The notes under the pieces were generated by a model, which saw only the letters and a list, made by a program, of their open reading frames with translations, did no database searches and was not told where the DNA came from. This document shows, piece after piece, positions 1-64,000 of a stretch of DNA of 64,000 bases (positions within the stretch are counted from its first letter, which is position 1; each line of letters opens with the position of its first letter). This DNA is from Dugong dugon (Eukaryota; Chordata; Mammalia; Sirenia; Dugongidae), in contig CM057472.1 in assembly GCA_030035585.1 (NCBI GenBank), positions 92,129,601-92,193,600 on the forward strand, written 5' to 3'. A program made the translations under genes and the position numbers.

Positions 1-124
1 CATAGTGACCCTGTAGGACAGAGTAGAACTGCCCCATAGGGTTTCCAAGCAGTGACTGGTGAATTCGAACTGCCAACCTTTTGGTTAGCAGCTGAGTTCT
101 TAACCACTGCACCACCAGGGCCCC
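1..124 (-). mobile_element. AfroSINE, cut by the window edge
   Basis: The reverse complement starts with the AfroSINE head (ggggccctggtggtgcagtgg), continues through the tRNA-related part 'gctgctaaccaaaaggtt', and leaves the window inside the 'tactctgtcctacagggtcac' block. The 3' tail lies before base 1. These are tRNA-derived, non-autonomous retroposons restricted to Afrotheria, and this copy is one basis for the taxonomic call. Confidence 0.92.
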
Positions 125-184
125 TTAAGGAATACAGACCTTGAAAATTAACCAGCCATACATATTAGATAACTAGAACTTTCT

Positions 185-646
185 TTCTTTTTTTTGATTG
201 TTGTAGTTAAATGAAGTTTACATTTCAACTTAGTCTCCATACAAAGTTTTATACATACGTTGTTATGTGACCCTAATTGCTCACCCCATTCTGTGACAGC
301 ACACTCCTCCTTTCTGCCCCTGATTCCCCATGTCCATTCAACCATCTCCTAACCCTCTCTGCCTTCCCATCTCACCTCCAGACAGAAGCTGCCCATTTGG
401 TCTCTTGTATCTACTTGACTAAGAGGCACACTCTTCACGAGTATCACTTTATGTCCCACAGTCCAGTCCAATCCCTGTCTGAAGAGTTGGCCTTGGAAAT
501 TCTTTTAGTTTTGGGCTGATAGAGTTCAGGGGCCATGCTTTCCAGGGTACCTCCGGTCTCAGTCAGACCACTAAGTCTGGTCTTCTTACCAGAATTTGTG
601 TTCTGCACCCCATCTTTCTGCTGCTCAATCAGGATGCTCTGTTGTG
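185..646 (-). mobile_element. 5'-truncated LINE 3' end with target-site duplication
   Basis: A 462-bp insert lies between two exact copies of aactagaactttct (171-184 and 647-660). A T-run at 185-195 is the poly(A) tail of a minus-strand element. The body has no coding region. Parts of its reverse complement ('gaagaccagactta...ctggaaagcatggcccc') resemble the 3' UTR of the L1 at about 8981-9040, so it is probably the tail of a related older L1 subfamily. The TSD and tail are seen directly; the subfamily link is inferred. Confidence 0.7.
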
Positions 647-660
647 AACTAGAACTTTCT

Positions 661-1426
661 TGACTTTCTATATTTGGTTTTATAGATCTATGGATTTCTT
701 TGACTCTATGCTTCATTCACATTAATTTTCCTTCCCAGAATAATTACGGGAGGAAAAAATGTCCTTGGTACCCTGCATGACCCTGGTATTTTTCAGTGGA
801 AATTCACTTCAACATATACAACAGCTGAGAAATGGAAAATGGTAGACCATTGTTGAATTTTAATCATTCTTTGTATATTTTGAAATGCAACTGGTATACA
901 CATATTGGACATTGTTTAAAAAAAGGTGGGGAGAGGAAGCCCACCTTAGGTTTTGTGGATTGATATATAGCAATGCATCTCAGTATAATGTATTTCTATA
1001 TATTGTTTCTATTATTAGGCAATGCGAATAATTGTCTCTTGATTCTTTTTTTGCATTATTTAGTTTGCATAATTATTAGTTACGGGGAAACTTTACAAAT
1101 GTAGAATGATAGAAGCAGATTTCAGGATGCTATAAATTTTATGACATTGGCATGTATTTGATATGACATTATGTCATAAGTTGGAAACACTGCTCTAAAA
1201 GGTTTACATAGACACAGGACATACACATGCTTAAAACAAGACATTTGAGCACAATTAACCTATTTGTCCCTGAAACTCATTTTCTTTAAAGAAAATCTAC
1301 ACAATCTGGACCTAGAAAATTCCCAAATTCGAGGAAGAGATTTGGTCAAAGTTATAGACTCACTTCACTAATGCATCCAAAGCAGTTTCAAATCATATAT
1401 AGAAAAGGACAGAATGGCTTTGAATT
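661..1426. other. AT-rich sequence, nothing recognised
   Basis: There is no open frame of note, no repeat I can name and no splice-like signal. It ends at the 5' TSD of the following L1. Confidence 0.6.
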
Positions 1427-1441
1427 AAAAGACATAGGTTT

Positions 1442-3060
1442 GGAGACTTCCGGCAAAATGGTGCTCTAGGCAGAAGCACCACACTGTCCTTCCACAGCAA
1501 AGATCTGAAAAACTAAGGCAAACAGAGAAAACAGTAATCCTGAAGTCCTAAAACATCAAATGAAGAGATAAAGAACTCAGCCCAGCACAAAATGGAGTGA
1601 GAAAACTGACAGAGAATGGAGAGCAAGGAGAGATTCATGCAGAGGTCCCCTATCAGCTAATGCAGCATGGATCTGCCATCTTGGACTCCTATCGGAGACC
1701 AGAAAATAGGTGGTATGAGAAAGCAGCTTCACGGAGCTTGCAGCGGGAGACAAAACAACTGGTAATTTGCAATATATGCTTTCCCACCCCCACTCTTCTT
1801 CACCCCCACTTCTCCTCCTCTGCTTCCCACATCCAGAGTCTCTTGTCCGGGAAGCACCGGCTGCTTGGATTCCATCCCCCTGTACTGGCTGGCTCCCTGA
1901 ATGCCATTTGTCTGCTGCTGGTGTTGTTTTTTTGTCCGCTTCTTTTGATTTCTTACTTACCTCTCACCAACTACCCCTCCTTTCGCTCAAATACCTGGCT
2001 CCTTGCGCCATCTTTGCTTCTTCCTGAGGGGCTGCAGAGCTCTGTTCAAGTATGGAACTGTTTCCTGGTGTGGGCTGCCACGCTGGTGGGATCCCAGGGC
2101 TTTTGTTTGTTTGTTTTTGAATTGCTTGTTTGTTTTCTTTTCCTTTTCTTGAGCTGGGAGCCCGTTCTGGCTGGGCAGTGCTGTGCGGCTTGGAACCTAC
2201 CCCCTTGACTCACGCAGACATGCAGAAGGATCCTTGAGGGCATTTCTCTTTTTGCGTTTTTTTTTTTTTTTTCCCTTGCTTTTTTGGGGGGGTGCCTTGT
2301 TCTTTTTTTTCTTTAATTTGTTTTCTTTTCTTTTCCGTCTTTTACCTTTTTTGTATTTCTTCATTACTCAGTTTCTCATCTCTCTATACCTTCCATCTCT
2401 TTCTGTTCCCTGAATACCTGGTGCTGAATACCTCTACACTTTCTAGCCAGGCTGTACTGCAACACCTGAGAACAACTTCCCCAGACCTTGGGATATCTTG
2501 GAGCTTTGCTGTTCTTTTTCCTTTCTAATTTTTATTTATCCTTTCTTTTCGTTTCTTTTTCTTCTTCCTCCCCTTTTTGTTTTTCTCCATTTTGTAGTCT
2601 CTCATCTCTCCACTCCAATGGCAAGCTCCCCTAGCACTCTTTTTTGTTTGTTTGTATGTTTTTGGCTCCAGTTCATCTCTCCTCTCTCCCATATCCATCT
2701 TAGCTCCACACATAACAATATCCCCCCTACATCCTGCTTACCTGCACCATGCACTTAACATCACACCACCAAGCAGCACAGGCATGGCCTACTGGAACCT
2801 GCCCTGCACTGATTACCGACCCACCCTGCTAGCTGTAGTAAGTGGCACGAACAACCCACCCCAGTAACTCCTCTTCAGCTAGACCTGCCCTGCTGTACAA
2901 TACTGAGTGACTGACCCTGCCAGTTGGAGAAGGAGGCGAAAAGTATCGTGCCAACAGATGAGTAAACAACAAAGAACACAAAGCCTGCCTACTCAGACAT
3001 AGCCAAATTTAAAAAAAGGATAAAACAAACAAATCTACAGTCAATTTAAAAAAAAAAAAA
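1442..3060 (+). promoter_or_regulatory. 5' UTR/promoter region of L1 copy 1
   Basis: About 1.6 kb lies between the TSD and ORF1. By analogy with other mammalian L1s it should hold the internal RNA polymerase II promoter, although no core motif is obvious. Two features stand out: a block at about 1770-2050 that occurs once here but twice in tandem in copy 2, and a very pyrimidine-rich sense strand from about 2100 to 2660 with several T-runs. It ends in an A-run near 3050. Confidence 0.7.
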
Positions 3061-3124
3061 AAAAAACTACTGAACACTCCAAAGACAGCAGACAATATCA
3101 AAACATTTACAAAAACAGGACAGG

Positions 3125-4035
3125 ATGTTTCCGGTAGGCATCCAAAATAAAACACCAGATGACATTCCAGTGGAAGAAAAGGCACTAGAACTACCTGATA
3201 GGGAATTCAAACCTCTAATACTCAGAATTATCCCAGAGTTGAAGCAAAAAGCAGACAAAAATGAGGAAAAAAATAGACAAATTCATGAGAAAGGAAGACA
3301 AATTCATGGAAAATACAGAGGAAAAAATTTGAAGAATTCAGGAAAATAATGCAGGAATAAATGCCAAAATAAATTCACAACTAGAGATTATACAAAAACA
3401 GAATTAGAAATCCAAAAGATAAACAACAAGATTTCAGAAATGGACGGTATCATAAAAGGGCTGAGGAGCAGATTTGAAATGGTGGAAGACAGGATCATTG
3501 GAATTGAAGTCAAACACTTGGATACAACTCTGTTTGAGGAAAACTCAGAAAAAAGAACAAAGAAAAATGAAGAGACCATAAGAGTTATGTGGGATACAGT
3601 CAAAAGCAAAAATTTGCTAGTGATTGGAGTTCCAGAACAGGGGAGAAAACAGAAAACACAGAGAGGATCATTGAAGAACTGCTGACAGAAAACTTCCCCA
3701 ATATCATGAAAGATGAAAAGCTGGCCATCCAAGATGCTCAACAAACCCCATATAGGATAGACCCCAAAAGAAAATCACCAAGGCATATCATAATCACACT
3801 CACCAAAACCCAAGACAAACGAAGAATCCTGAGAGCAGCTCATGAAAAACAAGAAGTCACATACAGAGGAGAAACAATAAGACTAAACTCAGATTATTTG
3901 GCAAAAACCATGCAGGCAAGAAGGCAATGGGATGACACACATAAAATCTTGAAAGAAAAAAATTGCCAGCCAAGAATAATATATCCTTCAAAACTCTTTC
4001 AAATATGATGGTGAAATTAGGACATTTCCAGATAA
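3125..4035 (+). pseudogene. L1 ORF1 (RNA-binding chaperone), broken
   Basis: L1 ORF1p coats the L1 RNA as a trimer and acts as a nucleic-acid chaperone. Three open pieces follow one another: 3125-3349 (Lys/Glu-rich, coiled-coil-like N-terminal part), 3440-3685, and 3589-4008 in a shifted frame. The last piece carries the recognisable RRM and C-terminal domain: a segment like ENFPNIMKDEKLAIQDAQ, then RHIIITLTKTQDKRRIL, then TMQARRQWDD and the CQPRIIYPSKL end. A frameshift near 3640 joins the second and third pieces, a stop follows 3349, and another shift near 4000 removes the last residues. The true start is uncertain; the ATG at 3125 aligns with the corresponding ATG in copy 2. Confidence 0.85.
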
Positions 4036-4567
4036 ACAGAAATTAAGGGAATACGTAAAAGTCAAACCAAATATACAAGAATAATTAATGGGATTTCTTC
4101 AATCTGAGAACAAACAAATTCAGCTCAGTGACAGAATCTAGGATGCAGGATTATACCAGCCAGATACCAATCTAGGAAATGAACTCTCAAGGACTATCCA
4201 AAACCAAAAAGAAATACAACAGGGAATCAGAGCAGTTAATCAGTAAATGACAACAACATCAGAACAATAAAAGAGAGAATAAACGGTTCAGGAATAGAAC
4301 CTTCTAATGGAGAGGAAGTCAAGATGATTCCAAGTAATAATAGACTGCTTCAAACTTAGAAAGATAAGGGTAAATTTCATGGTAACCACAAAGAAAGTTA
4401 ACAAACATACTCATAAAAATAAATAGGAAAAACATAAAGTCTCTGCAAAAACAAAACCTACAAAAACAAAAGAAATGAAAAAATAAATCCAGAAACAAAA
4501 GTAACTCAGCACAGGAGAGTAAGAAGAACAAAGAAAATGTCAGCATCACAAAAAAAAATACTACAAA

Positions 4568-7500
4568 ATGAGAGCAACAAACTCACATCTATCAAGAATT
4601 ATACTGAATATAAATGGACTCGATGCACGAACAAAGAGACGGAGAGTGACGAAATGGATGAGAAAACAGGATCCATCAATATGCTGTCTATAAGAGACAC
4701 ACCTTAGATACAAAGATGTGGATTTATTAGAAGTCAAAGGTTGGAAAAAAAATTTATAAAGCTAACAACTACCAGAAAAGAGCAGGAGTGGCTATACTAA
4801 TCTCAGATAAAATAGACTTTAAAATGAAATCCACCATAAAAGACAAAGAGGGACACGATATAATGATTATATAATGATCTGTCATGAAGACATAACTATA
4901 ATAAACATCTACACACCAAATGACAGGGCTCCAAAATACATAAAACAAACTCTAACAACACTGAAAAGAGAAATTGATAGTTCCACAATAATAGTAGGAG
5001 ACTTCAACACACCACTCTCAGTAAAGGACAGAACAACTAAAAAGAAACCCTGCAAAGATACAGAAGACCTAAAGGGCACAATCAGCCAACTTGACCTCAT
5101 AGACATATATAGAACACTCTATCCAACAGCTGCAAAGTACACATTCTTTTCCAATGCACATGGAATGTTCTCCAGAATAGACCACATCTTGGGCCACAGA
5201 ACAATCCTCAACAAGATCCAAAACGTTGAGATAATTCAAAGTATCTTCTCTGACCACAATGCCATCCAGGTAGAAATTAACAGAAAGAGCAAGGAAAAAA
5301 AAAATCAGTTACATGCAAACTGAATAATACCCTGCTCACACATCACTGGGTAATAGAAGAAATCAGAGATGGAATCAAAATATTCCTAGAATCAAATAAG
5401 AATGAAAACACATCATGCCAAAACCTTTGGGACACAGCGAAGGCAGTCCTCAGGACAATTTATAGCAATAGATGCACATATCAAAAAATAAGAAAGGGAC
5501 AAAATCAAAACATTAACTACCCAACTCAAACAAATCAAAAAAAGACAGCACTAAAAGCCCACATCCACGGGAAGAAAGGAAATAGTAAAGATCAGAGCAG
5601 AAATCAATGAACTAGAGAACAGAAAAACAATAGAAAGAATCAACAAAACCAAACGTTGGTCCTCAGAAAGAATCAACAAAATCGATAAATCACTGAACAA
5701 ACTGACAAGAGAAAAACAGGAGAGGATGCAAATAACTCAAAGAAGAAATGAAAAGAGTGACATTACAACAGACCCAACTGAAATAAAAAGGATCATAACA
5801 GAATATTGTGAAAAACTATACTCCAACAAATTTGAAAACCTAGAGGAAATGGATAAATTTCTAGAAACACGCTACCTACCCAAACTACAATAAAGTGATG
5901 TTGAAAATCTGAACAGACCCATAAGAAGAGAAGAGATTGAAAAAAGGTAATAAAAAAAACTCCTGACAAAAAAAAAGCCCCAGCCCAGATGGCTTCACTG
6001 GAGAATTCTTCAAAACATTTACAGAAGAGCTTGTACCAGTACTACTCAAGCTATTTCAGAGCATAGAAAAGGAAGCAACACTTCCAAAATCATTCTTTGA
6101 AGCCAGCATAATGCTGATACCAAAACCAGGCAAAGACACCACAAAAAAAGGAAATTATAGACCAATATCTCTCATGAATATAGATGCAAAAATTCTCAAC
6201 AAAATTCTAGCCGATAGAATTCAGCATCATATCAAAAAAATAATACACCACGACCAAGTAGGATTCATACCCGGTATGCAAGGATGGCTCAACATTAGAA
6301 AATCAATCAATGTAATCCACCACATAAATAAAAGGAAAGAAAAGAATCACATGATCATCTCAACTGATGCAGAAAAGGCATTCAACAAAGTCCAACACCG
6401 ATTCGTGATAAAAACTCTCAATAAAATAGGTATAGAACAGAAATTTCTCAACATAATAAAGGGCATCTATGCAAAACCAACACGTAACATCGTTCTTAAT
6501 GGAGACAGGCTGAAAAATTCCCCCTGAAAACAGGAACACAACAAGGATGCCCTTTATCACCACTCCTATTTAACACTGTGCTGGAAGTTCTAGCTAGAGC
6601 AATAAGGCAAGAAAAAGAAATAAAGGGCATCCAAACTGGTAATGAAGATGTTAAACTGTCCCTGTTTGGGGATGATATCATACTATACATAGAAAATCCT
6701 AAAGACTCCATGAGAAATCTACTAAAACTAATAGAAAGATTCAGCAGAGTAGTAGGATACAAGACAAACATAAAAATCAGTTGGCTCCCTATACACTGAT
6801 AAGGAGAACGATGAAAAGGAAATCAGGAAAACAATACCGTTTATAATAGCCCCTAAACAAATAAAATACTTAGAAGTTAATCTAACCAGGGATGTAAAAG
6901 ACCTATACAAAGAAAACTACAAAACACTACCGCAAGAAACCCAAAGGGATCTACATAAATGGAAAAAAATAGCATGCTCATGGATAGGCAAACTCAACAT
7001 TGTGAAAATGACAATTCTACCCAAAGCAATTTACAAATACAATGCAATCCCAATCCAAATAGCAACAACATTCTTCAAAGAGATGGAAAAACTGATCATT
7101 AACTTTATATGGAAAGGGAAGAAGCCCAGAATAAGTAAAGTACTACTGAACAAGAAGAATAAAGTTTGAGGACTCACACTACCTGACCTCAGAACCTACT
7201 ATACAACTACAGTAGTCAAAACCGCCTGGTACTGGTACAACGACAGATACGTTGACCAATGGAACAGAATTGAGAACTCCAGATGTAAATCCATCCACCT
7301 ATGATCACCTGATCTTTGACAAGGGCCCAAAGTCCATCAAATGGGGAAAAGACAGTCTTTTTAACAATCAGTGCCAGCAAAACTGGATATCTATCTGCAA
7401 AAAAATGAAACAGGACCCATACCTCATGGCATATACAAAAACTAATTCAAAATGGATCAAAGACCTAAATATAAAGCCAAAAACTCTGAAGTTCATAGAA

Positions 7501-8385
7501 GAAAAAACAGGATCAATACTAGAGGCCCTAATGTACGTCATTAACAGGATACAAACCATAACCAACAACACACAAACCCCAAAAGATAAGCTAGATTGCT
7601 GGAATCTTCTAAAAATGAAACACGTATGCTCTTCAAAAGACTTCACCAAAAGAGTAAAAAGAGAACCTACAGACTGGGAAAAAATTTGGGGACTATACAA
7701 GTCAGACAAAGGTCTAATCTCCATAATATACAAGAAAATCTAACACCTCTACAACAAAAAGACAAGTAATCCTATTAAAAAATGGTCAAAGGAAATGAAC
7801 AGACATTTCACCAAAGAAGAGATTCAAGCGGCCAACAGACGCATGAGGAAATGCTCATGATCGCTAGCCTTTAGAGAAATGCAAATTAAAACCACAATGA
7901 GATACCATCTCACCCCGGCATTACTGGTACAAAAGAAAAACACTGGAAATAGCAAACGCTGGAGGGGCTGCGGGGAGATCGGAACTCTTATGCACTGCTG
8001 GTGGGAATGCAAAATGGTACAACAATTTTGGAAAATGATATGGCTAGAAAGCTAGAAATAGACATGCCATACGATCCAGCAATCCCACTCCTAGGAATAC
8101 ATCCTATAGAAATAAGAGTCGTCACTGGAATAGACATGTGCACACCTATGTTCATAGCAGCATTGTTCACAATAGTAAAATGATGGAAACAACTCAGATG
8201 CCCATCAACAGATGAATGGATAAACAAACTATGGTACATACACACAATGGAATACTACACAACGAGAAAGAACAACAATGAATCTGTGAAGCATCTCATA
8301 ACATGGATGAACCTGGAGGATTTTATGCTGAGTGAAATAAGTCAATCACAAAAGGACAAATATTGTATGAGACCTCTATTGTAAA
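4568..8385 (+). pseudogene. L1 ORF2 (endonuclease/reverse transcriptase), broken
   Basis: ORF2p nicks target DNA and reverse-transcribes L1 RNA at the nick. I place the start at ATG 4568, whose frame reads MRATNSHLSRIILNINGLDA, the typical L1 endonuclease N-terminus. The QETH endonuclease motif is destroyed by a CAA-to-TAA stop at 4691-4693. The rest of the endonuclease is open at 4874-5323 (DFNTPLSVKDRTTKK, then SRIDHILGHR, SDHNAIQVE). Reverse transcriptase pieces are at 6111-6527 ([38 protein letters not shown]) and 6578-6799. The catalytic FADD motif reads FGDD at 6665-6676. The C-terminal piece at 7252-7743 and the Cys/His knuckle at about 7968-8010 ([14 protein letters not shown], His kept) follow. 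Many stops and frameshifts make it certainly dead. Confidence 0.92.
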
Positions 8386-9554
8386 AACCCATGAAAAAGT
8401 TCACACACAAAATGTAACAATCTTTGCTGGTTACCAGGGATGGGAGGGGTAGGGGGGAAATACTAAATAGGCAATAGATAAGTGGTACCTTAGGTGAATG
8501 GTGAGACAGTACACAATACTGGGGAAACCAGCACAACTTGAACAAGGAAAGCTCATGGAAGCTCCATAGACACATCCAAACTCCCTGATGGACCCAATTG
8601 CTGGGTGGAGGGCTGTGGGGACCATGGTCTTGAGGAACATCTAGTTCAATTAGCATAACACAGCTTATAAAGACAATGTTCTACCTTCTACCTTGGTGAG
8701 TGGTGTCTGGGGTCTTTAAAGCCTGTGAGCAGCCATCTAAGATACTCCACTGGTCTCATCCCTTTGGGAGCAAGGGAGAATGAAGAGAACAGGATACAAG
8801 GAAAAGATTAGTGCAAAGGACTAACGGACCACAGCTACCAAGGCCTCCACTGGGCTGAGTCCAGGACAGCTAGATGGTGCCCAGCTACCACCACTGACTG
8901 CTTTGACCTGGATCACAACAGAGGGTTCTGGACAGAGCTGGAGAAGAATGTAGAACAAAATTCTAACTCACAAAAAAAAGAGACCAGATTTACTGGCCTA
9001 AAGAAGACTGGAGAACCTGAGAGTATGGCACCCAGACACCCTTTTAGCTCTGTGGTGAAGTCATTTCCGAGGTTCATCGTTCAGCCGGGGAGTGGACAGC
9101 CCCATAAAACCAAATGGGACTAATGAGGCACAGCAGTCCAGGGACAAGGGCTAGAAGGCAGAAGGGGATTGGAAATCTGGTGATAGGGAACCTAAGGTTG
9201 AGTAAGGTTAGTGTTGATGTGTTGTGAGGTTGTTAACCATTGTCATAGGGCAACATGTGTGCTGTTTAATGAGAAACTATTTTGTTCTTTAAACCTTTGT
9301 CTAAAGTGAGAATAGCAGCACAGTTGGAAGAGCATAGTCGATGTCACTGAACTGTGTGTGTAGAAATCTTTGAAATGGTGTGTCTTTGGCTATGTATATT
9401 TTTACCAAAAAAAAAAAAGGTCAAGAAGGGAGAGGGTTGACATGTCATGGGGTTGTTAACCGATATCGTAAAACTATATGTGTACTACTGGCTCATGAGA
9501 AACTATTTGTTCTGTAAACCTTCACCAAGTACAATAAAAAATAAATAAAAATAA
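8386..9554 (+). other. 3' UTR of L1 copy 1 with duplicated tail module
   Basis: About 1.17 kb of non-coding 3' UTR. The end has an X-B-X layout. Module X (9211-9312, containing 'ggttgttaacc' and 'gagaaactatttt') is followed by module B (9313-9405, 'gatgtcactgaactgtgtgtg...') and an internal 13-base A-run (9406-9418). A second X copy follows at 9433-9538, ending in AATAAA-like words. Copy 2 shares this layout and copy 3 does not. Confidence 0.8.
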
Positions 9555-9569
9555 AAAAGACATAGGTTT

Positions 9570-9720
9570 AGATCCTGGCCCTTCTTAGTGTTTTTAAGCT
9601 GTAGTTTTATTCATGCATGCAATGAAGATAATCGTAGTTAACCTCGTAAAATTGAAATAAAGAAAAAGAGATCAAGGATTTTGCAAAATACCAGACAGTT
9701 GGTAATGCTAACATAAAATG
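9570..9720 (+). mobile_element. MIR-like SINE fragment
   Basis: Diverged words in MIR order: 'cctggcccttct', 'aatgaagataatcgtagttaacctcgtaaaattg', then 'ccagacagttggtaatgct', corresponding to the MIR core and 3' end. L1 copy 1 appears to have inserted at its edge. Divergence is high, so the call is tentative. Confidence 0.35.
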
Positions 9721-9740
9721 GATATACATTTTATTCTGCT

Positions 9741-10440
9741 TTTTAAACATGTATTGACAACCTACTATGTGCAGAACGCTGCAGGAAATAAAAATTATAT
9801 AAACTACTCAAGAAAGAGAGGATGAGATACAAGAATATCAACTATATGAATTGTGATTTGTGTTCAGAGAGTCAGAGTTATTCGAGTTGGAATGGTGCAA
9901 AGCATGACTATATGGAAGTAATGTAATATCTGTTGGGCTAGTATGCCATGGATTGTCTTAAATTCTAGACTGAAAATTTTGAATCCCATGTTTTAGGTTA
10001 TGGGAAGCCACTGATTGTTTCTGAGCAAAGGGAAGGACACAGTGAAAACTTATTTCAAACAAATGTGTTGTGTAGTGTTAAGTGGAGAAAAGCAGACCAG
10101 ATAAGAAGCTTGAAATAATGAAAAACTGAACTAAGGAAAAAGTGGAAAAATGCAATAATGGTTCAAGTGTGAGAAAGTTATCAAAGACTAAATCAACAGA
10201 GTTTAAAGAGTGATTGCATGGGAAAGGGCTAAGGGGGTTAAAATTATTCTGAAATTATTGAACATATGGAAGCTGGGAACCAGTTGGCTTTGAGGGGAGA
10301 TAATGAATTCTGGTTATGACATAATGAGTGGATGAGGCACAGATACAATAATGAAATTAAAGTAGTCAGCTGACAATGGGAAAGATAAGACTGGAGCTGA
10401 AAAATCAGTCTGAAAATAGAAGTCTCAGCACCATCAAGAT
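9741..10440 (+). repeat. Ancient interspersed repeat, family not named
   Basis: It opens with 'gtattgacaacctactatgtgcagaacgctg', a wording that recurs in weaker form at about 20085 and 59355, and continues with 'gggaagccactgattgtttctgagcaaagggaaggaca'. These words are widespread in old mammalian repeats, but I cannot assign the family with confidence. No open frame. Confidence 0.4.
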
Positions 10441-10459
10441 ATGTATTGGACTACACTAT

Positions 10460-10830
10460 ATAATCCCAGGGGTAGGTCATACTTCTCCACCCCCCTGAGA
10501 CCAGACTGAGCCATATGACTTGCTTTAGCCAATGAAATGTGAGAGGGATAACATGTCTTTTCTAGGAAGTGATTTTAGAGCCAATTTCTGTGTGGTTACA
10601 TTCTCTTTTGTTTCTCCACATCAATCAGAGATGTCCCCCATCATGTAAGCCTGGGTTCCAGAGTGTGGACAATTATATTGAACAGAGCCACCCCTCCCTC
10701 ACCAACACAGTGACCTCTGCTGTGGACTCTTGGGCATGCCTGAAGAGGAAAAAACATCTTTGTAGTTACAGACAACTAAGATTTGTTTTTATTTTTTATT
10801 TTCCATAGCATAACTTAGTATATTTTAACT
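10460..10830 (+). repeat. Ancient repeat related to 62925-63410
   Basis: The two regions share their order of words: a 'gacttg' and 'ccaataaa/ccaatgaaatgtgag' block, a 'tgagaga' block, then 'ctgggttc/ctgggtctc', 'gaacagagcc', a 'taagattt/gactttg' block and a terminal 'cataacttagtatattttaactgat'. It looks like an old LTR-type repeat. Identification is by pattern only. Confidence 0.4.
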
Positions 10831-12015
10831 GATAACAAATAGAAGTAAACAGGAAGCTTTTGAGACGGATGAGTGTATTAAAAGGAAATGTAGAGATATG
10901 AGGAAAAGTTATAACTTGACCCTTAGAAAATAATTTTAGAAATTAAAATAGGAAGAGGAGTCAGTAAATGAAAAGAGGTTACCAAAGTAAAGAAAAAGAG
11001 GTTTCTCAAGAATAATGAGGCATTCAGCAGTATTGAATATTGTAGCTAAATAAGGTGTCTTGTGGCTTGACAGTTGTAAAGATTAGGAAATGCTGCCAAA
11101 TGCGGAGCTTCCAGCCTCTAATCCTTTCTCAGAAGTGACTCTTAGTATTTTAGTGCATCATCGTTTAGCAGGAAACACATTTAAAATTGCCAACATTCAA
11201 AGAAATGCAAAAAATCTAGCTGGTATTACTGATATATGCAATCTGTCTGCTGCTCTAGGAATTTTAAATTCTAGTTCTATCAAAAAAAAATCAACACCAA
11301 AATCTGCTTGAACCTGATAAGCTAGTGATTTCCACTTTCACCATTACCACTATCACTAACAGAGGTTTTTTGTTACTTTTTTAAAATCCTATTTATTCAA
11401 AATATTTTTGCTTTTTTTCACATTATTAAATACCATGCTATTCATTGTCCTCCTATGAAAATACCACATAATATGTCAAAGTGTTGTTCCAATAATACAT
11501 TCTTTGACCTTTCATCTCTTGGGGGATATGTTGAAATGTCCTTGAAGAACTAGGAAATAAAAGAAATAAGAACACTTCTGAGAAATAAACTAGAAGATCA
11601 ACACATAAAACCCAAAGGAGAGTCATGTACAGATCCATGTGATAGAGGCAAAACATAATGTTTTGGTTGCAAGCTGACTCTTGCTTAAATCATCTTAAGG
11701 AAAACTGTTGTTGTTCCTGTATTTTTGTAAATCTACTGTGGACTGCAACTGAAATTGGATTATCACTGGGAACTGAGTCACTTCCAAGGAAGAAGAGCCC
11801 CTGGGTCAGAGACCCACTCTTGGTCCTTATGGCGGCTCCATTCATTTTTATCTAATGAGGCCAAAATCTCAGCTAGGTTGAATTTATCAAGGTAATGTGC
11901 CAGACACCTTAACAACCTATTCTACTGGTGGCATCTCCTCAATATTGCCATGTTATGGGGAAATTACATCCCATTTATATACACTCATTCCTATTTTAGA
12001 CCCTCCTCTACTTGT
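10831..12015. other. AT-rich sequence, nothing recognised
   Basis: Short chance open frames occur on both strands, without codon bias, conserved motifs or splice-like borders. No named repeat was recognised. Confidence 0.55.
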
Positions 12016-12097
12016 AAATGAGATAATGCATGTGAAGCACTTGGAAAAGGACCTGGCACATAGTTAATGCTATAGAAATATTCACTATTATTATTGT
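12016..12097 (+). mobile_element. MIR 3' end
   Basis: 'aaatgagataatgcatgtgaagcacttgg', 'gacctggcacatagttaatgct' and a closing 'ttcactattattatt' match the end of the ancient MIR SINE closely. Confidence 0.8.
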
Positions 12098-12219
12098 AAC
12101 CCTAATACTCCCCAGCATGTTTTCTCCTTTTCAAAATGGGCAACTGAGAGCTTGACATAACTAATGCCATGATGAACTTATACTTTTTTTTTCTTTGCCT
12201 TCTCCTTTTTGCATACCTT

Positions 12220-12586
12220 TGTTAATGACTCTGTTTTGCCCTATCTGGCCACATGTGGCTTACAAACCCCCACAAGAAGATTAGAGCCCAGATGTCAGAT
12301 ATGTATATCTTTAGCCTGATAAGGAAATGTCCGGCATGTATCTCTTTAGTATGATAAAGAGTCTCTTGTAATTACCTTGTAATGAATAACAACATTTATA
12401 ACTTTGTAAAACTCATATATAAACTCTAATGTAAAAATGCCTTTTGGGACGCCATAGAGACAGCCTGCGTTGCTGTTGGATCCCTGGTGGTGGACTCCTC
12501 CTAAATAAAACTTCCTCACTCTTTCTGACTTAGAGTACCTTTGATTGGCTCGACTGCTCCAGGGTAAGCACACTATTTGGGTAACA
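12220..12586 (+). mobile_element. LTR-like element (probable endogenous retrovirus solo LTR)
   Basis: The region has LTR-like layout: a TATA box (tatataaa, 12416-12423), about 85 bp further a poly(A) signal (aataaa, 12504-12509), then a GT/T-rich U5-like stretch. The words 'gttggatccctggtggtgga' and 'gactgctccagggtaagca' resemble class I endogenous retrovirus LTRs. Borders TGTTAA...GGTAACA are a weak inverted repeat. I see no clear TSD, no primer-binding site and no gag/pol/env sequence next to it, so at most it is a solo or truncated LTR. Confidence 0.5.
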
Positions 12587-12689
12587 TTATCATGATGATG
12601 ACTTGTCCCAAATTGTTGCAAGTTTCCACTCCTGCAGCTTTTTTTCATTTTTCCATCCTCAACATTTCACTCACATAAATTATTCTTAA

Positions 12690-13245
12690 AATGTAAGTCA
12701 GAAATCAGACCATGCTAGAAGTTCCTCAGCATTTCACCTATTGGGGTAAAATTTAAGTTTTCTCTCAAGACAAGTAAGATCTCCATTTCCAGCCAAGGTC
12801 TAATTCTATGGCCACACTTTGCAAAATTATACTTTCTTTTTCTTAGAATGAATTCCTTGAAGATCCATTGCATTTGTAAACACATGCCTGCACTGCCTTT
12901 GGGTTTGTCTTTTCCCTTTGCAAGCAGTGTCCACCACATCCAATCTTTGTTATGTAGATAACTCTTTCAACTTATTAAAATTTAGCTTTCATAATATCTT
13001 TCTCCAGGAAAATTTTACTGCATCTTTCTCCATGCCGATTAGTGGCTTTTTCTCAATGTTTATTTCATTTAATCATTAAGATATCATGTTTTAAAATAAT
13101 TGTCTGGAGAGTTTTTCCTTCACTGCTTTGTGAGCTCCTTAAGGTCAGAGACTGAGTTTGTTACCCCCTAAACCCAGCACCTGTAATAGTATCTGACACA
13201 TAGTATGTGTTTATAAACTTTGAATCACTGTATGAATAAAAGACT
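12690..13245 (+). mobile_element. L2 LINE 3' end
   Basis: L2 words appear in the right order: 'gtcagaaatcagaccatgctagaagttcctcagcatttcacc', 'ggccacactttgca', 'tgcctgcactgcctttggg', 'gctttgtgagctccttaaggtcagagactg', 'acccagcacctg', 'ctgacacatagtatgtg', and a terminal 'atgaat'. It is an old mammalian LINE relic with no coding capacity left. Confidence 0.75.
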
Positions 13246-13399
13246 GCATATTAGGTAACAAATGGGGTAAGTTTCATCTCGGCACATTTATTACTTTTTT
13301 TTTTTTTTTCCTCTTGTCTTGATTCATTGTCTCAAACACTTGTCTAAAATTCTTTGTGGAGTTAGGCAGGGAATATGTTAAAAAAAAAATAATGATCGT

Positions 13400-13585
13400 A
13401 GACCCTTAACGGTATAAGAAACCTTAGAGGTAGTTTAATATAACCCTCAAGATTAATGGATGAGGAAATTAAGGAAAAGAACTTAAGAGATTTGCCTGGA
13501 GAAACATTTGCAACAACGCCAAAAGAGTCTCTAAAAACTACAGCACCTCAGATATAAGTTCAGTCTCTTTTTCATTAAATTTCAC
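13400..13585 (-). mobile_element. MIR-type SINE, antisense
   Basis: 'aaaccttagaggtagtttaatataaccctc', 'tggatgaggaaattaagg', 'aacttaagagatttgcctgg' and 'agttcagtctcttttt' follow the reverse complement of the MIR 5'-to-core sequence. It is directly followed by an RTE fragment. Confidence 0.6.
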
Positions 13586-14088
13586 TTCAGCTCACTAATG
13601 TCTAGGATGTCGATCTTTATGTGTTCTGTTTCATTTTTGATGACTTCCAATTTTCCTTGATTCATACTTGGTACAGTCCATGTTCTGATTACTAATAGAT
13701 GTTTGCAGCTATTTCTTCTCATTTTCAGTCATGCCACATCAGTAAATGAAGGTCTTGAAAGCTTTACTCCACCCACATCATTAAGGTCGACTCTACTTTG
13801 AGGAGGCAGCTCTTCCCCGGTCATATTTTCAGTGCCCTCCAACCTGAGCGGCTCATCTTCCAGCACTATACCACACAATGTTCTGATCCATAAGGCTATG
13901 GCTACCTGATTTTTTTCAGAAGTAGACCACCAGGTTCTTCTTCCCAGTCTGTCTTAGTCTGCAAGCTCTGCTGAAACCTGTCCACTATGGATGACCCTGC
14001 TGTTATTTGTAATACTGGTGGCATAGTTTCTAGCATCACAGCAACATGTAAGCCACCACAGTACCACAGACTGACAGATGAGTGGCGG
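13586..14088 (-). mobile_element. RTE (BovB-like) LINE: 5' UTR and start of endonuclease ORF
   Basis: On the minus strand the 5' non-coding part (about 14088 to 13800) leads into the beginning of the RTE endonuclease domain near 13690-13590. One frame there reads SMNQGKLEVIKNE and then IDILDISELK, matching the start of BovB/RTE endonucleases (GTWNVRSMN..., DILGISELKW). The element then stops, so everything downstream of the first ~35 endonuclease residues is missing. RTE LINEs encode an endonuclease plus reverse transcriptase and are thought to mobilise AfroSINEs. A paralogue of the 5' UTR lies at 24525-24735. Confidence 0.75.
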
Positions 14089-14099
14089 ATACCAGTGTT

Positions 14100-14372
14100 G
14101 GGTGGATCTTAAACCTAATCACTTCTGAGTTTATAAAGAGCACCATAGACACAGAGACAAACACTGTGCATACCGAGGAAGTCAGATGCCATCTGAGGAT
14201 TGTCAAGAACCAAGGAACACCTGGGCTACTGACCAGAAAGAGATTAGTATGGCTGAGACCTTGATTGGGACATTTAGCCTCTAGAAGTGTAAGAAACTAA
14301 ATTTCTGTTCTTTAAAAATCTAGATTTGTGGTATTTGTATTACAGTAACAGTAGGAAACTAAGATACTAACT
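14100..14372 (+). mobile_element. MaLR-type LTR (MLT1-like) 3' part
   Basis: The right half reads 'cttgattgggacatttagcctctagaagtgtaagaaa' and 'aaatttctgttctttaa', then 'gtggtatttgtattacagtaacagtaggaaactaaga'. This is the usual end of MLT1/MST LTRs ('...agcagcccgaacggactaagaca'), diverged. Confidence 0.6.
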
Positions 14373-15497
14373 AATAATAAAAACTTGGTTTGAAGTACTG
14401 GCAGTGAGGAGAGAAGGAAGTGGACAAATACTAACTCTACATGCATAAATGCACATGAAACAAAACTTGAACTACAGTGTCACTAAATCTATGCTATCGC
14501 TATGTGAATTTTTTTTTTTAATTCAATGGCAGAATACGAAAAATAATAAGGACTGAAAATTGTAACGGAAGTACTCACTTATTTCCTGTAATTACATAAC
14601 TGTAATGTGTAACAGTGTGCCAAACACATGGATACTGGATTTATTCCTGCCCAGATTCTGCCAAGCACATGGAAAAAGTTGCAAAACACATTTGAAAATG
14701 CCATGTGGATGCTTTAGTAAACCTCTCTATACATTTATTACAAAGAAATATCTGCTATGAAACATAAGTCAAACCAGTGTGTATTCAAAGTTTGTTAATC
14801 CTACCTCGAATTCCCTTTAACATAACAGGATTTTTAACAAAGGGCAAACTTTGCCTAAAAGTCCCTTTTCCATGTATGGCTATTCCACATGCCAACCAGA
14901 ATCTCTTAGCATCCCTCCTTCCTATGTACTGGTGATGGCTGCACTATTTATAATCTGGAGAAGTTGGGAAAAGGGGTCAAATATTTGAGTTTCTGCAGGT
15001 GTCCAGAAACTAACTGTCTGCAGTTATACTATAACGCTTCCTTTTCTCTCTTATCAGGTTACAGCTTCTTCAATATAGATTGAATAAAGGTCTTACTTTA
15101 TCTCTTTGTATTAAGGTAATTCACTTAACATTTGCTTCTTCTGCTTTGGAGCTACAGCTTTGCGGGCACCCTCTGTGCTACATGTGAATTGACTGTTCCG
15201 TACACACATACCTTAGACATCCCTCTGTACTATAATTACATTCCCCATTTAATCATAGAATTGAAAGTCAAGAGACAAGTGTTAGGATTTTATTATATGA
15301 ATTCCAAGATGTTTTAATAACAGACCACATGAAGCACAGGGAATACAGAGAGGAGGCATGTGGAGAGGGGAGGACAAATATTTCTTGACTTCAAAGTGAG
15401 GAAAAAGGATAAATCAGTCATTCTGTAGCCAACAATACATGTATTTATTGCCTTTTAAAAATGGTCAGGGGTACTGACATGTTAATGGAAGGGACTT
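14373..15497. other. AT-rich sequence, nothing recognised
   Basis: No repeat or gene was recognised. Short chance frames only. Confidence 0.55.
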
Positions 15498-15508
15498 CCT
15501 GGAAGTCT

Positions 15509-15686
15509 GGGGCCCTAGTGGCATAGTGGTTAAGAGCTCGGCTGCTAACCAAAAGGTTGCTGGTTCAGATCCAACAGCCGCTCTTTGGAAGCACTACTGG
15601 GCAGTTCTACTCTGTCCTATAGTGTCACTGTGAGTTGGAACCTACTGAACCAACTCGATAGTACTTAACATCAAAACAACAACAAC
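15509..15686 (+). mobile_element. AfroSINE with RTE-like (AAC)n tail
   Basis: Full SINE from 'ggggccctagtgg' through 'gctgctaaccaaaaggtt' and 'ctactctgtcctatag', ending 'cttaacatcaaaacaacaacaac', which is the tail form of the RTE LINE and not the T-rich tail of its neighbours. A TSD tggaagtct occurs at 15500-15508 and 15688-15696. Confidence 0.92.
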
Positions 15687-15849
15687 TTGGAAGTCTAACA
15701 CCCCCTCAACTATGCAAAATTGTACTTACTCTGAGAACACATTGTATACTTTTTTTTTTAGTCTTTTTGTTTCAGTTGAACTATACAAGAAAAGCACACT
15801 TGCAACCTATTCAAACAATGCCGAAGTGTGTGTAGTAAAAAGTGTAAGC

Positions 15850-16235
15850 CCTTCTCTGCCTTCTTTGCCCTTAATAGTTCTGTGTTTAATAGCCTTGGAG
15901 AACTTTTTGTGCATATAAACATTCATGATATATGTTCAATTATGTTTTTGTTTTTGTCTTTTAAACAAATGGTGATCATATTCTTCATATCGTCTGTAGC
16001 TTGAGTTTTATTTTTTTATGCAGTGGATATTTTTCTAAGTCAGAAACCAATTCAATTATTTTAATGGCTGCAAATTTTCTCATTCATAGGTATGGCATAA
16101 TTCTTTATTTTTTTTCTTTCTTCTCTTTTTGCTATCAAAAACCATATTGATATGAGCTTCCTTGTACATATATTTGCATTTATGTGCTCAAGTATATTGT
16201 AGAAAATAGATGCCTATAAAGTGGTCAACACTTTA
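15850..16235 (-). mobile_element. Old L1 fragment, antisense
   Basis: 'gcttgagttttattttttta', 'gtggatatttttctaagtcag', 'ttttaatggctgcaaattttctcattc' and 'gagcttccttgtacatatatttgca' follow the reverse complement of the end of L1M-type ORF2. It is strongly diverged. Confidence 0.55.
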
Positions 16236-16606
16236 AGCATCCTTGCCCCCCATATACAGTGTATAATAGGCTCACTCATATACAGACTTGCACACCCATT
16301 GTTGTATCTCCGTGATCTCAGTAGACCAGAGAGAATATTTTAGGCACATATTTGGAAGTTTTATAGCTATCATGCTAAACATCATTAAATATACCTTTCA
16401 CCAATGATTTTTTTTTTTTTTTTTTTACACATTATCCTATGCATACTTTCCATCACCTTAGTTTGGAGTATTCACTAAAATATTCAAATATTCTCTTCCC
16501 ATTCTGTATCAGCACCATTATCACGCCTCCTTTGTGATCCAGTATCTTTCTCTAGTTTAGCTTCACCAAAGTGCTGTTGATGTTATTTTATTTGTCTCTT
16601 TTCTCC
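16236..16606. other. AT-rich sequence leading to a splice-acceptor-like site
   Basis: No repeat is recognised apart from a T-run at about 16409-16426. The last ~25 bases are pyrimidine-rich and end in cccag (see the next entry). Confidence 0.5.
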
Positions 16607-16609
16607 CAG

Positions 16610-16985
16610 CAATTTTTAGTACCGGCCTCTCTCTGCAGTAAAGACCAAAGCTGTGGTGGAAACGACAGCTTCCCGAGAAGCCATCTAAGTTTCTTCTTAC
16701 GCGTTGAGTTTGTTGTTCTCTTTGGAAGATCAGAGAACGCAAAACATGGGATAAATCTGACAAGATGCTGGGTAGAAGTCATTTTCAGCAGACATCATGC
16801 TGTGCCTGACAATTTTGCAGCCAGAAGACTGATTTGGGACAAAAGAAGGGAGAATGGGACAGTACTGCAGCATTTAGTATTTTCTTTGCAACTTTGTTGA
16901 TTTTTTTAAGGAAATATTGTGTGGCATAGCAGAAATTGTTATCATTTTGTTGAAAAAAATAAAAAATAAAGCCATGTAGTAAAAA
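16610..16985 (+). other. Possible terminal exon (weak candidate)
   Basis: A good splice-acceptor-like sequence (tttgtctcttttctcccag, AG at 16608-16609) precedes a stretch that is less AT-rich than its surroundings, includes two CpGs (acgcg near 16700), and ends with overlapping poly(A) signals (aataaa, 16965-16970). That is the layout of a last exon or a non-coding RNA 3' end. Open frames here (16571-16900 +, 16563-16763 -) match no protein I know. Chance occurrence is quite possible. Confidence 0.22.
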
Positions 16986-16999
16986 TGATGTTAGTTTTA

Positions 17000-18740
17000 T
17001 GAAAAGATAACCAATCAGTGCAGTAGTAAAGGAGGACAAGTTTATTTGTTCTTGTAATTATGGGAGGATGTAGGGACGGCTATGAAAAGTGGAAAAGTAA
17101 AAGAAAACCACACATTTACTGAGCGTTTGTTCAAATAAATTTTGGAGACAGTGTAGATGGAGTGGTTCCCTGTTTCTAGAACTGTTGTGAGAATTAAGGA
17201 AGCCAAAATCTGTAAAACAATCTTTTTAAAGAAATGTTGATTTCTAAAGATGAGAATAGTTGGGGTTTATATCATGCATTAATTTTGGGGATTTGTTTAA
17301 GTAGTCCAAGTTCCCTGCACCTGTACATACATATAGAAGCCCAGAAATTACAACTGGTAACAAGTAGGTTACATGCACAGCCAAGGCTGTTTGTTAATCA
17401 AAAAACAGGCGTGATAAGTCTATTTAAAGATAGCTTACAGGGTAGCAGTCACAAGAAAGAAAAAAATCAACAGATTGAATCAGATCAATTGTCTTAATAT
17501 GTAAGAAATAAACTATTCTAAACTAAAGCCTTCATTTATTTTAGTTGATTAGCACCAGCTGAACTGAAGATCAATGTGATGGGATCCTGTGTGACCCCAG
17601 GATATTCTGCACTGTTTGCATGACTTGTATTCCCCGTGTCTGGGATACTATGTAGCCACCACCAAGGCATTGCAGGCAGTGGAGGGATGGCATCATTTAT
17701 GCAGCCTACCTACTTGCCTTTGAGGCTTCCAGCAGTTTAAAGTACACAAACTTGATTAGTCTGGGGATTCTGATACTGAGGAGTGAAATAGTATACAGTG
17801 TATGATTTGATATTTAATAGTAATAAAGAATAAAGGGCAAGACATTCTTTTTCTTCCCCTCATATTTATAAATTCTCTCTGTATTCCTAATGCACTGGGG
17901 TAAGATTGATTGTGCTCTTCTGATATAGAGATATTGTAGACTAGATGGCTTAGTAAAGTTGTATTGAAATCATGCCAATCTAAATACAATACTTCTTTTT
18001 ACTTTTTAGTAACTTGAATTGCTCCATTTAAGGGACAATTTACCAAAAATACCTGAGCATCTGGAAGAGTGTCTTTTATTTAGAATTTGCCTACCAGACA
18101 AGTCATTAAGAATTTCCAGAAAGCGCTAGCTATATTTTTCAAGATAGGAAGTCCAAGCTAAATTATGATTAGGAAAAACCATTTGGCTAAAGTGAAATTT
18201 TGCACAATCAAATCCCTGCTGTAAATACATTGGCAAATTATTTAGACTGCTCCATAGCTTTGGGACTATTGCCAATATAACTAAGAAAAAAAGGAAATCC
18301 TGGTTTGTTTTTAAAAGTGACTGTTTCTTCCACTACAGAATTTAGACAGCATGACTCTGGAATGCCTTATTATATCCTTGATCTAGGGCTAATGAAGTTT
18401 ACATATAGCCCTGTTTAAGTTTTTGGTTGCTTTTTTGCTCAACGCACTTATTTCTCTTAAGCTGACTGATCTAGGTTCACTTAAGGGTATAGGCTTTTAG
18501 TGGTACCCAGCCATCAATTTCATTTTAGACTTTTCAGGTTACTACTAGCCCATTTAGTAATTTTGAGAGAATTAGAAAAAGGTGTCCCTATGGGCGGACA
18601 GAGGCCTGTATCAGTACCCCCTCCTCTCATCTTATCCCCTCATTTACACACCATTTTGCAGCCGCAAACCTGTTCAACTATACATGACAGCCCCGCATTT
18701 TGAATTCATCTCTAAACATTTGTCACATTATTTCCTGAAC
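17000..18740. other. No recognised feature
   Basis: A stretch at about 17570-17720 is more GC-balanced ('gaccccaggatattctgcactg...') but contains no usable frame and matches no repeat I can name. Confidence 0.5.
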
Positions 18741-18889
18741 ATTCTTTGAATCTATTCTACTGATCTCAAGCCTTAAACTACATCCAAACTACTCTAATTC
18801 TTTGTAAAAAAATTTATAGTTTCACAAAATATTTAAAGGTATCTGATTTATATTTCTTCAATCTCCATTTCATTTACTTCAAAGGAATA

Positions 18890-19325
18890 TTTACATGTCC
18901 TCTTCTTTCCTCAGAAAAAGAAGTGTCTCTCCTCCCATCTGGGAATAACCCCACTATCACTCCTCTTCCTGCTCAGAGCATGGATTCCTCCAGCCTTCCT
19001 CTCTTGGTTTTGCATGTTCAATCATCCTCTTTCCCCTTCAATTGTTAATTTAGGCTTGCATATGCTTTCAAGCCTCCACTATTTAAATCCTCATACCTTT
19101 ATCAGTGCAATTCCTCCACCTGGAAAGACTCCTCCCATTGCTTAATATTCCTTATGGTACTCACCATTGCATAACCTATAATTATTGTTACATGCATATA
19201 TGTTTCATCTTGCCACAAAAAGTGTGGACATCTTGCAGACAAAAATCACATGTGCTTCAAATCTGAATCCCTAACGCACAGTGCAGAAAATCATGCATAC
19301 AGTTGGCACTCAATGTGTCTTACTA
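18890..19325 (+). mobile_element. L2-like LINE 3' end, diverged
   Basis: The order of words resembles L2: 'aattcctccacctggaaagactcc', 'tcatcttgccacaaaaagtgtggacatcttgcagac', 'aatccctaacgcacagtgc', 'ttggcactcaatgtg'. It is older and weaker than the copy at 12690-13245. Confidence 0.4.
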
Positions 19326-19636
19326 AGAAACTTATGGAAGGAATGATCTGCTTATTTTTATGTTTCTCTATATACAGGAGACCTAGCTGTCGTGTGTCTT
19401 CAATTTTGCATGACGAGGTTTCTCATAGAGATTTTAAGATGAGTTATAGTACTCACTTGAAAAGTCAGGTGAAATTCCCTCTGGACGTTTACTACTAAGA
19501 ATATGCCTCTTAAAGGGTACTAAAGACTTCATCCTTTCCTAAGTACTTCAAATCTCTTCAAAATAAAGATATCTATAAAGAAAATAAAAGTGCTACTGAA
19601 CTCACCCAAAATAGAAGAATGTGTATATGTTCATGT

Positions 19637-19660
19637 CTGTGTGTGTGTGTGTGTGTGTGT
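19637..19660. repeat. (TG)n microsatellite
   Basis: About twelve uninterrupted TG units, followed by an imperfect 'ttgtgtatag' edge. Confidence 0.9.
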
Positions 19661-19680
19661 TGTGTATAGTAAATAGATAC

Positions 19681-20934
19681 TTTGAGGAGTCAGAAATGAG
19701 AGACGATAGAAGAGCTCTCTTAAGCTGTCTCTCAAATTTAGACTTTTTTTAAATTGTACTGTGTATTTGCACAACTGTAATGAGTAAATAGCATTTTTAC
19801 AAATTTAAGTGAATATTCAATCATTTTTCTTGGTAAGATAAAGATGGCCCTAAATCAAAGTGTACGTGGACTTTATCCCTGGCTCTGCTGCTACCTGGCC
19901 CTGTTAATTTGGAAAGATCTTTTAATATTTATCTTCTTACTTATGTGTAAAATTAAATGAGCTAAATCTGAGTTATATACCATAAGAGGATTAAAAGCAG
20001 TAACATAAACATATAAATGCAAAGTGTGATACCAGATTTATTTAAGTGAAATACATGAAAAGAGGAAAATATGTACATGGTTTCAACATGCATTTATTGA
20101 TCAGCCACTATTCTATGCAGGCAGGATTCAGTGGGGGGAAAAAAAAACAAAAAACAAATGAAGTCCTGCCTTATGGAATATAACCTCTACTGGTGGATAC
20201 ATAAAGTAAACTAATAAATACATAAATGCAATGTAATTTAATTTTACATTAAAAATATGCTTTTCAATTCTTTCCCAAGTTTTTTTTTTTTTTTAATTGA
20301 AATTAGAGTGAAACTCAAATTAACTCATTTCTATAGAACACATTTCTCCAACTTAGAGCAATGCATACAGGAAGGAGTGTTTCCTTAGAAATACTTATTG
20401 TAATATTATACTAATTTAGGAGTCCATAGCTGAATTAAAACTCATTTATATGTGCCATTCTGATGAAACAATTTGTTGCCTACTTTTGTATATGATTCCA
20501 GCCTATCTATAATTCACAAATAGTTATTCTGTTCCAGTGTTAAGATCCTGCCTGGCACAAGGTGAATGATTTCAGAGTGACTCTAACCCATAATAACTAA
20601 GGAGATGAAACACGCCTCTCCTAGGAGCAACACTAATAGAATCACACTGATATAAGATGACCAATCGCAGGCTTTGAGAAAAGGATTTCATGAAAAAAAA
20701 GTTGGAGAGAAGCAGAAAGATGGTGCACACTTGTACAGGCAGAATACAGTCAAGGACACAGAGTGCTGTAATGACAAGCTCTGTGGAAAATTATATGTAG
20801 CATCATGGAGGTAAATATTACTCAATAAAAAATATTGAGCCCTTACTATGTGTCTATCACTCTACTTGGGCTGATGATTCAAGATCAATAGTGCTTGGAC
20901 CTTTCCCAAAATTTGACTACAGGCAATTGTAAGT
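19681..20934. other. Mostly unrecognised; trace of an old repeat at about 20085-20230
   Basis: 'catttattgatcagccactattctatgcaggcaggattcag...aagtcctgccttatggaatataacctctactgg...taataaata' is the same unnamed old repeat wording as at 9741 and 59350. A similar 'ttgagcccttactatgtgtctatcactctac' is at about 20832-20865. The rest shows nothing I can name. Confidence 0.4.
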
Positions 20935-21091
20935 ACTGTGGTGGTTAAGAGCTTGGCTGCTAACCAAAAAGTTGGCAGTTCAAATCTACCAGCTGCTCCT
21001 TAGAAACTCTATGGGGAAGTTCTACTATGTCTTATAAGGTTGCTGTGAGTTGGAATCGACTCAGTGGCAATGGGTTTGGTTTTGGTTTTTT
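20935..21091 (+). mobile_element. AfroSINE with T-rich tail
   Basis: 'gtggttaagagcttggctgctaaccaaaaagttggcagttcaaatc' through 'gagttggaatcgactcagtggcaatggg' and a tail of TTTGG units. The first ~10 bases of the head are degraded. Confidence 0.9.
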
Positions 21092-21989
21092 GGTAGAGAA
21101 GTGTAGCATCTTCAGGGCAAGATATTCCAAAGAGGAAGAAAGTAATTTTTATTTATTTTTTTTGGCATATGGACAAGAAAAACTCATTTGATGCTTGAGC
21201 TGACTTGGAAAAAGAAGTCACCATAGAGTTCACGATAGAGACAGTTCACCGTAGAAACAGAATGGAGTGTGAGGTACAGACACAGGTAGGAGGATAGGCA
21301 GAAAGTTTTTCAAACACTGGGGCTACGCACTTGGAACAAATATGTAGAAATACTTTTAAGAAGATAAACTCAAGGAAACACTTTTACTTTTGGGTTTACA
21401 AAACTCCATGAAATTTTTTTTTACGCTGCCCCCCATAAAATATTGCAATTATTATTCTATACTATATGATTGTTTTACTTTTCTTGATCCACAGGGCCAA
21501 AAGAGAAGACTGCAATCTTATATATAAGTAGCTAAGAAAAGGCTTATTAAATGTCTTTTTAAAAAGTTTAAAAATTCAGAGTGTAAATTAATATAATTTG
21601 TGGCACTATTAATATTATTTTAGGAAATATGGGAAAATAATTCAACCCCATCTAGCCAAGATAATAAAAATGATCTGAAATTCTACAGATAGTTTCCCCC
21701 AATTTCAGGATATTTTGTATTATACAAAGCTAAAATATTAGTGAAAGCTGCAATAGGTTAGCACTGAAGGAAAGATGCACAGAATATAAATTCTGCCAGT
21801 AGGAATTCGTTTCTTGTACTGTAAGGCATGAGAAACACAGAGGAAGATGTGGAAAGTTTAGCACCTGGAGAATAATATTTTATTCCTGTTGTTTGGTCCA
21901 CTATCACACAAACTCCAAGACATTCTCTGAAAAGTTCAACTCTGTGTTTCTGAAATAACCAGGGCTTCAAACCAATTCATTCCAGTTCA
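21092..21989. other. AT-rich sequence, nothing recognised
   Basis: No gene or named repeat was identified. The stretch just before 21990 leads into an inverted repeat. Confidence 0.5.
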
Positions 21990-22153
21990 AATCCCTGCTG
22001 AGAATTGACATTTCTAACAAGTTCCCAGGAAGTTATACATAAGAACCACCTGGGGATCTTGTTAAACTGTAGATTCTGATTCAGTATATCTGGTGTGGAA
22101 ATGCAAATTCTTAGCAGGGAACTTGTTAGAAATGTCAGTTCTTAACAGGGATT
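21990..22153. mobile_element. MER5-like DNA-transposon core bounded by 37-bp inverted repeats
   Basis: The centre reads 'aagaaccacctggggatcttgttaaactgtagattctgattcagtatatctgg', the typical core of the hAT-type MER5 element. It is enclosed by 21990-22026 and 22117-22153, which are reverse complements with about three mismatches over 37 bases (sharing 'gacatttctaacaagttccc'). In MER5 that word normally lies on one side only and downstream of the core, so this copy is rearranged. Confidence 0.6.
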
Positions 22154-22327
22154 CGGACCAGTTGGAAACCCTGGAAATAACCTATAAACCTTGACTGGAT
22201 TTGATTCTCTCTATTAAATATAAAGAAACTACCCCTACCCACTTAACACCAAGCTATTTTTATAAGCAGCTGGTTCAGAGAAGATTGACAAGACCTAGCA
22301 GCACAGTGGATCTTTCAGTTGGTAAAT

Positions 22328-22487
22328 ACCAAAAACCCGTTGCCTTCCAGTCAATTCCAACTCACAGTGACCTTATACCACAGAGTGGAACTGTCCCACA
22401 GGGTTTCCAGGGAGTCACTGGTGGATTTGAACTGCTGACCTTCTGGTTAGCAGCCAAGCTCTTAACCGCTCTGCCACCAGAGCCCCA
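22328..22487 (-). mobile_element. AfroSINE, antisense
   Basis: From 'accaaaaacccgttgcc' (reverse-complemented T-rich tail) to 'ctctgccaccagagcccc' (head). Flanks ttggtaaata and ttgataaata form an imperfect TSD. Confidence 0.92.
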
Positions 22488-23384
22488 TTGATAAATAAGT
22501 GGGTGCTTAATTCTGAATTAGCAGCATAAAGCTTGCCAAACTTGAAATATGTCCTGCTATGAAAATGTGAATGAATGGTTGTAAGGCTTCAGGCTATGAT
22601 TTCTTTTCCTAAAAAATTAAAGTTAAATAAATTATAACTTTCCATCTGTAAGAAGTTGGATCTGAAATAAAATATTATTCTCCATTCACAATTTGCTGAC
22701 CTACTAGAAAGACATGACTTTCTTCATTAAGAAAAAATTTAACCACAGAAATTAAGTGCTGTCCACTTTCCAGTTACAAACCTAGATTGTGGGATTTGAG
22801 CAGGGCAGGAAGGAACCGTGGAAAATGAAAAGGACTCTGGAGGTTCATGTCCAAAGAAGTTTTCAATCACACTTTAAAATTAAGTGTCTCAAATCAGGAT
22901 TTAATTTACAGGTTAAGATTTAATAACACAGTCATTGCATGTTAATTAAACAGCAATGGATCATTTACCAACCTGTTTAATGAGGTGTAACAACTATTGC
23001 ATATAAAATATACCAACATTATTATTACATTGCCATTAAACCTCTATAAATCCGTTTGAATAATTATTGGTATTTAAGTACTATAAAATCGCCAACTTAA
23101 CTAAGCATGCCTATTTATATTTCATAAAACAGGAATTTTATTTTAGGAATAATTTAGTTCCCAGGACCACATTCCTACTTTCGTACGGCGAACAAATCCT
23201 ATTGGCAGCAGTGGGAGCCACAGATCCATTAGATGAAGAATTCAAGAAGGCAGAATTCAGTCCATGATGAAGGAACTCACTTGATCATTAGTTTTAGAAT
23301 CTCACCTTTCCTCAGAGACATAGCTCATCTTTAATCTATTTAATAAATATAATCGAAAAGCAACCCCTCCACTATTTTTTTTTA
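22488..23384. other. AT-rich sequence, nothing recognised
   Basis: A 66-codon open frame at 23067-23267 has no recognisable domain and sits in AT-rich sequence. I treat it as chance. Confidence 0.5.
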
Positions 23385-23932
23385 AATGGGGGCTCGTAAA
23401 TCCTTATACCGGGTATATTGAAGAGGCCCTGTTTGAGAATGTGACTTGACTTAAGGTGCAGAAAAGCAATGATTTTTATGTTGTGAGGATTTTCTGTTGT
23501 TGGCAAAGAGCAGAGAGCCCTACTGCCTGAAGTAAAATGGGTAAATGGGCCTTGTTTGGAATATTTGTCACTAGACTGCCCACATAGTGAAGAAGGTGTG
23601 ATGCTATAGAGAACTGACCTGCTCTGAAGAACAAACCAAAAATATCCCCCAAAGTCTTATTAAAACTAAACAATAGTTTAACTAGTAAAGAATGTCTGCC
23701 TTGAACGTTATGCTTTTAAGATCTGTCTATACAGGATCAAATTGATAACAGACACTTGAAAGGTTAGATAGGAAACTAAGGGGGCAGTGAGTTTATGCTA
23801 ATGGGGAAGGAACAACATAGAAAAGGAGGGTGAGGATGGTTGTGATGTCACTGAATTGTACATGTAGAAACTGATGAACTGGTTTATATTCGGCTGTGTA
23901 TATTCTCAACAACAATAAAAAAATCAACTTTT
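23385..23932 (+). mobile_element. L1 3' UTR of another subfamily
   Basis: The last ~100 bases ('gatgtcactgaattgtacatgtagaaactgatgaac...ctgtgtatattctc', then 'aacaacaataaaaaaa') are homologous to module B inside the 3' UTR of L1 copies 1 and 2. The upstream ~450 bp ('gaagtaaaatgggtaaatgggccttgtttggaat') carries no ORF. I infer the 3' end of an L1 subfamily in which module B is the true end. Confidence 0.55.
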
Positions 23933-24093
23933 TGAATCTAAAGATATAGCTTCAAAAATATAAAGCAAAAATGTTTAAATCAAAAAAAGAAAAATCTGAA
24001 AACATAAGAGATGGCAAAATACCTCTTTCAGAAGCTAATGGTTGCAAAAAATTCATAAGAGTATAAAATATTTTTAAAATAAAATTAAATAAG

Positions 24094-24735
24094 TTGTAGT
24101 TGTTGTTAGATGCTATGCAGTCAGTTCCAACTCACAGCAGCTCTAAGTATGACAGAACAAAACACTGCCATCTTCACAACAGTTGCTATATTCAAGTCCA
24201 TTGTTGCAGCCACTATGTCCATCCAGCTCCTTGAGGGTTTTCCTCTTTTTTGCTGACCCTCTACTTTACCAAGCATGATGTCCTTCTCCAGGGACTGGTC
24301 CCTCCTGATAACATGTCCAAAGTATGTGAGATGAAGTCATCCTCATTCTTGCTTCTAGGGAGCATTCTGGCTTTACATCTTCCAGAACAGATTTATTCGT
24401 TCTCTTGGCAGTCCATGACATATTCAATATTCTTGCCAACACCGTAATTCAAAGGCATCAATTATTCTTTGGTCTTCCTTATTCATTGTCAACCTTTCAC
24501 ATGAATATGAAGTGATTGAAAATATGTTCCACTGCTACTCTTAAGGTTCTCACTAGCCTTTTTGGGGGGCAGGGGGTGGGGGAGGAGACTGTCAGGTCCT
24601 TCTTCCTAGTCTGTCTTAGTCAGGAAGCTCAGCTGAAACCTGTCCACCATGTGTGACACTGATGGTATTTGAAATACCTGTGGCATAGCTTCCAACATCG
24701 CGTAACTCTCAAGACTACACAGTACAACAAAATGA
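24094..24735 (-). mobile_element. Internally deleted RTE (BovB-like): 5' UTR joined to 3' end
   Basis: On the minus strand, 24735-24525 matches the RTE 5' UTR seen at 14088-13880 ('ccagactaagacagactagg', 'ctgaaacctg'). At about 24520 it switches to the far 3' part of the ORF. Frames there give IDAFELRCW-like words and, lower down, the 'acatgttatcaggaggga' segment encoding the FGHVIRR-type C-terminus. It ends in the 3' block and 'ctaacaacaacaac'. The endonuclease and reverse transcriptase core are missing. It could be a post-insertion deletion or a non-autonomous form mobilised in trans. Confidence 0.75.
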
Positions 24736-24803
24736 CAGACAGATAGATAGGTGAGTAGGTAGAAATAAGTAGGTAGGTAGAGACATAGATACAGATAAAG
24801 AAA
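24736..24803. repeat. Imperfect GATA/GTAG tetranucleotide repeat
   Basis: Runs of gata, gtag and agat units next to the RTE 5' end. Confidence 0.7.
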
Positions 24804-25084
24804 TCCATATAGTCTTCCACCTAACCAATCAGTTTATATATTCCATTTCATTGAAATTTGCAAAAAATGACTTCATACTAAGTCAAAGAATTAACTTCTA
24901 ATACATTTAAAAGAACATTAATCATTATCTCTGACTTCAAGGCAATTAAATTAGGACATAGAAGAAAAAAAATTATATAAACTACTCATCAATCTATAAA
25001 GAAATTATTTAGAAGCATATAAAATGATTACACAGCAAGAAGTTAAGGATTATTAAAAGTGATCCTTTGGGGCAAAATATCTAA

Positions 25085-25720
25085 AAAGATAATTTACACA
25101 AAAGGACAAAGACTTTTTTTTTTGAAGAGGTATCTTTCACACATTAGTTTTTTCAAATTCCTATACTACCAAGTGTTGCAGTGCATTGGAGCAGTGAAAT
25201 TCTGATACATAGATAATTGAATGAAATTTAGCATCACCATTTTGGAAAGGAAATATAACCATATCTTGTAAAAGTGAAGATGAGCACACCCTACAATCTG
25301 GACATATATCTTACATGACCTCTATTTTTGTGCACAGGGAGACAGCTTCAAGAATATTCCTTTTAGTATGTTTAGAATGTATACAAAATCTTCAAAAACC
25401 AAAATGTCAACTAACCAAGGAATTCATAAATACTATGAAATGTTCGTGAAGTTTAATACTAATCAGCAGTTGAAGTTAATGAACTAGAACTGCATGAATC
25501 AAATGTAAAAATCATGAAACAATGTGCAGTGAAAATAAGCAAGTTCTGGAATGATAACTACTACAGTATGAACACATTTATAAAAAATTTAAAAACATAC
25601 AAGCAATATTGTTGATTACTATATATGCATTCAAGGATTAAAGCACAACAAATTCAGACTAGCAATTACATTTTTTCTGGAGTAAGCTAAGGAATAACTT
25701 TAGGGAATTGTACCCACGAA
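25085..25720 (+). mobile_element. Old L1 (L1M type) end of ORF2 and 3' part
   Basis: The words follow the end of L1 ORF2: 'gtgaaattctgatac', 'caccattttggaaagg', 'gtgaagatgagcacaccctac', 'gtgcacagggagacagcttcaagaatattcc', 'aaaaaccaaaatgtcaac', 'gtgaaaataagcaagttctgg'. It is heavily mutated. Confidence 0.65.
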
Positions 25721-25806
25721 GTTTTAACCGTATTTGTAAGATTTTATTTATTAAAAATAACATATTGTAAGATAAAGATATTTGAAGCAAATACAGCAAC
25801 ATATCA

Positions 25807-25917
25807 TAAACATAACGATCGTGAGAATAGTGCAGGACCAGGCAGTGTTTCATTCTGTTGCACGTAGGGTAGCTCTGAGTTGGAACTGACTTGATGGCAC
25901 CTAACAACAACAACAAT
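25807..25917 (+). mobile_element. 5'-truncated RTE tail with TSD
   Basis: Only the last ~110 bp of the RTE: 'gtgcaggaccaggcagtgtttcattctgttg', 'gagttggaactgacttgatggcacctaac', (AAC)n. Flanked by agcaacatatca (25795-25806) and agcagcatatca (25918-25929), a TSD with one mismatch. Confidence 0.85.
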
Positions 25918-26199
25918 AGCAGCATATCAAGATTTATTAAGCTGGATGGAGAGTAAACTGTTGTTTATCATCTTAGTCTCGTAGATTTTGTGGAGGGAAA
26001 ATATTTATGATTCAAGTAAATAAAATTGACTAAGAACATACTAGGAGATTAAGACTGAACCGTGAGACCACGGTCCCATAACTCCTTGTATGGTTCAAAG
26101 ACATGGGGTAATTTTATAGGGTCACATACAATAGTCCATATATTCTGGTGTATTTGCTACTCAGTTTATCATTGGGGTCAGGTTTGTGGAAGACAAGTT

Positions 26200-26580
26200 T
26201 AACCATTTTGTTTTTATAATATACTTTATTTTTCAGAAAAAAAATTTCAGAAAATGCATACATTTTCCCTTCTAGAAATTGTATAGCTTTGCATCTTACA
26301 TTTAGGTCTATGATCATTTTGAGGTAATTTTTTGTGAAAGATAGAAACTCTGTGTCTAGATTCCTTTTTTTTGTGTGTGTGTTACGTAGATTTCCATTTG
26401 TTCCAGTACAATTTGTTGAAAAGGAAGTTTTATCATTTATTAAACAGTCTGACTTCAATAAGTTACAAACATGAAAAAGTTTTTGTTTTCTTTTTTCCTC
26501 CAAGACAAAATGATCATACATTTTGGTGTGTCTGGGATGGTTTATACTACAATAGTTTACCTATCATAGATTAATTAACC
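26200..26580 (-). mobile_element. Old L1 ORF2 fragment, antisense
   Basis: 'gctttgcatcttacatttaggtctatgatcattttgaggtaa', 'gatttccatttgttccagtacaatttgttgaaaagg' is the reverse complement of the L1 ORF2 region that copy 2 shows at about 36960-37115. Confidence 0.65.
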
Positions 26581-27533
26581 CTTAATTATTCCTAGCTCCC
26601 TCTCACTCTCATTCTTAAAGCACTACCGATTTGGAAGACAAATTATGAAGACAATCTATTTAAAAAGATGTTTAGATAAATGCAGACTCTATAACCTCCG
26701 GGATATTTCTTAATGTAAAAAATTCCAGAAGAGTTTAAAACTTCAATCTCAAGTCTAATATAACCCTTCCCTCCTTCCTTGCCCTCATCTCTGTCTAAGC
26801 TAACAATCTGTGTGGGACCTCGGTGGGGTATGTGTCTCTCTTCCCGTCTCTTCTGGTTCTGCTATGTTGAAGTGTGAGAAGAGTGGGAAAACAGAATCTG
26901 AGAATCATAGTAGACTACTCTGGAACGTAGTGACTTCTTTAGGTGAGATTTACTGGGCATTGAAATCCAGTTCCACTTCGTTGTTGGGGCCTGGTGTGTG
27001 TTGTTCATGGAATCATTACTGGTATTATGCAGCATCTCACCAAGACACTGTTCCCTGAAGTGGGAAATTCTTTCTAGTTAAACATCATTTAATGATGACT
27101 GAGAGGCCAGAGTAGCAGGGGCAGAGAATATTCAAAACTTCTCCTTCCTCGTCTTTCATTTCAGGATAACAGCAAAGGTCAACTTGAACATCCTGTTAAC
27201 AGCCATGATTGCATGACAAAATAGGACAGAGAAGATGATTTGAGGTCACCTGCTACATTCTCAAGCCATAACAGTGTTGCAGCTTGCAGGGAATTCCTCT
27301 GTGGCCTACCAGATCATAGAATTTATCTTGCAACTTATTAATTTAACAAGCAAGAAAGGTCTGACTTTACTCCCTGCCACTACATGGAGGAATAGCTCCT
27401 CTCTCAGAATAAGAAGCATGAGCACTCACAAAGTAAAAAATGTAAATTCAAAATTCTGTTTGGACATTAATTAAACAAAGTTCTAGTTTGCTTGTCTTTA
27501 TTTTTTATTTTTATTTATTTTTTTTATGCCTTA
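26581..27533. other. No recognised feature
   Basis: Mixed composition. Open frames at 26810-27058 and 27274-27474 lack domains and codon bias. Confidence 0.5.
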
Positions 27534-27546
27534 ATGATTCTCTATT

Positions 27547-27690
27547 GGAGCCCTGGTTGTGCAGTGGTTAAGAGCTTGGCTACTGATCAAAAAACTGGCA
27601 TTTCAAATCCACCAGCCTCTCCTTGGAAACCCTATGGGGCAGTTGGAATCGACCCTATGGAGTTGGAATCGACTCAACGGCAACGAGTAT
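27547..27690 (+). mobile_element. AfroSINE with perfect 13-bp TSD
   Basis: Flanked by atgattctctatt at 27534-27546 and 27691-27703. The 3' half is rearranged: 'gttggaatcgac' occurs twice, at about 27643 and 27663, replacing the 'ctactctgtcctatagggtcgc' stretch. The T-rich tail is missing. Confidence 0.93.
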
Positions 27691-27703
27691 ATGATTCTCT
27701 ATT

Positions 27704-28514
27704 AGCATAAATAGGAAAGTGTTGACTGTTTTTTTAACTTCCTAAGATAAAGACACATCTGAGTATTAAAAGCAATTATACCTTTAGATATTTAGACAGG
27801 AAAAGGACATTCATTTCATTGGGTAAAAGATTTTGCATCATATATGAGAAATCTCTACCGTCTTACCAGCTATCAGGAAAAAATAAAATCCTGAGTAATT
27901 GCCAATCTCTGTTATGTTGGGAATTAGTTATGGGGAGACCATCTAGGGCACAGGTTACATGAAGGCTTTTAGTAGTTCCATTCAGTGATTCTTCTTTGTA
28001 GATTCTGACTGTTAAGTCCTAGACAGACTTGGCTAGAGAAAATTGGCGTCTTCCTTGATAGAATAATTTTCTGTGTAAAATTCAATAAAGAACAAAATAA
28101 TATCATAACAGTAAATTTAGTACCATGGATGTAGAAAGAGAAACTGTCTGACTACCTTAGCTAATTACCGTTAATCTTCAGTAAACAAGCACATTGTTTT
28201 TAAACTAGAGTAGTCTCTGTTGACTGATCGTGACCATTATCTTTAATAAACTGATATCAATTAGTGGTTACCTTTTTTGATTTTAATAAAATATGTGTAG
28301 TAATATATATATTTTCTATAAATTGAAATGGCTTCTTATATCTTTTACATAGAAAATTCTTAAAAATACATTAATTAAATGAATTATTTTTTGATATAAG
28401 AACTTAAAAACAATACATCGGTTTTTCAATTATTTGCCGAAGATATTATGTCATTTAAAAACTTATGGCCTATTTATTTATCCATTATAAAAGCTATAAT
28501 GTAAATGAGATTTT
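27704..28514. other. AT-rich sequence, nothing recognised
   Basis: No repeat or gene was recognised. Confidence 0.55.
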
Positions 28515-28620
28515 ATTAATTATAATTATATTTATATATTTATAATATATCTATATTTATATATTGATATAAATATATTTATAATTATATATAATTATTA
28601 ATTATAATTTTATTATATTA
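28515..28620. repeat. TATAAT-rich low-complexity block
   Basis: Almost pure A/T with repeated 'ataattat' and 'atatttat' words, some palindromic. Confidence 0.85.
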
Positions 28621-28717
28621 AAATATTTCCTAATATAACCAGAGTTTTAAAAAATATTATTGGAATAGATAGTTGAGTTTTACCCTTCATTCCCCAATAG
28701 GAAACAAAGCTCAGTGT

Positions 28718-28759
28718 GTGTGTATATATATATGTATATATATATACACATATATAATA
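28718..28759. repeat. (TG)n/(TA)n microsatellite
   Basis: 'tgtgtgtgtatatata' passing into TA repeats and ending 'cacatatataat'. It forms the upstream edge of the next SINE's target site. Confidence 0.85.
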
Positions 28760-28765
28760 AAAGTA

Positions 28766-28979
28766 GAGCTCCTGGGTCGCACCTACAGTTAAGAACTCAA
28801 CTACTAGCTGCTGAAATGGTGGTGGTTCAAACCCACCCAAAGGCACCTCACAAGACAGGCCTGACAATCTGTTTCAAAAAGTCACAGCCTTGAAAACCCT
28901 AGGGAACAGTTCAACTCTGTACACATAGGATCACCATGAGTCACAACCTCCTGACAAAATTAACAACAATAACAACAAC
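28766..28979 (+). mobile_element. Long-form AfroSINE with perfect TSD
   Basis: This is the longer AfroSINE variant, with an extra 'gcacctcacaagacaggcctgacaatctgtttc' block between the tRNA-like head and the 3' part. It ends 'aacaacaataacaacaac'. The TSD ataataaaagta (28754-28765, 28980-28991) is exact. Copies with the same block are at 59129 and 60233. Confidence 0.9.
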
Positions 28980-28991
28980 ATAATAAAAGTA

Positions 28992-30157
28992 ATACTTAAG
29001 CTAGTCATAAGAAATACTATATTTATATATAGTCTTCCATGTCCGCATATACACACGTTTACTCATTTGCAACTGAAAATAGATTTAAAAATCTCTTGAA
29101 TTAAATATATATATTTACATATATATACATATACATATTTATTAGTGGAGGAAATTTTAACACTCCTTGAGTTTAAATAAAGTGCCTTATTTTAAGAACA
29201 TTTTACTTCGTGTATGTTCAAAGGAAAAAAAAAAGATTTCCAACAAGTACAATAGGGTATTTAGGCAGGACAGAAAATATAATGGCAAATAGACACAGAA
29301 ATTCTGCCTGAAAATATGCTGGAGACTGAGCATTTTCAGTCTTCCCATTTTCTTGTGATAAATAGCTCTTTGTAATGGTCTTTTTCGGACAATGCCTTAG
29401 AGTGGTGTAAACTAAGGACAGATGAAAAAAAACGGCTGGAGTTCATCAGTTTCTTCAACTCCCATCACAGGCTGTTGGAATACTAGTGCTTCCTGCATTT
29501 TCTTTTGACTGCAATTATACAGGTGGAAAATTGTATTCCACACCTGTTCTACTGCTGCTGCATTGCATACACTTAGGAATGTGTGGGTTTATCATCATTT
29601 ATTAATTACTTAATCAATAAACTCTGTAAATGGTGACCATAATTATCCCAGAAGGTCATTGAAATAAAGGAATGTAAGGTCCCAGGGCGTTGAAGCTCAG
29701 GTTCACATCTATTTATCTGCAGCTACATGACAAGATACTATTTTTTATTTCTGCCTTGAATTTCAAATTAACAGCAGGCTGAAAAGATTTTGTTGAAGAA
29801 TGAGTCCGTAATAAAGGGATTTACTTCTTTTCTCTTGGAGTTGTTTCATTGCTGCCATTGATGTGGATTAATGGGACACGTGTATCTTAAGGGATATGCT
29901 GCCCTTTGACTATCCTCTCTTTGCAGTTATGTTAGGATCACATTTATGTCTTGCATTTCACAACACTCAAGAGTCAATTAAGTATTTTAGAAACTATGTA
30001 TTCTATATATAGAAAGTTAATAAAACAGAGTAAGAAACAGTGTACCCAGTGTGTTTCCAGTTATGGGAGAATGACTCTATATACCTTATTTTTTGCTCTG
30101 CTTTCCTGATATTCTGTATATAGAATACCCACGAAAAATGGAAAAAAAAAAAAAAAC
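28992..30157. other. AT-rich sequence, nothing recognised
   Basis: TA-rich low complexity occurs at about 29104-29140 and an A-run at 30139-30154. No gene or named repeat. Confidence 0.5.
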
Positions 30158-30316
30158 CCCACCGCCATACAGTTGATTCTGACTCTTAGAGACCCTATAG
30201 GACAGTGTAGAAATGCCCCATAGTGTTTCCAGTGCTGTAAAGCTTTATGAAAGTAAACTGCTACGTTTCTCCTGTGGAGCGACTGGTGGGTTTTTTTTTT
30301 TTTTTTTTTTTTTTTT
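30158..30316 (-). mobile_element. AfroSINE 3' part, antisense, ending in a long T-run
   Basis: 'aaccccaccgccatacagttgattctgactcttagagaccctatagg' to 'ctcctgtggagcgactggtggg' is the reverse complement of the SINE 3' portion. It breaks into a run of about 25 T (30291-30316) instead of the SINE head. The words after the T-run recur at about 33199-33230. Confidence 0.8.
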
Positions 30317-32025
30317 TCATTTTAGCTTGATGATCTTCTTTAGGATTTTATTTTTTTACATTCAAATTTGGACATTAACACAATATTTGAAAATTGATTT
30401 GGAACATGTAATTTTCTTCTTCAGGTCTGAGAAAGTCGAAAGAAATAGTACTTGTAAGGTAGTGAGAAATAACCTGATTTGTTGGTTGTGCAATGTTTGT
30501 TGGCAGACCCTTCACAGATCTCCATGAGTGTTTTTCATCTTGAAATACTTACAAATGCTGATAAATAACATCTAAAAACTTGCGAACTCACTTTCTGTCC
30601 TTCGATGCTGCATCTTTACAGTTCGTTGAACTACTGTTGATTCCAACAGTGCCGAGAGCGATCTCAAAGAACAGGATACAAATACAAGGGTATGCTCAAT
30701 CTGAAGACACATCTGGGTTCACTGTGCACAGGACAGGACCAGATATGTCATGAGTCACGTGATTATAGTGCCCACGTTCTTATTTGGTTGACCAGAGAGA
30801 ACTGAATGTGAGTTTATGTCTGATTGATCCAAAATGAAGAGGGAAATATAATATTGTTATACAAAACTTATAAAATATGCATTGTATTTCTTTGTGGAAT
30901 TGTTCAACTCCCATATCAATAGCACCACTTCTCATCAAGCAAGTTTGTTTTGCTAGTCATAATGATACTAATCAATTTCTTAAAAGAAAGTCAGTCTGAA
31001 GGGAAATGGAAAATAAAATACATTTATGTAATCTTTATTATCTAAGTATTAATTTAACTTATTTCCTCAAGGAATTGTTCAATTTCCTTACGTGGAGATA
31101 AGTAAATATGCCGATAAAATGTAGATGTAATGTTCTGATAAACGCCCTTTGTTGCTTTCTTGGAAGATGAATTTACAAACGCACTTGTTACAAAACAGAA
31201 ACACATTTTGCACAATAAATAAATACTGAAGTTTTTGTCTTCTTAAAGTGCCTAATACCTCATTTATTAACATACATAGAGTAATATAATTTTGTCCCAC
31301 TCAACAGACAATAAAAAACAAAACTCACTTGATGCATAAATTAAAATTTTCCGTGTTAGTTAACTGTTAATATTTCCAGTAATTTTTGGATGTTTGCTAT
31401 GTTAGTATTGTATTATTACCCATGTTAGTATTATATTAAGTGTATGCTAGATTTTGTCCATGTCTGTGCCAAACATATTTTAATGCTAAAGTTATAAATA
31501 CCATTGTTTACAAAACTTAGGACTTAACTGTGTACCTAAATGCTATACAGTTAAAAAGTAACTTCCTTGACTTTGTTGCAATCGTGAACTTATTCAAGTT
31601 CCCTTGCTTTTATGTGTTATCTTGTACAAGTTTCCATTGACTGTTTACCAGGACATGCACAAAAGCATACCCCTGTGTTTGTATCATGGCAAAGAACATT
31701 ACTGGTCCTTCTGGCTGGAGTTGCTGGATCAGCAGACATGGATGTGCAAGAAGGTTCTCTCAAAATTGATTAGAGACCTGTTATCTATTAATATAATCCA
31801 TCCTTGCCCAGTAACCTCTCATGTTGGATCTGGTTGCATATTGGGTGAATGTAGCAAGGGTTAGACTAGACAGTCCACCTCTACCTCTTGTTTATTAGAA
31901 AGAAATAGTATACTCCTAAGATACCTGCCGAGATGAGCTTCAATAACACAGGAGGGGTCTATAGGAGACATATGTCAGCGAAGGTGTTGAAGTGGTACGA
32001 GTCATAGCTTAAACAACCTTCTGCA
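30317..32025. other. AT-rich sequence, nothing recognised
   Basis: The first ~35 bases ('cattttagcttgatgatcttctttagga') match 33199-33230 and probably come from an antisense L1 ORF1 end. Beyond that, no gene or named repeat. Confidence 0.5.
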
Positions 32026-32375
32026 ATTATGATGTTGGTGAACAATATTGACTATACCATGGACTGCCAGAAGAACAAACAAGCCTGTCTTGGAAGAAGT
32101 ATAGCCAGAGTACTCCTTGGAAGCGAGGAGGGTGACACTTTGTCTCATGTACTTTGGACATGTTATTAGGAGGTACAAGTCCTTAGAGAAGTACTAAGGA
32201 CTTTTGAGGTAGATGGTCAGTGAAAAAGAAGAAGACCCTTGGATTGACACAGTGGCTGCAACAATGGGCTCAAACGCAGCAACAATTATGAGGATAAGCC
32301 AGGACCTGACAGTGTTTCTTTCTGTTGTAGATAGGGTCACTATGAGTTGGAACCATGGATCAGGTGCACCTTAGT
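32026..32375 (+). mobile_element. RTE (BovB-like) LINE, 3' end of ORF and tail
   Basis: 'ccatggactgccagaagaacaaacaagcctgtcttggaagaag' is the RTE C-terminal coding part. It is followed by 'gtactttggacatgttattaggagg' (FGHVIRR-type motif), 'gattgacacagtggctgcaac' and 'gggtcactatgagttggaacc'. Frameshifts and stops are present. The (AAC)n tail is lost. Confidence 0.8.
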
Positions 32376-32384
32376 CCTCAAAGT

Positions 32385-33360
32385 GACATCTCTGCTTTTT
32401 AACATTTTGCTCTAAAGTGAGTCTCTTGTAGATACACATATTACACATATTAGGATTTTTTTTTTAATCATCTGTCTATTCCTGTCTTTTGATTAGAGTT
32501 TAATATATTTATATTTATTGTAATTGCTGATAAAAAAATTACTTCTGCCTTTTTCTATTTGGTTTATATTATATATGTATTACACATTTTTACATTTCTC
32601 TATTCATTCTACACTGCCTTCTTTTTTAAGTAGATATTTTCTAGTGTATCATATTTCTTTTCCATTGTCATTTATTTTACTATGTGTTTTTTAGTTATTT
32701 TCTTAGTGGTTGCCCTGGAGATTACAATTAATACTTTAATTCATGACAATTTAGTTTGGATTAGCACCAACCTAAGGGGCCCTGGTGGTGTAATGGTAAA
32801 GAACTAAGGCTGCTAACCAAAAGGTTGGCAGTTCAAATCCACCAGCCACTCCTTGAAAAACCTTTGGGATAGTTCTACTCTGTCCTATAGGGTCGTTATG
32901 AGTTGAAATTGACTAGATGGACTGGGTTTTTGGTTTTTAATTTCAATACTCTGCAAAAAATTTGGCTTCTATTTATTTCTTACTTTTTATGTTGTTATTG
33001 TCAAAAAATATATATTTATACATTGTGTACTCATCCATATATGTATTTTTTTAATTATGTTGTCTTTTAAATCAGATTGGAAAAAGAGTTAAAGGCAAAA
33101 GTTTCATATGTTTTCTTTTATATATACCTGTGTAATCACCTCTACTGGTTCTCTTTATTTCTTTGTGTAGATTCAGATTATCTAGGGTTTTTTTTTTTCA
33201 TTTTAGCTTGATGATTTTCTTTAGGATTTTTTTTTTTTTGTAGAGCAGGTAAGCTAGCAAAGAAATCTCCTCATTTTCCTTTTTCAGAGAATGTCTTAAT
33301 TTCTTCATTTTTTAAGGATAGTTTTGCTTTTAGATATTAGGGACACTTCAATTGTTAAAC
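32385..33360 (-). mobile_element. Old L1, antisense, ORF1-ORF2 junction region, split by a SINE
   Basis: 'aaagtgagtctcttgtagatacacat', 'aatcatctgtctattcctgtcttttgat', 'ttagttattttcttagtggttgccctggagattacaatta' and, after the SINE, 'cattttagcttgatgattttctttagga' follow the reverse complement of the start of ORF2 and then the end of ORF1. Interrupted at 32776-32938. Confidence 0.65.
32776..32938 (+). mobile_element. AfroSINE inserted in old L1
   Basis: Complete from 'ggggccctggtggtg' to 'gggtttttggtttt'. A clear TSD is not visible. Confidence 0.92.
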
Positions 33361-34034
33361 TTTGGAAATATGTTTTTTTTTTTTTTAAATATAAAGATGA
33401 TATGTAAATCAGAAAATGCAAATGAATTAATAACACTCTTTTTACATGCTGTTTTGGTGGGGCCATGTTCCCTGGACTGAAACTTTAATGCCTACCTGTT
33501 GGTGCAAATCGGACACTAGTGTTACTATAAATATTTAAATGGCATCTGCTTTCTAAGACAGAGTGAACAATTTACATTGCAGCATTATGGACATTTCTTA
33601 TTTAGTGTATGCATGATGAAAATGAAAGGGCACATTTTAGAAGGGAAGCAAATTCACATCCTACTGCAATGTCTGCCACTGTCTTATGATGCGTTTTACG
33701 TGGACATTTTCTAGTTATTGGAGCTCTCTACTGCTGAAGTATGAACGTATTTTCTTTCTTCATTCTTCCCATTGTGCAATTCATATCCAGATTTTCACCA
33801 CGCTTTAATTACAAGTTGGAAAAAATTCTATACCTTAGGAAGCTTATTTTACAGTTTTAGGAAAATAGAGTACTGTAGAAAGCTATTCTGCACACTGGAA
33901 CAATCTGAGTCTATTAAATTTATATTTCTTCCAAAATTGCATCATTTAAAGTAGAAAAGTAGCTTAAGTAAAAAACTTAATGCTATCCATTCAGGAGGTG
34001 CTTAACAAATAAATGATGGGTTGAATATTCTACA
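33361..34034. other. No recognised feature
   Basis: A T-run near 33373-33386, otherwise ordinary AT-rich sequence. Confidence 0.5.
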
Positions 34035-34190
34035 AAAAGCAATGGTATATAGTGAAATAGACTGGGGTTAGAAGAGAATAAGGTTCCAATTCCAGTTCTA
34101 GGTGGATAGCAAACTTAAATTAGTTAACCTGTCTACACCTATTTCCTTGTCCCTAACATAAAGAAGCTGACTAGAATCACTTTTAAGCCT
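34035..34190 (+). mobile_element. MIR SINE
   Basis: 'aagcaatggtatatagtgaaatagactggggttag', 'ggttccaattccagttctaggtgg', 'aaattagttaacctgtctacacctatttccttg' match the MIR head and core in order. Confidence 0.7.
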
Positions 34191-34898
34191 TTTTGTGCCC
34201 CCCATTATAAGGACTCAAGACTCTACCCTTTAAATATCTAAACATATTTGTGTGTCTGCAAGTTTTCCTTTGGACAAGTATTGCCATTTTTAACATACAA
34301 ACTAGTATGTCCCTTTCTCCAACCTCACCTACAGTGACTGTTTCCCTTATAAATATTTAGATATTTTTTGATGTTAGTTTCTTTGGGACCTACAGTTTTC
34401 CTCCTTGCCTGTACTGGCCTTCTGAGTTATTTTGGCTGCCAGGCTTGCTGCTGTACTTGTTTACATGTCAAAGTTACTATGCTTTTAACCTCAAAGTCAC
34501 TGGTAACACTTCCAGGTCTCCGAAATCTGTTGCTCCCAGTTGCAAAGGCACATGGGATTTTTTTTTTTTTCCATTTTATGTATTTTATTTGTATCACCAC
34601 TGCTCAGGTATTTGATCAGTAAAACCGAAGAAAACCCCAACATTTTCACTGCATTTGAATTGGAGCATGTTCTTGTAGGATTCAAACTCTTTGGGTCCAT
34701 TTCATACTTACTTTTCCCAATGCCTAATCCAGCTCATTTTTGGCCACTTCCTTTTGCTAGAATAACTTATTCATTCATTCACGGTTTTTAAAATTGTCTG
34801 CCAGGCCCTATACTATCTTCATCCCGCTCATCAGCCTTTTTTCCTACTCTTTCCCTCACTCCACCCCGCTCTAGCCATGATAACCTTCTTGCTGTTTC
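34191..34898. other. No recognised feature
   Basis: Chance frames only; the ORF at 34368-34622 has no domain. It ends at the poly(T) of the antisense L1. Confidence 0.5.
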
Positions 34899-34907
34899 TT
34901 TTTTTTT

Positions 34908-36120
34908 GTATTTTATTGTACTTCAGGTGAAGGCTTACAGAACAAATAGTTTCTCATGAAACAGTAGTAAACATGTTGTTTTATGACATTGCTTAACAAC
35001 CCCACAACATATTAACCCTCTAAATTCTCAACCTTTTTTTTTTTTTTTTGATGAAAATACACATAGCCAAAGATACATCGTTTCAAAAATTTCTACATAC
35101 ACAGTTCAGTGACACTGACTATGCTCTTCCAGTTGTGCTTCTATTCTCACTTAAGATGAAGGCTTACAGAACAAAATAGTTTCTCATTTAACAGTTACTA
35201 CAAATGTTACACTATGACAATGGTTAACAATCTCACAACACATCAACACCATCCTTACTCAACCTTGGGTTCCCTATCACCAGCTTCTTTGTCCCCTTCT
35301 GCCTTCGGGCCCTTGTCACTGGACTCCTGTACCTCGTTACTCTCATTTGGTTTTACGGGGCTGTCCACTCCCAGGCTGAACAGTGAACCTCGGAGCTAAC
35401 TTCACCACTTAGCTAAAAGGGTGTCTGGGGGCCATACTCTCGAGGTTTCTCCAGTCTCCTATAAGCCAGTAAATCTGGTCTTTTTTTTTGTGAGTTAGAA
35501 TTATGCTCTACATCCTTCTCCAGCTCTGTCCAGAACCCTCTGTCGTGATCCTGGTCAGAGCAGTCAGTGGTGGTAGCCGGGCACCATCTAGCTGTACTGG
35601 ACTCAGTCCGGTGGAGGCCTTGGTAGCTGCGGACAATTAGTCCTTTGGACTAATCTTTTCCTTGTATCCTGTTCTCTTCATTCTCCCTTGCTCCCGAAGG
35701 GATGAGACCAGTGGAGTATCTTAGATGGCCGCTCACAGGCTTTTAAGACCCCAAACACTACTCACCAAGGTAGAATGTAGAGCATTGTCTTTATAAGCTG
35801 TGTAATGCCAATTGAGCAAGATGTTCCCCGAGACCATGGTCCCCACAGTCCTCCGTTCAGCAATTCAGTCCCTCAGGGAGTTTGGATCTGTCTGTGGGGC
35901 TTCCATGACTTTTCCTTGTCCAAGTTGTGCTAGTTTCCCCTGTATTGTGTACTGTCTCACCCTTCACCCAAGATACCACTTATCTATTGCCTATTTAGTA
36001 TTTCCACCCCACCCCTCCCATCCCTGGTAACCAACAAAGATTGTTACATTTTGTGTGTGAACTTTTTCATGCGTTTTTACAATAGAGGTCTCATACAATA
36101 TTTGTCGTTTTGTGATTGAC
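34908..36120 (-). other. 3' UTR of L1 copy 2 with duplicated tail module
   Basis: The same X-B-X layout as copy 1, read on the minus strand: X (about 35155-35245), module B ('gtcactgaactgtgtatgtag', 35060-35150), an internal T-run on the + strand (35034-35049), then the terminal X (34921-35030). Confidence 0.8.
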
Positions 36121-36129
36121 TTATTTTAC

Positions 36130-39100
36130 TCAGCATAATGCCCTCCAGTTTCATCCATGTTATGAGACGCTTCACAGATTCATTGTTTTTCTTTCTCGTT
36201 GCATAGTACTCCATTGTGTGTATGTACCATAGTTTGTTTATCCATTCATCTGTTGATGGACATCTAGGTTATTTCCATCGTTTTGCTATTGTGAACAATG
36301 CTGCCATGAACATAGGTGTGCATATGTCTATTCGAGTGACGACTCTTATTTCTCTAGGATATATTCCTAGGAGTGGGATTGCTGTATCGAATGGTATGTC
36401 TCTTTCTAGCTTTCTGAGGAATCACCATATCATCTTCCAAAATGGTTGTATCATTTTGCATTCCCACCAGCACTGCATAAGAGTTCCTATCTCCCCGCAG
36501 CCTCTCCAACATTTGTTATTTTCAGTATTTTTGATTCGTGCCAGTAATGCCGGGGTGAGATGGTATCTCATTGTGGTTTTAATTTGCATTTCTCTAATGG
36601 CTAGTGATTGTGAGCATTTCCTCATGTGTCTGTTGGCCATTTGAATGTCTTCTTTGGTGAAGTGTCTGTTCATTTCCTTTGCCCATTTTTTAAGAGGATT
36701 ATTTGTCTTTTTGTTGTAGAGGTGTTGGATTTTCTTGTAGATGATGGGGATTAGACCTTTGTCTGACTTGTACTGTCCAAAATTTTTTTCCCAGTCTGTA
36801 GGTTCTCTTTTGACTCTTTTGGTGAAGTCTTTTGAAGAGCATTGGCATTTGATTTTTAGAAGATCCCAGTTATCTAGCTTATCTGTTGGGGTTTGTGCTT
36901 TGATGGTTATGGTTTGTATCCTGTTAATGCCATATATTAGGGCCTGAAGTGTTGGTCCTATTTTTTCTTCTATGAACTTTATAGTTTTAAGCTTTATATT
37001 CAGGTCTTTGATCCATTTTGAAGCAGTTTTTGTATACGATGTGAGGTATGTGTCCTGTTTCATTTTTTGCAGATGGATATCCAGTTTTCCCAGCACCATT
37101 TGTTAAAAAGACTGTCTTTTCCCCATTTGATGGACTTTGGGCCCTTGTCAAAGATCAGGTGACCGTAGGTGGATGGATTCATATCTGGGTTCTCAATTCT
37201 GTTCCATTGGTCAATGTATCTGTTGTTATACCAGTACCAGGCTGTTTTGACTACTGTAGCTGTATAGTAGGTTCTGAAGTCAGGTAGTGTGAATCCTCCA
37301 ACTTGATTCTTCTTCTTCAGTAGTGCTTTATTTATTCAGGGCTTCTTCCCTTTATATATAAAGTTAATGATTAGTTTTTCCATCTCTTTGAAGAATGTTG
37401 TTGCTATTTGGATCGGGATTGCATTGTATTTGTAAATTGCTTTGGGTAGAATTGACATTTTCACAATGTTGAGTCTGCCTATCCATGAGCATGGTATGTT
37501 TTTCCATTTATGTAGACCCCTTTGGGTTTCATGAAGTAGTGTTTTGCAGTTTTGTTTGTATAGGTCTTTTACATCCCTGGTCAGATTTAGTCCTAAGTAT
37601 TTTATCTTTTTAGGGGCTATTGAAAATGGTATTGTTTTCTGGATTTCCTTTTCATCGTTCTCCTTACTGGTGTATAGGAATCCAACTGATTTTTGAGTGT
37701 TAATCTTGTATCCTGCTACTCTGCTGAATCTTTCTATTAGTTCCACTAGATTTCTCATGGAGTCTTTAGGGTTTTCTAGGTATAGTATCATATCATCTGC
37801 AAAGAGGGACAGTTTAACTTCTTCATTACCAGTTTGGATGCCCTTTATTTCTTTTTCTTGCCTTATTGCTCTAGCTAGAACTTCCAGCACAATGTTAAAT
37901 AGGAGTGGTGATAAAGGGCATCCTTGTCTTGTTCCTGTTTTCAAGGGGAATGTTTTCAGCCTCTCTCCATTAAGAATGATGAAGGCTGTTGGTTTTGCAT
38001 AGATGCCCTTTCTTATGTTGAGAAATTTCCCTTCTATACCTATTTGATTGAGAGTTTTTTATCAGGAATGGGTGTTGGACTTTGTCAAATGCCTTTTCTG
38101 TGTCAATTGAGATGATCATGTGATTCTTTTCTTTCCTTTTATTTATGTGGTAGATTACGTTGATTGATTTTCTAATGTTGAACCATCCTTGCATCCCTGG
38201 TATGAATCCTACTTGATCATGGTGTATTATTTTTTTGATATGATGCTGAATTCTATTGGCTAGAATTCTGTTCAGAACTTTTGCATCTATATTCATGAGA
38301 GATATTGATCTGTAATTTTCTGTTTTTGTGATGTCTTTGCCTGGTTTTGGTATCAGCGTTATGCTGGCTTCATAGAATGAGTTTGGAAGTGTTGCTTCCT
38401 CTTCTATGCTCTGAAATAGCTTGAGTAGAACTGGTACAAGCTCTTCTGTAAATGTTTTGTAGAATTCTCCAGTGAAGCCATCTGGGCCAGGGCTTTTTTT
38501 GGTTGGGAGATTTTTTATTACCTATTCAATCTCTTCTCTTGTTATGGGTCTGTTCAGATTTTCAACATCACTTTGTTGTAGTTTAGGTAGGTAGTGTGTT
38601 TCTAGAAATTTATCCATTTCATCTAGGTTTTCAAATTTGTTGGAGTATAGTTTTTCATAATATTCTGTGATAATCCTTTTTATTTCAGTTGGGTCGGTTG
38701 TAATGTCCCCCATTTCATTTCTTATTTGGGTGATTTGTGTCCTCTCCTGTTTTTCTTTTGTCAGTCTGTCCAGTGGTTTGTCGATTTTGTTGATTCTTTC
38801 AAAGAACCAACTTTTGGTTTTGTTGATTCTTCCTATTGTTTTTCTGTTCTCTATTTCATTGATATCTGCTCTGATCTTTACTATTTCATTTCTTCTGGTG
38901 GGTGTGAGGTTTTTTTGCTGTTCTCTTTGTATTTGTTTGAGTTCTATAGTTAATGTTTTGATTTTGTCCCTTTCTTCTTTTTTCATATGCGCATCTATTG
39001 CTATAAATTGTCCTCTGAGGACTGTCTTTGCTGTGTCCCAAAGGTTTTGGTATGATGTGTTTTCATACTCATTTGATTTTAGGAATGTTTTGATTCCATT

Positions 39101-39896
39101 TCTGATTTCTTCTATTACCCAGTGATGTGCAAGCAGAGTATTATTCAGTTTCCATGTAGTTGATTTTTTTTCCTTGCTCTTTCTAGTGTTAATTTCTACC
39201 TTGATGGCATTGTGGTCAGAGAAGACACTTTGAATTATCTCAGTGTTCTGGATCTTGTTGAGGATTGCTCTGTGGCCTAAGATGTGGTCTATTCTGGAGA
39301 ACGTTCCATGTGCACTGGAAAGAATGTGTACTTTGTAGCAGTTGGATGGCTTGTTCTATATATGTCTAAGAGCTCAAGTTGGCTGATTGTGCCCTTTAGG
39401 TCTTCTGTATCTTTGCAGAGTTTCTTTTTAGTTGTTCTATCCTTTACTGAGAGTGGTGTGTTGAAGTCTCCTACTATTATTGTGGAGCTGTCAATTTCTC
39501 TTTGCAGTGTTGTTAGAGTTTGTTTTATGTATTTTGGAGCTCCGTCATTGGGTGCGTAGATGTTTATTATGGTTATGTCTTCATGATGGATCATCACCTT
39601 AATCATTATACAGTGTCCTTCTTTGTCTTTTATGGTAGATTTTGTTTTAAAGTCTTTTTTATCTGAGATTAGAATTGCTACTCCTGCTCTTTTTTGGTAG
39701 TTGTTAGCTTGATACATTTTTTCCCAACCTTTGACTTTTAATAAATTCACATCTTTGTTTCTAAGGTGTGTCTCTTGTAGACAGCATATTGATGGATCCT
39801 GTTTTCTTATCCATTCTTTCACTCTCCGTCTCTTTATGCGTTGAGTCCATTTACATTCAGTGTAATTATTGATAGATGTGAGTTTGTTGCTGTCAT
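36130..39896 (-). pseudogene. L1 ORF2 (endonuclease/reverse transcriptase), broken
   Basis: The start is ATG at 39894-39896, reading MTATNSHLSIITLNVNGL. A small deletion near 39838 relative to copy 1 shifts the frame. The remaining endonuclease is open to about 39289 with QETH, NIYAPNDGAPKY and GDFNTPLS. One base is missing from a T-run near 39320, which ends it. Further pieces: 38986-38522 ([17 protein letters not shown]), 38296-37970 ([28 protein letters not shown]), 37944-37336 ([15 protein letters not shown]; intact FADD at 37803-37792), 37099-36422 ([18 protein letters not shown]). In the last motif the zinc-knuckle-like His is Gln (codon 36475-36473). Not functional as read. Confidence 0.93.
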
Positions 39897-40299
39897 TTTG
39901 TAGTGCTTTTTTTGTGGTGCTGAAGTTTTCTTTGTTCTTCTTATTCTCCTGTGCTGAGTTATTTTTGTTTGTGGATTTTTTTTTCATTTCTTTTGTTTTT
40001 GTAGGTTTTGTTTTTGCTGAGACTTTATCTTTTTTGTCTTTATTTTTATGAGTATGTTTGTTAACTTTCTTTGTGGTTACCATGAATTTTACCCTTATCT
40101 TTCTAAGTTTGAAGCAGTCTACCATTACTTGGTATAGCCTTGCCTTCCTCTCTCTCTATTAGAAGGTGCTATACCGTGCCGTTTATTTCCTCTTTTATTG
40201 TTTTGATGTTGTTTCCATTTATTGATTAACTGCTCTGATTCCCTTTTGTATTTCTTTTGGTTTTGGATAGTCCTAGAGACTTCATTTCCTAGATTGGTA

Positions 40300-41310
40300 T
40301 CTGGCTCATATGATCCTGTGTTCTAGGTTCTTCCTGTGAGCTGAAGCTTTTTGTCCTCAGATCGATGAGCTCTCTTTAATAATTCTTGTAAATTTGGTTT
40401 GACTTTTACATATTGCCTTAATTTTTGTTTATCTGGAAATGACCTAATTTTACCATCAAATTTGAATGAGAGTTTTGCAGGATATATTTTTCTTGGCTGA
40501 CAATTTTTTTCTTTCAAGATTTTATATACGTCATCGCATTGCCTTCTTGCCTGCATGGTGTCTGTCGAATAATCTGAGCTTAGTCTTATTATTTCTCCTC
40601 TGTATGTGACTTCTTGTTTTTCACGAGCTGCTCTCATGATTCTTTGTTTGTCTTTGGTTTTGGCGAGTGTGAATATGATATGCCTTGGTGATTTTCTTTA
40701 GGGGTCTCTTCTATATGGGGTTCGTTGAGCTTCTTGGATGGCCAGCTTTTCATCTTTCATGATATTGGGGAGGTTTTCTGTCAGCAGTTCCTCAGTGATC
40801 CTCTCTGTGTTTTCTGTTTTCTCCCCCTGTTCTGGAATTCCAATCACTTGTATAGTTTTGCTTTTAATTGTGTCCCACATAACTCTCAGGGTCTCTTCGT
40901 TTTTCTTTGTTCTTTTTTCTGAGTTTTCCTCAAACAGAGTTGTATTCAAGTGTTTGTCTTCAATTCCACTGATCCTGTCTTCCACCATTTCAAATCTGCT
41001 TCTCAGCCCTCCTATGACATCATCCATTTCTGATATTTTGTTGTTTATCTTTTGGATTTTTAATTGTTGTTTCTGTATAATTTTAGCTGTGAATTTATTT
41101 TGGCATTTTGTTCCTGCACCATCTTCCTGAATTCTTCCAATTTTTTGTCTGTATTTTCCATGAATTTGTCTATTTTTTCCTCATGTTTGTCAGCTTTTTA
41201 CCTCAGTTCTTGTTCTTGGAGAATTCTGAGTACTAGAGATTTGAATTTCCTATCAGGTAGTTCTAGTGCATTTTCTTCCACAAGAGTTTTATTTTGGATG
41301 TCTACTGGAA
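40300..41310 (-). pseudogene. L1 ORF1 (RNA-binding chaperone), broken
   Basis: Pieces on the minus strand: an N-terminal segment near 41305-41100 (ALELPDRKFKSL-like words), 41027-40698 (coiled-coil-like; then NLPNIMKDEKLAIQEAQRTP) and 40637-40323 (RAAREKQEVTYRGEIIRLS; TMQARRQCDD; CQPRKIYPAKLSFKFDGK). A stop and a frameshift separate the last two. Unlike copy 1, the C-terminal domain is complete. Confidence 0.85.
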
Positions 41311-41399
41311 CCATTCTGTCCAGTTTTTGTAAATGTTTTGATTTTGTTTGCTGTTTTTGGGGCATTCAGTAGTTATTTTTCTCGTTTTTTTATTGCAGA

Positions 41400-43181
41400 T
41401 TTGTTTGTTTCGTTCCTTTAAAAAAAAAAATTTTGACTATGTCTGAGCAGACGGACTGTGTGTCTTTTGTTGTTTGCTCATCTGTGCGCTCAATACTTTT
41501 TGCCTCTTTCTCCAACTGGCAGGGTCAGTCTCTTAGATATAGTATGGCAGGGCATGTCTAGCTGAAGAGGAGTTACTGGGATGGGTTGTTTGTGGCACTT
41601 ACTACAGCCACCAGGGCAGGTCAGCAATCAGTGCAAGGCAGGTTCCAGTAGGCCGTGGCTGTGCTGCTTGGTGGTGTGATGTCAAGTGCACGGTGCAAGT
41701 AGGCAGGATGCAGCGGGGAGATTGTTATGTGTGGAGCTAAGATGGATATGGGAGAGAGGAGAGAGGAACAGGAGCCAAAAACATACAAACAAAAAAGAAT
41801 GCTAGGGGAGCTTGCCATTGGAGTGGAGAGATGAGAGACTATGAAATGGAGAAAAACAGAAAGGGGAAGAGGAAGAAAAGAAAAGAATGAGTAAATAAAA
41901 ATCAGAAAGGTTACAGAACCGCAAAGTTCCCAGGGATCCCACCGATGCAGCTATGAGGTCTGGGGAAGTCGCTCTCAGGTGTCACAGCACAGCCTGGCTA
42001 GAAGGCATAGAGGTATACAATGCCAGGTATTCAGGGAACAGAAAGAAAAGGAAGATATAGAGAGATGAGAAACTGTGTAATGAAGAAAGACAAAAAGGGA
42101 AAAAGAGGAAAAAGAAAACAAAACAAATTAAAAAAGAACAAGAAAGGCCCCCCCAAACAAACAAACCAACAACAACAACAAAAAAAAAAATGTCCTCAGG
42201 GATACCTCTGCATGTCTGTGGAAGCTGAAGGTGATTTCCTTGCCACACAGCACTGCCTGGCCAGAAAGCGCTCCCAACTCAATAAAAGGAAAAGAAAACA
42301 GACAAACAATCCAAAACGAACAAACGAAGAAAAGCCCCGGGATCCCACCAGCGCGGTAGCCCAGACTGGGAAGCAGCTCCACACTCCAATGGAGCTCCGC
42401 AGCCCCTCAGGTAGAAGCAAAGATGGCGCACGGAGCCAGGCACTCGAGCGAAAGGAGGGGGAGGTGGTAAAAGGCAAGCAAGAAATCAAAAGAAGCAGGA
42501 AAAAAAAAAAAAAGAAAAAAGCAACACCAGCAGTCAACAAATGGCACTCAGAGAGCCAGCTAGTGCGGGCTGGTGTTTCTGGACAAGAGACTGTGTCCGC
42601 GGGAAGCAGAGGAGGCTTAGTGTGGGTGAAGAAGGGTGGAGAGTGGGAAAGCGTATATCACAAATTGCCGGCACTCTGCAGCCCCTCAGGAAGAAGCAAA
42701 GGTGCTGCACGGAGCCGGGCACTTGAGTGAAAGGAGTGGGAAGTGGTGAAAGGTAAGTGAGAAATCAAAAGAAGCAGAAAAGAAAAGCAACACTAGCAGC
42801 CAACAACTAGCACCCAGACAGCCGCCCGCTTGGGTGCGTGGAATCCAAGCAGCTGGCGCTTCCCGGTCAAGAGACCATGGCTGTGGGAAGCAGAAGAGGA
42901 TGAGCCGGGACGAAGAGGGGTGGGGGGTGGGAAAGCGCACACCGCAAATTGCTGGTTGTTTTGTCTCCCACTGGATGCTCCATGAGGCTGCTTTCTCATA
43001 CCCACTTTTGCTGGTCTCTGATAGAAGTCCAAGATGGTGGATCCTCTCTGCGTTAGCTGGTAGGGTACCTCTGCATGAATCTGTCCTCGCTCTTCATTCT
43101 CTGTCAGTTTTCTCACTCCATTTGGTGCTTGGCTGAGTTCTTTATCTCTTCGTTTGATGTTTTATGGTTTCAGGATTGTTG
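41400..43181 (-). promoter_or_regulatory. 5' UTR/promoter region of L1 copy 2
   Basis: About 1.8 kb, with an A/G-rich + strand (pyrimidine-rich sense strand) from about 41745 to 42340 and two tandem ~280-bp units at 42400-42955. By analogy this holds the internal promoter. Confidence 0.7.
42400..42955 (-). repeat. Two tandem ~280-bp units in the L1 5' UTR
   Basis: Both units start with 'cagcccctcagg' (42400 and 42679, 279 bp apart) and end with 'caaattgc' (42661 and 42945). Both contain 'agcaaag(a/g)tg', 'cacggagcc', 'cacttgagtgaaagga'-like words, 'gaaatcaaaagaagcag' and 'gggaaagcg'. Copy 1 has one unit at the same place (about 1770-2040). This resembles the monomeric promoter repeats of rodent L1s. 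Confidence 0.85.
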
Positions 43182-44233
43182 ATACTTGCTAAGAGGGTCA
43201 GAAGGCAACCAGAAAGACAAACGTATTCCCAGAATCACTACCAGAATCATCCTCTATCTCAATATTCTTGTATCAAACTTCAGTATTTGATTTTTCTCTT
43301 CTATTAGGTCCAATTATTTTCCAAAAGAGTCCTGAGACACCTATACTTAAACAAGCATAAAGGATCTGCACCACTAGTTTCCCAGATATGCCCAATTGTC
43401 TGTAATCTAGGGTGAACACAGCTCAGACTCAGGTCTGCGACCTTGCTAAAGATATGCTCAAAGAAAATTAGGTATTTTTGTTTGTAACATCCAAATAATT
43501 TTCAAAGTGCATGTAGATTTGACAAGATGGAAGATAACTTAATTAGCAACAACTGAAGTGTTTTTATTCTCTGAGTCATATCAGGTATGACCTTTCAGTT
43601 TACAGCTTTCCAGTCGCCTTTTCAACTGCAGATGCTTATATATAATGTGATCTTTACCAGCTTCGAAGACAGGTGCTCTCATAGGAATGAGAATACATAG
43701 TAGCTGGTGCTTTGTCATTCGTGATAGTAGCCCTGAGACAAATTACAAAGTAACTGGCATGGATGAAACTCTAAATGGCCAAAACCTGCCACATTCTTGA
43801 TAATATATGCAAACCAACGTTTCAAGCTCTGAAGTCTTAAAAACTGATTGTTTTAATAATGACAATAATTATTCTCTGTTACTGAAATAAAAACTTGTAA
43901 TCAATAGTGTCAGATATATAAGGCATTTTCCACAGATGAGCTACTTAATTTTGATAAGTGCATACAGATTTTCTGTGTATTTCAAATGAGGATACATGAT
44001 GTCATTGTCTGAGGGTATATTGAATTGAGCTATTTTCATTTTTTTAGCATTTTAATTCTTTATTCATCAATAAGTTTTTATTTTTTTTTCCCCTAATCTC
44101 CACACCTTACTCTTACTTCTCTTTATTATAGTCTTAAGATTCAACTTGGTAAGATTTTTATGTTAATCTTTTAGCCTCAGTGGAATAGATTCAAATATTT
44201 TTATCTTCAAATTATGTAAAACTAATAAAACAT
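43182..44233. other. AT-rich sequence, nothing recognised
   Basis: No gene or named repeat. Confidence 0.5.
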
Positions 44234-44386
44234 AGGAAGACCCTCAATGAGATGAATTGACACAGTGGCTGCAACAATGCACTCAAGCATAACAACGACT
44301 GTGAGGATGGTGCAGGACTGGGCAGTGTTTCCTTCTGTTGTACATAGGGTCACAACGAGTCAGAACACCTAACAACAACAATAAAT
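44234..44386 (+). mobile_element. 5'-truncated RTE tail
   Basis: 'ggaagaccctcaatgagatgaattgacacagtggctgcaac', 'gtgaggatggtgcagg', 'cagtgtttccttctgttgtac', 'gagtcagaacacctaac', (AAC)n. Confidence 0.88.
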
Positions 44387-45739
44387 ATTCAATGAAGTAT
44401 AATTATTGTACTTTATGTTGTAAGGAAATGTATTGAAAAACAAGGAAGAAAGCAACATGGAGATCTCAGTTTGGAATGTTAACCCTACAACACTGTAAAG
44501 ACATTCTGTTACTTGTAAGGTAAACTTAAAAGTTAGTATACTCTAGCTTCTTAAAATACGTATACAAAAATAAACTTTAAAAAGACTTTCTGGGGGATTA
44601 ATATTCTCTTGTGTAAGTATAGGTAAATAACAGGTACAGAAAACACTTTCATTTGTATAGAGTCTATTTTTCTCTTCAGCAAATGGAGAATTGTTTTTTT
44701 TTTCTTGAAATATGATCATTTGAACACCACAACACCAACAGTGCTTCCAAATCCTTTGTAAAAAAGAAACATGACAAGATTTCTTTGTGGCGCTTAGCAA
44801 ATAACAGGGACATTTTTAATGCTATGTGGGGAAAACATATGTTAAAATGACATAGCTTTATGGTTTTGAGATATACATTTTCAGATGCATTTTCTTTCAT
44901 AGAAAATGCATTCTTGGTAAGTAAATCTCTGCAGAAGGGGAAGAAAAGCTTAGAATTGCTGCATTTCAAAGAATTTTAATATGTTATTTACATAATTCAT
45001 AGTAGGTAAGTGAAAAACAAAAATACGTGTTTTAGTATAGTATAAGTGGTCATAAATTACCCATTTTGCCTGTCAATTTTGATTTAATTACCTTACAAAT
45101 AAAAATAAAAGGAGGCAGTGTGTTACCATTACATACCTTCTTGTGTACTTAGACTGAGGTTCAAGTAAGGTAGAATCAAAATAATTTCAGATACAATTTT
45201 AAATAAAAGTAGGCAGATCTTGTTGGATTTGGGTTAGAAATTCTCTGAGTTACTTAAAAAATAGACTTTAGGTCTTTTAAAACCCCAAACATATTTATCC
45301 CAGAACACTTGTATTTAATTTGTAAAAGCAGATTTGAAGGAAATTTCATCTTTGAATTTCTTATATATTTACACTGAAATCATTAAAATGTTATTGCATA
45401 AAATCTACCTAAATTTCAAACAATCTTTTAAGGATTTTATAAAGAACCTTTTTAAAGCTATATTTCTAAGAGCAAGGTGTTTTGTTTTTGGTAAGTACAA
45501 GTGACCTTGAACATAAAAAAAAAATCACATTTAGTTGGAAGAATCTAACAAAGTATTATGTTTAAGTCAGATTTAAATTTGATAAAATATTTTCTCAAGC
45601 CTGCAAAACATTGGTGTCGATGAGGAGATATAGGGAGTTTCACCCTTATAGAATGATCCAATATAGTACAGTTAACGGTACATTTTCATAGCTGTTAAAG
45701 AGTCAATGGACACATGCTTACATTTATTTGAAAATAAAT
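44387..45739. other. AT-rich sequence, nothing recognised
   Basis: Chance frames only (e.g. 44543-44969 on the minus strand). Confidence 0.5.
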
Positions 45740-46246
45740 TTAGTACAGAAAAAAAATCAGTTAAGTGAATTAAAAGACAAGCCAAAGACTGAGTGAAAAT
45801 ATTTGCAAGGTGTAGGTCTCATAAAGAACTTGCACCCAAAATATACAAAAAACCTCTCACAGCTCAATAACAAGAAAATGGGCAAGAGATCTAAACAGAA
45901 ACCTCACCAAAGAAGATACGCTATGCAGATGGCAAATTGGCAAACGAAAAGATGTTCAGCCTCATATCTTACTGAGGAATTTCAAATTAAATCAACAGTG
46001 AAGTACCTCTACACCTTTATTAGAATGGCTAAATCCAAAACACTGACAAAATCAAATGCTAGTGAGGATGTGGAACAACAGAAACTGTCATTCATTACTG
46101 GTGGGCCTGCAAATGGTACAGCCACTTTGGAAGACAGTCTGGCCGTTTCTTACAAAGCTAAGCATAGGCTTACAATACAGTTTAGTAATCAACCTCCTAG
46201 ATATTTACCCTTTTAGTTGAAAGTCTATGTCCACTTAAAAACCTGC
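45740..46246 (+). mobile_element. Old L1, left part (split by L1 copy 3)
   Basis: L1M-type ORF2 end: 'aaagacaagccaaagactgagtg', 'aaaacctctcacagctcaataacaag', 'ttactgaggaatttcaaattaa', 'ctggtgggcctgcaaatggtacagcc', then 'gaaagtctatgtccacttaaaaacctgc', where it breaks off. It resumes at 49009. Confidence 0.8.
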
Positions 46247-48722
46247 CCAGATCTAACCAGAGATGTAAAAGACCCACACAAAGAAAACAACAAAACACTA
46301 CTGCAAGAAAACAAAGTAGGTCTACATAAATGGAAAAACATACTATGCTCGTGGATAGATAGACTCAACTTTGTGAAAACATCAATTCTACCCAAAGCAA
46401 TCTACAAATACAGTGCAATCTTAATCCAAATACTAACAACATTCTTTAAAGAGATGGAAAAACTAATCATTAAATTTACATGGAAAGGGAAGAAGCCCTG
46501 GATAAGTAAAGCACTATTGAAGAAGAAGAGTAAAGTAGGACTTGCACTGCCTGACCTCAGAACCTACTATACAGCTAAGGTAGTCAAAACAGCCTAGTAC
46601 TGGTACAATGACAGATACGTTGACTAATGGAACAGAAATGAGAACCCAGATGTAAATCCATCCACCTATGGTTACCTGATCTTTGACAAGGGCCCAAAGT
46701 CCATCAAATGGAGAAAAGAGAGTCTTTTTAACAAACAGAGCTTGCAAAACTGAATGTCCATCTACAAAAAAATGAAATAAGACCCATACCTTACACTATA
46801 CACAAAAACTAATTCAAAATGTATCAAAGACCTAAATATAAAAACCAAAAACTATAAAGATCATAGAAGAAAAAATAGGATCAATGCTAGAGGCCCTAAT
46901 ACACTGCATTAACAGGATATAAACCATAACTAACAACATACAAACTCCAGAAGACAAGCTAGATGACTGGGATCTTCTAAAAGTTAAACACTTATATTCA
47001 TCCAAAGACTTCACCAAAAGAGTAAAAAGAGAACTTACAGACTGGTAAAAAATTTTGGCTATAACAAATTTGACAAAGTTTTAATCTTTGAAATCTACAG
47101 GAAAATTCAACACCTCTAAAACAAAAAGACAAGTAATCTAACTGAAAAATGAGCAAAGGAAATGAGCAGACACTTCACCAAACAAGACATTCAAGCAGCT
47201 AACCGACACATGAAGAAATGCTCACAATCACTAGCCATTAGAGAAATGCAAATCAAAGCCACAATGAGATGCCACCTGACACCGGTATTACTGGCATGAA
47301 TCAAAAAAAACAGAAAATAACACATGCTGGAGAGGCTGCGGGGAGATTGGGACTCTTATGCACTACTGGTGAGAATGCAAAATGCTATTACCATTTTGAA
47401 AAACAATATGGTGCTTCCTTAGAAAGCTAGAAATTGACATACCATATGATCCTGCAATTCCATTCCTAGAAATATATCCTAGAGAAATAAAAGTCATCAC
47501 GCGAATAGATATATGCACACCCACGTTCATTGCAGCATGTTTACAAAGCAAAAAGATGGAAACGACCTAGATGCTCATCAGTAGATGATGGATAAACAAA
47601 CTATGGTACATACACACAATGGAGTACTATACAATGATAAAGAACCATGATGAATCTGTGAAGCATCTCACAACATGGGTGAATCTGAAGTGCATTATGC
47701 TGAATGAAATAAGTGAATCACAAAAGGACAAATATTGTATGAGACCACTACTATAAAAACTCATGAAAAGGTTTACACACAAAAAGAAACAATCTTTGAT
47801 GGTTATGAGGGAGGGGAGGGATAGGGATGGAAAAACACTAAATAGACAATAGATAAGTGGTAAATTTGATGAAGGGTAAGAAAGTACACAATACTGGGGA
47901 AGCCAGCACAACTTGTCCAAGGCAAGGTCATGGAAGCTCCACAGACACTTCCAAACTCCCTGAGGGATGGAATTACTGGGCAGGGCTGTGGGGACCATGG
48001 TCTCGGGGAACATGTAGCTCAATTGGCATAACATAGTTTATAAAGAAAATGTTCTACATTCTACCTTGGTGAGTAGCTTCTGGGGTCTTAAAAGCTTCTG
48101 AGTGGCCATCTAAGATACTCCTCTGGTCTCACCCAATCTAGAGCAAGGGAGAATGAAGAAAACCAAAGACACAAGGGAAAGATTAGACCAAATGACTGAC
48201 GAATCACAAGTACTACAGTCTCTACCAGACTGAGTCCAGCACAACTAGATGATGCCCGGCTACCACCACTGACTGCTCTAACAGGGATCACAATAGAGGG
48301 TCCTGGAGAGAGCTGGAGAAAATTGTAGAATAAAATTCTAACTCACACACAACAAAAAAAGACCATACATACCGGCCTGACAGGGACTGGAGAAACCCTG
48401 AGAGCATGGTCCCTGGACACCCTTTTATCTCAGTAATGAAGTCACTTCTGAGGTTCATCCTTCAGCCAAAGATTAGACAGGCTCATAAAACAGAATGAGA
48501 CTAAAGGAACACACCAGCCCAGAGGCAAGGACTAGAAGCCAGAAGGGGACAGGAAAGCTGGTGATTGGGAATCCAAGGTTGAGAATGGGGGAGTGTTGAC
48601 ATGTCATGGGGTTGGTAACCAATGTCACAAAACAATGTGTACTAATTGTTTAACAAGAAGCTACTTTCTTCTGTAAACCTTCATCTAAAGTACACTAATA
48701 AAAAAAATAACAAAAAAATAAA
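46247..48722 (+). mobile_element. 5'-truncated L1, copy 3, nested in an old L1
   Basis: It begins inside ORF2 ('ccagatctaaccagagatgtaaaagaccc', equivalent to about 6880 in copy 1) and runs through ORF2 and the 3' UTR. ORF2 is disrupted: in the knuckle region near 47355 the Trp-Trp pair is followed by a stop. The 3' UTR has a single X module (about 48590-48700), without module B. TSD aaaaacctgc: 46237-46246 and 48999-49008. The second TSD copy lies 280 bp beyond the L1 end (next entry). Confidence 0.92.
46253..47740 (+). pseudogene. L1 ORF2 C-terminal part, broken (copy 3)
   Basis: The clearest open stretch is about 46253-46597, with [28 protein letters not shown] and [11 protein letters not shown], the region after the reverse transcriptase. 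Stops and shifts follow. Confidence 0.8.
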
Positions 48723-48980
48723 TAAACTCAAAGCCAAGATTTGAAACAGGAAAAAAAAATAAAAAGAAATCAGGAGGAAAGAGGAGTATCAGTTATTGAT
48801 TTTAAGAGGACTGCCCCTGAATCACTCTAATCAGGGTGTTGGCAAGTTTTTTGGAAAACTTGAATTTATTCCACTTCAAATGCCTGTTCCACCAAAGGCC
48901 ATTTTGTTAGTGCCCACATGATTACTAAGGAACTTTGCTCTTATTCCCGATTTGAAGAATAAACTATTGTTATCAAAATT
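48723..48980 (+). other. Probable 3'-transduced flank of L1 copy 3
   Basis: After the weak L1 poly(A) region (about 48697-48722) come ~258 bp of non-L1, non-repetitive sequence. It has its own AATAAA (48958-48963), then a pure A-run of about 22 from 48981, and then the second TSD copy (48999-49008). The old L1 resumes directly after that. The layout fits L1 transcription reading through its own signal to a downstream one in the source locus. No ORF or known repeat was recognised in it. Confidence 0.75.
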
Positions 48981-49008
48981 AAAAAAAAAAAAAAAAAAAA
49001 AAACCTGC

Positions 49009-49470
49009 ACAGAAATGGTTATAGGGGCTTGATTCATAGCTTCCAGAAGTTAGAAGTAACCAAGATGTCCTTCAATAAGTGAATGGATAATCAAACTGTG
49101 ATGCATCTATACAATGGAGTATTATTCAGAGGTAAAAGGAGACAAGCTATAGAGCCAGGGCAAGACGTGGAGGAAATATTTATGCATATTTTTAAGTGGA
49201 AGAAGCCAGACTGAAACAGCTACAGTTTGTATGATTCCAACTACATGACATTCTGGAAAAAGTGAAACTATAAAGGCAAGGAAAAGAGTGCTTGTCAGGG
49301 GTTTCGGAAAAGTGAAGGGGATGAATAGGTAGAGTACAGAACATTTTCAGGGCAGTAAAACTATAATACCATCATGGTGGATACTTGACACGTGTTTGTC
49401 AAAACTCAGGACTGTACAACACAAACAGTGAACTCTAATGTAAACTATGAACTTCAGATAATAGTAAGGG
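49009..49470 (+). mobile_element. Old L1, right part
   Basis: It resumes with 'acagaaatggttataggggcttgattcatagc' and goes on with 'agtaaccaagatgtccttcaataagtgaatggataa', 'acaatggagtattattcag', 'gacattctggaaaaagtg' to 'gaactctaatgtaaactatgaac'. This is the regular end of L1M ORF2 and 3' UTR, continuous with 45740-46246. Confidence 0.8.
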
Positions 49471-49816
49471 TAGATTTGCGATTTTCAAACTTTCCTACTG
49501 AAAGTCTGAGCATATAAGGTTACCTTGGGTGTGAGAAGAAGCCTAAAGAGGTAGAATTCTGGTCCTTTCAGGAAGAACAATCCCATTGTTCATACTGAAG
49601 CATTGTATTTCTTCATAAGAATTCATTTAGGGGAAACGTGTATTTCAAAACTAAAAACAGGTTTGCAAATGACTGAAATTGATTATCTGTAAGGTTCTTT
49701 CTATTTTACCACCAGTGATTCTAGGCTTTTGTCTTCAAATCCAGAGGAATTGCTTCTAGAAATGTTCCCATGGGTTTGGTCTCTGCTGTCCTTCTAACCT
49801 GCTTCATTCTTTTTAG

Positions 49817-49877
49817 ATACGCTTTGAACTTTGCATGCCAGAACCAGGAGAAGAAAACTTACATAAGCCCCACTACA
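49817..49877 (+). other. Possible 61-nt internal exon (weak candidate)
   Basis: Upstream there is a perfect branch-point-like ttctaac at 49794-49800 and a pyrimidine tract ending ttttag (AG 49815-49816). Downstream is a donor-like gtatgt (from 49878). In one frame the stretch reads RFELCMPEPGEENLHKPHYS without a stop, and the composition is less AT-rich than its surroundings. I recognise no protein. Chance is a real alternative. Confidence 0.22.
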
Positions 49878-50551
49878 GTATGTGCCTTTTTATTCTATTT
49901 TCAGAAATTAGAGTAAATCAATTGCTTATTCCTTAACTTTTTTTTTCTAATCTATTTTTAAACTTTGTATTGCCTTATTGACAGACTCATTTAATTAGAC
50001 CTATTTCTGCTCAACAAGAAATGTACCACTCTCTGTTTACTCCCTAGAATGATTTTTCTCCTCATTAGGATACCTAGATATCAAGCAGTGAATTTCCAGT
50101 TAAGAGGGGATTTTTTTTTTCCCCACAATTATTTCTTCATTATGAACTCCCATTTCCTTTAATAGTACGGGTCTGAATTTGAGAAACAAAAGAGCATTTG
50201 TACTTCTTACCCTTTAAGTGAACTGTACATTTTTTTAAACAAAAATCTAAGAAAGTACTCAGCCCATACTTTGTAAACTTATTATCCACAACCAAAAGCA
50301 GCAAGTCTTTTGTGTTTTTGTATAGTTAGACATCTATTTTGCAACTGACAGAGTCCTCACCCTTTGAAAAATGCATATGCCATTTTGCAGGGCTGGCATG
50401 GTTCAATCTCGTCAACAACGTATTTACTGATGAAGAAAAATGTTATAAAGGTAATGCAGAAATCCTTCTAGATCTCTTAATTTCTTTACATGGGAACCTG
50501 TCACACAAGGTGATATATTGATAGAGAAGGCAATGAGTAACAGTTACACCT

Positions 50552-50577
50552 ACACACACACACACACTCACACACCC
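50552..50577. repeat. (CA)n microsatellite
   Basis: About ten CA units with one interruption. Confidence 0.85.
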
Positions 50578-51908
50578 TCTCGTATCTGTCAGGGTTATTC
50601 TTTTCATTGCAAACTAAGTTTGTAGCAATAAAATCAGTGACATTAAGCATGGAAAATATTAATAGCACTGGCAATTATATCACAATAAATTAAGTTTATA
50701 GCCTTGCAAATAGCTTTTTACTAAACCTGATGAACATCAATATAATGTTATGTTTGAAAGGATAACATAAATCCAGCCAAGGGTGTTAGGGTGGAAACGG
50801 ACAGAGAAAGGCAGAAATTACTTTGACCTAAAAAAAAAAAAAAAAAAAGTGCATAATGACATAGTAGGTAGAATTTTGAGTCTATAATGAGTAAAGTGAA
50901 GCTGATAATGAATTATCTACAGATATTGACAATACACAGAAAATATACATTATTGATTTTACTGAAACTTCTGAAGGTGGAACAGAAATGCAGTGACCGT
51001 GGCTTATCGGAGAAGATTGATTACTGGCAATGTCATTTTCTAAGGCAAAGTCATGTAATAGAACATACTGTAGACTGATTTTGAGGAGAACAGTATTTAG
51101 GACAAGTTTTCTCACTAATTACTTCTCTAATCATAGCTAAGCCTAGAGTAGCTGTCATAAATAAAGAAAGGAATTCAATTTGGTTCTAGAGTGCAAAAAG
51201 GATTCAGTGAGAAGACATTTAAAGAACATTAAGAGAACATTCAGTTCAACATAAGGCAGTTCTTTTTTTAACAGAATTATATAAAATAAAACATGTTGTC
51301 CTGTTAGGTGTTGAGCTCCCCAAAAAAGCATTCCGACACAATGAAATGACCCTTTACCGGGGATTTTGAAGTGCCTGAGGGATTTGTGCAAAAAGTGTTT
51401 TACTTCTAGGGTTCTTTTCAAAACAGAGTAAATGTAAGTGTTTAACTTCATCTTTCTGGGCTCAGATTCCTGATTTTGTACAAATTGAATCCAATCCTCA
51501 CTGGATCTCTAAGATCCTTTCTAGCTCTAGAGTTATATGAGTGTGATGTAATTTGTCATTTTCTGTTGGGCCCAATGCCTTTATTTCTCCACATAAATGA
51601 AGAGCTGGTGAGTACTCAATGTAAGACTGATAGTTTTCTGGATTCAAATTGCTTCTGAGAGTAGTGTAATATAGCATGTAGTATGGATTTTTCTTTTCAA
51701 GTATGATATACATAGTCAGAGTGTTAGCTAGCCAAAGCTTGGGTGAGATGTAAGAACTGTCACCAAGGAATAACTTAGATCCATAATATATTTTACACAC
51801 GCACACACCCCTAGTTTGAACTCTAATAAAAAAAAAGAAAAGAGCTCTGTAATGTGTTTTGCCATCTGCATCTAAACTATGATTCAAGACTGAGGGAAAT
51901 GCTCACCA

Positions 51909-51927
51909 AATAATAATAATAATAATG
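51909..51927. repeat. (AAT)n microsatellite
   Basis: Six AAT units followed by degenerate 'gatcatgataatt'. Confidence 0.85.
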
Positions 51928-52009
51928 ATCATGATAATTAATAAAAGTAATAGTAGTGCCAGTATGCCACTGAAAATATCAGTAATAATTATGGTATTAA
52001 TAAGAACAA

Positions 52010-52148
52010 ATCCTCACATGGCATTTACTACCTTCTAGGGACTGCACTAAAGCACTTTATATATACATATATACAATATATATAAACTCATTTGATCTTT
52101 ACTATAACCCTGTATTATAGGCATTATTAATATTTTTATTTTTATAGA
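52010..52148 (-). mobile_element. MIR SINE, antisense
   Basis: 'catttactaccttctagggactgcactaaagcacttt', then 'aaactcatttgatctttactataaccctgtattataggcattattaat', is the reverse complement of the MIR 3' half, cut at the next insert. Confidence 0.7.
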
Positions 52149-52149
52149 A

Positions 52150-52268
52150 AATAACCAAAACAAAAAAAATACCAAACTCATTGCTACTGAGTCAATTCCA
52201 ACTCACAGTGACCTTATATGTTAGAAAGTTGCTATCAGTTGCAATCTACTTGACAGCTGTGGGTTTAT
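52150..52268. mobile_element. Head-to-head inverted pair of AfroSINE 3' ends
   Basis: 52150-52218 is the SINE 3' end on the minus strand ('ccaaactcattgctactgagtcaattccaactcacagtgacctt'). 52219-52268 is the same block on the + strand ('gttgctatcagttgcaatctacttgacagctgtgggttt'). Flanks tttatagaaaa and tttatagagaa suggest one insertion with an approximate TSD. Confidence 0.65.
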
Positions 52269-52289
52269 AGAGAACAGCACACAAAATAT

Positions 52290-52715
52290 ATGTGGAATAC
52301 CATTTATTGAGGTTTACAATATGAAAAGCCCTCATGTATGTTTTAAATATTCCATATGTTTAAGAGCTATGGCTGCTAACTAAAAAGTGGGCAGTTTGAA
52401 TCCACCGGCAGCTCCTTGGAAACCCTATGGGACAGTTCTACTCTGTCCTATAGGGTCACTATGAGTTGGAATAAACTTGATGGCAATGGGTTTGGTTTTT
52501 TGTTTTGTTTTTTTTTTTTTTTTTGTATTTTTTTTTTAATCCCCTACAACAGCCCTAACTGGTAGATGATACATTTTCCATGTTACAAATGAGGAAATGA
52601 AGGCTGGAATAAGTTAAGTAATATGCCCAAGTGCAATGGCTAAATAATAACAGAGGATGTATCTGCACAAGATCTATGTGACACCAGAAGAATTCTTAAC
52701 CACTGTACTTGGGTC
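52290..52715 (-). mobile_element. Second MIR, antisense, split by an AfroSINE
   Basis: The left part 'atttattgaggtttacaatatg' and the right part (52541-52715) 'cagccctaactggtagatgatac', 'gttacaaatgaggaaatgaaggctgg', 'aagtaatatgcccaagtgcaatggc', 'aattcttaaccactgt' follow the reverse-complement MIR order. Confidence 0.65.
52358..52540 (+). mobile_element. AfroSINE with long poly(T) tail, inside MIR
   Basis: 'aagagctatggctgctaactaaaaagtggg' to 'gagttggaataaacttgatggcaatgggtttgg', then T-runs up to about 52540. The head is 5'-truncated. The tail is T-rich on the sense strand. Confidence 0.9.
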
Positions 52716-54147
52716 TTCCCAAGGTAGTTACTTTTCAGTATGTCTAGGGACTCAACAGCTGGTCAGAAGAGAAGATAAAATTAAATGATTAGGAAAAAAA
52801 TAAGTTTTATGCTGTTAATCACAACTTGAACTTCCTCTGCTGCTCATGAAATGCATCTTCACTTCCTACAGTAAGGTTTACATTTGATCCAAGGCTGATA
52901 GCGCTTAGTAATACTGAAATATTAGGTTGAACCTTGTGAAATTGCTGATACACAACCATTTCTCACTTACAAAGACAGCAAATTCATAGTTTAACCTAAT
53001 ATATGGTCCCTCTATCAAATTTTGGGCAACAATTTACAAATGCAACTAAATATTAGTTGTGGATTGACTGACAAAGACGAAGCCCCCTGGCAGCTAATTT
53101 GTAATACACAGTATGATTATCTTAGAATGTAGATCTCCTTGGCATCATTACACTTAATGATTCAGGGTTTGAAAGTCAGACTTTGCTATTAATACATTCA
53201 CCATTCCTTACGTGAGTGATTAAAATTACCAAATTCCAGAGGGCTTCAGAATTTAATAATTTGACCTCCTTGTGTTACCAGACTTTAAGTATTCAATATA
53301 CTTGTTTTAACGCAGATATGAAATCAAGCCCCAAATGTAAACAAGCTGAAGAAATGCGACTGCTATCTTGTGCAGTACCAATCAGAGGTTTATACTACAA
53401 GTTCTGACAAGGAAAGCTCTTACATTGGATAAATTGACTCCCCTTGCTATATATCAAGCTGTTACCTCACAGTTACAAACCTTCCCTTCTATACTCAGGT
53501 ATTGTGGTGTTAGGACTAAGATTTTGCAAACTACATTTCTCTCTTGTAGGCTGACTCCTCAGCTTCTATCAATAGGAGCACTAACAGGGTACTCGAAGGC
53601 AGAAGGAGGAAGAAGGGAGATCCTCTTTCCTGGTTTATTTGCTGTTGCTATTGAAATCATCCCAGCAAGATATCTTCACTGAGCAGCAGCATTTGGTATC
53701 AACAGAAACTGGCTCCAGTCCCCAGTTTCTTCTCACTTCCAGAACCAGTTTTGTTGAGCCCCCTCAGAGGGATCAGCACAACCTGGCTGATCCTCCTTTT
53801 CAGAGATCTTAACATGGGGTCACTATGAGGTGAATATGATGGCAACTGGTTAATCCTAGCTCCTCCGTTGGACTGCTCCTCTTAGCTCCTGAATTCAGAT
53901 AATTCCAAAATCTCTCTCCTACCCCAGGGGGTAGGAGTGGCCACTTGCTGTCTTTCCTATCTCTCTGCTTCCTTAAGTTCCCTTCTTATCTTTAAATACC
54001 CATTTAAACAACATGCTACATGAAATAACCAATGTAATTTCTGTTTTACTGCCTGATACATCTCCAAAGTTGTAAATATTCTTTCTTTAGCATGGAGTTT
54101 GTTCAAATTCTGATAGGAAATGTGAGAATGGTACCTAGGAGTTAAAT
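52716..54147. other. Mostly unrecognised; AfroSINE scrap near 53813-53855
   Basis: 'ggggtcactatgaggtgaatatgatggcaactggtt' is a short SINE 3' end. The stretch 53430-53960 looks like an old interspersed repeat that I cannot name. Open frames 53216-53407 and 53368-53682 carry no recognisable domain. Confidence 0.4.
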
Positions 54148-54162
54148 ACATTTGCTGTTGTT

Positions 54163-54354
54163 TTATGCCGCCCAGTCAATTCCGACTCATAGCAACCCTG
54201 TAAGACAGAGTAGAACTACCACATAGGTTTCCTAGGCTCTTTATGGGAGCAGATCCCCAGGTCTTTTCTCCCGCCTTGCACTAGTAGATTCCAACCACTG
54301 ACCTTTTGGTTAGCAGCTAAGTGCTTAACCATTTCACCACCAGGGCTCCTGAGC
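54163..54354 (-). mobile_element. AfroSINE inserted into an RTE tail
   Basis: Antisense SINE from 'gccgcccagtcaattccgactc' to 'caccaccagggctcct'. Flanked by acatttgctgttgtt (54148-54162) and acgtttgctgttgtt (54355-54369), a 15-bp TSD with one transition at a CpG. The target includes the reverse-complemented (AAC)n tail of the adjoining RTE. Confidence 0.9.
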
Positions 54355-54357
54355 ACG

Positions 54358-54665
54358 TTTGCTGTTGTTGTTGTTAGGTGTGGTCCAGTTGGTTCTGACT
54401 CATAGCGGCCCTATGTACAACCGAACGAACACTGCCTGATCCTGTGCCATCCTCATGATGGCTGTTATGCTTGAGCCCATTGTTATAGAGACTGTGTCTC
54501 ATTGAGGATCTTCCTCTTTTTCGCTGAATCCTCTACTTTACCAAGGATGATGTCCTTCTTCAGGGTCTGATACCTCCTGATAACATGCCCAAAGTATGTG
54601 AGACAAAGTCTCACTATCCTTGCTTCTACGGAGCATTCTGGCTGTACTTCTTCCAAGACAGATTT
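54358..54665 (-). mobile_element. RTE (BovB-like) LINE 3' end, antisense
   Basis: On the minus strand: 'gtcttggaagaagtacagccagaatgctcc', then 'acatactttgggcatgttatcagg' (FGHVIRR-type C-terminus), and the tail 'cctaacaacaacaacagc' in reverse complement. 5'-truncated. Confidence 0.85.
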
Positions 54666-55559
54666 TTACTAGATGCTTACTAGATAGGAATTTAGTTGGT
54701 AAATGCTTAGCAAACGTTTGACAAATTCCAGTATTTAGTATCTTTTTTGTACCACATACAAGAAAAAGACAAAAAACCAATAATAATTTTGATTAAAGAT
54801 ACTAAAAATAAAAGAGACACTCCCCAATCAATTATGAAAATCAATCTTTTCTTTAGGAACAAGTTCAAGGATGATTTAAGAGATGCTTTTTCATATGCAG
54901 AATATTTATTTGTTTGTGAGAAAGCATGTATTCTATACACTCACATTTACATTTGGTATCTTTAGTTACTTTTGATTCTTAAGGAGTAAGCATCACAAAG
55001 TTTTCTACGTGCTGAATCTGGTTCTCATTTTGATTATTCATCACAGTCCAGATCCAATACGAACTTTAAAATTGTTAGAAGTTGAAGCTCTTTTTGAGTC
55101 AGTGCCTTGCTATGTCTTTTTCCATTCATCCATCATGTACCAGACTTTGTGGGTAGTTTCTTTCTTTGTAAAAAGCTGAGCTTTCTTTTTAAGAGGCAGT
55201 GACAGCCAAGGTGGTTTCATGGTTGTGTGCTTAAATGATGGGGTCACTGCACACTGACCTAAAATCTACTTTCTCAGTAGATCCTTCATGTTAAGCTGAG
55301 CTCAATAGTTTACACAGCTCAGGTACAGAGATTCTAAATTGTCAGAACTAAATTCACATGCACTCAGCTTTTGTAGTCTTGTTAGTTCAAAACTGAACAT
55401 TTTATCTGCTTCTGTTCTTTGATATTGATGTTAACAAAGCTTTATTTCTGAATTGTTTCTTTGAAGCTTGATTTTTTTCTTGATTTCTTAAATCAAAATG
55501 CCCTTGCTTGAATATATTCGATGAATCCTCATAGATGAGAAGTTAACCTATGACAATAG
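54666..55559. other. AT-rich sequence, nothing recognised
   Basis: No gene or named repeat. Confidence 0.5.
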
Positions 55560-55920
55560 AATCTCTTTAAGATCTGTCCCCTGCTACCACCTCTCCACCC
55601 TTAGCTCTCTCAACTCCCACATCAACTCATAATGTCCAGCAACACATGAACTAACAGCAGCTCTTAGAATGATCCTTGTTTCTCTTTCTGTCCATTTTTT
55701 GCAATTATTGCTGCTTCTGCCTGAAGTATCACCACGGCCCCTCTCTTTTTCCCATCAAAGAACACCCTCCCATTGGTGGATAATAAGTTCAGGTACCCTT
55801 TCTTCTGCTTAAGCTTCTCTGATTTCTTTGGCTCCCTCCTAACAGTTGTTAGCACAGCATTTTGAGTTTTATTCTCTCATAAACCTTAGTTCATTATAGT
55901 TGTAGACAATTTTTTATGAC
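55560..55920 (+). mobile_element. L2-like LINE fragment
   Basis: The C/T-rich text 'gctgcttctgcctgaagtatc', 'aagttcaggtaccctttcttctgcttaagcttctctgatttc', 'ctcctaacagttgttagcacagcat' resembles the L2 3' region. Divergence makes this tentative. Confidence 0.4.
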
Positions 55921-55980
55921 TTTCTTCAGTTTTATAATTGAGACTTACTAAAAAATAGATGTAACATTCATGTACATTTT

Positions 55981-56399
55981 TGTCTCAGTTTCTTAGTGCT
56001 ACTGTAACAGAAATATCACAAATGGGTGGCTTTAACAAACGGAAATGTATTTTCTCACAGTTTTGGAGGCCAGAATTCTGAACTTGGAACACCAGTTCTA
56101 TGAGAAGGCTTTCTCTGTCGGTTTAGTGGGAAGGTCGCTGGCACTTTTCAGCTTCTGTTCTAGGTTCCTTGGCACTCTTCATGTGGCTCATATTTCCTCT
56201 CTGTCTGCGCGTCTTTCTCTGTGCCTAATCTGCTCTATATCTCAAAAGTGATTGGCTTAAAACACACCTTACACTGATTTGGTCTTATTAATATAACAAA
56301 GAAAGTCTTATTCCCAAGTGGGATTACAACCACAAGAATAGGGGTTTAGAATTTACAACATATAGCTTTGGGAGACACAACTCAATCCCTAGCAATTAT
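55981..56399 (-). mobile_element. MaLR-type LTR (MLT1-like), antisense
   Basis: It starts 'tgtctcagtttcttagtgctactgtaacagaaatatcacaa', 'tttctcacagttttggaggccagaattctgaac', and ends 'gggagacacaactcaatccctagcaa'. This is the reverse complement of MLT1/MST-type LTRs, nearly full length. A relative on the + strand is at 14100-14372. Confidence 0.7.
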
Positions 56400-56650
56400 A
56401 AACATAATAAAAAAAGAACTCACCAACCAAAACATGAACTAAAATATTGCCAAAGCCTTTAGTTATGTGTTTCCACCTATTGCATCTCTCTGGCTCACTT
56501 CCCAGAGGTACCCACTACCTTAAATTTTGTTTTGCATGCCTTTTTTTTCTTTTTAAGAGGCATAATCACGTATGAATATATTCCTAAGCATTATACTTTT
56601 AATCTTCCTTGAAAAATGGTATCATGTGCATACATATGCATGCATATATA

Positions 56651-56862
56651 ACCAAAAACTAAACCCACTGCCATCAAGTCAATTCCGATTCATAGCGACC
56701 CTATAGGGCAAAGTAGAACTGCCCCCATAGGGTTTCCAAGGCTGTAAATCTTTACAGAAGCAAATTGCCACGTCTTTCTTCTGTGGAGCAACTGGTGGGT
56801 TCGAACTGCCAACCTTTCAGTTAGTAGCTGAGCACTTTAACCACTGCATCACCAGGGACCCT
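56651..56862 (-). mobile_element. AfroSINE, antisense, with TSD
   Basis: Full longer-form SINE from 'accaaaaactaaacccactgcc' to 'accactgcatcaccagggaccc', with the internal 'ctgtaaatctttacagaagcaaattgccacg' block. TSD tgcatatata at 56641-56650 and 56863-56872, within a TA-rich stretch. Confidence 0.9.
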
Positions 56863-56935
56863 TGCATATATATATGCACATATATGTAGCACATATGTAT
56901 TTTTTATGAAACTTACTTTTCTTCATTCAACATTT

Positions 56936-57207
56936 AGAAGTGAGGATGGCAAGACTTTGTCTCAGGTACTTTGAAAATATTATCAGGAGGGACCAGTCCC
57001 TGAAGAAGGACATCATGTTTGGCAAATTAGAGGGTCAATAAAAAAAGAGGAAGATCTTCAATGAGATGGACTGATACAGTGGCTGCAACAAATGGGTTCA
57101 AGCTTAGCAATGATTGTAAGGATAACACAGGACAGGGCAGGGTTTCCTTCTGTTGTACACAGGATCACTGTGAGTCAGAACTGACTCAAAGACACCTAAC
57201 AACAACA
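56936..57207 (+). mobile_element. RTE (BovB-like) LINE 3' end
   Basis: 'gtgaggatggcaagactttgtctcagg', 'ttatcaggagggaccagtccctgaagaaggacatcatg' (IRR..SLKKDIM), 'gactgatacagtggctgcaac', 'gagtcagaactgactcaaagacacctaac', (AAC)n. It sits inside or beside an antisense old L1. Confidence 0.88.
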
Positions 57208-57209
57208 AA

Positions 57210-58440
57210 ATTTCTGAAATTAACGTATGTTTTACGTGTAGCTCTAGAATATCAACTTCCACTACTAAATATGATTCTGTTGCATAAATATACTAATATT
57301 TAGTTAGTTTCCTCTTAATGGACATTTGGACTAGTTTCAATACGTATATAACAATACGAACAATGCTATACTAAGTATCCTGCAACATGTGTTCGAGATC
57401 CTATTAAGGGTATCCAGAAATGGAATTTCTGGGTCAAGGTGTATGCAAATATTTACCTGTCCAAGATAATATCATGCTATGTTTTTGTTGTTGTTGTTGT
57501 TAATGGTTTTAGCAGAGTGAGTAAGAGTGTCCTTTGAGCTACACTCTCTTCAATACTTTGTATTGTCAGACTTTATATGTGGCAATCCAGTGGCTATAAA
57601 ATATTATCTTTGGACTGTACTTTTTATTCCTCTGTATTACTGCAGATTTGGTAACTATTCATATCATTATTTCCCCTTTGAATTCCCTCTTCCTCTTCAC
57701 ATCCTTTACACCTTTTTTTTTTTTTCCTATTGGGTCCTTTGTTTTTGTCCGTATTGAGTTGTAGGGTACCTTTATATATCTTAGTATTCTGTTTATTATT
57801 TACCTTTCAAATAATTTCTTTCATTGTGTAGCTTGTCATTTCCCTTTATTTTTATGGTGCTTTTTGGCAGAGAGAAGTTCTTAACTTTCAAATGATCAAA
57901 TTCATCTACTTTTTGAAAGTTGATGTTTATACCTTAGCAGTCTTAATTCAGAAATTATCTTTTAGTGTAAGGGAAGAAAACTATTCTCCCATACTTTTCT
58001 CTTAAAGATTTAAAGATTTTCGTTTCTCTGTTATGCCCTCTGATCACTTGTAATTGATTTGTGTGTATGGTGTGAGGAAAGAATCCAGTTTTTTTTTTTT
58101 TATTATTATTATTTATTTTCTTCTGTATGTTGTCCAAACACAATTTTATTGAATGGTGTTGTCTTCCCCAGTGATGATCTGTAATGTCATAACAGGATTT
58201 TCAAAATGTAGGAATCTGTATCAGAGGTCTTTCTTCTCTCATGGGACCATTTTCTTAAATTGTGTCTGTATCACATTTCTTTCGTTTTTTTTTTTTTTTG
58301 CATTTGGTGTTTTGTAGTTTCACTATGAATTAGTATAGTCTGGGGTTATTTTTCCTTATAGTGCTTATCTTCCTGAATCCACAGATTCACATTTTTTATG
58401 AATCCTTGAAAATTCTCTATCATGATCTCTCCTAACATCA
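57210..58440 (-). mobile_element. Old L1 (L1M type), antisense, ORF2 region
   Basis: 'aatggacatttggactagtttcaata', 'gaatttctgggtcaaggtgt', 'gtcctttgtttttgtccgtattgagttgtag', 'gatcacttgtaattgatttgtgtgtatggtgtgaggaaagaatccag' and 'gtccaaacacaattttattgaatgg' are the reverse complement of ORF2 in the right order. Confidence 0.75.
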
Positions 58441-59128
58441 TTTTTCTCTATTTTCTCCTTCTGGGATTTTCCTATCCCTGTATGAATTACAAGGGCTTAC
58501 CACAGCTTTATTTCTTCAAATTACTCTTAGGTGACAAACAAATAATCCCTCCGTGCCTCCATGTTGCTGTAACAATGTGATCACTTTTAACTAATAATCA
58601 CATAATATCCAGTCAAGTATAATTATTAAAACTCAGAAGCTTCATCAAAATTAAAGACTGTCTTTCCCAGGGACAGATTCTAAAACTGAAGTTCTTCCTC
58701 AGAAGAGGAAATTCCACAGTGAATATCACTTTGCTTTACTTTGTCGACTCTTTCCCTACTAGCTCCTGCTATTTATGACCATTCAGGGTTAAATATGATT
58801 AAGGAAATAGGACATCATTTTTCATAACAAGTACAGTATCATATCGCACCAGGCCTTCTGGGTGATAGATATACAGTTGCTGACTCTTTCTCTGGTGAAT
58901 GGTGAGGATCTCTGACTACTAGTTCCTAGATATCAACCACATCTCTGTTCTTGGCAACTATGCATAACTTTCCCTCAGTTGTGAACTTTTGGCTATGCAG
59001 TAATTATGGAAATGTTTTTTTGGATGACATTGACTCCCTCTCATGGGTCCATTGGTACTTGGAGAAACTCATTTATTTCTGTTTCACAATCAGTAAAAGC
59101 ATAGTTTACTCTCTAGTTTATCCTTTGC
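58441..59128. other. No recognised feature
   Basis: The ORF at 58951-59172 overlaps a SINE and has no domain. Confidence 0.5.
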
Positions 59129-59287
59129 AGGGGCCCCTGGATGGTGCAAAATGTCACTCAGAGGTGCTTTGAAAGAAAGGCCTGGTGATCTACATCCCAA
59201 AAAATCAGCCATGTATGGAGCATAGTTCTACTCTGACGCACATAGGGTCATCATGAGACAGAACTGACTCAATGACAACTAGCAGTA
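59129..59287 (+). mobile_element. Long-form AfroSINE
   Basis: 'ggggcccctggatggtgcaaa', 'gaaagaaaggcctggtgatctac', 'ctactctgacgcacatagggtcatc', 'acagaactgactcaatgacaac'. The 'aggcctggtgatcta' block marks the long variant. Confidence 0.85.
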
Positions 59288-59349
59288 TAGCTTTGCACCC
59301 TGTTTTACTGGTAGATAATTACATCTTACAAGTGGTACATTTAATTTTC

Positions 59350-59660
59350 TTTCACGTATTCAACAACTATTTATTGAACATGTACGATATGTATGTCAAT
59401 ATTTTAGATTCTGAGGATATACCAATACACAGAAGAAACAAAATTCCTGCCACCATAGGGTTTATATTTTACTAAGGGAGCACCCAAGGGCTGGGGGGGT
59501 AAATTTCTAGTATGTAAGAAGGTGATAAGTACTATGGGAAAATACAAATAGTAAAGGACAAGAGGGAATATCAGGCTGAATATATTCTTCGTAGTTAAAA
59601 ATTACATGGCCAGGGAAGATCTCAATGAGGTGATATTTTAGCAAAGATTTAGATATTATC
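59350..59660 (+). repeat. Ancient interspersed repeat, family not named
   Basis: 'caacaactatttattgaacatgtac', 'cctgccaccatagggtttatattttac', 'gataagtactatggg', 'ggccagggaagatctcaatgaggtgat' follow the order of a widespread old mammalian repeat whose start also appears at 9741. Confidence 0.4.
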
Positions 59661-60232
59661 CTAAGATTTTCCAGATTCCAGGAGATGCATGTCCCTTGCG
59701 TTCTACTCTCCTGACTTTAGGTGAAGGGGCAGAGGGCGGAGTAGAAAACACAGGATTATGACAACTTTTTCTGAAGAAATAGTCTCTTCTTGACTCTTCA
59801 ACTCCTACCTTCCATAGACTAGAGAGGGTGGTCCCTAAGGCTGACAAACAGATGTTGTAACTGTCAGCATGTTCTATATTCATCATTAGTGGTCTCACAC
59901 CTAACATATTATTTCTGCTTTAGGGCTTCAACAGATAGTAAGCAAAAAAAAAAAAAAGTTCCATTTCAATTTCCTGTTATAAAAGAGAGACAAACTGCTC
60001 CTAGTTTTAAGGAAACAATTTCTATACCCATGGGTGCCATGAAAAACTGGTCCTGCTATTCTTAAGTCTCTTTATTCATATACTAACTTTACGTTAACAC
60101 TGTGTTGGGTGCCGGGCATGTAGAAGTGAATAAAATAGGCATAACCCTCATGTCTTGGAATTCTGGACTGGTGGTGAAAAATGGACATTGAATCATAGAT
60201 TTGGCATTTTATAGACCGTATTTGATTTATAA
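59661..60232. other. No recognised feature
   Basis: An A-run at 59945-59957. Near 60105 'gtgttgggtgccgggcatgtagaagtgaataaa' may be another scrap of the same old repeat. Confidence 0.45.
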
Positions 60233-60620
60233 AGGTCCCTGGGGGGTGCAAACAGTTTGCACTTGACTGGTAGGTAACCTAAAGGTTAAAAAACAAACCC
60301 GTTGCCACTGAGTCAATTCCGACTCATAGTGACCCTGTAGGACAGAGTAGAACTGCCCCACAGGATTTTCAAGGAGTGCCTGGCAGATTTGAACTGCCGA
60401 TATTTGGTTAGCAGCCATAGCTCTTAACTGCTACGCCACCTGGGTTTCCAACCTAAAGGTTCGTGTTGGAAACACCCAGCAGCACCTCAGGAAGAAGGTC
60501 CCGACAACTTGCTTTCATAAGAAGATCACAGCCAAGTAAGCACTATGGAACAATTCTACTCTATAACCCATGGGGCCCCATGAGTCAAAATCGACAGGAC
60601 AGCAATAGTTTGGGTTTTTG
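60233..60620 (+). mobile_element. Long-form AfroSINE split by another AfroSINE
   Basis: The head is at 60233-60287 ('ggtccctggggggtgcaaa...'), the rest at 60450-60620 ('cacctcaggaagaaggtcccgac', 'gagtcaaaatcgacaggacagcaatag', T-rich tail). The gap is filled by the SINE at 60288-60449. Confidence 0.88.
60288..60449 (-). mobile_element. AfroSINE nested in an AfroSINE, perfect TSD
   Basis: Antisense SINE from 'caaacccgttgccactgagtc' to 'actgctacgccacctggg'. TSD aacctaaaggtt is exact at 60276-60287 and 60450-60461. The target is the conserved 'aacc(g)aaaggtt' word of the host SINE. Confidence 0.95.
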
Positions 60621-60704
60621 GGTTTTATATGACTTATAGGCACTAAGCTTGATTAACCAAAATGACAATGCACAACCTTAATAAGGATTACCTTACTCTA
60701 TAAG

Positions 60705-60866
60705 GACCCCTGGTGGTGCAGTGGTTAAGAGCTTGGCTGCTAACCAAAAGGTCAGCAGTTCGAATCCACCAACTTCTCCTTGGAAACCCTGTGGTGCAGT
60801 TCTCCTCTGACCTATAGCGTTGCTAGGAGTTGGAATCGACTTGATGGCAATGGGTTTATTTTTTTG
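60705..60866 (+). mobile_element. AfroSINE
   Basis: Complete: 'gacccctggtggtgcagtgg' to 'gagttggaatcgacttgatggcaatggg' and a T-rich tail. Confidence 0.92.
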
Positions 60867-62399
60867 GATACTTTATTAAACATCATAGATTCCTGCCCCA
60901 TGAAGTTTTTGACGAACAGACTTTCTTGGGCAAAGTCAGAAGTACATCTGTTACCCTAGCTTCTGGTGAAGGGAGTCTTCACTCTGACGTGCTTTTTCTT
61001 TCTTCCTTCTGCTTTTTCTTTTATGAGTCTTTTTTCTTTTCTTTTTTTTGCCTCTGTCTTTAAGGATGATGAATGCCTTCATTATATAAAACCGGTTTCT
61101 AAAACATATGGCTTCTTGCACCCCCACCCCCACCCCAGGCAAGACTGAGTATACTTACCTCTTACTTTTTACAGAATTTTCTTTCTTAAATATATATATG
61201 TATATTTTAATTGGCAGAAACCTCCAAAATCATTTTCAATTTCCCCCTTATAATTTGAGAAATATAAGATTTTTACTTTATGATACTTTTCAACTTCCTG
61301 GACAAGAGTGAGTAATGATCTTCTCCATTGCCCTCTGATTTATACAGTATAGACAGGTAGATTTGTTGTCCAGCTTGGAGGATTTCCAAGGACTCCTCTC
61401 CCAAGAAATAGCATCTCCTACTTTAAGTTAGACTCTTTTTTCACTGTAGTATTGTTCCTGGCATGCATTACCTGTACTTCAAATCAGGCCAGGGCATTGA
61501 CCAAAATTTTACATGAAAGAGTCTTTTTATTCAGATCCCTCTTTTCAAACCTACTCCCCCTCCCATGTTTAAACATGTTTAGGCACTTAAGGGTATATTT
61601 AATATTTACTGATCTCTCTTTTTAGTAAATAAGTAATTAAAAAAAATTCACACAAAGGATGACTAATTTGTTAGTCTTTTCAGAAGTTTTTATAATTTAC
61701 AAGAGAATTACTATGAGGAAATAGCAATGATTAGGAAAAAAAGTTATTGTCACTCTTAAAAGGAATTTCTTTGTTGAGATTTATTTTAGTATCTGTCAAA
61801 TATGATTACATACGGGACTGCCTCTACTGCTGGATTAAAACTGATTTCTAAGAATAAGAAAGTTGTTAATTATATTTATTTTATCAAGGAAGGCAAGGAT
61901 CTAGAATAACTTATGGGAATTGAATGCTAGATACCAAACACGCATCAACAAATACATTCACTTACACATGAACATGACTCTTTTTGAACAACCGGTTTAG
62001 ATTGGGGAGTGTACAAAATTACACAAAACAAGCTTCTGTTCAGGACTGATGTACTGCATTGAATTTTGCTGATTTGATAAGTATTACTTTTTCCACTGAG
62101 ACACAATGAATCATTTAAAAATATTTAAATAGGTGTCATTGTCTGGTGCTAATATTTAGATCAAAAAAAAAAAAAGAAAATAGTTTTCTTAATGTTCTCT
62201 TTTGTAGTCTTAGATTCAGGTTGCTTCAGAACAAAACAGAAAACTGTTTTGTGTAATTTTCTGATCTTGCCAGAATTATAGCATGTTTCATCACCCTATT
62301 CTCCATATTTGGGTTTATTCTTATATATGTACATTTTACATTTTCTACATTCTGTCTTTATAACTTATTTGTCTGTAACTGAGAAACATACGTTAGCAT
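60867..62399. other. AT-rich sequence, nothing recognised
   Basis: A pyrimidine-rich stretch at 60990-61055 and a C-rich run (cacccccacccccaccccag) at about 61119. No gene established. Confidence 0.5.
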
Positions 62400-62515
62400 T
62401 GCTAGACTAAATCCCATGAGGCAGTGATTTGCCTCTTTCGCTCACTGCTGTATCCCTAGAGCCTAGAATAGTTCTTGGCATAAAACATAATTGTAATATG
62501 TATTTTTGACAGCAT
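62400..62515 (+). mobile_element. L2/MIR-type 3' end
   Basis: 'agactaaatcccatgaggcagtgatttg', 'tcgctcactgctgtatccctagagcctagaatagttcttggcat' match the L2 3' end. Confidence 0.6.
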
Positions 62516-62726
62516 CCAGTTTTGCCAATTTTAAATGAATTTAATAGTCATTCTTACACATCTCTTTAAACATGTAGCAGTGTTCTTAAATAAAATGCTT
62601 CTCATGGTTTCATGTATTGGCTTCACCCATTATGGGTATCACATCTGAGTATAACACCTAAACTTACTCAACATCTATTAGGACATCCACAAATCAAAAA
62701 TAATAATGGATACTGTGGTTGTTATT

Positions 62727-62882
62727 GGAGCCCTGGTGGCAAGTGGTTAAGAGCTCAGCTGCTAACCCAAAGGTTGGCAGTTTGAATCCACCAGCTGCTC
62801 CTTGGAAACCCTATGGGGTAGTTCTGCTCTGTCTTTACAGGGTCGCTATGAGTTGAAATTGACTCAGTGGAAATGAGTACGA
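62727..62882 (+). mobile_element. AfroSINE with perfect 12-bp TSD
   Basis: 'ggagccctggtggcaagtgg' to 'gagttgaaattgactcagtgg'. TSD gtggttgttatt at 62715-62726 and 62883-62894. The tail is very short. Confidence 0.94.
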
Positions 62883-62924
62883 GTGGTTGTTATTAATGCT
62901 GTTAGCCCAATGTTTTCTGCTTTC

Positions 62925-63410
62925 CAACTTCTAGGATCATAGCAGAATTACTCTACTTTGCCCCTTTGTGACTTGATGAGGCCATGAAACTAGTTCTGAC
63001 CAATAAACTCTGAGAGAAATGTTGAGTGTAACTTCAAGGCAAAGCATATACTGTATATTTACGCAAATACTGTACACCTTCTACGTTTGTTTGCCAACCA
63101 CTCACTCTTCCCATGAGGTATTTTCATAAGCACAACTATGCCAATTTTGTCTTATATGTTGCTGTAAAAAATTAGCATAATGCTCTTATAAAAATACCTC
63201 ATGGGAGAGGGCATGATTGCCATTCTTGAATGGCAAATCACCACAATCAAGATGTTGGCTGCTCCGTCAGTCTGGGTCTCTGAAGTAACTATGGAAGAAC
63301 CTTCAGACCCACAATAGAAATGAGTGGGAAATAATCTTTTGCTGTAAAAGTTCACTGACTTTGTAGATTGCTACTACAGTATAATTTATATATTCTAACT
63401 AATGCAGATA
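62925..63410 (+). repeat. Ancient repeat related to 10460-10830
   Basis: Shares 'gacttg...ccaataaactctgagag', 'gttggctgctccgtcagtctgggtctctgaag' and the closing 'tataatttatatattctaact' order with the earlier copy, with more sequence between. Family not named. Confidence 0.4.
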
Positions 63411-64000
63411 CATTATCAAAGTGATAAAGTTTTAAATAAAGTGACTTAAAATTCCATAAGATATGCCAAATGCCAGTTTTTATTACCTGTGATTTTATAA
63501 TGGACATTTTAAATGTTGCCCCAAATTCTACTTTTTCCTTTATCCATTCACAACAACCTATTTACACGAATCTCAGGAGCCAAATACATATTTGTTAAAA
63601 CAAAGACTCCTTTAAAACAGTTTCAAATTTCTTCCATTTTGAAATATTTTTGTGCCTTGTTGAGTGGCAGCCTCTATTATTGTAAGGAGAACTGCACTCC
63701 ACCTGGAGGATGATGTACACTCTTGTTTGGCTTACCAGAAATCTATGAACCAACACTCATTAGAACGCATGTAGACAAAGTCTAAATTTCATCAGATACA
63801 TGCAGATAAACACCAATGTACCAGCCACTGGTTTTAAAAGGTGAACAAGGGAGTTTTCATAAGACTGATAACAAAGCCAATTTTGTGTACAATAGAATTA
63901 ATTTAGAGTTCTGATTAATGCTATTCTTCTTCAGGCAACACTGAAATTCTTTTAAATATGTTGGACCTTGAATGCTTCAGTGCAGAGCACATGCTTCCTG
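63411..64000. other. AT-rich sequence, nothing recognised
   Basis: No gene or named repeat up to the window end. Confidence 0.5.

Follow-up and report, generated by a model that had tools for sequence, protein, structure and literature searches.

As shown in Table 1, L1 copy 3 of the window (C14:92129601-92193600; the window is the whole 64-kb stretch of DNA analysed) is followed by two successive sequence tags that match two different contigs of its own genome, and it was probably formed by two-generation ("multigenerational") L1 3′ transduction through L1 copies since lost, which is the most likely reading of its structure. The L1 body passes into an A-rich tail 1, a 30-bp tag 1, an A-rich tail 2, a 211-bp tag 2 and a final A-run, in that order. 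This arrangement, with two tags from two loci and a tail of its own for each, is the one expected of a multigenerational event. The second A-tail begins within 10–30 nt past the poly(A) signal of the flank, as in 3′ transduction, and the L1 and its flank are jointly enclosed by a duplication at an endonuclease (EN)-like site. The structure, the outer duplication and the poly(A) signals of both tags are direct observations; the distance from AATAAA to the tag end is 24 nt for tag 1 and 17 nt for tag 2, both normal.

Table 1. Features of the insertion and of the interrupted L1 (window coordinates).
Feature	Position	Strand	Remark
Old interrupted L1, 5′ part (ORF2 region)	45767..46236	+	Joined-flank alignment
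Left target-site duplication AAAAACCTGC	46237..46246	+	EN site TT/AAAA
L1 copy 3, 5′-truncated in ORF2, through 3′ UTR end	46247..48696	+	83% to copies 1 and 2
A-rich tail 1 of L1	48697..48726	+	Last 6 bases (AATAAA) also match C10
Tag 1, 30 bp (24 bp beyond A-rich tail)	48721..48750	+	Matches C10:113772167-113772196 (+)
A-rich tail 2: 17 A, one T, one G (19 bases)	48751..48769	+	
Tag 2, 211 bp	48770..48980	+	Matches C9:82208065-82208276 (-), 89%
AATAAA, 17 nt before poly(A) junction	48958..48963	+	Present at C9 too
A-tail 3, 18 A outside duplication	48981..48998	+	
Right target-site duplication AAAAACCTGC	48999..49008	+	
Old L1, resumed part	49009..49234	+	Joined-flank alignment

The borders of the insertion could be fixed from the target site and from the interrupted element. 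Exactly two exact matches to AAAAACCTGC were found in the 64-kb window, the left and the right duplication, while the expected count was 0.27 and at least two matches were obtained in 2 of 100 shuffles. With TT directly before the left copy, the nick site reads TT/AAAA and agrees with the EN consensus in 6/6 positions; a single outer duplication at an EN consensus site thus encloses the L1 and both tags. The older L1 fragment around the insertion has the same orientation as copy 3. When its flanks were joined and aligned with the ORF2 region of L1 copies 1, 2 and 3 of the window, the alignment ran gapless across the junction, with 63% identity to copy 2 over 45767..49234. Since the joined flanks align without a gap and AAAAACCTGC occurs exactly twice, we regard the insertion borders as secure. 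An earlier note on this DNA had described copy 3 as nested in an old L1 that resumes right after the second duplication, and the duplication as recurring only there; both statements were borne out, as was the position given for AATAAA (48958). Its other statements about the 3′ end had to be revised. The 3′ UTR does not end near 48722, as it had claimed; the L1 body stops at about 48696, followed by the A-rich tail up to 48726. The final A-run, put at about 22, is present and counts 23 A (48981-49003), the last five of which lie within the AAAAACCTGC duplication. What had been taken as ~258 bp of unique sequence (48723-48980) has no second copy within the window beyond short A-rich or weak matches, but it is composite, consisting of two tags and A-rich tail 2.

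The body of copy 3 was recognized by its homology to the other L1 copies, which begins at 46251; the preceding four bases (46247-46250, CCAG) remained unaligned. Its ORF2 start peptide matched five distinct PDB sequences (best E 1e-32), four of them named LINE-1 ORF2 protein and one RNA-directed DNA polymerase. A Pfam search with the copy 3 ORF2 peptide gave no match; pieces of copies 1 and 2 matched RVT_1 or endonuclease families.

Candidate sources of the tags were sought in the genome of the window itself (3,158,355,915 bases, 196 contigs) with a similarity search that scores only the best candidates and skips simple repeats, so that more distant copies could be missed. With 48723-48980 as query, two matches were reported, the window itself and C9:82208066-82208284 on the minus strand, the latter with 89% identity and covering only positions 40-257 of the query. 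The C9 sequence continues beyond the cleavage point without an A-tail, and we therefore consider C9 the genomic parent of tag 2 and not another retrocopy. A plain source of this kind, lacking a tail, is what 3′ transduction predicts, and it was observed at C10 as well as at C9. No sibling insertion carrying tag 2 was present among the genome matches reported (C9 and self only), an 86-base query spanning tail 1, tag 1 and the start of tag 2 matched only itself in the genome, and an exact 20-mer of tag 2 had 0 matches in viral contigs. Within 30 kb around C9, no place matched the tag 1 24-mer at up to 5 mismatches. Upstream of the tag 2 parent, at a distance of some hundred bases, lies a sequence that we take to be MIR-like (C9:82208604-82208724); it showed no match to tag 1 at up to 5 mismatches.

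Tag 1 is short, and its 24-mer was searched in the genome as a pattern with up to 3 mismatches. Nine places were obtained, vs. one for the reversed control pattern. Besides the window itself they comprise C10:113772173, which has 1 mismatch, a place with 2 mismatches and six places with 3. By arithmetic under equal base frequencies, the seven weaker matches correspond to ~0.01 chance matches at 1 mismatch, and because so few are expected we assigned tag 1 to C10 as its source. Together with its flanks this match covers 32/34 bases, among them the AATAAA directly upstream; each tag thus has its match in the genome. No sibling insertion with tag 1 was found at up to 3 mismatches in this genome-wide search. 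By eye, C10 and several of the other 24-mer places resemble what we presume to be the ancient MIR repeat, a likeness tested with a short piece of the consensus only.

We then looked at whether an L1 lies at either source by searching with L1 copies 1 and 3 of the window. No L1 homology was detected in 10 kb around the C10 source, and the nearest upstream of the C9 source ends 11 kb off. In the assembly, neither source lies directly 3′ of an L1, and no intermediate L1 bearing tag 1 is seen at the second locus, C9, which is an empty site. The earlier note had proposed as a check that the segment should match directly downstream of another L1, which failed at both C9 and C10, and had expected that the segment could trace the parent L1. 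With no L1 at either source, the parent cannot be named from the assembly. Its claim of read-through transcription with mobilization of source flank fared better: the flank lies inside the outer duplication and its sources were matched in the genome, but it is probably not one flank. The source boundaries were also compared with the EN consensus. If tag 2 starts with AAAC, the C9 boundary agrees with TT/AAAA in 3/6 positions, a value of at least 3 being reached by 30% of nearby positions, and this start requires 3 mismatches in the first 8 bp (p 0.04 at the tag's own divergence). If tag 2 starts with TCAG, the agreement is 1/6. The C9 boundary is thus a poor endonuclease site. For C10 the agreement is 4/6 at best, a value of 4 or more being found at 9% of the background positions of the C9 stretch.

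From the tags and their sources we infer that L1 copies once stood at both C10 and C9. Assuming such lost L1 alleles, L1 3′ transduction is the most likely mechanism for copy 3, though not proven membership of that class. In a first step, an L1 at C10 would have been located just upstream of the AATAAA in the old repeat-like sequence; its transcript would have ended 24 nt past this signal and been copied into C9, giving the order tail 1, tag 1 and tail 2. In a second step, the C9 copy would have been transcribed through its own tail to the AATAAA lying ~190 nt further in the C9 flank. The RNA, presumably cleaved 17 nt past this signal, would have been inserted by target-primed reverse transcription (TPRT), with 5′ truncation, into the TT/AAAA site of the old L1. 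Neither the C10 nor the C9 copy of the L1 would ever have become fixed, and both are absent from the assembly.

Ages were estimated for tag 2 and for copy 3 itself. Over 215 sites, tag 2 is separated from C9 by 15 transitions and 8 transversions (K2P 0.117), that is 0.058 per side if the change is shared equally and ~0.08 with a two-to-one split. Among the GC-changing differences, 15/21 have GC at C9 and AT in the window (p 0.08), or 13/19 when the first 12 bases of tag 2 are left out (p 0.17), a bias that only hints at more change on the window side. For copy 3, L1 sequences were sampled from 20 10-kb stretches placed at round coordinates of two contigs, from other extracted stretches and from the window. 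Eight of the 16 matches of at least 250 bases were combined with copy 3 into a tree of nine L1 copies; the remaining eight, being different or shorter pieces, were not included. In this tree copy 3 had a terminal branch of 0.085 (0.076 without CpG sites), which is an upper bound on its age. Changes along copy 3 at codon positions 1/2/3 amounted to 0.090/0.100/0.133 (929 sites) and, in a second frame region, to 0.098/0.061/0.130 (489 sites); position 3 shows a weak excess, and the branch may partly predate the insertion. The ages of copy 3 and tag 2 are compatible with one event, and they also leave room for a second event soon after the first.

That second event would be required if the 3′ end had been built up at the site itself. 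The L1, with or without tag 1, would have inserted first, and a 5′-truncated, polyadenylated C9 RNA would later have been placed in its A-tail in trans by the L1 machinery, with an all-A duplication. This is unlikely, yet it accounts for several observations: no L1 was found at C9, the C9 boundary is not EN-like, and a duplication of nine A with one later G would be invisible. A-tails also provide TT/AAAA-like targets. Nevertheless, AAAAAGAAA, the bases just left of tag 2, has no exact repeat after the tag 2 tail, so that a second duplication would be AAA only, or decayed. Moreover, Pfam revealed no coding domain in the C9 translations, no other retrocopy was among the genome matches reported, and the ages do not make tag 2 younger.

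We regard as still less probable, indeed improbable, that one TPRT event produced a three-template chimera by template jumping, with reverse transcription starting on a poly(A)+ C9 RNA and passing to the poly(A) end of C10 RNA and on to the poly(A) end of L1 RNA. Every piece indeed ends at a poly(A) end, the absence of L1 at either source would be explained, and boundaries unlike EN sites would be natural. Such a course nevertheless requires two jumps together with priming in trans. In chimeras of L1 with foreign RNA, the available part of PMC13174262 places the foreign RNA at the 5′ side of L1, which is weak evidence against it because the study defined its insertions as 5′ of L1. Least of all do we expect the model of the earlier note, in which one 3′ transduction carried along a single contiguous flank of a source that is now lost or unassembled: it fits the one outer duplication and the one final poly(A) signal, but read-through of one flank is very improbable because the tags match different contigs with an A-rich tail of their own between them, and C9 does not continue into tag 1 (30 kb, up to 5 mismatches).

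Other origins of the tags were considered as well. Splicing was not retained as the source of the joint between tag 1 and tag 2, given that the two match different contigs and that, by eye, no pyrimidine tract adjoins the C9 boundary. Five C9 translations with X for stop codons (three frames over 5.2 kb including tag 2, and two of the three over the next 6 kb upstream) contained no Pfam domain, and Rfam gave no family on the genomic stretches L003, which holds the C9 site, and L016. A C9 locus lacking Pfam or Rfam matches is as expected for a non-genic flank. On the window side, Rfam returned nothing at gathering thresholds for 42001-64000, a 25-aa frame of tag 2 matched nothing in PDB or Pfam, and six peptides from other tag 2 frames had no match in Pfam. 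Among these six, a 52-aa peptide gave a weak PDB match to the RNA-binding domain of hnRNP H/F (6 chains, best E 0.071). Two tag 2 frames padded with X to fit, a post hoc choice, lowered E to 0.0018, while the second frame alone gave nothing. The hnRNP H alignment score of tag 2 was 64, and unchanged when frameshifts were allowed, vs. a largest value of 40 among 240 other pieces of the window; the domain had, however, been chosen as the best of PDB before it was scored against these controls. The C9 parent scored 41, just above the largest control and far below 64. The likeness is lower in the parent and seems to have grown by decay; we take it as probably due to chance and set aside a protein origin of tag 2.

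Serial 3′ transduction is a known process, and copy 3 would be a well-preserved but ordinary example of it. In the available part of PMC13009371, a human L1 cascade runs from chrX to chr15 to chr11, with the first tag retained and a second acquired from the intermediate insertion. Both this cascade and copy 3 carry two successive 3′ tags; in the human case the intermediate insertion is known, whereas for copy 3 no L1 was found at either source and the event is old. The same text gives 248 of 349 transductions (71%) as shorter than 100 bp and describes "proxy elements", truncated L1 copies carrying a tag whose source is not represented in the reference. Copy 3 resembles these in that it is truncated and the assembly lacks its tagged source L1, but for the human proxies, as described there, the true source was identified, while the source L1 of copy 3 is not seen at all. 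According to the accessible portion of PMC12350158, 466 of 5,311 polymorphic L1 insertions (8.8%) in 1,019 human genomes carry a transduction, mostly 3′. The ordinary partnered form described in that portion shares with copy 3 the order of L1, tail, flank with poly(A) signal and second tail within one outer duplication; it differs in having one tag, where copy 3 has two from two places. The L1 chimeras with mRNA, small RNA or Alu in the part of PMC13174262 at hand likewise join a foreign transcript to L1 inside one duplication, but the foreign piece lies 5′ of L1, the side studied, and in copy 3 it lies 3′. A missing donor L1 is not unheard of, since PMC4862182, in the part available, reports source loci in non-human primates without a clear full-length donor. 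Among the literature titles listed, none names a serial transduction in an afrotherian.

If the two-step reading is true, a single truncated L1 preserves the route that its lineage took over three contigs. Two insertions on that route would have no other trace found in the assembly, and tags of this kind allow unfixed L1 sources to be reconstructed. Should template jumping be true, the polarity of the chimera would be the reverse of that described in the available part of PMC13174262. Under either reading, both candidate source loci (C9 and C10) are now named.

The 3′ ends of neighboring L1 copies were also compared. Copies 1 (9180-9556, +) and 2 (34896-35290, -) have a composite 3′ end, made of a 3′ UTR unit, a ~100-bp linker ending in an A-run, and a second copy of the 3′ UTR end that is 62% and 70%, respectively, like the first. 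The same order was seen in stretches L027, L031 (two copies, second unit shortened) and L034 (one copy), and a single 3′ UTR unit in copy 3, L028 and L022. The composite end looks like a subfamily trait. Linker-like sequence without a second unit was present at L025:4890-5000, with AATAAAAAATAAAA near its end, at L034:5311 and at L033:9979, where the end of the stretch cuts the sequence off; the subfamily may thus have taken up an older L1-type 3′ end as its linker. Copy 1 (window 1430-9570) looks full length and, by eye, has the duplication AAAAGACATAGGTTT on both flanks. At window 1-125 we noted a tRNA-derived repeat, presumably AfroSINE-like, and pieces related to it occur in the C9 stretch.
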